Shown piece by piece: positions 1-47,953 of a stretch of DNA of 47,953 bases. Numbering within the stretch: position 1 is the first letter of the stretch; the number at the start of each line of letters is the position of its first letter. The position numbers and the translations under genes were made by a program. The notes beneath the pieces were generated by a model. It was not told the origin of the DNA and ran no database searches. It saw nothing but the letters and a program-made list of their open reading frames with translations. Source of the DNA: Fimbriiglobus sp. (GTDB taxonomy: Bacteria > Planctomycetota > Planctomycetia > Gemmatales > Gemmataceae); contig JANXTU010000346.1 in NCBI GenBank assembly GCA_025352235.1, forward strand, positions 1-47,953, in the 5' to 3' direction.

Positions 1-1
1 G

Positions 2-211
2 CTGGCCTACCACATGTGGTTCGAAGTCCGCATCGACGGCCAATGGCTCGCCCTCGACGGCACCCTCGGCCAAGGCTCCGTCGGCCCCGGCCACCTCAAA
101 ATCACCGACAGCCACTGGGACGGCGAACGCGGCTTCACACCGTTGCTGCCGGTGCTGAACGTCTTGGGGGCCCAGCCGAAAGTGACCATCGCCACGGTGG
201 AGGGACGGTAA
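2..211 (+). CDS. Transglutaminase-like domain protein, C-terminal fragment (5' end outside the window)
   Basis: The frame is open from the first bases of the window and ends at the TAA at 209-211, so only the last 69 residues are visible. The fragment starts with LAYHMWFEVRIDGQWLALDG, the typical His-Trp-x-Glu-Val plus Asp-Gly-x-Trp pattern around the catalytic His and Asp of transglutaminase-like (papain-fold) domains, followed by the GQGSVGPGHLKI segment often seen in bacterial members. The catalytic Cys would lie upstream. Exported transglutaminase-like proteins in bacteria are usually of unknown substrate, acting as proteases or amidases. The ATG at 14 in the ORF track is internal and is not the start. 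Family assignment is fairly secure; function is not. Confidence 0.75.
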   Translation: MAYHMWFEVRIDGQWLALDGTLGQGSVGPGHLKITDSHWDGERGFTPLLPVLNVLGAQPKVTIATVEGR

Positions 212-304
212 GGAATCCGGCGAGCCGAGGCGATGCCGGGAGTCCACGGACGGAGGGGACTTCCGGCGGCGAAACGAAGGGCAGGGTCAGCCGCAACTCA
301 AGAA

Positions 305-322
305 GAAGTTCCTGGGGCGGCG
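305..322. repeat. 18-bp imperfect repeat, copy 1
   Basis: GAAGTTCCTGGGGCGGCG lies just downstream of the stop of the minus-strand HEPN-type gene. A 17/18 match lies at 1144-1161, downstream of the stop of the next minus-strand gene. It may be a shared 3' element; its role is unknown. Confidence 0.45.
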
Positions 323-328
323 TCTTGC

Positions 329-775
329 TCACACCGGAGCGTATGTGGCAAGGAATCCGTGCAACAGCCGATTCAGTTCAATACCGCACGCACTGAACGA
401 GTCGGCGGCAGACTCCAATTCTGGGATTTCAAACACTTTTCCAGTGTTGAGGCGAGCGGCTCCACTCGGTCCTGTACACGGCTTCCCGTGCAGAATGTCG
501 TTCCTCAACTTCACAAGTTTGGTGAACTCTTTGGCAGCCGATGCGAGATCCTCGCGTTCTGTTGATTTCGGCATGTTGCGGATCAGGTCACTCAGCTTCT
601 TCGCAATCTTGCCTGCCGTTAACTCATCCTTGACGAAGGTGTTCAGCGAGCCGGGGCGGATACGCTCCGCGCAATACACAGCATTCCACTCGCAGATGGC
701 GAAGCAGAAACACGCGGTGCCCAGTGCGTGCATGTAATCTGGATCGATGGGCTGTCGAAGGCGGTCGCCCTTCAT
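329..775 (-). CDS. Small HEPN-type protein (candidate RNase or antiphage/toxin protein)
   Basis: This 148-residue protein is not one I can name. It is predicted mostly helical and contains LVKLRNDILHGKP, which gives an R-x4-H motif at R91-H96, the catalytic signature of HEPN-domain RNases. HEPN proteins are commonly toxins, abortive-infection proteins or ribonuclease parts of defence systems; others are inactive. No antitoxin (for example MNT) or partner gene lies beside it. The ATG at 773-775 has a GGAG about 11 bases upstream. Base composition is less GC-rich than the housekeeping genes, and the start lies 34 bases past an attC-like palindrome, which suits a mobile cassette. The reading frame is convincing; the HEPN call rests on one motif and the helical character. 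Confidence 0.6.
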   Translation of the reverse strand: MKGDRLRQPIDPDYMHALGTACFCFAICEWNAVYCAERIRPGSLNTFVKDELTAGKIAKKLSDLIRNMPKSTEREDLASAAKEFTKLVKLRNDILHGKPCTGPSGAARLNTGKVFEIPELESAADSFSACGIELNRLLHGFLATYAPV

Positions 776-808
776 CGCGTAGCGTTCTCCAGTCGTGTGC
801 TTTCAGCC

Positions 809-915
809 GCCGAATGAGACGTTCAGCAGAATCGGGTCCGGAGTGTCCGGACCTCTTTCGATTCCGTCTAATTTCCCAGCGACACCGATTCTGCTGCAAC
901 GGCGAAGAGTTAGGC
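809..915 (-). repeat. attC-like integron recombination site (107 bp)
   Basis: Arms CAGCAGAATCGG (824-835) and CCGATTCTGCTG (885-896) are perfect 12-bp inverted repeats, extended by GTT/AAC. The ends carry GCCGAAT (809-815) and GTTAGGC (909-915), resembling the R boxes of attC sites. Read on the minus strand the site begins with GCCTAAC (consensus RYYYAAC), and its first arm has one extra G after GTT, as expected of an L'' arm; the final box would be ATTCGGC rather than GTTRRRY. On the plus strand the final box GTTAGGC is perfect but the extra base is on the wrong arm. The middle holds a small hairpin (836-852, GTCCGGA/TCCGGAC). Length and architecture fit attC. No integrase is in the window. 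Confidence 0.6.
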
Positions 916-1143
916 AGAATGACGACGAACCACCAATACCCTACGACGGCGTCAATCGGCCTCAACTCAAGCACCCCGCCTCGCCGTCGAACGGGGCTGC
1001 GTCCGGGGTGCGCCCCGAAGGCCGAATTTGCAGCTCCACCCGCGCCGCAAGCCAAGAAACTGGCCGCGAGGCCGCATCGCTCATTTCTCCTAAGCCATTC
1101 ACCGCTAGAGCTTTAGCCACCATTCAAACCGCCCGGCAAATTT

Positions 1144-1161
1144 GAAGTTCCTTGGGCGGCG
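1144..1161. repeat. 18-bp imperfect repeat, copy 2 (within a hairpin)
   Basis: GAAGTTCCTTGGGCGGCG differs at one base from 305-322. This copy forms the left half of an imperfect stem-loop ending near 1175, about 70 bases beyond the stop of the minus-strand OmpA-like gene. Confidence 0.45.
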
Positions 1162-1245
1162 CTCGCCCTTCAAACGCTACATACTGCCGGAGCCAAGTGC
1201 AGCGCCGCTTATAGCAGCCTGGTCGACAGCGGCTGGGCAATTCGG

Positions 1246-2352
1246 TCAGAAGGTCACGCTCCCCGGCGACGGGACTAGCGTCGGCAGGCCGATCAGGTCG
1301 TTCGGGGTCTTCCCTGGCAGGATCGGCTGGCGGAACAGGATTAGCGGCGCACCGCCGTTCACCGACATGTACGCCTCATACGCCGGAAACTCGTCCACCT
1401 TCCCAGAAAACACCACCTTCCGGGCGACCGGGTCCACGATCAGGAACCCGATCACGTCCATGTCCGCGATCACCCCGGACCCGAAGACTAACGGGATCGA
1501 GGAGGACATCTTGATCGGCACCTTGACCGCCGGGAGCGGCACCCCGAGCAGCGGCGGCAGGATCGGGCCGGCGATCATCCGCAGGGTCGATCCGAACGCC
1601 GTCCGGAGTACCGCGCCCGTGACCGGATCGACCTCGATGCTCTCCCCGCCGACGTGCGTGGTGGCCAGCGTGGGCGGGGACTTAGTGAAGTCGAACACCA
1701 TATCCGTGTGCATCTTGAAGTGGGCCGGGGTCCGCGTGACGGATGTGTCGAACGACCGGTTGCTGGTGAGGAACGCCCCCCGCTTGAGGCTCGGCGGGAA
1801 GGTCAGGGCGGGGACCGGCGGGCCGAACACGAACGTCTTGCCGGCGTGCGATCCGGCCGGGACGGTATGCGTGACCCCGGCGACGGTCCGGGGGATGAAC
1901 GAGTTGATCCAGACCTTGACCGTCGAGACGGCGGTCACCGCCGGGGGTGCTGGCGGGATCGGCCCCGGCGCGGCCGGCTGGATGTGGAGTTCGACCGTGC
2001 GGTCCTGAGCGTCGTTGCCGGTCGCCAGGGTCGAGCCCGACCACCGGGTCGAGTCGATCTGGGCCTCCGCCGCCCGGCCCTCGGTCATGAGGAAGCTCTT
2101 GACGGCCTGGGCACGCCGGCTGGAGAGATCCTGGTTGTAGGCCGCATTCCCGACCTTGCTCGCCCGCCCTGAGATCCAAAGGTGTTCCCCGTTAGCGAGC
2201 CGGCGAAAAACATTATCCCTGAGCCATTTCGTGTGTTCCGGCTTGGGCCGGTCGCCGTCGTGGTCGAAGTTGTCCAGAAACGTATGGAGCGAGGCCGGGT
2301 TGCTATCCGGAATGACCCGGACTGATCCCGGCCCCGTGGCCCGAAGCGTCAT
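1246..2352 (-). CDS. OmpA-like domain protein with an uncharacterised DUF3238-like C-terminal half
   Basis: I place the start at the ATG at 2350-2352 because AAGGAG lies 8 bases upstream (2361-2366); the GTG at 2394 in the ORF track lacks this. The 368-residue product has an OmpA/MotB-like domain at about 22-124, recognisable from the Asp-rich start, ISGRASKVGNAAYNQDLS, the SxRRAQAVKSFL helix and the closing DRTVELHI. A Pro-rich linker (125-140) follows, then a C-terminal half (about 145-368) with WINSFIP and an FLTSNRSFDTSVTRTP stretch that recalls DUF3238 proteins. There is no signal peptide or transmembrane segment, so it is not a standard cell-wall anchor. OmpA-like proteins without signal peptides occur beside injection-like particles and secreted effectors, but no such gene is visible here. 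Confidence 0.7.
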   Translation of the reverse strand: MTLRATGPGSVRVIPDSNPASLHTFLDNFDHDGDRPKPEHTKWLRDNVFRRLANGEHLWISGRASKVGNAAYNQDLSSRRAQAVKSFLMTEGRAAEAQIDSTRWSGSTLATGNDAQDRTVELHIQPAAPGPIPPAPPAVTAVSTVKVWINSFIPRTVAGVTHTVPAGSHAGKTFVFGPPVPALTFPPSLKRGAFLTSNRSFDTSVTRTPAHFKMHTDMVFDFTKSPPTLATTHVGGESIEVDPVTGAVLRTAFGSTLRMIAGPILPPLLGVPLPAVKVPIKMSSSIPLVFGSGVIADMDVIGFLIVDPVARKVVFSGKVDEFPAYEAYMSVNGGAPLILFRQPILPGKTPNDLIGLPTLVPSPGSVTF

Positions 2353-2360
2353 CTGGTGGT

Positions 2361-2366
2361 CTCCTT
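2361..2366 (-). promoter_or_regulatory. Strong Shine-Dalgarno that decides the OmpA-like start
   Basis: AAGGAG on the minus strand lies 8 bases before the ATG at 2352-2350 and favours it over the upstream in-frame GTG at 2394. Confidence 0.75.
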
Positions 2367-2496
2367 CATAGATTGTTGAGCCGCCGAACGACACAGCTCA
2401 GCAGTGGCACATCGACCACGCCTCATCGGGCAATGCCACCCGCCCGAATCCTGCTGAGAGGATTAATACCGCACGGATGCGAAAGATGACTACTCC

Positions 2497-3312
2497 CTAC
2501 TCATCCGTACCCCTCGGAGTCTCGGAGAACAGAGAAGCTATCGAGAACTTAAACGGGCGTTTCATGAATATGAAGTTATTTATATATTTATTTCTTTGAT
2601 TGATCAGGTTATCGACGCGTTGATTGACGGCCACGTCGAATAGATGTACGGGCACGAGGCGTTCCTGCTCCAAGAAGAAACCCTCGTAATCGTGAAGGCG
2701 GAGGAAGTCGAAGACATTCGCTGGCGCGCCATAATTATGTCGGGCCTCGCTCTCGACCAGCACTACCGGGCAGTCTCTAGCCAGTATCCCCTCTGCGCCC
2801 TCCAATACGGCCAGTTCGTGGCCCTCAACGTCGATCTTGATGAATCCGACCGGCTGTCGGACGACGTCGTCCAGTCGATCAACCCTGCACGAAATCGAGC
2901 GGAAGCCGAGGTAGCCATCCAGTCCATTCCGTTCGTCCAGTGTCGCCGAGCCGTGCATCTCAGCATATTCGCCGTGTGGGATGCGCAGCGTTGCTGTGCC
3001 GATTCGATTCGAGAGGGCAATTTCGTGAACGATCACTGAGGGGCTTAGCTTCCGGCGTAGCGTTTCTGCCAGCTCGGGTATCGGCTCGAAGCAATCCACC
3101 CTACAGCAAAGTTGCGACAAGCGGCCTGCAAAATAACCCTCGTTCGCTCCGACATCGATCGCGATGCGTGACGGATCGACCAAACGATCCAGCAGAAAGA
3201 ACTCGGGTTCATAGGTTTTCCATCGCTGCATTCGACGGAGTTCTACACGGAATGCAAATCGAGGGCCTCCGATCCAGGACGCCAGTTCTATGAGTTGCGA
3301 CAGAAGGAACAT
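2497..3312 (-). CDS. FkbM-family SAM-dependent methyltransferase
   Basis: The product carries the class I methyltransferase SAM motif AIDVGANEGYF (about 51-61 from the chosen start), CFEPIPE as the next strand-acid motif, and GFIKIDVEGHELAVLEGA, the hallmark block of FkbM methyltransferases, which O-methylate sugars, glycans or polyketides. The C-terminus ends about 40 residues after the FkbM core. I prefer the ATG at 3312 (MFLLSQLIEL, 271 residues); the ORF track start at 3399 adds an Arg-rich segment that runs through a 10-base C tract and has no resemblance to the family. The gene is AT-richer than its neighbours (note the run of A and T near 2570-2600), which suggests transfer. No glycosyltransferase lies nearby to reveal the substrate. 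Confidence 0.85.
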   Translation of the reverse strand: MFLLSQLIELASWIGGPRFAFRVELRRMQRWKTYEPEFFLLDRLVDPSRIAIDVGANEGYFAGRLSQLCCRVDCFEPIPELAETLRRKLSPSVIVHEIALSNRIGTATLRIPHGEYAEMHGSATLDERNGLDGYLGFRSISCRVDRLDDVVRQPVGFIKIDVEGHELAVLEGAEGILARDCPVVLVESEARHNYGAPANVFDFLRLHDYEGFFLEQERLVPVHLFDVAVNQRVDNLINQRNKYINNFIFMKRPFKFSIASLFSETPRGTDE

Positions 3313-3443
3313 TCGGGATCCCTGTGGTGAATTGGGACGTGATCGTAAACTACGTGGTCGGATCGTGCCCCCCCCCCAGCGAGTGCGACGTGCCGTCACG
3401 TGCCACTCCGGACATTTTGGCTCCAGAGCGCGCTCTCCATTTT

Positions 3444-3473
3444 GCCGCCGAATGAGGCGTTCAGCGGAATCGG
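3444..3473 (-). repeat. Half copy of the attC-like arm
   Basis: This 30-base segment matches 806-835 at 28 of 30 positions, in the same orientation, including GCCGAATGAG and CGTTCAGC. The partner arm with GTTAGGC is absent; instead an imperfect stem, AGCGGA with TCCGCT, follows. It may be a decayed or truncated attC site, and lies 130 bases upstream of the FkbM gene. Confidence 0.5.
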
Positions 3474-3634
3474 TCGATCCGCTCGCTACGACTATGGCGA
3501 TAGTGTAACGGATTCCGGGGCGACTGTCAAACAGGACCGCTGGAATGACGACTGATTGCCGGATATTTCACCGCAATCGAAGACTCCGACCCCGGGGCCG
3601 GCTCGCCCGGACGCCGGTTCGCCTTTTCTCGGCG

Positions 3635-3813
3635 GGTATGACAACAATTCTTGGAGCCACGGGGGAATGACTTGGGAATCCAAGCCAGGGGAGGCACCTG
3701 AAATCGGACGTAACTCCTTGCGGCGCTAGGTTGTTCCGAAAGTCGGACGTCATTCCACGATAGGGTGGGTGGGTTCACGCTGGAATGATGACTCCAAGAA
3801 TCGTTGGCACACC
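3635..3813. mobile_element. MITE-like element with 25-bp imperfect terminal inverted repeats
   Basis: The left end (3635-3659) and the reverse complement of the right end (3789-3813) agree at 21 of 25 bases, including ATTCTTGGAG. The interior has no ORF of note but repeats TCGGACGT and GGAATGA motifs. The small size and non-coding interior fit a miniature inverted-repeat element. I could not define target-site duplications. The right end precedes the FHA-like gene by about 80 bases. Confidence 0.45.
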
Positions 3814-3891
3814 CTCGGATCAGTTCCCCTTGCGTTTTTCCCAAGTTCCGGCATAAGGCGTCCGGGGACTCGGGACGTTCGGGGGAAAACC

Positions 3892-5940
3892 ATGCGCAGT
3901 GTCGATCCAGTACAGTCCGTCGGGGAATTGGTCCGGCTCTCGGACGGCGCGGTGTGGCCGTTGATGCTCCCGATCACGCTGATCGGCTCCGGGTCGCAAT
4001 GCGACGTGCCTTTGACCGAAGGCCCCGAACTGATGTGCGCCCTCGCGCTCACGCCGGCCGGGCCGGCGCTTCGATCTTGGAATCCGGACGAGACGCGGAT
4101 CGATGGCCTCGCCACGGCGGCGGCGCTGTTGACCGACGGCCGAGAACTGCGCATCGGGGCACAGGAATTCCGATTGACCTGGAAGCCGTTCGTTCAAGCG
4201 GGTGATGCGGAACTCCGCGACCAACTGCGGATCGGGCGGGAGAAATTCCGCACCGAACGCAAGAAGATCGAAGCCGAGCATACCCTCCGGGCCAAGCGGC
4301 TCGACCAAGACGCCGGGCGATTGCGGGAAGGGGAACGAGCGTTAGCCGCCGAGCGGATTCGCGTCCGCGCGATCTACCGGCGATGCATTCAGCGGATCAA
4401 ATCGAAATGGTCGGCCGAACGCGACTCGGCGGACCTCGAACGGGCGAATCACGAATTGTCCGAGGCTCGCTTCCGCGAATTTGCCGAGCGCCGGCGCGTC
4501 GAACTCGACCGACTCGGGGATCAATTGACCGGCGACAAAGCCCGCGTGCAAGCGGCGTGGGAATTGATAGCCGAGGGACAGCGCCGCGCGATCACGGACC
4601 GATCGCAAGCCGATGAATGGCTCGCCCGCCAGCGTGAGGCACTCGACTTGCGGGCGAAGATGTTCCACGAGCAGCAACGGTTACGCGAAGGGAATCGGGA
4701 GGTTTCGGATGCGCGGCCATCGGCGTTGATCACCGAGATCGCCGGGTTGGAAGCGCGGGCTACGAACCTTCGGCAGTCGATCGCCGCGCTCCAGGCCAAG
4801 CGGGAATCGACCGCAGCAGAAGGGGTTTCGTCGTTCGCCCCGGTCGCATTGGAACCGACCCGCGTTTCGCGCGGCGCGGCGCAGCGGGCGGATAGTTTGC
4901 TGACCGAACTCCAAGAGCGGGAGCGGGAACTCGCGCGCGAGCGGCAAATTCAAAGTCATCTCCGCGGGGAACTCGAAACCCGCGCATCCGATCTCGGCGA
5001 TCAGCGGGCCATTCTGGTCGAACAAATCGCGGCGCTCACCGCGGCCCGGGATCTCTGGCATACCGCCGAAAGCCAAACGGTGGACGAACTCCACGCGCTC
5101 GCCATCGGGGTGCGATCCGAAGAGCAATCGCTCGACGAACGCGAACGCGACCTGTACGCGGCCGAGCGAAGGCGTCGGAGCGACGATCACGCGCTGGTCG
5201 AATTGCGCTTCAAACTCGAAAACTGGCAAGTCGCCCTCGCGGCGAAAGAAGCGAGCGTGCAATCCGAAGCGGATCAACTCGGCGAACAATTAGCCGCGAA
5301 ACAAACGCAGATGGATCGCTGGGAAGCGTCCCTCGGCGACACCGCGGCATCGTGGGCTGAACTCCGGCGGCGGGAAGTCTCATTTCTGCGCGCCGAACTC
5401 GACCAACTGGCGCTCGCCCAGGCCGACCACGCGGCGGCCGCGGCGGAGGCCCGCCGACTCCACGCGGACTTCACGGCGCAACTCGTCGCGATCGCGGCCC
5501 GCGACCTCGCGCGCACGGGGGACAAACGCGGCTCGACCCGCCGCGTTCGGGTTTTGGAAAAGCGTTGGCAGGCCCATTTCCGCCGCGAAGAAACTCGGCT
5601 CGTCCGCACTGAAGATCGCATTCGTCGGGAACGGGAAGAACTCGACGACCGCGATCGACGGGTACGACGGGAAGCCGATTCTGTCCTCGCGCAGAGACGG
5701 ACCGATGCCCTGGCCCGGATCGAGTTCGACCGCGACCGCTTGGCCGCGGACCGCAGACTGCACGAAGCTCGCGGCGAAGCCGAGTTGGAAACGCAGCTGC
5801 GCTTTCGGACCGAAGAAGATGCCCGCCGCTTGCGGGGCGAAATCGCCCGGATGGCGCAATCGATCCTCACGGCGAATTTGACTCACCCGGACGAACCGGA
5901 CGCGATCATCCTGCCCTTGAAACTGGTCCGGGCGGCATGA
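3892..5940 (+). CDS. FHA-like domain protein with a very long coiled coil
   Basis: I use the ATG at 3892, preceded by GGGGGAAA, giving 682 residues; the ORF track start at 3769 lies inside the upstream repeat. Residues about 10-105 resemble a forkhead-associated fold: ITLIGSGSQCDVPL is the usual beta-strand and Gly-Ser turn, and GRELRIGAQEFRLTW closes the sandwich. FHA domains bind phosphothreonine peptides. From about residue 110 to the end the protein is a nearly continuous coiled coil rich in Glu, Arg, Ala, Leu and Gln, with no membrane segment. It may be a cytoplasmic scaffold recruited by Ser/Thr kinases, which are abundant in planctomycetes. The pThr-binding residues are not clearly conserved, so ligand binding is uncertain. 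Confidence 0.65.
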   Translation: MRSVDPVQSVGELVRLSDGAVWPLMLPITLIGSGSQCDVPLTEGPELMCALALTPAGPALRSWNPDETRIDGLATAAALLTDGRELRIGAQEFRLTWKPFVQAGDAELRDQLRIGREKFRTERKKIEAEHTLRAKRLDQDAGRLREGERALAAERIRVRAIYRRCIQRIKSKWSAERDSADLERANHELSEARFREFAERRRVELDRLGDQLTGDKARVQAAWELIAEGQRRAITDRSQADEWLARQREALDLRAKMFHEQQRLREGNREVSDARPSALITEIAGLEARATNLRQSIAALQAKRESTAAEGVSSFAPVALEPTRVSRGAAQRADSLLTELQERERELARERQIQSHLRGELETRASDLGDQRAILVEQIAALTAARDLWHTAESQTVDELHALAIGVRSEEQSLDERERDLYAAERRRRSDDHALVELRFKLENWQVALAAKEASVQSEADQLGEQLAAKQTQMDRWEASLGDTAASWAELRRREVSFLRAELDQLALAQADHAAAAAEARRLHADFTAQLVAIAARDLARTGDKRGSTRRVRVLEKRWQAHFRREETRLVRTEDRIRREREELDDRDRRVRREADSVLAQRRTDALARIEFDRDRLAADRRLHEARGEAELETQLRFRTEEDARRLRGEIARMAQSILTANLTHPDEPDAIILPLKLVRAA

Positions 5941-6081
5941 CTCGCCACCGCACGCCCGGTGCAACCGTCAAACTCGATGTCCGAGCGACGGCTCTTTCGA
6001 TGGAATACCCTGATTTTTATGGGGGAAGCGGTTCCATGGCGTAAGCTGGGATTGTAATAGTTGCAATCTCGGAGTTCCGTC

Positions 6082-7074
6082 GTGTCCCGTTTCCCCATCC
6101 TCGTTCTCGCCGCGGCCGCGTTCTTCGGAATCGGTTGCCGGCACAGCTGCAAGGACAATCGCTCGTTCTGCGAGCGTGTGCGGGATCGGTTCGATGACCG
6201 ACGAGACGGCCAACGGCGCGACACGGGTACGGACCGCGAACCGGCGGGGGTGATTCCGCCGCGCGGGGAAACCATCCCGGCGACGCCGCTGCCCGTGACC
6301 CCGCGCAACAGCAATACCATCGATTGGGACCCGAACGCGTCGCTGCCGGCGCCGAAGCGAAGTTCGGAGAAAATTCTCCCATCCGACCCCCCGCGTTCGG
6401 TGCCGAGCGACCCGCTGCTGGTGGTTCCCCCCGGCCCGTCGAATCGCACGCTATTGCTCCCCGATCCGCTGCTGCAAGACCCCCTCAAAACGACTCCGCA
6501 CGATCCGACCTTCGGGATTCTCGGCGAACCGATTCAACCGGACGCGGTGAAGCCGGCCGAAGACGCCAAATCGATCGCCCCCGACACGAAGTCCGATCTG
6601 CCCACCGACGCGCCGCCCGTGGGAGTCGAATCGTTCGCCGCCGTGCCGGGGCAAGATCACGTGGCCGGCGGGAAGAAGCCGACGCTCGAAGGCCTGGATG
6701 CCTTGAAATCGAAGGGGTTCAAGACGGTGCTCTACTTGCACGCGCCGGATGCGGACACGTCGGCCGCGAAGGATCTCGTCGAAAAACGCGGGCTGAAGTT
6801 CGTTACGCTCGCGGTCTCGCCGCAGACCCTCGGCGACGCCGGCAAGACCTTCGCCGAACAGTTGAAGGACGCGGCGTCGAAACCACTGTTCGTCTACGAC
6901 CTCGACGGCGTCCGGGCCGGGAGTCTGTGGTATCTCCAGTTCCGCAAAGTCGATTTGGTGAACGATGACGTCGCCCGCATCCGTGCCGGCGCCCTCGGTT
7001 TGAAAGATGCGGATGCGTCCGAGGAACAAAAGCAATTCTGGATCGCCATCCAAAATCAACTCGCGCAGCGGTGA
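6082..7074 (+). CDS. Lipoprotein with Pro-rich linker and degenerate tyrosine-phosphatase-like domain
   Basis: The likely start is the GTG at 6082 (330 residues), with GGAG about 9 bases before it. The N-terminus is a lipoprotein signal, LVLAAAAFFGIGC, with the lipidated Cys at residue 19, followed by a Cys-containing segment and a long Pro/Asp-rich linker to about residue 200. The C-terminal 110 residues (KKPTLEGLDALKSKGFKTVLYL, then KPLFVYDLDGVRAGSLW) follow the layout of DUF442/beta-lactamase-hydrolase-type phosphatases. The expected HCxxGxR active site reads YDLDGVR, so the catalytic Cys is replaced by Asp. It is therefore probably a binding or sensing domain rather than an enzyme, on the outer side of a membrane. 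Confidence 0.65.
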   Translation: MSRFPILVLAAAAFFGIGCRHSCKDNRSFCERVRDRFDDRRDGQRRDTGTDREPAGVIPPRGETIPATPLPVTPRNSNTIDWDPNASLPAPKRSSEKILPSDPPRSVPSDPLLVVPPGPSNRTLLLPDPLLQDPLKTTPHDPTFGILGEPIQPDAVKPAEDAKSIAPDTKSDLPTDAPPVGVESFAAVPGQDHVAGGKKPTLEGLDALKSKGFKTVLYLHAPDADTSAAKDLVEKRGLKFVTLAVSPQTLGDAGKTFAEQLKDAASKPLFVYDLDGVRAGSLWYLQFRKVDLVNDDVARIRAGALGLKDADASEEQKQFWIAIQNQLAQR

Positions 7075-7087
7075 TCGGACCTGTCGC

Positions 7088-7522
7088 TCATTTCACAATC
7101 TCCGCGACGATCACCATCGGTTCCTTCCGGTAGGTCGCGTAGCTCGTGGGCGTTTCCCACATCGTCACTTCGACCACCGGATAGCCTGCGGATTCGACCC
7201 AGTCGAAAATCAACTTGGCGATGTTCTCGGTCGTCGGGTGTTCGGCCATGTCATAAACCGGCTCGCCGGCGTCGCGGAGGATCGACACCAACGGGTCGCC
7301 CCGGAACAGCAGCATCTTGTGGTCGAGGGTCCGGTCAATCCAATCGCCGATGATCTTCCGCATCGCCGAGAAATCGACGACCATCCCGAGTTCGTCCAAT
7401 TCCTCGGCCGCGACCGTGATCACGGCCTTGCCATTGTGGCCGTGCAGGTGCCGGCACTTGCCAGCGTAATGCATCAGCCGGTGGCCGAAGCAGAAGTGGA
7501 TTTCTTTGGTCACGCGGAACAT
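7088..7522 (-). CDS. queD: 6-carboxy-5,6,7,8-tetrahydropterin synthase (QueD/PTPS family)
   Basis: The 144-residue protein has the PTPS-family zinc and catalytic pattern: HFCFGHRLMHYAGKCRHLHGHN supplies His ligands, a catalytic Cys and the HGHN block, and VVDFSAMRKIIGDWIDRTLDH plus HPTTENIAKLIFDWV are typical. QueD turns dihydroneopterin triphosphate into 6-carboxytetrahydropterin, the first dedicated step to preQ0 and queuosine. It lies 16 bases downstream of queC on the same strand, so the two are probably co-transcribed. The gene ends 13 bases from the convergent lipoprotein gene. queE is not in the window. Confidence 0.9.
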   Translation of the reverse strand: MFRVTKEIHFCFGHRLMHYAGKCRHLHGHNGKAVITVAAEELDELGMVVDFSAMRKIIGDWIDRTLDHKMLLFRGDPLVSILRDAGEPVYDMAEHPTTENIAKLIFDWVESAGYPVVEVTMWETPTSYATYRKEPMVIVAEIVK

Positions 7523-7538
7523 CGCGGTCTCCGGTCGT

Positions 7539-8237
7539 TCATCGGGCGTATTCGGTGGGATCGATCATCTCGGCATCCGCGAAACCGCGGATGCGCTCCG
7601 CGCATTTGTTGCAATGTCCGCAATGCAGTCCGCGCGCCGGGCGGATGCAAGAGAAAGTGAAGCGGAGGGGCATCTGTGCCCCGCGCCTTAGCACTTCGGC
7701 TTTCGTCAGGGCCCCGTCCGCATACGGCCGCAAGATTCGGACGCGGCCGCCGACACTACGGTTCACGGCGTCGGCCATGCCATTGTAAAAGGCGTCGGTC
7801 GCATCGGGGAACGGATTCGACCCCAATGGGGCCGTGGCCAACTCCGGCACACCGTGCAAATGGCACCAGAGAATCGCTTTGCAAAGCAGAATCACGTTGC
7901 GGCCGGGGAGGTACACCGCTTCGTCGGCGGAGTGTTCGTCCGGCGTCCCGAGGCCCGTCAGGCTCCAATGCTCGCCGTACAGGTCGCGGACGGGGAACTC
8001 GAGTTCGACCAAGGGCCGCAGGGACGGCGTCCGCACCGCCCCGAGAAATCGGCGCAAATGATCCCGTTCGACCGGTTCCCAGATCGCCCCGGTGCGGATG
8101 AAGATCGGGTGAATCGCCGGGTAGACCCGCAGCGCTTCCCCCAGCAGGATGGCGCTGTCCAATCCGCCACTGAGGAGGACGGCCAACGGCGACGACGCGA
8201 CCGCGGGGGGCCAATGGGGATCGGAGAATTCGACCAT
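7539..8237 (-). CDS. queC: 7-cyano-7-deazaguanine synthase QueC
   Basis: The protein (232 residues) begins with the ATP-pyrophosphatase P-loop LLSGGLDSAILL and ends with the zinc-binding cysteines of QueC, CIRPARGLHCGHCNKCAERI. The central PLVELEFPVRDLYGEHW and YLPGRNVILL blocks also match the family. QueC uses ATP and ammonia to convert 7-carboxy-7-deazaguanine to preQ0. It is the first gene of a queC-queD pair. The ATG at 8235-8237 has no clear Shine-Dalgarno; TAGAAT lies exactly 6 bases upstream, which suggests a leaderless message. Confidence 0.93.
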   Translation of the reverse strand: MVEFSDPHWPPAVASSPLAVLLSGGLDSAILLGEALRVYPAIHPIFIRTGAIWEPVERDHLRRFLGAVRTPSLRPLVELEFPVRDLYGEHWSLTGLGTPDEHSADEAVYLPGRNVILLCKAILWCHLHGVPELATAPLGSNPFPDATDAFYNGMADAVNRSVGGRVRILRPYADGALTKAEVLRRGAQMPLRFTFSCIRPARGLHCGHCNKCAERIRGFADAEMIDPTEYAR

Positions 8238-8243
8238 GCCGGT

Positions 8244-8249
8244 ATTCTA
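8244..8249 (-). promoter_or_regulatory. -10-like hexamer of queC, candidate leaderless start
   Basis: TAGAAT on the minus strand ends 6 bases (ACCGGC) before the queC ATG, with no ribosome-binding site between. Transcription would begin at or next to the start codon. Confidence 0.5.
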
Positions 8250-8368
8250 GCAGCGACCGCAATGCCTCCGGCCAGTAAAGCGGAGCGATTGGTGCGGTTG
8301 AAACGATCCCAAAAAGCATCCGCGTTGCTCCGGTGCGAGCGGGTCGCCGCCCCGCCGCCGTCGCGTCC

Positions 8369-8383
8369 GTCCGATAACATCGC
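8369..8383 (+). promoter_or_regulatory. Shared upstream motif, copy 1
   Basis: GTCCGATAACATCGC lies 116 bases upstream of the small secreted protein at 8485. Nearly the same string (one extra C) lies at 9141-9156, upstream of the second small secreted protein. It may be a common promoter or regulator site, with GATAAC as a -10-like core. Confidence 0.4.
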
Positions 8384-8484
8384 TGGCAATTGCCCCGTTG
8401 TAGCGCAAGCTACCGCACTGGCCCGTGGATCGCTGTCGGGAGTCGGCGGCGGTGGGGCCACGTTCCACATTGGGATGGGCAAAC

Positions 8485-9066
8485 ATGAGACGGATGCTCT
8501 TGGCAGGGATGCTGGCCCTGCCGTTCGCATTGGCGACCGCAGCGACGGTGCAGGCGCAAGGCCCCGGTTGCAATACACCGGGCGGTTGCGCCCCCGGCGC
8601 CGGGTATGGCGGCTACGCCGCGGCGCAAGCGTTCGCATACCCCGGTTATCGAGTCCGGTGCCTGTCGTTCCCGAAACTCCATCAAGAAGGGCCGTTGGTC
8701 AACTACGGGCCGTATGCAGGGTATTACCCGTTCGCACCTTACGGCCCTTGGACGTCCGACCTCCGCTACACCGGTCCCTTGAGCGCGGCGGGTGGCTCGG
8801 GGGCCACGGGTCGGTTGCGACTGACGGAATTGTCGGGCGGCTTCGGCGGGTTCCACGGTTTGCACCACGGCGTCCGGACGAGCCCTTGCGGCACGTGCAG
8901 CAGCGGTCACTCGTGGGGCAGTTACTCGCTGGCGACGCTGTCGAACATCGGCCACCGCATCAACCCGTGGCAGCACCGGGGCTCGAGTTCGTGCTCGTCG
9001 TGTCACTCGGCGATCCAACCGGATTCTTCGATTCAGTCGGTGGGTCTGACGGTGAACGAACGCTAG
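8485..9066 (+). CDS. Small secreted Gly/Tyr/Pro-rich protein of unknown function
   Basis: From the ATG at 8485 the product has 193 residues. MRRMLLAGMLALPFALATAA is a clear signal peptide, probably cleaved after VQAQ. The mature part is rich in Gly, Tyr, Pro and Ser, with PYAGYYPFAPYGPW and several cysteines, including CGTC and SCSSCH pairs near the end (the last resembles CxxCH, but there is no haem-protein context). It looks like an exported surface or wall protein, not an enzyme. A similar but shorter protein is encoded next, with a shared upstream motif. The upstream in-frame ATG at 8425 would spoil the signal peptide. Confidence 0.7.
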   Translation: MRRMLLAGMLALPFALATAATVQAQGPGCNTPGGCAPGAGYGGYAAAQAFAYPGYRVRCLSFPKLHQEGPLVNYGPYAGYYPFAPYGPWTSDLRYTGPLSAAGGSGATGRLRLTELSGGFGGFHGLHHGVRTSPCGTCSSGHSWGSYSLATLSNIGHRINPWQHRGSSSCSSCHSAIQPDSSIQSVGLTVNER

Positions 9067-9140
9067 ATCCTGACGGTCGGCGCGATTGTAGCGCCGGGTG
9101 AACAACCGGGGTCGGCGGAAATCGCACCGCCGGCCCGCAC

Positions 9141-9156
9141 GTCCGATAACCATCGC
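9141..9156 (+). promoter_or_regulatory. Shared upstream motif, copy 2
   Basis: GTCCGATAACCATCGC lies 97 bases upstream of the second small secreted protein and differs from 8369-8383 by a single inserted C. Confidence 0.4.
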
Positions 9157-9237
9157 GCAGAATGAACTCGCACTCGGTGCGCACTCGCAGGGAGCGGCGC
9201 CCATTTTCTAACGGACTAGACGACCGAGGATGACCCG

Positions 9238-9552
9238 ATGAAGAAGTTCCTGTTCGCCGTGGCGGCCACCGTGGCCATGATCGCGTTCGCCGGCGACGCT
9301 GCGGCGCAATCGCCCAACCCGTTCGAAGGCGCGCGGAAGCCGATCTTCCACTCGCTCTTCCACAAGCAACCGCTCCCGGCGTTCCAAGCCGCCCCGTGGT
9401 ATTTGTACTTCCCGTACAACGCCCACTTCCAAACGGCGGCGCCGATGTACAACGCCCCGTTCTACGCCCCACCGGGCGCCGGGGCGGGCCTCCAAGCCAA
9501 CCCGTACTTCCCCCAACAAAGCCCGGTGCCGACCTACATGCCGAGCAAGTAA
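9238..9552 (+). CDS. Small secreted Pro/Tyr/Phe-rich protein of unknown function
   Basis: The 104-residue product starts with the signal peptide MKKFLFAVAATVAMIAFAG, probably cleaved after DAAA. The mature part of about 80 residues is aromatic and Pro-rich (PWYLYFPYNAHF, PMYNAPFYAPPG) and ends in PVPTYMPSK. It has no recognisable catalytic motif. Composition and the shared upstream motif link it to the gene before it; both may be exported surface components. A good intrinsic terminator follows 12 bases after the stop. Confidence 0.75.
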   Translation: MKKFLFAVAATVAMIAFAGDAAAQSPNPFEGARKPIFHSLFHKQPLPAFQAAPWYLYFPYNAHFQTAAPMYNAPFYAPPGAGAGLQANPYFPQQSPVPTYMPSK

Positions 9553-9563
9553 ACGCATCACGG

Positions 9564-9597
9564 AACCCGCGCCGTCATCGGCGCGGGTTTTTCTTTT
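9564..9597 (+). terminator. Rho-independent terminator
   Basis: AACCCGCGCCG and CGGCGCGGGTT form an 11-bp stem with a four-base loop, followed by TTTTTCTTTT. It follows the small secreted protein gene and overlaps the 3' end of mutM on the other strand. Confidence 0.9.
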
Positions 9598-10405
9598 GGC
9601 ACTCCGGGCAGAAGTGCGATGACCGCCCCGCGACGCGGATCATTTCAATCGCGGTGCCGCACGCCGCACACGGTTCTCCCGTCCGACCGTACACTTTGAA
9701 CTCGTCTTGGAAGCCGCCCCGCAGCCCGGATCCGCCGATGTAATCGCGGATCGTCGAGCCCCGGTATTCGATGGCTTGCGCGATCACGGCTTCGATGGCC
9801 AACCGCAGAGTATCGCACTTCGACCGGGTCAAATTGCTACCGAGCGTTTGCGGATGGAGGCGGCTGCGAAACAACGATTCATCCGCGTAGATGTTCCCGA
9901 CCCCGGCGAGGATCGACTGGTCGAGCAGAATCGCTTTGAGATTCCGCCGGCTCCTCCGCACGGCCGTGGCGAAGGGCTCCGCAGGAATATCGACCGGCTC
10001 CGGACCGAGCGATTCTCCGAAGGCGTGTTGAACGAGGGCATCGCTCGCGATCCACTGCACGCTGCCGAAGCGGCGGACATCGCGGTAGCGCAACTCGTGC
10101 TCGTCGGCGAACGCGAAGGCAAAATGCAGGTGGTCGGGAGGGGGGAGGCCCGCCGGCCCCGCGGTGAATTGCCCCGTCATGCCGAGGTGGACGAGCAAGA
10201 TCGCGCCGGTGTCGAGATCGACGAGGATCCACTTTCCGCGCCGCCGGATGCCAACGACGGTACTCCCGATCAATTCCGTTTCCCAATGCTTCGACCACGG
10301 CTTGCGGAGCTGTTTGGAACCGGTGCGGATCGCCGCGATCGTCCGCCCGACGATCAGCGGACGGAGATCGCGAACGACGGTTTCGACTTCGGGGAGTTCG
10401 GGCAT
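9575..10405 (-). CDS. mutM: Formamidopyrimidine-DNA glycosylase (Fpg/MutM)
   Basis: From the ATG at 10403-10405 the protein (276 residues) begins MPELPEVETVVRDLRP, where Pro2 is the catalytic nucleophile and Glu3 the acid of Fpg. The helix-two-turn-helix block LLDQSILAGVGNIYADESLF and the C-terminal zinc finger (CAACGT then CPECQ) are intact. It excises 8-oxoguanine and other oxidised purines and nicks the strand. The ORF track start at 10495 adds 30 residues before MPELPE and must be wrong, since Pro2 has to be exposed. TATAAT ends 6 bases before the ATG with no Shine-Dalgarno, suggesting a leaderless message divergent from metG. Confidence 0.95.
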   Translation of the reverse strand: MPELPEVETVVRDLRPLIVGRTIAAIRTGSKQLRKPWSKHWETELIGSTVVGIRRRGKWILVDLDTGAILLVHLGMTGQFTAGPAGLPPPDHLHFAFAFADEHELRYRDVRRFGSVQWIASDALVQHAFGESLGPEPVDIPAEPFATAVRRSRRNLKAILLDQSILAGVGNIYADESLFRSRLHPQTLGSNLTRSKCDTLRLAIEAVIAQAIEYRGSTIRDYIGGSGLRGGFQDEFKVYGRTGEPCAACGTAIEMIRVAGRSSHFCPECQKKNPRR

Positions 10406-10411
10406 GGCGGT

Positions 10412-10417
10412 ATTATA
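10412..10417 (-). promoter_or_regulatory. -10 hexamer of mutM, candidate leaderless start
   Basis: TATAAT on the minus strand is separated from the mutM ATG by ACCGCC, 6 bases. Start of transcription should fall at the ATG. Confidence 0.6.
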
Positions 10418-10422
10418 ACTCC

Positions 10423-10428
10423 TATAAA
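10423..10428 (+). promoter_or_regulatory. -10-like hexamer of metG
   Basis: TATAAA lies 29 bases upstream of the metG ATG on the plus strand, back to back with the mutM -10 site. The short leader would contain GGGAG as ribosome-binding site. Confidence 0.4.
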
Positions 10429-10457
10429 AGCGAGACGAGTTTGCAGTGGGAGCGAAG

Positions 10458-12026
10458 ATGAGCGATAAGCCCCGTTGGTTCCAGACCGCGGCCATCGATT
10501 ACCCCAACAGTCGGCCGCACATCGGCACCGCCTTCGAAAAGCTCGGCGCCGACGTGCAAGCCCGCTACCGGCGGATGGAGGGGTACGATGTCACGTTCCT
10601 CATGGGGAACGATGAGAACACGTTGAAGGTCGCGGACAAAGCCAGGGAACTCGGGCTCGATCCGCAGGCTTACTGCGACGACATGGCCCGGCAGTTCCGC
10701 GAAGTCTGGGACGCGCTCGACATTTCCTACGACGTCTTCGTCCAAACTAGCCACGAGCGCCACAAGGCGTGCTGTCGAAAGTTCACTCAGAAGGTTTACG
10801 ACAACGGCCACATTTTTAAGGGGAAGTACGAGGGTTGGTATTGCCCCGGTTGCGAGGAGTTTAAGAGCGACAAGCTCTTCGGCGAAAACGCGGGACTCTG
10901 TCCGAACCACAAGCAACCCCTCGTGCGCCGCTCGGAGGATTGCTACTACTTCAAACTGAGCGCGTTCCAGGATCGACTCCTCGCTTACCTCAAAGACAAT
11001 CCCGACTTCGTGCAGCCGGATAGCCGGCGGAACGAGATGATCGGCTTCATCGAAGCCGAGGGGTTGCAGGACCTCAATATCTCCCGGCACGGCGAATCGT
11101 GGGGCATCCCGATTCCGTTCGATCCGGAGTTCACGATCTATGTCTGGTTCGACGCGTTGCTGACCTACATCACCGGCATCGGCTACGGCGACGACGAGGA
11201 ACTGTTCCGTAAGAATTGGCCGGCGGACATCCACTTCATCGGGAAAGATATCACGCGCTTCCACAGCCATATCTGGCCGGCGATGTGTTGGGCCGCCGGG
11301 ATCGAACCGCCGCGACACGTCTTCGGCCACGGGTTCGTGACGGTCGATGGTACGAAGATGGGCAAAAGCATGGGGAACGTGGTCCAGCCACTCGAGATCA
11401 TCGCGAAGAGCAGCGTCGATGCCTACCGTTATTTCTTCTTGCGAGAGTGCGCCTTTCCGAGCGACGGGGACTACAGCGGGCAGCGCTACGAAGAAGTGTT
11501 CAACAGCGAACTCGCGAACAAACTCGGGAACTTGTTCAGCCGGTGCATCACGGTCGGGGCCAAGGGCTTCGACGCCGTTTTGACCGGCACCGGCGGGCGT
11601 CTACCGGATAAAGTGACCGCAGATTTTGACGCCGCCAAAGTGGTGGCCGAGGTCCGCGTGGCCGTCGAGAATTGCGATTACAACCTCGCACTCCAAGCCA
11701 TCATCCTGAAAGTCTGCACGCCGGCGAACCAGTACATCGACGCCGAGGCCCCGTGGAAACTGGTGAAGGGTTCCCCCGAAGACAAAGACCGGGCCAAGGC
11801 GGTGATCTTCAACGTCATCCATTCGTTGAGAATCGCGGCGATCCTCCTCAAACCGTTCATCCCCCGTTCGGCGGAGACGATCTACACCGGCTTCAATTTC
11901 CCGAAGCCGTGGCGCGAGGTGTCTTACGCCGACGCTGCGGAGTCGGTGGCTCAGCCCGAGGATCTCCGCGTGACGGCGGAGTTGGTCGATGGCAAAGTGA
12001 AGCCGTTGTTCCCGAGAATTGCATAG
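10458..12026 (+). CDS. metG: Methionine-tRNA ligase
   Basis: The 522-residue protein has the class I HIGH motif as PHIG (about 20-23), the KMSKS loop as GTKMGKSMGN (about 298-307), the zinc knuckle with CPGC and CPNH, and the anticodon-binding helical region after about residue 370. It activates methionine and charges tRNA-Met for initiation and elongation. It ends without the C-terminal dimerisation (EMAP-like) domain of longer MetG proteins, like other short bacterial forms. I choose ATG 10458 (MSDKPRW) with GGGAG just before it, over GTG 10446. It is divergent from mutM across 52 bases. Confidence 0.96.
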   Translation: MSDKPRWFQTAAIDYPNSRPHIGTAFEKLGADVQARYRRMEGYDVTFLMGNDENTLKVADKARELGLDPQAYCDDMARQFREVWDALDISYDVFVQTSHERHKACCRKFTQKVYDNGHIFKGKYEGWYCPGCEEFKSDKLFGENAGLCPNHKQPLVRRSEDCYYFKLSAFQDRLLAYLKDNPDFVQPDSRRNEMIGFIEAEGLQDLNISRHGESWGIPIPFDPEFTIYVWFDALLTYITGIGYGDDEELFRKNWPADIHFIGKDITRFHSHIWPAMCWAAGIEPPRHVFGHGFVTVDGTKMGKSMGNVVQPLEIIAKSSVDAYRYFFLRECAFPSDGDYSGQRYEEVFNSELANKLGNLFSRCITVGAKGFDAVLTGTGGRLPDKVTADFDAAKVVAEVRVAVENCDYNLALQAIILKVCTPANQYIDAEAPWKLVKGSPEDKDRAKAVIFNVIHSLRIAAILLKPFIPRSAETIYTGFNFPKPWREVSYADAAESVAQPEDLRVTAELVDGKVKPLFPRIA

Positions 12027-12072
12027 CCTTCTGGCTGATTGCTGACAACGGTCATCCACAACAGCCGTCAGT

Positions 12073-13140
12073 TCAAGAGAACGCCAATGGGCGGGTCGTT
12101 TCGTCTCGCAATTGGAATACCTTTTGGAAGCGGCCGAGGAGTTCCACGCGCAGTTTCGCCATGGCTTCGGGGCTGCGGTCCGAAATCGTGATGCAACCGC
12201 CGGCGCGGCGTTCGTGGCCACCGGCGTTGCCGAGCCCCTCGACGACTTCCCGCAGCAATTCCCCGGCGCGGGCGTTCGCTTTCGCCGAGCGCACCGAAAG
12301 AATCACTTTGCCTTCGTACACCCCGGCGCACGCGGCCCAGTCGGCCCCGTCGAAGCGCACGAGGCTGTCCACGATCTCGGCCGCCTGCTCCGGTTGGCGC
12401 AAGGGGTCGATCCACGTGAACAAGAACCGGTCGCAGACGACCGCGTTTTGAAGGGCGAGCGCCATGCACTCGAAATAGCTCTGCGGGAGTTGGGCGTTGC
12501 GGATTTGGGCCAGCAAGTCTTTGTTCGCCAGCGGAAAGAGCAGGTTCAACGCTTCGTCGTCGGCCGGGGTCGCCTCGCGGGGGTAGCCGGAGAGTTCGGT
12601 TTCGATGCCGTAATAGAGGGCGGTGGCGAGCGGGGCCGGGATCGAAGTCGCCTGCTCGGTGAGGTAGCGTGTCACGATGGTGCAGGTCGCCCCGAAGTCG
12701 GGGCGGATGTCCGTATAGCGGACGCCGGCCAAATTCCCCGGCGTGACGTGGTGGTCGATGACCGCCGTGATCGCCCGGCCGTGATCGGTGGTGTGCCGGC
12801 CGGTGCCCGGTTGGCTATCGACCATGACGAAGGCGTCGCCGGGTCGCTTCTCGAGCGCCGTCAGCGGTTCGAGATCGATCGGGATCAGATCGACCAGGGC
12901 GCGGTTCTCGCAGCGGCTGATCAGCCCATCTTGGGTCAAAACGCACGGCTTGCCGAGGCGGGTCCGCACGGCGTGGGCGAGGCCCAACATGCTGCCGAGA
13001 CTGTCGGGGTCGGGTTGGACGTGGGACAAAAAGACGACCCGGTCGCAGGATCTTAGCTCCGCTAAAAATCGATCCGACTTCCGTGATTTCCCCACGGGCG
13101 TGGGCAGTTCTAAGGTCGTTCGGGCGCCGGTCCGCGCCAT
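12073..13140 (-). CDS. DHH/DHHA1 phosphoesterase (NrnA/RecJ-like nuclease family)
   Basis: The protein has the DHH-domain metal motifs SHVQPDPDSLGS, VDSQPG and VIDHHVTPG, and a DHHA1 domain ending GNAGGHERRAGG, the usual Gly-Gly-His substrate loop. Family members degrade nano-oligoRNA, pAp or cyclic dinucleotide products using Mn2+. Length (355 residues from the ATG at 13138-13140) is close to NrnA. The first motif has His-Val-Gln-Pro-Asp-Pro-Asp where NrnA usually has H-x-x-x-D-x-D, so it looks active. In-frame ATGs at 13209 and 13236 would add a non-conserved N-terminus; the exact start is unsure. Which substrate is used cannot be told from sequence. Confidence 0.85.
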   Translation of the reverse strand: MARTGARTTLELPTPVGKSRKSDRFLAELRSCDRVVFLSHVQPDPDSLGSMLGLAHAVRTRLGKPCVLTQDGLISRCENRALVDLIPIDLEPLTALEKRPGDAFVMVDSQPGTGRHTTDHGRAITAVIDHHVTPGNLAGVRYTDIRPDFGATCTIVTRYLTEQATSIPAPLATALYYGIETELSGYPREATPADDEALNLLFPLANKDLLAQIRNAQLPQSYFECMALALQNAVVCDRFLFTWIDPLRQPEQAAEIVDSLVRFDGADWAACAGVYEGKVILSVRSAKANARAGELLREVVEGLGNAGGHERRAGGCITISDRSPEAMAKLRVELLGRFQKVFQLRDETTRPLAFS

Positions 13141-13338
13141 AAAGTCACCAATAATAGGCCGGGCGACACTCCGACGCTCGGTCGGGATCGCCCCAATAGT
13201 AATGTGCATTTTAGACGCGAATGGCCCGCCGGCCAACCGCGCGGCCGGATTTCCCCCGAACGATCATCGTGTTCCGGTCTTCCCGCGTCTGCTACACTGG
13301 CATAGGAGCGGTTCAAACACTTGGGGAGTGGCGCCCGG

Positions 13339-14283
13339 ATGGGGATCTACGACCGCGACTATTACCGCGAGGACGGGCCGCGCTGGGCCGGCGCCGTCGC
13401 CTCGGCGGGGACCATCGGGTTGATCGCGCTGACAATCGGCCTCTTTTTCGCACAGGTTCTGTCGACCCCACGCCGCGCTCGCGGTGCGGAATCGACCCCG
13501 CAGTCCGAACTCCAAGTGGCGGTCGAATTCCAGTACGACAAGGTCGCGGGCGGCGAAGTCTGGCGGGTCTTCACGGCCGGGGTTTTCCCGGATGTGAGTC
13601 TGTTCACCCTGATTGTCTCGATGCTCCTGCTCTATTGGGCCGGGAAGGAATTGGAACGCGTCTACGGGACGCGACCGTTCGTGGCTTTTTTCCTGCTCGC
13701 GGGTTTGGCCGGGACAATCGGGAAATTGCTCCTCGGCCTCGCGGGCATCGACACCAACGTCGCTTCCGTCGGCATCGGCGCCGCCATCTTCGCGACGATG
13801 GTTCTGTTCGCGTGCCTCAACCCGAGACGGACGATCTTGGTGTTCTTCGTACTGCCGATGCCGATCGCTCTTCTGGTCGGAATTCTGCTCGCGTTTGCGG
13901 TGTTCGGAATGCTGCAAGACGGTACGAAAGTTCATGCAGTTGGCATCGTGGCGGGAGCAGTCTTCGGCTTTCTCTTTTTCCGATTCGCTCCCGCGGTGCT
14001 GAACTGGTCGAACGCGGGCCGAACTCGCAAGGTTCGCCGACCCGCGATCCGGTTGCACACGAGTGCGCCTGAAGTGGAGTACGCGGCTCCACCCCCGAAG
14101 GCGCCCCGTCCGCCCCCGCCTGTTATCGAGAGGCAATCGCAGAACGCCCTCGACGAACAACTCGAAGCCAAACTCGATCGAGTGCTGGGGAAGGTGGCCC
14201 AATTCGGACGGGGGAGTTTGACGGCCGAGGAACTCGATATCTTGCAACAGGCCAGCGAAATCTACAAAAGAAAACGGTCTTAG
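13339..14283 (+). CDS. Rhomboid-like membrane protein lacking the catalytic serine, with C-terminal DUF6576-like domain
   Basis: From ATG 13339 the product has 314 residues. One membrane helix near the N-terminus is followed by a periplasmic loop and about five further helices. ELERVYGTRPFVAFFLLAGL resembles the rhomboid L1/TM2 block. The active-site GxSG of TM4 reads SVGIGAAIFA, so Ser is Gly, while a TM6 His survives in KVHAVGIVAGAVFGF. The tail is Pro-rich (PPPKAPRPPPP) and ends in about 45 residues (LDEQLEAKLDRVLGKV, GSLTAEELDILQQAS) matching the small domain often found at the C-terminus of bacterial rhomboids. It is probably an inactive rhomboid acting as a membrane chaperone or adaptor. 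Alignment of the TM4 motif is by eye. Confidence 0.7.
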   Translation: MGIYDRDYYREDGPRWAGAVASAGTIGLIALTIGLFFAQVLSTPRRARGAESTPQSELQVAVEFQYDKVAGGEVWRVFTAGVFPDVSLFTLIVSMLLLYWAGKELERVYGTRPFVAFFLLAGLAGTIGKLLLGLAGIDTNVASVGIGAAIFATMVLFACLNPRRTILVFFVLPMPIALLVGILLAFAVFGMLQDGTKVHAVGIVAGAVFGFLFFRFAPAVLNWSNAGRTRKVRRPAIRLHTSAPEVEYAAPPPKAPRPPPPVIERQSQNALDEQLEAKLDRVLGKVAQFGRGSLTAEELDILQQASEIYKRKRS

Positions 14284-14365
14284 TCGGTGGCGGAATACGG
14301 TATTGACCATACAGACATCGCACTCGATCAGGTCGAGGTCTGACTCACCAGCGGGTGTCAACTCC

Positions 14366-14677
14366 ATGACCGATGAGAAAACCGCCATCTATTGCGCCGG
14401 GTTGCTCCAAGCCCTCGGCGAACCGAATCGCATTCGCATCATCGATCTGTTGCGGGCCGGGAGTAAGAACGTCACCGAAATATCCCGGCTCTTGGAAGAT
14501 GAAATCGTCAACGTTTCGCACCACCTTGGCGTCCTGCGCCGGGCGGGGCTCGTCGAGATCCGCAAAGACGGACGTTTCGTATTTTACTCCCTCCATCCGC
14601 AGCACTTCGGCAGCGATTCGTCCAATTCGACGAAGATCGACCTCGGTTGGTGTCGGGTCGAAATTCCCCATCACTAA
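14366..14677 (+). CDS. ArsR-family winged-helix transcriptional regulator
   Basis: The 103-residue protein has the ArsR/SmtB pattern: LLQALGEPNRIRIIDLLRAG, then the recognition segment ISRLLEDEIVNVSHHLGVLRRAG, and the wing VEIRKDGRFVFYSLHP. These dimeric repressors sense metals or other signals and usually control a neighbouring gene. The metal-binding ELCVCDL motif on alpha-3 is absent (NVSHHLGVL instead), so the ligand is probably not arsenic or cadmium. The next gene is convergent and overlaps by 4 bases, so the target may lie elsewhere. ATG 14366 is chosen over 14303, which adds residues without homology. Confidence 0.88.
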   Translation: MTDEKTAIYCAGLLQALGEPNRIRIIDLLRAGSKNVTEISRLLEDEIVNVSHHLGVLRRAGLVEIRKDGRFVFYSLHPQHFGSDSSNSTKIDLGWCRVEIPHH

Positions 14678-15594
14678 CGACTCGCCGCCCGGTCCACGAG
14701 CAGTCGCCCCGGTAGCAATTCCAGTTCGACTTCCCGTATGCCAGCCGACTGGTCGCAAACGATTTCTCCGTCCGCGTGTAGACAAATCGCCTCTTCGCCA
14801 TCACTCCGCACGGCCCGGCAGAGACGCTGGGTCAGGCAAGTCAAATGGGTCGGGACGCGACCGCGCATGAAGCTGGGTAGGTAGCGGATCATCTGCCGGC
14901 GATTCATGTCGGACACGTGGAGCGTGTCGAAGAGCCCGTCTTCCAACGAAGCCTTCGGGGTGATCGGGAAGCCGCCTTCGCGGACGCCCAAATCGACGCT
15001 GACCGAGAGGGTCGGCCCTTCGACCACCGTGTGGTCAAAGGTCGTTGTTCGGATCGGCGTGCGGTAGTGCCAAATCATCGCCCGGACGAACGCCCACGAA
15101 TAGAGAGCCGTGCCGCGCAATCGGCGGATGCTGCGGGCTTCGTGGGCGACCATCCCGTTGAAGCCGAAGCCGGCGCAATTGACGAAAAATCGCTCGTGCC
15201 CCGGAATCCGCACCCGGCCGACATCGGCGCGAAATCGTTCGAACCGAAAGCCGGCGCCGCGCCGCGCGAGCCACTCGTGCCGGCCGAGGGCGAAGGCGTA
15301 ATCGTTGCTCGACCCGAGCGGCCAAACGCCCAAAGCGACCTCCGGGCGATCCGATTGCAACAATCCGTTGGCGACTTCGTGGACGGTCCCGTCGCCCCCG
15401 GCCGCGATGACCTCGTCGAACCCGGCCTCCGCCGCGGAGCGCGCGAGTTCGATGGCGTGCCCCGGGCCTTCGGTCGGCATCAACATCGCATCCGGCCCGG
15501 CCCAGCGGCGCGTTTCGTCGATTTTCTGTTTCGCGCGGCCCCGCCCCGCGGCGGGGTTGTAGATTACGCATTGGCGCACGGTCGCGTTGGTCAA
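14674..15594 (-). CDS. Diacylglycerol/lipid kinase family protein (YegS/DgkB-like)
   Basis: The 306-residue protein has the DAGK catalytic domain: CVIYNPAAGRGRAKQKIDE at the start, the nucleotide loop IAAGGDGTVHEVANGLL, VWPLGSSNDYAFAL, and the C-terminal LEDGLFDTLHVSDMNR with HADGE. Such kinases phosphorylate diacylglycerol or other lipids, feeding phospholipid turnover. I choose a TTG start at 15592-15594, since AGGAG lies 4 bases upstream and the conserved domain begins at residue 7. The ORF track start at 15939 adds 115 residues that are antisense to truB and unlike any lipid kinase. It is divergent from truB, with 162 bases between. Confidence 0.88.
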   Translation of the reverse strand: MTNATVRQCVIYNPAAGRGRAKQKIDETRRWAGPDAMLMPTEGPGHAIELARSAAEAGFDEVIAAGGDGTVHEVANGLLQSDRPEVALGVWPLGSSNDYAFALGRHEWLARRGAGFRFERFRADVGRVRIPGHERFFVNCAGFGFNGMVAHEARSIRRLRGTALYSWAFVRAMIWHYRTPIRTTTFDHTVVEGPTLSVSVDLGVREGGFPITPKASLEDGLFDTLHVSDMNRRQMIRYLPSFMRGRVPTHLTCLTQRLCRAVRSDGEEAICLHADGEIVCDQSAGIREVELELLPGRLLVDRAASR

Positions 15595-15756
15595 GGTGCT
15601 CCTCCGGTGGCGACGATTCGCCCGCTCGACCCGGATGACATAGCGGCTACGCTGAGGCTTTGGCAAGGCACGACCACGCGGGTGTCGGGAACGCCGGGAC
15701 ACGGCGCTGATTTCACTGATGTTGAAGTCGGACGAACGGGAAAGTCGGGACGATTC

Positions 15757-16443
15757 ATGAACGGATTTCTCGTGGTGGATAAACCGGCCGGGATGACCTC
15801 GCGCGATGTCGTGAACCGCGCCCAATTCTGGTTCCCGCGGCGAACGAAAATCGGCCACACCGGCACCCTCGATCCGCTGGCGACGGGCGTGCTCGTCCTC
15901 TGCGTCGGCGCGGCGACGAAGCTCGCCGACCGCGTCCAAGCGATGCCCAAACAGTACGAGACCCGCATCCGTTTGGGCGCGACCAGCAACACCGATGACG
16001 CCGACGGCGTAATTGCCGAGTCTACCGCGACTTCAATACCCACTCTCGCGTCGGTGGAAGCGGCACTCTCCGCATTCGTCGGAAATATCCAGCAATTACC
16101 ACCGCAGTTCTCCGCGTTGAAAGTGCAAGGCCAACGGGCCTACGACTTAGCGCGTCGCGGGACCGAGGTCGCCTTGCCAGCGCGGCCGGTGCGGGTCGAT
16201 TCCATCGTGATGCAACGGTATGAATGGCCGTGGGTCGATCTGATGATCGACTGCGGCAAGGGGACGTACATCCGCAGCATCGCCCGCGATCTCGGCGCCG
16301 TCCTCGGCGTCGGCGGGTTGGTGCAGACGCTGCGGCGGACGCGCGTCGGCCCCTTCGCGGCGGAGGGCGGTATTAAACTCGATGCGCCAGCACACGAGGC
16401 AAAAGCGGCGTTGTTGCCGGTGGAGGCGATCGGCGAGAATTGA
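15757..16443 (+). CDS. truB: tRNA pseudouridine(55) synthase TruB, short form
   Basis: The 228-residue protein begins MNGFLVVDKPAGMTSRDVV and contains GHTGTLDPLATGVL with the catalytic Asp, YDLARRG, and GTYIRSIARDLGAVLG, all hallmark TruB blocks. It makes pseudouridine 55 in the T-loop of tRNAs. It stops soon after VQTLRRTRVGPF, so the C-terminal PUA-like domain of longer TruB proteins (about 300 residues) is missing; the core should still work. The ORF track begins at 14917, a long antisense read-through of the lipid kinase gene, and is not the start. A large hairpin follows the stop. Confidence 0.93.
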   Translation: MNGFLVVDKPAGMTSRDVVNRAQFWFPRRTKIGHTGTLDPLATGVLVLCVGAATKLADRVQAMPKQYETRIRLGATSNTDDADGVIAESTATSIPTLASVEAALSAFVGNIQQLPPQFSALKVQGQRAYDLARRGTEVALPARPVRVDSIVMQRYEWPWVDLMIDCGKGTYIRSIARDLGAVLGVGGLVQTLRRTRVGPFAAEGGIKLDAPAHEAKAALLPVEAIGEN

Positions 16444-16481
16444 GTTGCGTGTGAGGTGCTCAGGTTGCAAAATACTAAGAT

Positions 16482-16553
16482 TGTGGCGGCACGTTTCCCA
16501 ACGTGTCGGAATGATTTTAGACTGTCCGACACGTTGGGAAACGTGTCGCCACA
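16482..16553. repeat. Nested inverted repeat between truB and the cytochrome gene
   Basis: Arms of 29 bases (16482-16510 and 16525-16553) are complementary at 28 positions around a 14-base loop. Each arm is itself nearly palindromic (GACACGTTGGGAAACGTGTC on the right). It lies 23 bases before the next ATG. It could be a REP-like palindromic unit, a terminator-like or attenuator structure, or a MITE remnant. No T-run follows. Confidence 0.8.
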
Positions 16554-16575
16554 TGTCGGCCCGAGGCTCACCCCA

Positions 16576-19500
16576 ATGCACGACCTCCGTTGTCTCGCAA
16601 TTCTCATTTCGACAATTCTTAATTCCCAACTCCGCGCCGCCGAGCCGGCTGCGAATATCGATTTCTTCGAATCCAAGATTCGCCCCGTTCTCGTGGAACA
16701 TTGCTACTCTTGTCACAATTCGGCTAAGACCGCCAAGGGCGGGCTGGCTCTCGACGACCGGGCGTCGTTGCGAAAAGGCGGTACGGAAGGTGTCATCGTC
16801 GTTACCGGGAAGCCCGAAAATAGCCGGTTGATCGCGGCTCTGAAACACGAACTCGACGGCAAGGCGATGCCGAAGAACGGACCGAAGCTCGACAAGAGCG
16901 TCATCGCCGACTTCGAGAAATGGATCACGCTCGGCATGCCCGACCCGCGCGACAAGCCGCCGACGGCCGAAGAATTGACGAAAGCCACCTCGTGGGAAAC
17001 GATCCTCGAAGCCCGCAAGAAATGGTGGAGTTTCCAGCCGATCCGCAATCCGACGCCGCCAGAATCCGGGTGGTCAAAGCACCCGGTCGACCAATTCATC
17101 GCGGCGAAACTCAAAGAGAATAGGCTCGAACCGGGCGCACCCGCCGATGCTGTCACGCTCATCCGCAGGTTGTATTTCACCCTGATCGGCCTGCCTCCGG
17201 CGCCGGCCGACGTGGAACGATGGACGACGAAGTTGAAGTCCGAAGGCGGCTATGAAGAACTCGTCGATCACCTGCTCGGCACCCCGCAATTCGGCGAGCA
17301 CTGGGCCCGCCACTGGATGGACTGGACGCGCTACGCCGATTCGCACGGCTCCGAAGGCGACCCGGAAATCGTCGGGGCGTGGCACTACCGCGACTACCTC
17401 ATCCGCGCGCTCAACGCCGATGTGCCGTACGACCAACTCGTCCGCGAGCACGTCGCCGGAGATTTGTTGAAGGCCCCGCGCATCAACAAGAAACTCGAAC
17501 TCAACGAATCGGCGATCGGCACCGCGCACTGGCGGATGGTCTTCCACGGCTTCGCCCCGACCGACGCGCTCGAAGAAAAGGTCCGTTTCATCGACGACCA
17601 GATCAACACCTTCTCGAAGGCCTTCTTAGGCCTCACGGTGTCGTGCGCCCGTTGCCACGATCACAAATTCGATCCGATTAGCCACAAAGATTACTACGCC
17701 TTGTTCGGGGTGCTCGCGTCGAACCGGCCGGGGCGAATCGCCGTGGATAGCCCGGAGAAGTCGGAAAAGAATAAGGCTGAGTTGGCGGCGCTGAAAGCGA
17801 AAATCCGCGAAGTCGTCGGCGACGCTTGGTTGGCCGGCATCGGAGGGGGCTTGAAGACCGCGAACGACTCGGGGTCGATCCTCAAGCTCGTACGGGAGTT
17901 GAAAGCGGTCGACGGCGACGCGGAGAAATTCAAAGCCGTATTCGACCGCCACATGATGGAATCGGAGAAAGATCGCCGCGCGATCGCGCGGCCGACGGCA
18001 AACACGTTGAAGAACTGGGACTTGGCGGATGCGAACGATGCGGCGACTTGGTTCCGGGTCGGTGGCGCGACGCGCTCCGCGAACGCCGACTTCGCCGTGG
18101 CGACCGATGGCGACCGGGCGCTGGCCGGGGTCTATCCGCCCGGCATTTACTCGCACGGACTTTCCACGAAGCACGCCGCGAGACTCGAATCTCCCCCCGT
18201 CAAACTCACCGCCGATTCCGAACTCTGGGTCCGCGTCATAGGCGACGGCGGCGCGACGCTGCGGTATGTCGTCCAGGATTACCCGCGCGATGGAACCGTC
18301 TTCCCGGTTCACCGGCTGACACCGCAATGGCACTGGCAGCGGTTCGACCTGACCTACTGGACGGGCGACGAGATCCACATCGAATTGGCCGCGTCGCGGG
18401 ATGCGCCGTTGATGGCAGGTGGTTCCGAGCGATCTTGGTTCGGGATCCGCGAGGCTAGGATCGTCAAAAAAGGGACGTTCCAGCCGCCGCTCGAAACCAT
18501 CGACTGGCGTGCGCCGCTCAACGCGGCTTTCGCGCCGAAGATACCGAACTCTTCGGCCGAAGCCGCCGAGGCCTACGCCTCCGCCATTTTCGCGGCCGTC
18601 CGCGAATGGAAGAGCGGCCGAGGATCGCCCACGACGGCCGCGCTGCTGGCGAAGTGTTTGGAAGAAGGATTGCTATCGAACAAATTCGCGGACATGAAAG
18701 CCGTCCAGCCCCTCATCGATGAATACCGCAAACTCGAAGCCGAGATCGCCGTGCCGACGCGGGTACCCGGTTTGATGGAGGGCGTCGTGCGGAATCAGCC
18801 GCTGCTCGACCGGGGCGACCACAAAAAGCTGAAAGCCGAAGTGCCCCGGCGATTTCTGGAAGCCATCGACCCGACCCCCTACAAGGGAACGGACAGCGGT
18901 CGATTGCAACTCGCCGAAGATATGCTGAGCGACAAAAATCCGTTGACCCAGCGCGTGATCGTCAACCGGCTTTGGCACCACTCGTTCGGACGGGGACTTG
19001 CGCCGACGCCCGACAACTTCGGCCGGCTGGGCCTCGAGCCGACGCACCCGGAACTCCTCGATTTCTTAGCGACACGCTTTGTCAAACAAGGCTGGTCGAT
19101 CAAGGACGCGCTGCGATTTTTGGTCACATCCAAAACTTGGCAACTCGCTTCGAAGCCGACCGAACAAGCTCGGCGACTCGATCCGGACAACCGCTGGTTC
19201 TCGCACGCCTTGTTGCGCCGGCTCGACGCCGAGGCGATCCGCGATTCCCTGCTCGCGGTCAGCGGGTCGTTGAATCGCGAACTCTACGGTGCCCCCGTCG
19301 GCGGCAATTCGGATCGCCGGAGTCTGTACGTCCGCGTCCAACGCACGGCCCTCGATCCGTTCCTGCGGGCCTTCGATTTCCCCGAGCCGTTCAGCGCCGT
19401 CGGCCGGCGCGATGTCACCAATGTCCCGGCCCAAGCGCTGACGCTGCTGAACGATCCCCGCGTCGCGGCGCTCGCCGACCATTGGGCCGGACAAATCCTC

Positions 19501-20589
19501 GCCGAACCGGAATGGACCGAAGAAGAACCGCGGCTCCAACGCATGATCCAAACGGGGCTCGGTCGCCCGGCCACGCTCGCCGAGATCGCACAATTTCGAG
19601 CTTACTTGCTCGAATCGAAGAAGGATCGCGTGCTGCGGCAGATCCATTGGACCGAACTCCAAAGGCGACTCGACGAAAATCACAAGGTCGTCCGCGACCT
19701 CCTCGAACCGGCCCGGGCGAAGTTGCTGAAGGAGGTGAAGGACAAGCCGAACGCCGACGAGAAACGACTGGCGAAACCGATCGCGAAGTGGGATTTCCAA
19801 GACTCGCTGAAAGATCGCATCGGATCGCTCCACGGCGAAGCCGTGAACTCGGCGAAGCTGATCGATGGGAGTTTGAACGTTGGTGGCCGAGCCCACGTCC
19901 TCACGGTGCCGCTCGCCAAAACGATCCGCGAGAAGACACTGGAAGCATGGGTTCAACTCGATAGCCTCGATCAAGCCGGCGGCGCAGCCATGACGGTCCA
20001 AACCAAGGATGGCGGCGTTTTCGACGCCATCGTCTTCGGTGAGAAAAACGCGGGCCAGTGGGTCGCGGGCAGCAACGTCTTCCGGCGGACGCAATCGCTC
20101 GGAGCTCCGGTAGAGGCCGAGGCGAACCGGCGCGTGGTGCACCTGGCCATCGCGTACCACGCCGACGGGAAAATCGTCGCCTACCGCGATGGGCAACCCT
20201 ACGGCACCGGCTACCAGTCGGTCGGACTTCAAGAATTCAAGGCGGGCGAAGCGGTCGTCGGCTTCGGGATCCGCCACTCCCCGGCCGATGGGAATAAGGT
20301 GCTCGCGGGTAAAATCGTCCGGGCCCGGCTCTATGACAAGGCACTGTCAGCGGAAGAGGTGCTCGCGTCGTTCGGTTCGGTTTCGGGTTCGATTCCGGAA
20401 TCGAAAGTGCTCGGAGTGCTGAGTGCGGGCGACCGCGACAAAGTGATCGCCGCGAAAACGCGTCTCGCGGGGCTCGAAGCCGAACTGCGCGCGGCCGGGC
20501 CGGTTCCGACCGCTCTCGACGATCGCGCCGTTTGGGCCGACATCGCGCGGGCGGTCTACAATTTCAAAGAGTTCATCTACATCAAATAG
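16576..20589 (+). CDS. Planctomycete-type c-type cytochrome (DUF1549/DUF1553) with internal LamG-like domain
   Basis: The 1337-residue protein starts with a signal peptide ([22 protein letters not shown]). A cytochrome c motif CYSCH lies at about 43-47, within VRPVL-type PSCyt1 sequence. DUF1549 follows ([36 protein letters not shown]) with a second CxxCH in [12 protein letters not shown] near residue 357. DUF1553 is towards the C-terminus ([40 protein letters not shown]). After it comes a jelly-roll, LamG/concanavalin-like domain (about 1070-1260, [26 protein letters not shown]). Such proteins are abundant in planctomycetes and are thought to be periplasmic redox proteins for polysaccharide or sulfatase-linked metabolism; the role is unproven. 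The DUF1501 gene follows after 7 bases. Confidence 0.9.
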
Positions 20590-20596
20590 GCACGCC

Positions 20597-22021
20597 ATGA
20601 TTCCGATCTCTCGCCGGCGAATGCTGCAATCGTGCTCGACCGGGTTCGGCGCTGTCGTGCTGAACGCGCTCTTCGCCGAGTCGGTGCAGGCCGAATCCAA
20701 ATCCCTGCCCGAAGGGGCGGCGCTGATGGCGACGCACCATGCGGCGAAGGCGAAGCGCGTCATCTTCTGCTTCATGTCGGGCGGCGTCTCGCACGTCGAT
20801 TCGTTCGATCCGAAGCCGCGCTTGACGAAAGACCACGGCAAACCGATGCCGGGGAAGGTCGAGCGCACGATGTTCAACAATAACGGCAACATCATGGGGA
20901 GCCCCTTCCCGTTCGCCCCGGCGGGGAAGTGCGGCATGCCCGTCAGCACGATGTTCCCACACCTCGCGAAGGTGGCCGACGAACTCGCGCTGATCCGCTC
21001 GATGACGTCGTCGGTGAACGAGCACGCCCAAGCGAACTTCTTCATGCACTCGGGCTTCCCCATCATGGGCTACCCGACGGCCGGGGCTTGGACCACCTAC
21101 GGCCTCGGCACCGAAAGTAAGAATCTCCCCGGATACGTCGTCCTGCAAAGCGGGCACGCCGTCGCCCCGCACGGCGGCGTGAGTTTGTTCAGCAACGGCT
21201 TCCTCCCGGCCCAGCACCAAGGGTCGATTTTGAAGGCCGACCAAACCGAGGCGATCCGCAACATCCGCCCGGCCGATACCAAAGTCGTCCAACGCCGCCG
21301 GCTCGATCTCGTGAAAAAATTCGATCGATCGATGCTCGACGACACCGCCGACCCGCAGATCGAAGCGGCCATCGCGAATTCCGAGACCGCCTTCCGCATG
21401 CAAACCGCCGTACCGGAGTTGTGCGACCTCTCGGGCGAGTCGGCCGCGACGCAGAAACTCTACGGCGTCGATTCCAAGAATCCCGAACTCGCGGCGTACG
21501 CCAAGCAGTGTCTGCTCGCCCGGCGGCTCGTCGAACGCGGCGTGCGTTTCGTCGAACTCAGTTGCCTGACCCAAGGGATCGGAGCCGGCGGGGCCGCGAA
21601 CCCGTGGGATCAGCACGGCGACTTGCAGAAAGGCCACGCGGCGATGGCCCTGCAAGTCGATCAACCGATTGCGGCGCTCATCGCCGACTTGAAAGCGAGA
21701 GGGTTGCTCGACGAGACGCTGATCGTTTGGGCCGGGGAGTTCGGGCGCACGCCGTTCTCGCAGGGGGGCAACGGGCGCGATCATAACCCGATGGGGTTCA
21801 GCGTCTGGCTCGCCGGCGGCGGGGTGAAAGGCGGCAGCATCTACGGGGCCACGGACGACCACGGTTACCACGCCGTCGAAAATGAATGCACGGTCTACGA
21901 CCTCTGGGCTACTGTGTTGCACCAACTCGGGGTGAACCACGAGAAGCTGACCTTCCGCTACGGCGGCCGCGATTTCCGCCTGACCGATGTCCACGGCAAC
22001 GTCCTACCGATCCTCGCATGA
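20597..22021 (+). CDS. DUF1501 family exported protein (sulfatase-like fold)
   Basis: The 474-residue protein begins [20 protein letters not shown], a twin-arginine signal, and continues with [40 protein letters not shown] and [19 protein letters not shown], the DUF1501 signatures related to alkaline phosphatase/sulfatase folds. Its pairing with a DUF1549/DUF1553 gene is a well-known planctomycete arrangement, and the 7-base gap implies one operon. Export by Tat suggests folding or cofactor insertion in the cytoplasm. The stop TGA overlaps the ATG of the next gene (ATGA at 22018-22021), so translation of the histidine kinase is probably coupled. Confidence 0.92.
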
Positions 22022-24663
22022 GATCCACAATGCGACAGTGGTGGGCCTATTCGAGTGTGATTGTCGCGACGGTCGCCGTGGTCGCACTGCGGTACGCGCA
22101 CGACGAAGCCGACGATACCCACCACAATTTCTTGCTGCCGTTCATCGTACCGATCATGGTGGCCGGGTGGGTCGGTGGCATCCGCTGTTGCGCATGCGCC
22201 ACGGCCTTGAACGCGGCCCTGATGATCTTTTTGTTCACCGAGCCCCGCTACGATTTCCGGATCGATTCGAGCGCCGACGCACTGCGGTTGGGACTCTATG
22301 TGTGCATCTGCGTATTCATCGGCGTCCTCGCCGAGGCCCGCCAGCGCTCTCGCCGGCAGGTCGAAGTCGATCGGGCCATCGCCAACCGCCGACGGGCCGA
22401 ATTGGAATCCGAGATCGCCGACCGACTGGCCACCGAGAAACGGCTGTTCGCCAGCGAGCGCCGGTACAAAGCGCTGATTCAAGCGACCCCGCAGGTCGTG
22501 TGGTCCATCGGCGGAAACGATAACGAAGCGTTGAATTGGTGGGGAAAATTGACGGGGCAAACCGCGGCCGAATTATCCGGGTTGGGCTGGCTGGACGCCG
22601 TCCACGCCGACGACCGCGACCGGGTCCGCGAGACGTGGGAGCGCGCCTTAGAGCAGAATTTCCTGTACGACACCCAATACCGCATCCGGACGCAGGCCGG
22701 GCAGTACCGGCATTTTTCCGTCCGCGGCGTCGCGTTGTGCGACACTGCCGGCAGGCTCGAAGAATGGATCGGATCGCTGACCGACATCCACGACCGCACC
22801 GTGGCCGAGGAGGGGTTGCGCGAACTCAACGCTACGCTTGAAGCGCGGGTCGCGGAGCGGACGGCGGCGCTGCACGTGAGCGATCGGCGCTTCCGCGCGA
22901 TCTTCCATTCACAATTTCAATTCATCGGCCTGTTGGCGCCAACGGGCGAACTTTTGGAGGCGAATCGGACGGCCCTCGCCTCGGTTGGGGTCTCGGAAGA
23001 GTCGGTCCTCGGCCGGCCGTTTTGGGAGACCGCGTGGTGGGCGCACGATGCGGTTCAACAAAACCGTCTCCGGATGGCCGTGGTGAACGCGGCGGCCGGA
23101 ACGGCGGATCGGTTCGAGGCCACGCACGTGAGCGCCGACGGCGCTTTGATCTGGGTCGATTTCTCTTTGACGCCCTTCGCCGATGAATCCGGACGGATCG
23201 TGTTGTTGATCCCCGAGGGGCGCGACATCACCGAGCGGAAGGCGATGGAAACACAATTAAAACGGAGCGAGTCGCTCCACCGATCCGTCATCGAATCGTT
23301 GATGGAAGGGATCGTGGTGCAAGATGCGACGGGCGTCATCGTCGCCACGAATGGGCGAGCTGAACGGATTCTCGGTTTGACGCAAGATCAAATCTGCGGC
23401 CGCGACTCGCTGGACCCGCGTTGGCGAGCCGTGCGCGAAGACGGTTCCCCATTCCCCGGCGAGGAGCATCCCGCGATGGTGTGTCTCCGAACCGCGAGGC
23501 CGGTTCTCGGCACCGTGATGGGCATCCACCGGGCGGACGGCGATCTCACTTGGATCGTGGTGAATGCGCATCCGATCCAAGACTCGCCCGACACGCTCAC
23601 CGGCGCCGTCGCTTCGTTCCAAGACATCAGCGAGCGCAAGCACGCGGAAGAAGCTTCGCGCGAGCAAGAAGAACGCTTCCGCAGCGCCTTCGATTTCGCT
23701 CCGATCGGCATCGCGCTGGTGTCCCTCTCCGGGGCTTGGCTGCGCGTGAATCGATCCGTTTGCGAACTCTTGGGTTACGCCGAAGCGGAGTTGCTGGCGA
23801 CGGACTTCCAAACCCTCACGCACCCGAACGACCTCGGTCCCGATTTGGACAGCTTCCGGCAAATGCTCGATGGCAGCCTCCGCACCTACCAAATCGATAA
23901 GCGGTATTTCCATAAGACCGGCCGCATCGTCCGCGTACTACTTTCGGTCTCGCTGGTCCGGGATGCGGCTGCCCAGCCGCGCTATTTCATCAAGCAAATC
24001 GTGGACATCACCGAGCGCAAGGCGGCCGAAGAACGGATCAAAGCGGCGCTCCAAGAAAAGGAAACGCTCCTCAAAGAGGTCCACCACCGGGTGAAGAACA
24101 ATTTGCAGGTCGTCTCCAGCCTGCTCGATTTGCAGTCCGAACACACTGCCGATCCGGCCGCGCTCGTGATGTTCCAACAGAGTCGCAGGCGGGTGAAATC
24201 GATGGCGATGATCCACGATCGTCTTCACCGGGCCTCGGACTTGGCCCGCGTCGATTTCGGCGAGTACGCCAAGCAACTCACGGACGATCTATTCCACGGC
24301 TACCGCGTCGACCGAGCGGACATCGCATTGGAATTGGACATCGGGGCCGTGACGCTCCCGCTTGATCTGGCGATCCCGTGCGGTCTATTACTCAATGAGT
24401 TGATGTCCAATTGTTTAAAGCACGCGTTCCGCGGTCGGACCGATGGTCGAATCCGGCTCTCACTGTATACAAAGACCCATTCCATTGTGCTGAGCGTGAC
24501 CGACGACGGAGTCGGCTTCCCTGCGGGTGCCGACTTCCGCAACACGACTTCTTTCGGCATGCAGTTGATCAACACTTTGGTCGAACAGTTGAACGGCGAG
24601 ATCGAACTCGTCGCGGGGAAAGGGACGACCATCACCGTGTGCTTCGCTTCCGGTAGCTCGTAA
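22018..24663 (+). CDS. Membrane sensor histidine kinase, DUF4118-like plus four PAS domains and HisKA_2
   Basis: The start ATG 22018 overlaps the DUF1501 stop. The 881-residue protein has three or four membrane helices in the first 110 residues, resembling DUF4118. A short helical region leads into four PAS domains (about 145-255, 285-405, 415-550, 555-670), each ending with a DITER-type linker. The kinase core is HisKA_2: [23 protein letters not shown] carries the phosphorylated His, and a HATPase follows ([21 protein letters not shown]). Such kinases usually phosphorylate REC domains; the next gene starts with one. The signal is unknown; no haem or flavin motif is clear in the PAS domains. 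Confidence 0.92.
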
Positions 24664-24682
24664 CGATTCTAAAGGGTCCGAC

Positions 24683-26602
24683 GTGTCCGCATCCATTTTG
24701 ATTGTCGAAGACGAGAAGATCACCGCCAAAGGGATCGAGAAGCGGCTGAAGGGTTTGGGCTACACGGTCGCGGGAATGGCCGCGACTGGCGAGGAGGCCC
24801 TCGATAAGATCGAATCGCTTCTGCCCGACCTCCTGCTGATGGATATCAAACTGGGCACAGGGATGGATGGCGTGGAGGCGGCCGCGATTGCCCGCACGCG
24901 CTTCAATCGGCCGGTCGTCTTCCTCACGGCATTCTCGGACGACGCGACTTTACAGCGGGCGAAAATCACGGAACCGTTCGGCTACGTCATGAAGCCGTAC
25001 GAGGATCACGACCTCCGGACGGCGATCGAAATCGGCCTTTATAAGCACCGCATCGACTGCCGCGTCCGCGAGAACGAGCAGTGGCTCGCGGCCACGCTCG
25101 GCAGCATCGGCGACGGCGTCATCGCGATCGACGAACGGGGATGTGTCCGATTCCTGAACTCGCTCGCCGAACGGTTGACGGGTTGGTCTTCGGCGGATGC
25201 GGTCGGTCGGAATGTCACCGATGTCTTCCGGATCGTGGAAGAAACGAGCCGGGAAACCGTGCGCAACCCGGCGCTCGACGCGCTGCGGACGGGGGAATCG
25301 ACCAAGCTTGCCCCCGGCACGGTGCTGATCGACCGGGCCGGCGGCGAGCGCCCGATCGACGATAGCGCCGCCCCCATCCGCGCGTCCCACGGCACCGTGA
25401 TCGGCGCGGTCTTGGTCTTCCGCGATATCTCCGAGCGCCGCCGGCTCGAAGAAAACCTGCGCCAATCTCAGAAAATGGAAGCCATCGGCCGGTTGGCGGG
25501 CGGCATCGCCCACGATTTCAACAACATCATCAGCATCATCTCGGGCTTCTGCGAATTCCTGCTCTCGGACGAGTACTCCGAGACGGATCGCAGGCAGTTC
25601 GTGCGGAATATCCGCGATGCCTCCGGCCGCGCTGCGGGGCTGACTCAGCAGATCATGGCGTTTAGCCGCAAGCAGTTGCTCGTGCCGCTCGTTCTCGATT
25701 TGAATACCGTGGTCGCCGAAATGGGCGTGCTGGCGAAGCGGCTGATCGGATCGAATATCGAATTCGTCGCCGAGTTGGCCCCGGACCTCGCCCCGGTGAA
25801 GGCTGACCCCACGCAGATCGGCCAAGTCTTTTTGAACTTGGCCGCCAATGCCCGCGATGCCATGCCGAACGGCGGCCGGTTGACCGTCACCACGTCCAAC
25901 GTCGTGTTGGGCGTGGTGACCACCCGCGATTTCCCCGACGTCGCGCCTGGGAACTACGCCCTCCTCACCATCGCCGACAACGGCGTCGGCATCAGCGAAG
26001 CCGTACTCGCCCACATCTTCGAGCCGTTCTTTACGACCAAAGCCGTGGGACTTGGAACCGGTCTCGGCCTCGCCACCGTCTACGGCATCGTCAAGCAAAG
26101 CGGTGGCCACGTCGCGGTCGCCAGTCGGCCGGGGGAAGGGACCTTGTTCCGCATTTACCTTCCCTCCATCCAAGCCGCGGTGGCCCCGGCTGCTGCCCCC
26201 GCCCGAACACCGGCGAAACGCGGGGACGAAACCATCCTGCTGGTCGAAGATGATGAGACGATCCGGGGGATGATGAAGTTGGTTTTGAAATCGACGGGCT
26301 ACGAAGTGTTGGAAGCCGAAGACGGGGCCGTGGCTCTGGCGGTCGCGCGGGCCCACCCGGGTGTGATCCATCTGCTGATGACCGACCTGATGTTGCCGAA
26401 TATGTCCGGCCGCGAGCTGGCCGATCGGCTCGTGGCGGAGCAACGCGTCGGTCGCGTGCTCTTCATGTCCGGCTACACCGAAGGCGTCCTCGCCCACCAA
26501 GACGTGGCGTCCTCGGCCTCGGATTTTCTACACAAGCCCTTCACCTTGAACGGGCTGACGATGAAAATCCGCGAGGTTTTGGATCGTCCGACAGCGCCTT
26601 GA
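24683..26602 (+). CDS. Hybrid histidine kinase, REC-PAS-HisKA-HATPase-REC
   Basis: GTG start at 24683, 19 bases after the preceding kinase. An N-terminal REC domain ([17 protein letters not shown] with the acceptor Asp, VMKPYEDHD) is followed by PAS (about 130-250), HisKA ([18 protein letters not shown], His present), HATPase ([27 protein letters not shown]), and a C-terminal REC ([32 protein letters not shown]). The 639-residue protein has no membrane segment, so it probably takes phosphate from the preceding kinase through its first REC and works as a cytoplasmic relay. No DNA-binding output is attached, so the final effector is not evident here. Confidence 0.92.
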
Positions 26603-26629
26603 CCCCGGCTCATTTTCGATCATTTTTCC

Positions 26630-26641
26630 GACACGCGTGTC
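26630..26641. repeat. Perfect 12-bp palindrome upstream of the peroxidase gene
   Basis: GACACGCGTGTC lies 27 bases after the hybrid kinase stop and 127 bases before the peroxidase ATG. It could be a regulator-binding site or a weak hairpin; nothing else supports either. Confidence 0.4.
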
Positions 26642-26768
26642 CCGCTTAACGTAGGCTTCAGGTGCTCCCCGGTAGAGTGCAGGTGTCGGCGGGCGAGCCC
26701 AGCTCCCGCCGATCCCCCCTCACCCACTGGGTCGATCCGCCGCGGTTCCTCTCCGGAAGGAAACGATC

Positions 26769-29552
26769 ATGAATGCCTTCGCGAAACTCGCCCGATCCAT
26801 TCGCAAAAGCCTCACGTTTCAGCCGCAGCTGCCGATCCGTCGGGGCCGGCTCCAATTCGAACCGCTCGAAGCGCGCGATGTGCCCTCCGGGTCGCCCGTC
26901 CGCACCTACGACGGCACCGGAAACAATCTGACCAATACCGATTGGGGTTCGACCGGCAGCGACCTCATCCGCGTCGCCGCGGCCGCCTACGCCGACGGAT
27001 TGTCCGCGCCCGCAGGCGCGGATCGCCCCAGCCCGCGCGTCATCAGCAACGCGCTCGCGGACGAACACGGAGTGAGCCGAGTCAGTGCTCAGGGCCTCTC
27101 GGCGATGGTTTACGCTTGGGGGCAGTTCCTCGACCACGACATCGGCCTGACGCCGACGGGGTCGACCGAGACGCTCTCCATCCCCGTGCCGACAGGGGAC
27201 CCATCGTTCGATCCGAATTCGACCGGTACGAAAACGATCACGACGAAGCGGTCGATCTTCGACGCGGCCACGGGCACGAGCACAGCCCGCGAGCAGGTGA
27301 ACACGATCACGGCTTGGATCGACGGCTCGATGGTCTACGGCTCGAACGACACGACCGCCGCGGCGCTGAGGACGTTCAGTGGCGGGCAGTTGAAAACGAG
27401 CGCGGGAAATCTGCTGCCGTTCAACGACGCCGCGACCTTCCCCACCGGCACCGTGACGATGGCAAACGATGCCCACGTCGTGGCGAACGACCAGCTCTTT
27501 GCGGCCGGGGATGCCCGCGCGAACGAGAATATCGAACTGACTTCGATCCAGACCCTGTTCGTCCGCGAACACAATCGCGTGGCCGCGGAATTGGCGGCGG
27601 CGAATCCGAACCTGACGGACGGGGAACTCTATCAACGAGCCCGCGCCATCATCGTCGGGGAGATCCAAGCGATCACGTACAACGAGTGGTTACCGACGCT
27701 GCTCGGGCCGGATGCGCTCGCGCCGTACGCAGGCTACGACGACACCGTGAACCCACAATTAGCGAACGAGTTTTCCACGGCCGCGTTCCGATTCGGTCAC
27801 AGCCTCCTGGCCGACGACATCCAGTTCCTCAACAACTCCGGCACCGAGGTCCGCAGCGGTGTGTCGCTCAGCGCGGCATTCTTCAACCCGGCGACGATCC
27901 GCGATGTCGGCGTCGATCCGATCCTCAAATACCTCGCGTCCGATCCGTCGTCCGAAATCGATACGAAGGTGGTCGACAGCGTTCGCAACTTCCTCTTCGG
28001 GCCCCCCGGATCGGGCGGGCTCGACCTCGCCAGTTTGAATATCGAGCGCGGCCGCGACCACGGCTTGGCCGACTACAACAGCGCCCGCGAAGCCTACGGA
28101 TTGCCGCGTGTGACGACGTTCGCCATGATCACGTCGAACGCCGAGACCCAAGCGAAATTGCAAGAACTGTACGGCTCCGTCGACAAGATCGACCTTTGGG
28201 TGGGAGGGTTGGCCGAGGATCATCTCCCGGGTAGCAGCGTCGGTCCGACTCTGAAAGCGATCATCACCGAGCAATTTGAACGGCTTCGCGACGGCGACCG
28301 CTTCTGGTATCAGAACACCTTCACCGGCGCCCAACTCCGCGCGCTCGACAATACGACCCTCGCCGATGTGATCGCCCGGAACTCGACGAGCACGAACTTA
28401 CAAGAGAACGTCTTCCGATTCCGCGTTGGAGTCTCCGGGAGCGTGACGAATTTCGTCAATCGCCCAGTCGCGGGGCATCGCGTCGAGTTGGTCAATGCCG
28501 GCGGCGAATCGGTCGCGGCGGCGACGACTGACACCCTCGGGCATTACGCGTTCGCAGTCGTCGACGGGCTGCGCACCGGCGACTATACGATTCAAACGAC
28601 CGACGCGCGAGGAGCTCGGGTCACTCGTTCTGTCTCGGTGTCGCGCGGGGATCTCTTCCAAAACGTCGATCTCGCGCTCGCGGATGCGCCGGCCGATCCG
28701 GTGCGAGTCCACTGCTACGCCGTGGGCGAAAACGGCGGTGGCCGCGTGCAAGCTTACCACGCGGACGGGACGCCGAGCTTCACGCTGACGCCTTACGAGG
28801 GCTTCCTCGGCGGAGTCCACGTGGCGACGGGCGATGTCAATGGCGACGGCGTCGACGATATCGTCACGGGGGCTGCGGCCGGGGCCGCGCCCCACGTCAA
28901 AGTCTTCGACGGGCTGACCGGGCAGGAGATCGCGAGCTTCTTCGCCTACGACCGCGAATTCCTCGGCGGCGTGAACGTCGCGATCGGCGATATTGACGGC
29001 TTCGCCGAGATCGTCACCGGGGCCGGGCCGGGCGCCGCGCCGCACGTGAAAGTCTTCGACGGGCGGGATTTCGCGGAGCGGCAAAGCTACTTCGCTTACG
29101 ACGAGGCCTTCCTCGGCGGGGTCACCGTTGCGGTGGGGGTGGAACCCGACGGCCGCGCCATCATTGTCACCGGCACCGAAACGAACGGCTCGCACGTCAA
29201 GGTGTTCGACGGCCGCGGTCCGCTCGAGTTGCGGAGCTTCCTCGCGTTCGATGCGAAGTTCGTCGGCGGGGTGAGCGTCGCCGCGTCCGACCTGAACGGC
29301 GACGGGCTCGCCGATGTCGTCATCGGGGCCGGGGCAGGCGGCGGCAGTCGCGTCGAAATCGTCGGCGGGCGCGACGGCCGCGAACTCGCCAGCTTCATCG
29401 CTTTCAGCGAGGACTACGCTGGGGCCACCGGCGTCTCGCGGATCGGCCTGGGCCTAATCCTCGCGCGGGCCAGCGATGGGGATTCGACCCACCTCAAAGC
29501 GTTCGGGTTGCCCGATGGCGTCGAAGTTTGGTCCCACTACGCTTTCGAATGA
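26769..29552 (+). CDS. Secreted animal-type haem peroxidase with FG-GAP/VCBS-like repeats
   Basis: ATG 26769 follows GGAAGGAAA. The N-terminus (RRGRLQFEPLEARDVPS) is the LEPR-like export motif common on large planctomycete surface proteins. Residues about 45-565 form an animal-type haem peroxidase: distal His123 in WGQFLDHDIG, the GDARANENIEL calcium/haem-bonding block, the REHNR helix, proximal His344 in FRFGHSLL, and NIERGRDHGL. A small beta domain follows (VELVNAGGESVAAATTD), then FG-GAP/VCBS-like repeats (GDVNGDGVDDIVTGA, PHVKVFDG). The enzyme should use peroxide to oxidise halides or phenols outside the cytoplasm. The key residues look intact. It is flanked on both sides by two-component genes. 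Natural substrate unknown. Confidence 0.9.
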   Translation: MNAFAKLARSIRKSLTFQPQLPIRRGRLQFEPLEARDVPSGSPVRTYDGTGNNLTNTDWGSTGSDLIRVAAAAYADGLSAPAGADRPSPRVISNALADEHGVSRVSAQGLSAMVYAWGQFLDHDIGLTPTGSTETLSIPVPTGDPSFDPNSTGTKTITTKRSIFDAATGTSTAREQVNTITAWIDGSMVYGSNDTTAAALRTFSGGQLKTSAGNLLPFNDAATFPTGTVTMANDAHVVANDQLFAAGDARANENIELTSIQTLFVREHNRVAAELAAANPNLTDGELYQRARAIIVGEIQAITYNEWLPTLLGPDALAPYAGYDDTVNPQLANEFSTAAFRFGHSLLADDIQFLNNSGTEVRSGVSLSAAFFNPATIRDVGVDPILKYLASDPSSEIDTKVVDSVRNFLFGPPGSGGLDLASLNIERGRDHGLADYNSAREAYGLPRVTTFAMITSNAETQAKLQELYGSVDKIDLWVGGLAEDHLPGSSVGPTLKAIITEQFERLRDGDRFWYQNTFTGAQLRALDNTTLADVIARNSTSTNLQENVFRFRVGVSGSVTNFVNRPVAGHRVELVNAGGESVAAATTDTLGHYAFAVVDGLRTGDYTIQTTDARGARVTRSVSVSRGDLFQNVDLALADAPADPVRVHCYAVGENGGGRVQAYHADGTPSFTLTPYEGFLGGVHVATGDVNGDGVDDIVTGAAAGAAPHVKVFDGLTGQEIASFFAYDREFLGGVNVAIGDIDGFAEIVTGAGPGAAPHVKVFDGRDFAERQSYFAYDEAFLGGVTVAVGVEPDGRAIIVTGTETNGSHVKVFDGRGPLELRSFLAFDAKFVGGVSVAASDLNGDGLADVVIGAGAGGGSRVEIVGGRDGRELASFIAFSEDYAGATGVSRIGLGLILARASDGDSTHLKAFGLPDGVEVWSHYAFE

Positions 29553-29604
29553 CCGACAAGATTTTTTCGCGCGGCGGTAACGCGGGTTCCGCCGTGACTT
29601 CTCC

Positions 29605-29614
29605 GAGGGAGGAG
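29605..29614 (+). promoter_or_regulatory. Ribosome-binding site that sets the OmpR-type regulator start
   Basis: GAGGGAGGAG lies 6 bases before ATG 29621 and rules out the upstream ATG at 29528 of the ORF track. Confidence 0.7.
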
Positions 29615-29620
29615 TCGGCC

Positions 29621-30274
29621 ATGCGTGTTCTCGTTGTCGAAGATGAACCGGAATTGCTCCGGGTACTCGCGCAGTCGCTGCGGGAAACTGGCTATGCTGT
29701 GGATGTCGCCGACACTGGCCGGCTCGGTTTGGCCAAGGCGCTCGCGTGGGATTACGACCTGATCCTGCTCGACATCCTCCTGCCGGAGCTGGACGGCTGG
29801 CAGGTGCTGACGGCGCTCCGCAAACAGAAGGCGACGCCGGTGTTGATCCTGACGGCGCGCGACGCCATCGACGACCGGGTGAAAGGGCTCGATTGCGGCG
29901 CCGATGATTATGTGACGAAGCCGTTCGACCTTTCGGAAATCTCGGCCCGCGTCCGGGCACTTATCCGCCGGGCGGCGGGCAAGGCCGACTCGCGTTTAGA
30001 AATCGGCGCGGTCGTCGTCGACACGGCCCGGCGGAAAATCACCCGTGCGGGCGCCGACATCGTCCTCACGGCCCGGGAATACGCCATCGTCGAATTGCTA
30101 GCGCTGCATCGGGGGAATCTCGTCACGAAGTCGCAGATTTACGACCACATCTTCGACGAAAGCGACGACACACTTTCGAACCTCGTCGAAGTCCACGTGT
30201 CGAACGTCCGCAAGAAACTCGGCAAGGATTTCATCGAAACTCGCCGGGGCATGGGGTACGTGGTGAATGGTTAA
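29621..30274 (+). CDS. OmpR/PhoB-family response regulator
   Basis: The 217-residue protein has a REC domain (VLVVEDEPELL, LILLDILLPELDG with the acceptor Asp, LTARD, YVTKPFD) and an OmpR-type winged helix (LTAREYAIVELLALH, VEVHVSNVRKKL, RRGMGYVV). It should bind DNA when phosphorylated by the kinase encoded next, whose ATG at 30267 lies inside its last codons (8-base overlap). The peroxidase gene just upstream and the Tat protein gene just downstream are natural candidates for its targets, but no operator repeats were identified. Confidence 0.94.
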   Translation: MRVLVVEDEPELLRVLAQSLRETGYAVDVADTGRLGLAKALAWDYDLILLDILLPELDGWQVLTALRKQKATPVLILTARDAIDDRVKGLDCGADDYVTKPFDLSEISARVRALIRRAAGKADSRLEIGAVVVDTARRKITRAGADIVLTAREYAIVELLALHRGNLVTKSQIYDHIFDESDDTLSNLVEVHVSNVRKKLGKDFIETRRGMGYVVNG

Positions 30275-31730
30275 CTCGATCCGCGTCCGGCTGCTGCTCT
30301 GGTACGCGCTCGTGTTGACGGGCGTCGTGGCCGGCTTCGCGCTGTTGCTCTACTACGAGGTCGAATCGGCCCGGATCAAAGAACTCGACGGCGATTTGGA
30401 ATCGGTCGCCGCAGGACTGGAATCCTCCTGCCGGTCGCTCCCAGCCGATTTGCTTCGTGCGCCCGGAACCGACGGGCCACGTTCCCGCGAGAAAGGTCGC
30501 CCGTCGCTACCGCCGATTGGCTCTGAAGCGCCGAATCGGGAATTTCATCTGGCCCGCATCACGTGGCCCGGCCCGCCCAATGCTGACGCACACGGCAAAT
30601 ACTTCGCTATCTATCGGGCCGATGGGAAAGTCGTGAAATCGGTCGGCGTACCTTCCGAGCGCGCCGCGCCCGCGGTCTCGTACCCGACTCAATCGTTCCG
30701 CGGGGCCAATCGCGAAATCGTACTGAAAGGGCCGGAGAACGTGACGATCCTCGTCGGTCGCCCGGCCGAGGCCGTCGCCGCCGAGATGCGCCGATTCGCG
30801 TGGCAGTTGGTCGTCACGGGGGGGGCCGTCCTCGGCGTCGGGTTACTCGGCGGTTGGATCATTTCCCGCAGGATCTTCCGGCCCGTCGCGGCGATCTCGG
30901 CCACGGCAGCGCGCATCACCGAGACGAACTTATCCGAACGGATCGATACCGCGAACTTGGACCGCGAACTCGTCGGCCTCGGCGCCGTCCTCAACGAAAC
31001 CTTCGACCGACTACGAGCCGCGTTCGACCGCCAAGCCCGCTTCACCGCCGATGCCTCGCACGAACTCCGCACGCCGCTCGCGGTCATCCGCTCGCAAGCC
31101 GAGTTGGTGCTGTCTCGGGCGCGCAGTTCGGAGGAATACCGGGCCGCGATCCAAACGACGCTGCACGCCGCGCTGCGGATGTCGTCGCTCGTCGAGCGAT
31201 TGCTGGTACTCGCGCGGACCGAATCGAACCTCTCCGGATTGAAACTCGAAATCGTCGAATGGGATGGCGCGATCCGCGCGGCGGCGGTTCAGCTCGCGTC
31301 GTTCGCGGAAAAGAAAAACGTCCGCTTGCAATTCGATCTCGCCCCGGTCCGCCTCCTCGGCGACTCGGGGGCCCTCGCTCAATTGGCGGTCAATCTCATC
31401 GGCAACGCCATCAAATACAACCGCCCCGGCGGGCGGGTCCGGGTGAGCCTTACGGCCGCGCCCGACGAGATTCTGCTCTCCGTCGCCGACACAGGGATCG
31501 GCATTCCACAAGCGGATCAGGGGAAAATCTTCGAACGATTCTACCGGGCCGACAAAGCCCGTTCGCGACGCAGCGGCGGCAGCGGGCTCGGTCTGGCGAT
31601 CTGCAAGGCCATCGTCGAAGCGCACGGCGGTGCCATCCAATTCGACTCCGCCCCCGGCGATGGGACGACTTTCCGAGTCGCAATCCCGAACCCGCATTTG
31701 GCCGGTGTCTCGGTGGCGTCTGTGGAGTAG
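30267..31730 (+). CDS. Membrane sensor histidine kinase (HAMP-HisKA-HATPase)
   Basis: The 487-residue protein has a first membrane helix (LLLWYALVLTGVVAGFALLL), an extracytoplasmic region of about 140 residues, a second helix (LVVTGGAVLGVGLLGGWII), a HAMP-like linker, HisKA with the phosphorylated His in FTADASHELRTPLAVIRSQ, and a HATPase with NLIGNAIKYNRPGG, DTGIGI and GSGLGLAI. It is the partner of the OmpR-type regulator upstream, with translation likely coupled through the 8-base overlap. The sensor domain has no family I recognise, so the signal is unknown. Confidence 0.93.
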   Translation: MVNSIRVRLLLWYALVLTGVVAGFALLLYYEVESARIKELDGDLESVAAGLESSCRSLPADLLRAPGTDGPRSREKGRPSLPPIGSEAPNREFHLARITWPGPPNADAHGKYFAIYRADGKVVKSVGVPSERAAPAVSYPTQSFRGANREIVLKGPENVTILVGRPAEAVAAEMRRFAWQLVVTGGAVLGVGLLGGWIISRRIFRPVAAISATAARITETNLSERIDTANLDRELVGLGAVLNETFDRLRAAFDRQARFTADASHELRTPLAVIRSQAELVLSRARSSEEYRAAIQTTLHAALRMSSLVERLLVLARTESNLSGLKLEIVEWDGAIRAAAVQLASFAEKKNVRLQFDLAPVRLLGDSGALAQLAVNLIGNAIKYNRPGGRVRVSLTAAPDEILLSVADTGIGIPQADQGKIFERFYRADKARSRRSGGSGLGLAICKAIVEAHGGAIQFDSAPGDGTTFRVAIPNPHLAGVSVASVE

Positions 31731-31792
31731 CGCTCCGGCGCGGTGAATCTGGTATCTTCAAATTCCCGTTCACTCCTCTCCCGGAGTTCCCC

Positions 31793-33370
31793 GTGTCCAC
31801 CCCCTTCGACCGCCGTACATTCCTCTCCGATGTCGGCCAAGGCATGCTCGTGGCCGGGCTCGGATCCGCGCTCGCACTCGACCTCGGTCTCGCCCCGGCC
31901 GAAGCCGCGGAAATACCGAACGATCTCCGTTTCGGCGATCTCGAACCTCTCGTGGGCTTTCTGCAAGACACGCCGAAAGAGAAGATCATCGCCGCGGTCG
32001 TCGGCAAACTGAACGACGGCACCACTCTGAAAGCCATGACGGCCGCGGCGGCTTTGGCCAACGCCCGCACCTTCGGCGGCGAAAACTACTTCGGCTTCCA
32101 CATCTTCATGGCCATCGCCCCGACCTACGCCATGGCCGCCGAACTACCGAAGGAACGCGCGGCGTTGCCGTTGTTGAAGGTGCTCTACCGCAACGCGCAC
32201 TATATGCAAGAAGTCGGCGGTCGGAAGAACGAGGTCCTCCACGCGATCATCCCTGCGACTGCGGCCGACCCGGACGCACTCCGCAAAGCGGTGAACACCG
32301 GGGATCGCACGAAGGCCGAGGAACTCTTGGCGGCGTCGGGGAAAACCCCGGCCGACTTCCTCAACGCAGTGCTCGGGTCGGTCGAAGACAACCACGATGT
32401 CCATTCCGCCGTGATGCCGTGGCGCGCCTATTCGGTGCTCGACTTCGTCGGAACAGAACACGCCGTCACGCTCTTTCGCCAGTCGGTGCGGCAGTGCGCC
32501 AAGAGTTGCGAATCGCAGAAGGGACGCGAAACGCCGATGACCGCCGCACGGGCGCTCGTGCCGAAATTGCTGGAGAAGCACGTACTGCCGCGGGCGAAGC
32601 CGGGCGAGAAAATCGCCGAGGATTCGTGGGTCGAGACGTTCGGCGAATTGATTTTGAACTCAACCCCGGAGCAAGCGGGCGAAGCCGTGGCCATGGCCTT
32701 CGCCGAGGGGATCGTCGCCGAGAGTATCGGCGAAGCGATCTCGCTCGCGGCGAATCAACTCGTCCTCCGGCAGGTCGAAACCTGGGAAGGCCGCAACACC
32801 CACGGCCGGCGGACGCACGGCGATTCCCCCGGCGTGCACGCCTCGGACACCACGAATGCTTGGCGGAACATGGCCCGCGTCGGCAGCCCGCGCCACCGAG
32901 CCGCCGGGCTGATTCTCGCGGCCATGGACTCCGCCCGCAGCCATAGCTGGACGCAACCGGACAAGAGCTCGGGCTATCACAAAGCTCCGTATCCGCGGGC
33001 CGAAGATCTGAAGCTGGTGAAGGCGACCGACGCGAAGGATCTGCTGAAGGAACTCGACGGCGCGATCCGCGAGAACAACCAACTGCGGGCGATGGCCCTC
33101 GCCCACGCCTACGGCGAACAGAAGCTCGACGTCCGCGCGATTTCCGATCTGCTGCTGCAATACGCCATCAGCGAAGACGGCCGGTTGCACTCGGAGAAAT
33201 ACTACCGCACCGTGCAGGAAGAATTTCAAACGACGCGGCCGGCCTTCCGCTGGCGCCAGATCACCGCGCTCGCCCGGGTCACGGCGAGCATGTACGGCTT
33301 CAACCAGTTCGACAAGAAAGAAGGCCGCGCCCCGGGCTACGAAGACGCATGCCGGTTGTTAAAAGTGTGA
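31793..33370 (+). CDS. Tat-type exported protein of unknown function, 525 residues
   Basis: A GTG at 31793 with GGAG 7 bases upstream starts VSTPFDRRTFLSDVGQGMLVAGL, a twin-arginine signal. The rest is a helical protein with no enzyme motif I recognise; it has conserved-looking blocks (ENYFGFHIFMAIAPTYAM, EDNHDVHSAVMPWRAYS, CAKSCE) and several His residues (HDVH, SHSW) that could bind a metal. Related proteins of the same length seem common in planctomycetes as hypotheticals. It is 62 bases after the sensor kinase and may be part of the same unit. The ORF track start at 30800 is a read-through of the kinase gene in another frame. Confidence 0.75.
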   Translation: MSTPFDRRTFLSDVGQGMLVAGLGSALALDLGLAPAEAAEIPNDLRFGDLEPLVGFLQDTPKEKIIAAVVGKLNDGTTLKAMTAAAALANARTFGGENYFGFHIFMAIAPTYAMAAELPKERAALPLLKVLYRNAHYMQEVGGRKNEVLHAIIPATAADPDALRKAVNTGDRTKAEELLAASGKTPADFLNAVLGSVEDNHDVHSAVMPWRAYSVLDFVGTEHAVTLFRQSVRQCAKSCESQKGRETPMTAARALVPKLLEKHVLPRAKPGEKIAEDSWVETFGELILNSTPEQAGEAVAMAFAEGIVAESIGEAISLAANQLVLRQVETWEGRNTHGRRTHGDSPGVHASDTTNAWRNMARVGSPRHRAAGLILAAMDSARSHSWTQPDKSSGYHKAPYPRAEDLKLVKATDAKDLLKELDGAIRENNQLRAMALAHAYGEQKLDVRAISDLLLQYAISEDGRLHSEKYYRTVQEEFQTTRPAFRWRQITALARVTASMYGFNQFDKKEGRAPGYEDACRLLKV

Positions 33371-33375
33371 ACGAA

Positions 33376-35904
33376 TCACGACCCGTAGTCGATGTCTTCC
33401 ACATTGGCGCGGTGCTTCAAGATGAAGTCCCGGCGCCCCTCGACTTCGTTGCCCATGAGCATGCGGAACATCTTCTCCGCTTGCAGCACGTCGGTCATCG
33501 TCACCTTCAGCAGGGTGCGGCGCTTGGGGTCGAGGGTGGTGTCCCAGAGTTCTTCGGGGTCCATTTCGCCGAGCCCTTTGAAGCGCGTGATCGTCAGTCC
33601 CTTCTCGCCGATCTTGCGGATCTCGGCGTACAGTTCCCGCAGGTTGTGCAAGTCCTTGGTGGCATCGCCGTTGACCAAGCTGTAGCGCACGAACGGATCG
33701 CGCCCGGCCGGGCGCGGCAACGGCACCAAGTCGTGCGCGGTGAAGTGGTAGTCGGCGAGTTTGCCGAGCGCCCGGTTCAGCATCCGCACTTCGTGCCATT
33801 CGTCGCGGCTGAACTTGAAGCGCTCGTCGATCTCGGCCGGCAGTTTGACGTTCGGATCGGTGCTCACCGCCATCGTCGGCACCGCTTCGCCGATGGTCAA
33901 CTCGTGCTTCAAGAGCGCCGATTGCTCGACGCGGAAGGCTTCGACTTCTTCCTGCGAATAGAAGAAGTGCTCCTTGGCGCCGAGCCGCACTTGAAACACC
34001 GGCAGCGCGCCGGCCTTCAGGTGATTCAAGAAATTGAGCAGCGAGTGGCCGCGGCGTTCGAGGATCGTCACGGCGGTATCGACATCGGCGAGGATCGGCA
34101 GAATCTTGCGGAGGGCGTCCGAACCGAGCGTCGCGGCGGTCGGGCGATCGCGCTTCGCGTCCGGGTCGGCGTGGACGACGAGGCTGGTATCGGCGAGCCC
34201 GCGGCCCATCAGCACATCGGCCATCTCTTCGCGCGTCTGGATGAACTTGGATTCCTTCTTCTGCGTCACCTTGTACAGCGGCGGGCGAGCCACAAAGAGC
34301 CGGCCTTCCTCGACGAGCTTGCGCATCTGACGGAAGAAGAACGTGAGCAGCAACGTGCGGATGTGCTGGCCGTCGACGTCGGCGTCGGTGAGGATGACGA
34401 TCTTGCCGTAGCGGATTTTGGACGTGTCTTCGATGTTGCCAATGTCGAGTCCGACGGCGGCGATGAGCGCGGCAATTTCGGCGTTGGCCAGCAGTTTTTC
34501 GAGCTGGGCCTTTTCGACGTTCAGCACCTTACCCCGCAGCGGCAGTACGGCTTGGTACATGCGGTCCCGGCCCGATTCGGCCGAGCCGCCGGCGGAGTCC
34601 CCTTCGACCAGGAACAACTCGGACTTTTCGCGGTCGCGAGTCGTGCAGTCCATGAGCTTGCCCGGTAGGCCGCCGCCGCCGAGGATGTTTTTGCGCTTGG
34701 TGATGGCGTCGCGGGCGTTCTTCGCGGCGATGCGAGCCTCGGCCGCGAGGTTGACGCGCCGGCACATCAGCACGCCTTCCTTCGGGTTCTTTTCCAAGTA
34801 CTCGTTCAGGCATTCGTACAGGACGCTGGCGACGACGCCTTCGACTTCGGGGTTGTTGAGCTTCACCTTCGTCTGCGATTCGAACAGCGGGTCGGGGTGT
34901 CCGATGCTGACGATCACCGTGAGGCCGAATCGGAAGTCCTCGCCCTTGAGTTCCATCCCTTCCTTGTAAATGTTCTCCTTCTTGCCGTAGGCCGTGAGGC
35001 TGCGGGTGAGCCCGGCGCGGTAGCCCGAGAGGTGCGTGCCGCCGTCGCTGTTGTAGGCGTTGTTGCAGTAGCAGCGCTCAATCTTGTCGTCGCGGTTGCA
35101 GTACTGCAGTGCGATCTCGACCTGGATGTTGTTGACGGTCTTCGAGAAATAAATCGGCTTCGGGTGCAAAGGGAAGAGCGATTCCCCCTCGTTGAGGAAG
35201 GCGACGTACTCGCCGATGCCCCCCTGCGAGAAGAAGCTCTCGGAGCGGGCTTGGAGTTCGTCCACGATGCCGATGCGCAGGCCGCGGTTGAGGAAGGCGA
35301 TCTCGCGCAATCGGTCGAGGAGGGTGTCGTAGTTGAAGGTGATGTCGCCGAAGATTTCGGGGTCGGGCTTGAAGCTGATGGTGGTCCCCGAGACGCCGGC
35401 GGGCGCCGGGCCGAGGTTCTTCAGGGCGCTGATGGCGTAGCCGCGCTCGAACTCCATCTGCCAGACGCGGCCGTCGCGGCGCACCTCGGCTTCGCACCAT
35501 TCGGACAGCGCGTTCATGGCCTTGGCGCCCATGCCGTGCAGCCCGGCCGACACGCGATACGCGGAGTTATCGAACTTGCCCGAGGTGCCAGCGATGGTCA
35601 GGGCATCTTCGAGCGTCGATTTGCCCGAGTCGGCCTTGATGCCGACGGGGATACCGCGGCCGTCGTCGGAGATCGAGCACGACCCGTCGGCGTGGAGCAC
35701 GACTTGAATGTTCTTGCAGTAGCCGGCGAGGGCCTCATCGACGGAGTTGTAAACGATTTCGTAGACGAGGTGATGCAGCCCGGACGCTGCGGTGTTGCCG
35801 ACGTACATGCCGGGGTTCTGACGGATGTGCGCGGCATCCTTCAGGGTCTTCATGTTGTCTTCGGTGTACTCGCCCTGCGGTGGGAGAATCGTCTCGGTGC
35901 TCAT
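33376..35904 (-). CDS. gyrB: DNA gyrase subunit B
   Basis: The 842-residue protein has the GHKL ATPase (YEIVYNSVDEALAGYC, DDGRGIPVGI, GLHGMGAKAMNALSEW), the transducer, and TOPRIM (ELFLVEGDSAGGSAESGRDR at about 430-448; DADVDGQHIRTLLL at about 505-518), ending KGLGEMDPEELWDTTLDP. Length and the roughly 170-residue insert in the C-terminal half match GyrB of Gram-negative type rather than ParE. With GyrA it introduces negative supercoils. A TATAAT lies 38 bases upstream of the ATG. No gyrA, recF or dnaN gene lies beside it, so the classic origin neighbourhood is not conserved. It is convergent with the Tat protein gene (5-base gap). Confidence 0.95.
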   Translation of the reverse strand: MSTETILPPQGEYTEDNMKTLKDAAHIRQNPGMYVGNTAASGLHHLVYEIVYNSVDEALAGYCKNIQVVLHADGSCSISDDGRGIPVGIKADSGKSTLEDALTIAGTSGKFDNSAYRVSAGLHGMGAKAMNALSEWCEAEVRRDGRVWQMEFERGYAISALKNLGPAPAGVSGTTISFKPDPEIFGDITFNYDTLLDRLREIAFLNRGLRIGIVDELQARSESFFSQGGIGEYVAFLNEGESLFPLHPKPIYFSKTVNNIQVEIALQYCNRDDKIERCYCNNAYNSDGGTHLSGYRAGLTRSLTAYGKKENIYKEGMELKGEDFRFGLTVIVSIGHPDPLFESQTKVKLNNPEVEGVVASVLYECLNEYLEKNPKEGVLMCRRVNLAAEARIAAKNARDAITKRKNILGGGGLPGKLMDCTTRDREKSELFLVEGDSAGGSAESGRDRMYQAVLPLRGKVLNVEKAQLEKLLANAEIAALIAAVGLDIGNIEDTSKIRYGKIVILTDADVDGQHIRTLLLTFFFRQMRKLVEEGRLFVARPPLYKVTQKKESKFIQTREEMADVLMGRGLADTSLVVHADPDAKRDRPTAATLGSDALRKILPILADVDTAVTILERRGHSLLNFLNHLKAGALPVFQVRLGAKEHFFYSQEEVEAFRVEQSALLKHELTIGEAVPTMAVSTDPNVKLPAEIDERFKFSRDEWHEVRMLNRALGKLADYHFTAHDLVPLPRPAGRDPFVRYSLVNGDATKDLHNLRELYAEIRKIGEKGLTITRFKGLGEMDPEELWDTTLDPKRRTLLKVTMTDVLQAEKMFRMLMGNEVEGRRDFILKHRANVEDIDYGS

Positions 35905-35942
35905 GCGCGCGGCCCTGTTTTCCGGGGTGACACTACGTTGTC

Positions 35943-35948
35943 ATTATA
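35943..35948 (-). promoter_or_regulatory. -10 hexamer of gyrB
   Basis: A consensus TATAAT on the minus strand lies 38 bases before the gyrB ATG; no clear TTGACA precedes it. Confidence 0.5.
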
Positions 35949-36076
35949 CGAAATCGGGGGGTGGTTTGCGCTGGTGGGATGGAGTGGGCAGAATGACGAT
36001 TATAGCATCCGTGCACTATCGCTTTTCGCGTGTCGGTGCAATTCGGATTTTCTCCGCGATTCTCCGTCTCGGCGGT

Positions 36077-36082
36077 TAAAAT
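36077..36082 (+). promoter_or_regulatory. -10-like hexamer of the TPR gene, candidate leaderless start
   Basis: TAAAAT ends exactly 6 bases (GCTTCT) before the ATG at 36089, and no Shine-Dalgarno lies between. Confidence 0.45.
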
Positions 36083-36088
36083 GCTTCT

Positions 36089-37345
36089 ATGCGATATCGA
36101 CTTTCAGCGCTGTGCATCTTGGCCACTCACTGCACCCTGCTCCAAGCCGGGGTCTATTATTCCGGGGATGCGCGGAATGAGCTACCCGCCGAGTGGGCCG
36201 GATTCCTGCGTGATCAACGGGCGCTCCGGCTCGCGGCCGATCCGAGAAACGCCGGGTTCAACGCGTTCATCCCGATGCGGGACAGCGCCGTCGATGCCGT
36301 CGTCAAGCTCGAAGGATTCAAAAAGACGCGGGAACTGACCGCCGACGAACTCGCCGACCTCGGGGCGCTCCACTTGCGGTTGGGACAAGCGGAGAAGGCC
36401 GTCGGGATCCTTCGCGCCGCAAATCGGCAGCATTCCGAACACTTCCGCATCGCCGCGAACCTCGGCAGCGCCTGGCAAGTATCGGGCGACTTGGCCCAAG
36501 CGACGGCTGCCCTCGAAGAAGCCGTGCGGCTCGCGCCCAAAGAATTCCGGGCCGTCGAAGCGCTGCATCTGAAACTCGTGCGCGGCCGGGCCAAAGAGAA
36601 GAAGGGCGCGTCGAACCTCGACGATCTTTTCGGCATCGATTACTCCGATGCGAAAGCGAAGTTCCCCGCGAATGCCCTCGCACTCGTTCAAGAATTGGCC
36701 CTCGTACTCCCGTTCGACGCCCGGTTGCTTTGGCAACTCGCAGAAATCGCCAATGCCCACGGCGATGGGCGCACCGCCGCGAACTTGCTCGATGGGGCCG
36801 TCGTCGAACTCGGATTGCCTTCGGAGGACGCCCGCACGCGGCGGGCGCGCTTCCGCGCCGCGGCCGACGAACGGGCGAAGACAGACGATCACGCCGTCCA
36901 CAAAGGGACGCTGAAGTTCGCGTCGAGTCGGGTTTTTAAATCGCTCATCGACGAAACGAAGCTGCCGAAGGTCGATCCGAAAGGGATCAACCCGCTGCCG
37001 TGGAGCGCCCTGGCCGAAACGACCCTGACGAAGAAATTCGAGCCGAAGTTCCTGAAGTACATCATTGATGTCGACGGGCGATCCGTGCGTTTCACCGGCT
37101 TCCTGCGGCCGACACGCAACGCCGACGGATTGACCGAATTTCTGATGACCGAGTCGCCCATCGGTTGTTGGTATTGCGAATCGCCCGGCGCCACCCAGGT
37201 GATTTGGGTCGAACTCGCCGAGGGGGCGACCATCGACTTTTCCCGCGCGCCGATCCAAGTGACGGGGAAACTGGAGTTGAACCGCACCGATGCGGAATCG
37301 CATTTGTACCGGGTGGTCGGGGCGAGCGTGAAGAAAGTGGAGTGA
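36089..37345 (+). CDS. Exported TPR protein with a DUF3299-like C-terminal region
   Basis: The 418-residue protein has a signal peptide (MRYRLSALCILATHCTLLQAG), then helical repeats fitting tetratricopeptide repeats (LGALHLRLGQAEKAVGILRAA, NLGSAWQVSGDLAQATAALEEAVRLAP). The C-terminal 110 residues (VRFTGFLRPT, EFLMTESPIGCWYCESPGATQVIWVEL) resemble DUF3299-type beta domains, including the CWYC pair that could bind metal or form a disulfide. It probably sits in the periplasm as a binding or assembly factor. tpiA follows 40 bases later but is functionally unrelated. The start follows from the signal peptide. Confidence 0.72.
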   Translation: MRYRLSALCILATHCTLLQAGVYYSGDARNELPAEWAGFLRDQRALRLAADPRNAGFNAFIPMRDSAVDAVVKLEGFKKTRELTADELADLGALHLRLGQAEKAVGILRAANRQHSEHFRIAANLGSAWQVSGDLAQATAALEEAVRLAPKEFRAVEALHLKLVRGRAKEKKGASNLDDLFGIDYSDAKAKFPANALALVQELALVLPFDARLLWQLAEIANAHGDGRTAANLLDGAVVELGLPSEDARTRRARFRAAADERAKTDDHAVHKGTLKFASSRVFKSLIDETKLPKVDPKGINPLPWSALAETTLTKKFEPKFLKYIIDVDGRSVRFTGFLRPTRNADGLTEFLMTESPIGCWYCESPGATQVIWVELAEGATIDFSRAPIQVTGKLELNRTDAESHLYRVVGASVKKVE

Positions 37346-37385
37346 CGCCGGGCGGTCCATACAACACCCCCGAACCGCCGTCCCC

Positions 37386-38159
37386 ATGCGAACCACGAAT
37401 ATGCGCCCCAAATTGATCGCCGGTAACTGGAAAATGTACACGTCCGCGGCCGCCGCCGAGGAACTCGCCGTAGCGGTCGCCGCGGGTGCCCCAGCCGACC
37501 CGAACATCCGCCTCGCAATCTGCCCGCCTTCGATCTGGCTGACGCGGGTCGCCGCGGTGCTCAAGGGCAGCACCGTCTCGCTCGGTGGGCAAAATTGCCA
37601 CTTCGAAAAAGAGGGTGCCTACACCGGCGAACTCGCCCCCGCGATGCTGATCGACGCGGGGTGCCAGTACGTCATCCTCGGCCATAGCGAACGCCGCCAC
37701 GGCTTCGGCGAAACCGACGAACTGCTGAACAAGAAAACGAAAGCGGCCCTCGCCGCCGGGTTGCATGTGATCTTCTGCATCGGCGAATTGCTCGCCGAGC
37801 GCGAAGCGGAGCGGACCGAAGCGGTGTTGGATCGCCAGCTCACCGCCGGGCTCGCCGGGCTGACCCCCGAGCAAATGGCGAATGTCGTCCTCGCCTACGA
37901 ACCGGTCTGGGCCATCGGCACCGGCAAAGTCGCCTCGCCGGAACAAGCGCAAGCGGCCCACGCATTTGTACGCGGTAAAATCGCGATGCTGTTCGGCGAA
38001 GTGGTCGCGCAGGCCGTCCTCATTCAATACGGCGGCTCGGTGAAGCCCGACAACGCCGCGACACTGTTGAACCTCCCCGACGTCGACGGGGCCTTGGTCG
38101 GCGGGGCGAGTTTGAAAGCCGAATTGTTCTTGGCCATCGCGGCCGGGGCGAAGCGGTAG
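37386..38159 (+). CDS. tpiA: Triose-phosphate isomerase
   Basis: The 257-residue protein contains every TIM signature: the Asn-Trp-Lys start (KLIAGNWKMY), GGQNCHFEKEGAYTGE, the catalytic His in ILGHSERR, the catalytic Glu in LAYEPVWAIGTGKVA (loop 6), and IQYGGSVKPDN with LVGGASL for phosphate binding. It interconverts dihydroxyacetone phosphate and glyceraldehyde 3-phosphate in glycolysis and gluconeogenesis. A second ATG six codons in (37401) could also be the start, since the first five residues are not conserved. Confidence 0.96.
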   Translation: MRTTNMRPKLIAGNWKMYTSAAAAEELAVAVAAGAPADPNIRLAICPPSIWLTRVAAVLKGSTVSLGGQNCHFEKEGAYTGELAPAMLIDAGCQYVILGHSERRHGFGETDELLNKKTKAALAAGLHVIFCIGELLAEREAERTEAVLDRQLTAGLAGLTPEQMANVVLAYEPVWAIGTGKVASPEQAQAAHAFVRGKIAMLFGEVVAQAVLIQYGGSVKPDNAATLLNLPDVDGALVGGASLKAELFLAIAAGAKR

Positions 38160-38183
38160 GCGAATGCCGAACGCGAGTCGCAG

Positions 38184-39137
38184 TTATTTCGACAAGATCT
38201 CGTAGGCCCCGGTCGGGTATTGCCCGTAGGGGTTGCTCTGGATGCCGTTGGCGGCGGAGCTGACATACCCGCCCGGATCGCGGGTGATCTTGATCTTGAT
38301 GATCTTCGTGTCCCCGTTTTTGAGCGACCCGGCGTGGACGGCCGCGACGCCGATGTTCGAATCGGCCGTGTACGTGCCGGTCCCCCAGACGGTGCCGAGG
38401 TTGCTGCCCGTCACTTGGATGCGGACGGTTTTGCCCATGTGCGTTTGGAAGAGCTGGTAGAAGTTCGCCGGCTCGACCAGTTCGAGTTTGTCGTCCGCGG
38501 CCGAAATGCCGCCCGATTGCAGCGTGCGCGCGTCGGTGATGCGCAGTTTCAATTCGCCGAATTGGAACGTCCAGATGCGCAGTTGCGTCGCCGCGATCCG
38601 CCCCGAGAATTGCGATTCGTCCGTGGTGATCGTGTCGGTATCGCGCGGGGCATTCTTGCGGGCTTCCCGATCGCCGGCCACGGCCTCGTACACCATTTCC
38701 AAATGCGGACGGCTCTCGGCGTCGGCTTTACGAAGGGCCGATTTCAAAAACGGGGCGATCTTGCCGCCGAGGGTTTTCAGTTGGGCCTTCCCTTCCTCGC
38801 GGACTTTGGCTTCTTTGGAACCGATGGCGGCGAGGGCGGCGTCGAATGTCCGCTGTTCGCCTGGGCTGAGGCGGACGCCGAATTCGATTTTGCGGATGTC
38901 CTTCACGGGGATGGACAGGTCGCCGTGGGGCGTTTGCAATTGCAGTTGCTCGTCGAGTAGGGCAACCTTCAGCGTGCTGTTGTCGGTGAAGAGCACTTCC
39001 CAATCGCCGCCGGGGGGCTTGGCCTTCGCCGGGACTTCCGGTTTGACGCCGGGGTCGCTACCCGGTGTTGGCACCGGTTGCCCCGCACCGAGGGATGCGA
39101 ATGCCAGCAGAAGTACCCAAGTGCGAATCCGGTCCAT
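38184..39137 (-). CDS. Secreted LCCL-domain protein
   Basis: The 317-residue protein has a signal peptide (MDRIRTWVLLLAFASLGAG), a Pro/Lys-rich stretch, a beta-rich region with DIRKIEFG and a helical middle, then a C-terminal LCCL domain from about residue 240 (VWGTGTYTADSNIGVAAVHA, then NGIQSNPYGQYPTGAYEIL). LCCL domains were defined in animal extracellular proteins such as cochlin and also occur in bacteria; the cysteines of the animal domain are missing here. The protein is probably extracytoplasmic and binds a ligand. The N-terminal half resembles planctomycete proteins of unknown role. It is divergent from nothing and stands alone between tpiA (convergent) and the FlhB-like gene. Confidence 0.8.
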   Translation of the reverse strand: MDRIRTWVLLLAFASLGAGQPVPTPGSDPGVKPEVPAKAKPPGGDWEVLFTDNSTLKVALLDEQLQLQTPHGDLSIPVKDIRKIEFGVRLSPGEQRTFDAALAAIGSKEAKVREEGKAQLKTLGGKIAPFLKSALRKADAESRPHLEMVYEAVAGDREARKNAPRDTDTITTDESQFSGRIAATQLRIWTFQFGELKLRITDARTLQSGGISAADDKLELVEPANFYQLFQTHMGKTVRIQVTGSNLGTVWGTGTYTADSNIGVAAVHAGSLKNGDTKIIKIKITRDPGGYVSSAANGIQSNPYGQYPTGAYEILSK

Positions 39138-39218
39138 GATCGCCCCCCGTTCGGTTGCAGGAGCAGTTTACCAGATAAGCCACCGCGAGTTTGTCACGGT
39201 CCGGTCACGCAGATCACG

Positions 39219-39491
39219 TCACCCCGGCTTGTTCGCCTTCAGCAAAAAGGCCAAGATCGTCGCGATAGCTTGGTAGAGTTGCGGCGGGATCTCTTGATCG
39301 ACTTTCATCCGGCTGAGCACGCCCACGAGGGCCCGGTCCTCGCGGACGGGGATGCCGTTCTTCTTGGCGAGCGCGAGGATGCGCTCGGCGAGCGCGCCCC
39401 GGCCCTTGGCCACGACCTTCGGCGCGGTGTCGCGGGCGGGATCGTACCGCAGCGCCACCGCCTTTTTTTGCTGGTTCTCGGCCACGCTCAC
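39219..39491 (-). CDS. FlhB C-terminal-domain-like protein (FhlB/YlqH type)
   Basis: The 90-residue protein matches the cytoplasmic domain of FlhB after its NPTH cleavage site: KKAVALRYDPARDTAPKVVAKG, then NGIPVREDRALVGVL and DQEIPPQLYQAIATILAFLL. It has no membrane part and no NPTH motif, as in FhlB/YlqH proteins that can stand in for the cleaved half of FlhB in flagellar export. The GTG start at 39489-39491 overlaps the TGA of the FliK-like gene (GTGA), so translation is probably coupled. FlhB with FliK sets the export substrate switch, so the pair makes functional sense. A TGA-linked start rules out the longer ORF to 39722. Confidence 0.85.
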   Translation of the reverse strand: MSVAENQQKKAVALRYDPARDTAPKVVAKGRGALAERILALAKKNGIPVREDRALVGVLSRMKVDQEIPPQLYQAIATILAFLLKANKPG

Positions 39492-41089
39492 GCCCTCGCA
39501 TTGACGATGGAACCTGATTCCGGTCGGATCGTCGCCCGCTTCTTGACGCGCTCCGGCCAATCGGCCAGCGGGCGCACATCGAGCAGCGCTTCGCGGAATC
39601 CGCCGGCCAACAACTCGGCTTTCAGCGCGGGGAGTTCCGGGGCCAAGCGATCGAGCACCGCCTGCGATTGGACGTAGACCACGGCGAAGAAGCGGTCGTC
39701 CTGCAACCCCGCTTCGATCCATGTTTCGCCGAGCCCGCTCAGGGGGACTTGCATCATCATGCGGAACGCTTTGGCCTGCTGTTCGCCCTGCTCGTCGGTT
39801 TCGTATTCCGGTTCGAGGGCGAGGTTCAACGTACGCCAGCGGCCGCCGTCGATGTACGGCACTTGGTAGACATAGGCGCCGCCGGTCTCTTTCGCGAAGA
39901 CGTTCTGCGCTTGTTGGGCCTCGATGCTTTCGAGCGTCCGCTGGGCGACGGGGAATTGAGCGTGGGCCAACGTCGGCAGGGCTTGAAACAACCTCAGCAA
40001 GCCGCCTTTGAGATCCGGGGTGCGATCCGCCGTCGCCCGCGATTCCCCGCTCGCTTCGCGGCCGAGCTTGGCTTCGTAGTGCTGACCGCCGTCTTCGACC
40101 GCCGCGCGGATTTGTTGGGCGCTCGGCGGCGCGTGCGTTGACACCACCCGAGCGGGGGGTGTCAACCCCCCGTGGGATCTTCCAGATCCGACCGGGATCG
40201 ATTCCGAATCCGAGACCGTTTGCAGAAGCTCGCGCACCTCCGACGCGTCCGCCGAGGCCGGGAACTTCTGCACGAATGCGGCGATCGTCTTTTGGAGCTC
40301 GGCCGTCGAAGCCCCTTCGAGAACTTTGGCGGTGAGATCGGCCACAAGTGCGTGGACTTCGGGGATCGCGGAGGCCGGAGCTTCCAACGCCTTCGGTGTC
40401 ACCGCCGTCAACGCGCTGCGGATTTCGGCCACGGCCCGTTGTTGCGAACTGATTTTCTGCCCGAGTACCGTGGGGGGCACGCTCTCGAGTTCCGTCAACA
40501 GCGGCGGCACCGCTTCGGCCAGCGGCGACGGTTGTTGAATCCGCAGAATCGCCGCGGCGACGAGCCTCGGGAGGTCGGGCGTTTCGGGCACCGGCCCCAG
40601 TTCGACCCCGTCCGGCGTGCGCCGCACGAGAGCGACGTACCGGCCACCCGGTTGCAGCGGCTCCTGCGAAGTCGCCTTCAATTCCTCCCCTTCGATTTTC
40701 ACCAGCACTTGGCCCGTCGGCTCGCGGCGCAGCACCTCGACGACCGACACCTGCGCGGCGTTCCCCGGCGTCCGCGGTGCGACGGGGGTCGTGTTCGAAA
40801 CGGCGACCGGAGTCACCGCCTGCGGGAGGATCTCGAGTTGCGGGTTCGTTTTGCCACCCGTGACGCGCAGCGTGAGCGCGTCGCCGGTTTTCAGATTCAC
40901 CGAATCGCGGACGAGGATGACGGTGTTGCCGAACTTCAGTTCGGCCTGACCATTTTGAATCCGGCCGACCGTCGCCGCGACGATGCTGGTCTGGATGTTG
41001 GAAATGTTCCCCGCCACCAAGCGCAGCGTTTGCGCCGTGACGGCGGGCGTCGCGGCGAGCGTGGCCGAGTTGACGGGATTCACTTGCAT
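39488..41089 (-). CDS. FliK-like hook-length control protein
   Basis: From the ATG at 41087-41089 the protein has 533 residues. The N-terminal part is Ala/Thr/Pro-rich and low in complexity; about residues 410-530 resemble the FliK C-terminal domain (YEPEYETDE region, MQVPLSGLGETWIEAGLQ, VVYVQSQAVLDRLAPELPAL). FliK measures hook length and switches the export apparatus from hook to filament through FlhB. Here the gene is followed directly by an FlhB-like gene but no other flagellar gene lies nearby. The linker contains a palindromic repeat (40137-40166). The ORF track start at 41299 extends into the upstream gene. The family call rests on a weak C-terminal match plus the FlhB neighbour. Confidence 0.7.
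   Translation of the reverse strand: MQVNPVNSATLAATPAVTAQTLRLVAGNISNIQTSIVAATVGRIQNGQAELKFGNTVILVRDSVNLKTGDALTLRVTGGKTNPQLEILPQAVTPVAVSNTTPVAPRTPGNAAQVSVVEVLRREPTGQVLVKIEGEELKATSQEPLQPGGRYVALVRRTPDGVELGPVPETPDLPRLVAAAILRIQQPSPLAEAVPPLLTELESVPPTVLGQKISSQQRAVAEIRSALTAVTPKALEAPASAIPEVHALVADLTAKVLEGASTAELQKTIAAFVQKFPASADASEVRELLQTVSDSESIPVGSGRSHGGLTPPARVVSTHAPPSAQQIRAAVEDGGQHYEAKLGREASGESRATADRTPDLKGGLLRLFQALPTLAHAQFPVAQRTLESIEAQQAQNVFAKETGGAYVYQVPYIDGGRWRTLNLALEPEYETDEQGEQQAKAFRMMMQVPLSGLGETWIEAGLQDDRFFAVVYVQSQAVLDRLAPELPALKAELLAGGFREALLDVRPLADWPERVKKRATIRPESGSIVNARA
40137..40166. repeat. Palindromic repeat inside the FliK-like coding sequence
   Basis: GTTGACACC and GGTGTCAAC form a perfect 9-bp inverted repeat with a 12-base centre rich in C and G. 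It is translated as part of a Gly/Pro/Ser-rich segment and keeps the frame. It resembles intergenic palindromic units, so it may be an inserted element tolerated in a linker. Confidence 0.55.
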
Positions 41090-41135
41090 GGAGGCAGTGT
41101 AGTTCACCCGGCGAGAAATGCTGTATTTCGCGTAC

Positions 41136-42077
41136 TCAATCGGAAACCGACTCGCCGCCGTTGCGGGAACCCCACGCGGTCCAAATCGACGGCGAGATCG
41201 ACACCGGAATGAAACGGACCGATCCGTCGGCGAACGCCGCGTTGACGCCACCGAGATGGAGACTCCGCGCCGCCAAACGCCCTTTCTGTTGCGTCGCATT
41301 CATGCAGTCCGCGTTGGGAGAATCCGGCGGTTCGGCGTGGTTGTAGAGGGTGTTCCCGTAGTTGCCCACGATCCATTTCCCGCCGCGTTCCCCGTTCCAA
41401 ACACCGGTCGCTCCCGAACAAGCGGCCGGCGTCGGTTCCGTGACGCCGGGAAGTTCTCGGATGGCCAGCCGGTGCGTCGGATCAAGGCTGCCGCCGCCGA
41501 GAGGTCGCTCGGCGAACAGGGCCGTGTTCGTCGCCCCGTCGGTGATGTCCACGATCCGCACGGCGGAATTGGTGAAAAAGAGGCCGTCCGCGGCGACGAG
41601 CGAACCGCCGGCCGTTCCGCTGCCCGCGTTACCGGCGTAATTCGTACCCGCTTGCGTGATACCGGGAACTCGGCCCCCGGCCGGATCCGCCGGGCAGACG
41701 AATGCGCCGATGCGCGTGCGCGCGGCCGGGTCGTTTCGACTCCCGTCGAAGACGATCCCGGGCGCCGTGTAAAAGATGGGCGGCGATGCAAAATCGACGA
41801 GACCACGGACCCCGTCCTGTTCGAGGTGCGGCAGCAAATAGGCGTGTGCCGAAAAGATTGCCGGCGCGGGCGTGCCCCGTCCGGCCGGGAAATACCCCTG
41901 GCTACCGTGGTGGCCGTGCGCCGCCAATGCGAGTTGCTTGAGGTTGTTTGAACACGAGATCCGCGCCGCCGCGGCGCGAACTTTTTGAACGGCCGGCAGG
42001 AGCAAGCCCATCGCGATCCCGATGATGGCGAGCGCGACCAACAGTTCGATCAAACTGAAAGCCGGGCGGCGCGGCAT
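41136..42077 (-). CDS. DUF1559 family prepilin-like protein
   Basis: The 313-residue protein begins MPRRPAFSLIELLVALAIIG, a type IV prepilin signal (cleavage before Phe, Glu five residues later), followed by LLLPAVQKVRAAAARISCSN and NNLKQLALAAHGH, the DUF1559 hallmark. It ends FADGSVRFIPVSISPSIWTA, the usual DUF1559 tail. These proteins are present in very many copies in planctomycetes, are secreted as pseudopilins, and lack a known role. The ATG overlaps the TGA of the upstream sorbosone dehydrogenase-like gene by one base (TGATG), so translation is coupled. The ORF track start at 42575 is wrong. Confidence 0.93.
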   Translation of the reverse strand: MPRRPAFSLIELLVALAIIGIAMGLLLPAVQKVRAAAARISCSNNLKQLALAAHGHHGSQGYFPAGRGTPAPAIFSAHAYLLPHLEQDGVRGLVDFASPPIFYTAPGIVFDGSRNDPAARTRIGAFVCPADPAGGRVPGITQAGTNYAGNAGSGTAGGSLVAADGLFFTNSAVRIVDITDGATNTALFAERPLGGGSLDPTHRLAIRELPGVTEPTPAACSGATGVWNGERGGKWIVGNYGNTLYNHAEPPDSPNADCMNATQQKGRLAARSLHLGGVNAAFADGSVRFIPVSISPSIWTAWGSRNGGESVSD

Positions 42078-43282
42078 CACTTCGCCTCCGCCGCGATCCG
42101 CCAGACGCGATTGGCCAGTTCGTCGACCACCAGCAACGAACCGTCCTTGGCAACCGCGACGCCGACGGGGCGGCCGTAGACTTCGTCGTCGTTGGCGATG
42201 AAGCCGCTCAAGAAATCCTCGGCCGGGCCGGAGGGTTTGCCATCTTGGAAGGGCACGAATATGACGCGGTAGCCGGCGAATTTCGATCGATTCCACGAGC
42301 CTCGCTGGCCGACGAAAGCACCGCCTCGGAATTTTTCGGGGAACGCCTTCGCGTCGTAGAAGGCGAGGCCGAGCGAGGCGGTGTGCGATCCGAGCGGGAC
42401 GTCGGGCGCCATGGCCTTCGCCACGAGATCGGGGCGTTCGCCCTTGCGCCGCGGGTCTTCGTTTTGCCCCATGTACGAATACGGCCAACCGTGGAAGCTG
42501 CCGTCCGGGACGCCCGTGATGTAGTCGGGTACCAGGTCGTCGCCGAGTTGGTCGCGCTCGTTCACGGCGGTCCAAAGGGCGCCCGACTTCGGCTCGAAGG
42601 CCATGCCGACGGGATTGCGGAGACCGCCGGCGAACACGCGCAGGCCGGTGCCGTCCAAATTGATTTCGAGGATATTCGCTCGGAGGATCTCGTTCGCGGT
42701 GCCATTCTCCGCGACGTTGCTGCCCGACCCGACCGACACAAAGAGCTTCTTGCCATCTCGGCTCGGGAGCAAATTGCGAGTCCAGTGGTTGTTGTAACCG
42801 CCCGCGGGGAGGTCGAGTATTTTCCGTCCCTTTCCTTCGAGGCCGGTTTGATCGGTCTTATACGGGAACGACATAATCGCGTCGGTATTGCCGACGAAAA
42901 ACGTCTCGCCGACCAGAGCCATTCCGAGGGGAAGGTTCAAATCTTTCGCGAAGACTTCTTTTAACTCCGCCGCGCCGTCTTTGTTGGTATCGCGGAGCAG
43001 CGTAATCCGGTTGGCCCCTTTTTTGCCTTTGTCCGGCGTCCGCGTTTCGGCCACGAGAACGTCGCCGTTCGGCAAGACGTAGAGCCAGCGCGGGTTGTCG
43101 AGCCCGTCCGCGAACACGGAGACGCGGAATCCGGGTGGGGCGACCGGCATTTTGTCTTTGGGCCAACCGATGACTTTGGGGAACTTCGTGACGGACGGAG
43201 TTTCGTTCGGCTTGGGCAAGGCCGGCTTCGGGTCGTCGGCCGGATGCCCGAGGATCGATAGGAGTGCGAGGGTCGCGAACAT
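42077..43282 (-). CDS. Sorbosone dehydrogenase-like (PQQ-type beta-propeller) protein
   Basis: The 401-residue protein starts with a short signal peptide (MFATLALLSILG). It follows the beta-propeller of L-sorbosone/glucose dehydrogenases: GFRVSVFADGLDNPRWLYVL, GDVLVAETR, NLPLGMALVGETFFVGNTD, GGYNNHWTRNLL, GGLRNPVGMAFEPKSGALW, NERDQLGDDL, and HGWPYSYMGQ. Family members use PQQ and Ca2+ to oxidise sugar aldehydes in the periplasm; whether this one binds PQQ cannot be confirmed here. It heads a minus-strand cluster with the DUF1559, FliK-like and FlhB-like genes. It may act on carbohydrate breakdown products. Confidence 0.85.
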   Translation of the reverse strand: MFATLALLSILGHPADDPKPALPKPNETPSVTKFPKVIGWPKDKMPVAPPGFRVSVFADGLDNPRWLYVLPNGDVLVAETRTPDKGKKGANRITLLRDTNKDGAAELKEVFAKDLNLPLGMALVGETFFVGNTDAIMSFPYKTDQTGLEGKGRKILDLPAGGYNNHWTRNLLPSRDGKKLFVSVGSGSNVAENGTANEILRANILEINLDGTGLRVFAGGLRNPVGMAFEPKSGALWTAVNERDQLGDDLVPDYITGVPDGSFHGWPYSYMGQNEDPRRKGERPDLVAKAMAPDVPLGSHTASLGLAFYDAKAFPEKFRGGAFVGQRGSWNRSKFAGYRVIFVPFQDGKPSGPAEDFLSGFIANDDEVYGRPVGVAVAKDGSLLVVDELANRVWRIAAEAK

Positions 43283-43379
43283 TCGATGGGCCTCAGATTA
43301 CCGACGGAAACCGGACGGTACCGGACAACGCCGAAATTCCTCGCAAAATGAATGCCCAACCGACCGATGCGGCGAATAT

Positions 43380-43979
43380 TCAGGACGCGACACCCAAATC
43401 GGCGAGGAGGCTCATCAGGACGAGGGGGCTGAGAGGTTCGGATTCGTATCGGTAATCGTCGGACTCGATCGCGAGCCGCCATTCTTGCCGCGGGGTTTCG
43501 AGTGCGAGGCGATCTTCGAGGCCGAATGGGAATTCGACCCAGCCGACGAGCCCGATCAGGCGATCCCGCACGCGCTCATCCAGCAGGGCCCCTTCGATTT
43601 CGTACCCGGTCGCGGAGCGGAGGAGCAACCGACTCCCGGACACGACTTCCCGCAGGTTCTCGAGATTCAAAATCGCGCGGCGCCCCGGCAGGACAACCCA
43701 GAGCGCGGCCAGCAGGCGATCTTCCGACGGCATCAGCCGGCGATACCAATCGTTCAACCGGCGGACATCGTCGTCGGCCGAGTGGCGCGTGCAACCGGCG
43801 AGTTCTTGCATCCGGAACCAGAGGGTCCGTTGATTCTCGAAAACAAGCGTGAGGGCGGGGCCGACGCGGATGCGCCGGCAACGGTCAAGGTGCTGATAGC
43901 TGCGATCGACGGATTCGATAGGCAATTCGCGGAAATGACCCGCCGACGAGGGCGGGGCATCGAGCAATTGGGAAGCCAT
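43380..43979 (-). CDS. DUF3501 family protein
   Basis: The 199-residue protein matches DUF3501, best seen in RRIRVGPALTLVFENQRTLWFRMQEL near residues 35-60, followed by a helical middle and VEFPFGLEDRLAL. DUF3501 proteins are often beside an Fe-S or rubrerythrin gene; here neither neighbour fits, so there is no context clue. No signal peptide or membrane segment is seen. Function unknown. About 97 bases separate it from the sorbosone dehydrogenase-like gene downstream, so it may be in the same transcript. Confidence 0.78.
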   Translation of the reverse strand: MASQLLDAPPSSAGHFRELPIESVDRSYQHLDRCRRIRVGPALTLVFENQRTLWFRMQELAGCTRHSADDDVRRLNDWYRRLMPSEDRLLAALWVVLPGRRAILNLENLREVVSGSRLLLRSATGYEIEGALLDERVRDRLIGLVGWVEFPFGLEDRLALETPRQEWRLAIESDDYRYESEPLSPLVLMSLLADLGVAS

Positions 43980-44161
43980 CGCGTCCTCCGGTATTCGGGG
44001 CAGGCGTTCGGTAGACTCCTCCGCTCCATCGGAATCATCGGGTATCCTTCTTCTATCATTCGTCGGTTTTGGGGAAACTGTACCGCAAATGCGGAGAAGT
44101 TCGGATAATTCATCCGATCTACTCGGAAAAATTGGACTTTGGGTTGTCCGCAGGCTTGCGT

Positions 44162-44218
44162 GAGTCCAGCGTTTGGGCGTCGAGTCTACGCGAGGGTGTG
44201 CGACTTCTCGCTGGACTC
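44162..44218. repeat. 10-bp inverted repeat after thpR
   Basis: GAGTCCAGCG (44162-44171) and CGCTGGACTC (44209-44218) are perfectly complementary across 37 bases. The repeat lies just after the minus-strand thpR stop and may be a weak transcription stop. No T-run follows. Confidence 0.4.
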
Positions 44219-44228
44219 GACACTCGCC

Positions 44229-44813
44229 CTACTCTTTGCTTTCGCCCAGCAGCGGACTGCGCCCGAGAACGGTGTACTCCATGCCATCGCGGCGGAGTTC
44301 GGTGCTGTAGACGAGAATTTCTTCGACCGGGGTATAGCCGGCGTTCCAACCGAGGTGCTTGGGCAGTTCGGCCGCCAGCAGGGTCGCGTCCGCTTCTCCC
44401 TTCGCGCGGCCTAGGGTCAGGTGCGGCGTGTAGCCGCGCTCTTCTTGACGGTACGAACCGAGTTCCGAGAGCGGCAATGCCATGGCCGCGTGCAACCGCA
44501 CCAGCGCCTCGGTCCCGGCCGTGATGCCGCCCCAAAGGATCTTGGGGCGGCGCGGCGTCGGGAAGGCGCCGACCCCGCCGACGCGCAGGGTGAACGGCGC
44601 TTCGAGGGCCGCCGCTTTCGCCGTCACCCGGCAGGCGTGGACCAAATCGCGGTCGTCGATTTCGCCAAGGAACAGCAGCGTGACGTGGAAGTTCTGCGGT
44701 TCGACCCACTTGACCTCGGCTCCGCTGAGCGCGAGAGAGCGCTGCATCAGCTTGGCCGCGGCGCGGATGGTGTCGTTGACGGCCACGCCGATGAATGTCC
44801 GAGTGCGTGCCAT
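44229..44813 (-). CDS. thpR: RNA 2',3'-cyclic phosphodiesterase ThpR (2H family)
   Basis: The 194-residue protein has both HxTx motifs of 2H phosphoesterases: FHVTLLFLGEI and YTPHLTLGRAK, spaced by about 80 residues, with RTFIGVAV at the start. ThpR-type enzymes open 2',3'-cyclic phosphates of RNA and ligate tRNA halves in vitro. Length is normal. It is divergent from the aldo/keto reductase gene across 64 bases. The real cellular role of this family in bacteria is still unclear. Confidence 0.9.
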   Translation of the reverse strand: MARTRTFIGVAVNDTIRAAAKLMQRSLALSGAEVKWVEPQNFHVTLLFLGEIDDRDLVHACRVTAKAAALEAPFTLRVGGVGAFPTPRRPKILWGGITAGTEALVRLHAAMALPLSELGSYRQEERGYTPHLTLGRAKGEADATLLAAELPKHLGWNAGYTPVEEILVYSTELRRDGMEYTVLGRSPLLGESKE

Positions 44814-44864
44814 GGTGGTCTCTTCCGGGGTCGGGAACGGACTGGGCGGTCCTTCCTAACGTGA

Positions 44865-44870
44865 TACGCT
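44865..44870 (+). promoter_or_regulatory. -10-like hexamer of the aldo/keto reductase, candidate leaderless start
   Basis: TACGCT ends 7 bases (CAAGAGC) before the ATG at 44878; no Shine-Dalgarno lies between. Weaker than the mutM and queC examples. Confidence 0.35.
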
Positions 44871-44877
44871 CAAGAGC

Positions 44878-45807
44878 ATGAAGTACCAAGAACTCGGCCG
44901 CACGGGCCTGCGCGTTTCCCAATTGTCGCTCGGCGGGGCCCAGTTCGGCCAGCAGTACGGGCCGCTGTCGGTGCCGCAAGCCGCGGAGGTCGTTCACGCC
45001 GCCATCGACGCCGGCGTGAATCTCATCGATACCTCCGCCTTCTACGGGCTCGGCGCGTCCGAAACGATCCTCGGCGAAGTGTTGGCCGGAGGGTGGCGTG
45101 AGAAAGTGTCGATCTGCACGAAGGCCGGGCGGCTAGATCGGGATCGATTCGATTTCACCGCCGCAGGGATGCGCGAGTGCTTCGAAGATTCGCTCCGTCG
45201 ATTGCGCACCGACCGCGTCGAGATCCTGCTGGCCCACGACATCGAATTCGCCGACGATTTCGAACGGGTCTTCGACGAAACCGCCGGGGTGCTGAATGAC
45301 CTGAAGCGCGAGGGAAAATGCCGGTTCATCGGCATGTCGTGCCTGCCGTTGGGGTTGTTGGCCAAGGCCATCGAACGCTGCGACCTCGACGTCGTCGTCT
45401 CGTATTGCCATTTCCACTTGCAAGATCAAACGCTGCATTCGGAGTTGATGCCGGTCGCGGCGGCGCGCGGCGTCGGCGTGCTGAACGCCAGTCCGCTGAG
45501 TATGGGCCTGCTCACGAACCAAGGTCCACAGCCCTGGCACCCGGCCGGGGAGGAAATCCAAGCCGCCTGTCGGGAAGCCGCGGAGTATTGCCGGTCGCAC
45601 GGGGCCGACATCAGTTTCCTCGGGATGCAGTTTTGTTTGAATTCGAACGTGCCGAGCACGGTCTCCGGGGCGGCGACGCGGGCCGAATTGGAAACGAACC
45701 TGCGGGCGCTGGCGACCCGGCCCGACCCGGAACTTCTTTCGGGGGTGCTGGCGATTCTGGAACCGGTGTTGGACCGGACGTGGAAGAGCGGGAACTGGAA
45801 CGCGTAA
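44878..45807 (+). CDS. Aldo/keto reductase (L-fucose/L-galactose dehydrogenase-like)
   Basis: The 309-residue protein has the AKR barrel: MKYQELGRTGLRVSQLSLGG, the catalytic Asp and Tyr in LIDTSAFYGLGASE, Lys in ICTKAGR, and His in LLAHDIEF, plus the NADP(H)-binding SxxxxxxL blocks near the end. The second half (ASPLSMGLLTNQGPQPWHPA) resembles L-galactose and L-fucose dehydrogenase members. It probably oxidises a sugar at C1 or reduces a keto-sugar with NAD(P). A short gap (37 bases) leads into the next gene. Confidence 0.88.
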   Translation: MKYQELGRTGLRVSQLSLGGAQFGQQYGPLSVPQAAEVVHAAIDAGVNLIDTSAFYGLGASETILGEVLAGGWREKVSICTKAGRLDRDRFDFTAAGMRECFEDSLRRLRTDRVEILLAHDIEFADDFERVFDETAGVLNDLKREGKCRFIGMSCLPLGLLAKAIERCDLDVVVSYCHFHLQDQTLHSELMPVAAARGVGVLNASPLSMGLLTNQGPQPWHPAGEEIQAACREAAEYCRSHGADISFLGMQFCLNSNVPSTVSGAATRAELETNLRALATRPDPELLSGVLAILEPVLDRTWKSGNWNA

Positions 45808-45844
45808 GATGAGGTGCGGGAGTTCCACCGGACCGGAGGCGACC

Positions 45845-46450
45845 ATGGCGTTCCAGCAGTTCACCTTCCCGCAAGTGCTCACCGACTTGGAGTTGAGCGT
45901 GAGCGATGAAGATTTTTTCGGCGAGCTACCTCGCGAGGCGGTTTCGCCCGAATTTGAAGCGCGGATCAAAGAAGGCGCGGATTTGGCCAGTGCGATCGAC
46001 ACGGAGAAAGCCCGTTCGGAATTCGTCATCGCACCCGTATTGCTCGAGTTGCGCCGCAGACACCGCGGGGTCTTTTCTCTGTTTTCGGGGGTGGAATTGG
46101 TGGCGGATGCCAACCGGGGCTTGAACGGAATTTGCGATTTCGCTTTGGCCCAGCCGAAGAGTCAACACGTGATGCTCTTCCCGATCTTGTCCATCGTCGA
46201 GGCGAAGACCGACAATCTGCGGAGCGGCTTGGGGCAGTGCATTTCGTCGATGGTGGCCGCGAAAATACTCAACGATAAGAAAAACTCCTCGAACAAACCC
46301 ATTTTCGGTGTCGTGACCAGCGGTGCCCTGTGGAAATTTCTGAAGTTAGTCGGCACGACCGTCTCGATTGACAATTCGGAGTATCACATCGACGACCTCG
46401 GAAAATTGTTCGCCGTTCTCGGCTCGATCGTGTCCTCCTTCCGCGATTGA
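45845..46450 (+). CDS. Conserved protein with PD-(D/E)XK nuclease-like motif
   Basis: ATG 45845 follows GGAGG, giving 201 residues. The middle has GICDFALAQ and then FPILSIVEAKTDNLRSGLGQ, which fits the D...ExK pattern of PD-(D/E)XK nucleases, with Asp in the first strand and Glu-x-Lys in the second. The C-terminal half (IFGVVTSGALWKFLKL) looks like an alpha/beta region of Type I restriction or other REase-like proteins. No methyltransferase lies beside it. It could be a nuclease of a defence or repair role, or an inactive relative. The fold call rests on motif spacing only. Confidence 0.55.
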   Translation: MAFQQFTFPQVLTDLELSVSDEDFFGELPREAVSPEFEARIKEGADLASAIDTEKARSEFVIAPVLLELRRRHRGVFSLFSGVELVADANRGLNGICDFALAQPKSQHVMLFPILSIVEAKTDNLRSGLGQCISSMVAAKILNDKKNSSNKPIFGVVTSGALWKFLKLVGTTVSIDNSEYHIDDLGKLFAVLGSIVSSFRD

Positions 46451-46463
46451 TCGGAAAGAATCG

Positions 46464-47258
46464 ATGCTCCGCTTCGCCCTCGTATTCGCAATGCTCACCG
46501 TCGCCACCGCCGCGGTGGCCGCGCCGTTGCCGGAGCCGATCAGCTACGCCAAACCGTGCCCAGGCGATCGATTCCTCTTCGTGGTGTTCGGCTCGAAAGA
46601 CGCCGAAGCGAAGCTGAAGGACGGCGATAACAAACGCCACGCCACAAGCGTCCGGGCCAAGTATCCGGTGCCGGGGATGTACCGCGCAGGCGACGGCGTG
46701 GAACTCGTTTACCCGCTCGACGGTCAATTCCGAGTCTTTTCTGCGTTCGGCGTCGCGTCGGAGTTTTTCCCGCGCCGCTACGTCCCGGACGAAAACGTCT
46801 ACCTCTCCGGCGATGGCCGCACCGTCATCCGAATCGAAGGCAATTGGTGGAAAACGAAAGCCTACACGGGCGGTACCCGCCTTCCGCCCGAGGTGGAGCA
46901 GCAGCAGTTTGAATCGCCGGCCGTGAGCTTATACCGAGACGGCCTCCTTCTAAAACGCCATCCGTTGAAGTCGCTGATCGACGATCCCCTGTTACTCCCG
47001 CACACTCCGGAACACATCCTTTGGGTCGGCGGGGCGGTGTTCCGGGAAGACGCCGGACGGTTCGTGCTGTTCACGCAGGACACGAACCAAATCACATTCG
47101 ACTTCAACACCGGCGACATCGTCAGTAGGGAAAAGACCGGTTACGGTAGCCGCTTCGGTCAACGCGTTATCATGGGCACACTCGGGCTGACGTTGCTGTT
47201 GCTTTTGGCATGGGCCTTCTACGCCTTCCGCCGTTCCCGCGTCGTTGTGGCAGTTTGA
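46464..47258 (+). CDS. Exported, C-terminally anchored protein of unknown function
   Basis: From ATG 46464 the product has 264 residues with a signal peptide (MLRFALVFAMLTVATAAVAA) and a C-terminal membrane helix (MGTLGLTLLLLLAWAFYAF) followed by RRSRVV. The extracytoplasmic middle has YPVPGMYRAGDGVELVYPLD and WVGGAVFREDAGRFVLFTQD, resembling WD-like or beta-propeller segments, but no family is recognisable. It starts 13 bases after the previous stop. The signal peptide and anchor are clear; the role is not. Confidence 0.7.
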   Translation: MLRFALVFAMLTVATAAVAAPLPEPISYAKPCPGDRFLFVVFGSKDAEAKLKDGDNKRHATSVRAKYPVPGMYRAGDGVELVYPLDGQFRVFSAFGVASEFFPRRYVPDENVYLSGDGRTVIRIEGNWWKTKAYTGGTRLPPEVEQQQFESPAVSLYRDGLLLKRHPLKSLIDDPLLLPHTPEHILWVGGAVFREDAGRFVLFTQDTNQITFDFNTGDIVSREKTGYGSRFGQRVIMGTLGLTLLLLLAWAFYAFRRSRVVVAV

Positions 47259-47310
47259 TTTCTCATTCCCGAGTTCACCCCTCGATTTTAGCCTTTTGCA
47301 AATAGCCGAC

Positions 47311-47382
47311 CGCTGATTGCTGCCTCAATTCTCAATTTTTATCACGCAATAGTTGTCAGCGATCCGCTTTCAGCAATCAGCG
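47311..47382. repeat. 12-bp inverted repeat, GCTGATTGCTG family
   Basis: CGCTGATTGCTG (47311-47322) and CAGCAATCAGCG (47371-47382) are perfect inverted repeats. The core GCTGATTGCTG also occurs after the metG stop (about 12032-12042). Confidence 0.5.
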
Positions 47383-47492
47383 AGAAAGTCGATTCGCCCA
47401 GGGTGTATGCTCGACGGACTTAAGAGTGACACATCGCGAAACGCCGATTTTCCGATGCGTCGGACTCCGTCCCACTTCGGTTTTGAAAGCCG

Positions 47493-47617
47493 AGCCGAGC
47501 GGAGAACGTCGCTTTTCGCTCCGCGAAAAGTGGTTGACGCCAGCACTCGCGTTCCGCACCTCGCGGGCGAGCCCAGCTACTTTTCGCGGAGCGAAAAGCG
47601 ACTTTTTCCGCTCGGCT
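47493..47617. repeat. Nested 39-bp inverted repeat (MITE-like or REP-like)
   Basis: Arms at 47493-47531 and 47579-47617 are complementary at 37 of 39 bases around a 47-base centre. Each arm holds a smaller palindrome, CTTTTCGC with GCGAAAAG. A 25-base piece including CGAGCCCAGC and TTTTCGCGGAGC repeats directly at 47568-47592 and 47642-47666 with one mismatch. Confidence 0.75.
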
Positions 47618-47953
47618 CGGATAAGTTCCGCCAGTCTCGAACGAGCCCAGCCACTTTTCGCGGAGCAGTGTCAACCCAGACTGCGCTGAGAATAGCAACG
47701 ATTCTTGGAGGTGGCTGGAACTGGGCTGGGCCTGGTGGGGTCATCGAACGCGGATGCGGTATTTGAGATATCGTCTCGTCGTGCTTCTTGGAGGCGTTCC
47801 CGGCATTCTTCCAAAAGCGATTGTTCCAACACCCCGCCTCTGCAGGCTCGGGGATTTCTTCAAATTTCATGACGCAAGTCATTGCTGAACAAGAGGATCG
47901 GCCACAAGGGCCGTTTCGGCTCCGATTCTTCCAATTCTTTTAAATGGTTCCAA

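Follow-up and report, generated by a model that had tools for sequence, protein, structure and literature searches.

Gene content of the locus

The window, by which we mean the whole stretch of 47,953 nucleotides analysed here, carries on its minus strand a fliK-like gene followed by a small gene that encodes a free-standing FlhB C-terminal domain (flhX). The initial annotation had described this arrangement as a FliK and FlhB(C) gene pair, and both halves prove to be real. The two genes and their neighbours are the following:

38184 to 39137, minus strand: LCCL-domain protein, downstream and outside the module (PF03815, E = 6.7e-11)
39219 to 39485, minus strand: flhX, 88-aa free-standing FlhB C-terminal cytoplasmic domain (PF01312, TIGR00789), start assigned by comparison with relatives
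39488 to 41089, minus strand: fliK-like gene, 533 aa, beginning MQV as in relatives (PF02120, E = 4.6e-5)
39575 to 39787, minus strand: Flg_hook (FliK C-terminal) domain of the fliK-like gene, profile match
41136 to 42080, minus strand: prepilin-type DUF1559 (SBP_bac_10) protein, outside the module (PF07596, E = 6.4e-39; PF07963, E = 3.7e-7)
42077 to 43282, minus strand: GSDH or PVC-type dehydrogenase-like protein, outside the module (PF07995, TIGR02604)

The window FliK-like protein scores 23.6 bits against PF02120 (Flg_hook), with the Pfam gathering cut-off at 29.8 bits. The same domain is matched by 12 of 14 family orthologues (best E = 3e-10), several of which lie above the cut-off in the genome searches. 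Furthermore, hhalign aligns the FliK-like profile with the FliK-like proteins paired with FlhX in other phyla (E = 3.7e-24), and searching solved structures with a profile of the FliK-like alignment returned nothing relevant.

FlhX (88 to 90 aa) matches only the last 78 positions of PF01312 (profile 257 to 334 of 335, E = 7.7e-22, above the cut-off), which is the cytoplasmic C-domain without the membrane part, and among solved structures those of FlhB cytoplasmic domains are nearest to it. The best NCBIfam model by far is TIGR00789 (flhB_rel, "FlhB-like flagellar biosynthesis protein"), matched by all 15 aligned FlhX members at E ≤ 0.001; the window protein reaches 104.2 bits, 13 bits below the curated cut-off of 117.35, and is assigned to the FlhX/TIGR00789 relatives by clade and not by that cut-off. 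FlhB cuts itself at an NPTH site to yield a C-terminal fragment. The genome's own FlhB reads NPTHYAVALRY here and FlhX reads NQQKKAVALRY, with NQQK in place of NPTH. FlhX begins where FlhB has this site and is thus the counterpart of the C-terminal cleavage product. The FlhB-like half was rightly described at the outset as lacking both NPTH and the membrane part.

In relatives, FlhX mostly starts with MA, 1 to 4 nt past the FliK stop, and the window gene therefore most likely starts at the GTG at 39485, leaving a 2-bp gap to the fliK-like gene. The GTGA overlap by which the initial annotation saw the two genes coupled corresponds to a GTG at 39491, a possible but unlikely start.

With respect to the neighbourhood, the upstream pseudopilin and sugar dehydrogenase genes noted earlier are indeed there, as the DUF1559 prepilin-type and GSDH-like genes on the same strand. 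The GSDH and LCCL genes sit elsewhere in the relatives examined, unlinked to the pair, and an operon of the pair with the prepilin and dehydrogenase genes is thus unsupported. Genome searches gave no flagellar match on this 48-kb contig (C49) besides the pair itself.

Flagellar genes elsewhere in the genome

The genome to which the window belongs (G000; 5.49 Mb, 613 contigs, 90% complete) encodes a flagellar export apparatus on another contig, C524, with a complete FlhB including NPTH (18721 to 19743), the one that the initial annotation proposed to look for, FlhA (16608 to 18569) and, in the same gene run, FliR, FliP, FliI, FliF, FliE, FlgC and FlgB. In addition, a second and stronger FliK, the canonical one, is found on C572 (81.7 bits), and the genome has five Flg_bbr_C proteins. 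The pair can therefore be part of a flagellar gene set, as had been suspected from the window, and the presence of full FlhB, FlhA, FliF and canonical FliK indicates that it is additional equipment of a flagellated organism and not a stand-alone export system. Searches of G000 detected no second set of export genes.

An identical 20-bp element, CAAGAATCGTTGGCACACCC, is present at 3795 to 3814 of the window and at about 9711 to 9731 of locus L038 on C524, where the flagellar contig ends in repeat-like sequence. It is possibly a dispersed repeat.

Position of the pair in relatives

The pair was first noted as lying away from other flagellar genes, which is true of its contig in G000 and untrue of most relatives. 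In 18 of the 23 family genomes that carry it, including the congener G002, the pair is directly divergent from flgB (17 with pair and flgB on one contig, plus G052, where a contig gap interrupts an otherwise identical order), adjoining the flgB end of an operon that runs flgB-flgC-fliE-fliF...flhB-flhA. Of the other five, G022 has flgE and the canonical fliK near the pair and G028 carries the canonical fliK some 8 kb from it on one contig; in the remaining three (G000, G056 and G063) the pair is apart from recognised flagellar genes. A place beside flagellar genes in every flagellated relative, the finding that the initial annotation named as speaking against its reading, is thus largely what we observe, with the exceptions of six FlhA-positive genomes that have no pair and of FlhA-negative G063, which has one.

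The best reading of these positions is a local relocation in G000 from the side of flgB to unrelated genes. In a fragmented assembly this rests on a short stretch, as C524 ends 357 bp past flgB, and on the unrelated neighbourhood of C49. The 613 contigs and the repeat-like sequence in which C524 ends could also fit an assembly artefact, with the pair truly beside flgB and C49 misjoined. However, the fliK start of G002 lies about 110 bp from flgB, so fliK should show within the 357 bp of G000, and no fliK start is found there. Moreover, the pair does not sit at a contig end: the 48 kb of C49 continue on either side of it, with neighbouring genes at short distance, and G056 and G063 likewise carry it elsewhere. 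We therefore give a misjoin almost no credence.

Distribution among relatives

The sample comprised 119 genomes (own and relatives) that are at least 90% complete, with about 71 in the window organism's own Gemmataceae-type family, a size that was inferred. FlhX is present in 23 genomes of this family and the FliK-like gene, searched for independently, in exactly the same 23, always encoded directly upstream and nearly always abutting. The pair occurs in 22 of 28 FlhA-positive family genomes compared with 1 of about 43 FlhA-negative ones (G063; Fisher P = 6e-12, a value that treats related genomes as independent and uses an approximate FlhA-negative count, family size being inferred). Outside this family, FlhX was found in two genomes of a second planctomycete family (G075 and G080), with PF02120 matches in the open reading frame directly upstream.

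The six FlhA-positive family genomes without the pair, together with most flagellated families of the class, which likewise have none, indicate that it is dispensable. Canonical FliK is kept in the pair-less flagellated genomes G015, G019, G025, G038, G044 and G050, as well as in G071, a flagellated and pair-less member of a sister family, which marks the pair as accessory.

The window pair could be a decaying relic that left the flagellar operon and is no longer in use, its task being covered entirely by canonical FliK and FlhB; the presence of both proteins in G000, the flagellated relatives that manage without the pair and the terminal branch of the window FlhX (0.46, among the longer ones of its family in the tree) are in line with this. 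Against it, both frames are intact and abutting, and the window FlhX retains the conserved residues of its family, so that we regard decay as unlikely.

The FlhX family across phyla and known systems

A scan of genome contigs recovered FlhX relatives from Bacillota, Nitrospirota, Desulfobacterota-type bins, Hydrogenedentota, Alphaproteobacteria and others. Flg_hook is found at E ≤ 0.01 in 29 of 35 upstream FlhX partners from outside the window organism's family, the 35 comprising 33 from the contig scan and 2 from G075 and G080. A tree of 70 C-domains separates 49 FlhX from 21 FlhB sequences in a clean split (support 0.998) without a misplaced tip, which indicates that FlhX is an old family and rules out that it arose recently by local copying of the FlhB C-domain.

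The gene context of these relatives varies, with the pair lying near FliM/N-type and sigma-factor genes in a Hydrogenedentota genome and near fliS in a Pelobacter genome. The Paenibacillus and Alicyclobacillus pairs come after a gene for a ribosome-binding GTPase and rnhB, with no recognised flagellar genes around them. This order is presumably that of ylqF-rnhB-ylqG-ylqH in Bacillus subtilis, where we take ylqG-ylqH to be the Bacillota pair of FliK-like and FlhB-like (TIGR00789) genes. As in the window, the TIGR00789 proteins of Bacillota come from a small gene for an FlhB C-domain that immediately follows a FliK-like one; the two pairs differ in their neighbourhood, which is that of rnhB in Bacillota, and in the score of the window FlhX, under the TIGR00789 cut-off. 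The canonical FlhB and FliK share their domains with the pair (FlhB cytoplasmic C-domain and Flg_hook), but FlhX has neither the membrane part nor NPTH and falls in a separate clade, and the canonical copies lie elsewhere in G000.

Published work already includes FlhX among flagellar export proteins (PMC10746217). A survey places the flhX-fliK of Nitratiruptor (Campylobacterota) outside the main flagellar cluster (PMC9321776); this flagellated bacterium resembles the window organism in having a free FlhB C-domain gene and fliK in such a position. The window organism differs in its second, canonical FliK, and most of its relatives have their pairs beside flgB. In Helicobacter pylori, HP1575 (FlhX) is an FlhB C-terminal homologue alongside a full FlhB, as in the window genome, and the title of the original report (Wand et al. 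2006, J Bacteriol 188:7531, as cited in PMC3040844) calls it a "spare part" enabling export once the C-domain of FlhB has been deleted. Our literature search found no paper treating Gemmata flagella together with FlhB. The window pair is thus of the already named flhX-fliK kind, ordinary apart from its position in G000.

A probable accessory export-switch pair

Taken together, the evidence makes the pair, flhX-fliK, a probable accessory of the flagellar export switch in a flagellated Gemmataceae-type planctomycete, moved in G000 from beside flgB to an unrelated neighbourhood. In such a pair, the C-terminal domain of the FliK-like protein would bind FlhX, and/or FlhX would replace the FlhB C-domain at the export gate. 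The pair may thereby modulate or back up the hook-to-filament specificity switch, by analogy with the "spare part" of the HP1575 title. What looked like an "orphan" switch pair is then explained as a widespread flhX-fliK module displaced from the flagellar operon, and the Gemmataceae-type genomes with the pair, without it and with the pair minus the export genes offer a natural comparison for FlhX function.

The other possibility raised by the initial annotation is a derived export system. The pair would then serve in non-flagellar export or at the surface, perhaps with the prepilin-type neighbour, having lost its flagellar role. Such a system would suit the setting of the window pair, closely spaced and co-oriented with genes that are not flagellar, as well as the intact pair of G063, a genome without FlhA, FlhB and FliF. 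However, the pair tracks FlhA across the family and adjoins flgB in most of its carriers, the GSDH and LCCL neighbours are unlinked to it in relatives, and the G000 searches revealed no second export apparatus. We consider such a system very unlikely.

G063, a genome with the pair and without export genes

G063 (590 contigs, estimated 100% complete) carries its intact pair at about 5904 to 7717 of locus L047 (G063:C11:25000-37000), flanked by HDOD-domain and kinase genes as in the flagellated relatives G037, G055, G060, G049, G058 and G066. Searches of this genome found no FlhA, FlhB, FliF or canonical FliK, and nearly all rod and hook proteins are missing. In this single genome the flagellum may have been lost recently, the binning may be incomplete, or the pair may have a non-flagellar role. 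That the role of FliK-like protein and FlhX outlives the flagellum, as G063 might suggest, seems highly improbable to us; if true, the pair would be a switch module reused outside flagellar export, and G063 is the only part of this analysis that might repay a further look.

Two further observations concern the same genome. A radical-SAM gene lies where the flagellar operon would be expected, and the sole FlgE/F/G-type protein is encoded by a lone 733-aa open reading frame among non-flagellar genes (L071:9124-11325, on G063:C97), with the FlgE/F/G-type domains in its C-terminal third.

FlhA- and FlhB-type genes in other relatives

We also observe variants of the FlhB self-cleavage motif among the relatives, with NPLH in G006 (L041:1110-2207) and NPSH in G043 (L042:15709-16788). 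Genomes of family f3 (e.g., G073, G087, G096 and G111) show strong FlhA matches and weak FlhB matches (E 1e-20 to 1e-44), the latter often ending before the cytoplasmic C-domain, and no FliK match was found in them; these FlhA- and FlhB-type genes perhaps represent a non-flagellar type III system. In family f6 (e.g., G076, G098 and G113), a second FlhA-family protein is encoded by an open frame of about 510 aa, which matches the C-terminal half of the profile only (about 309 to 656).
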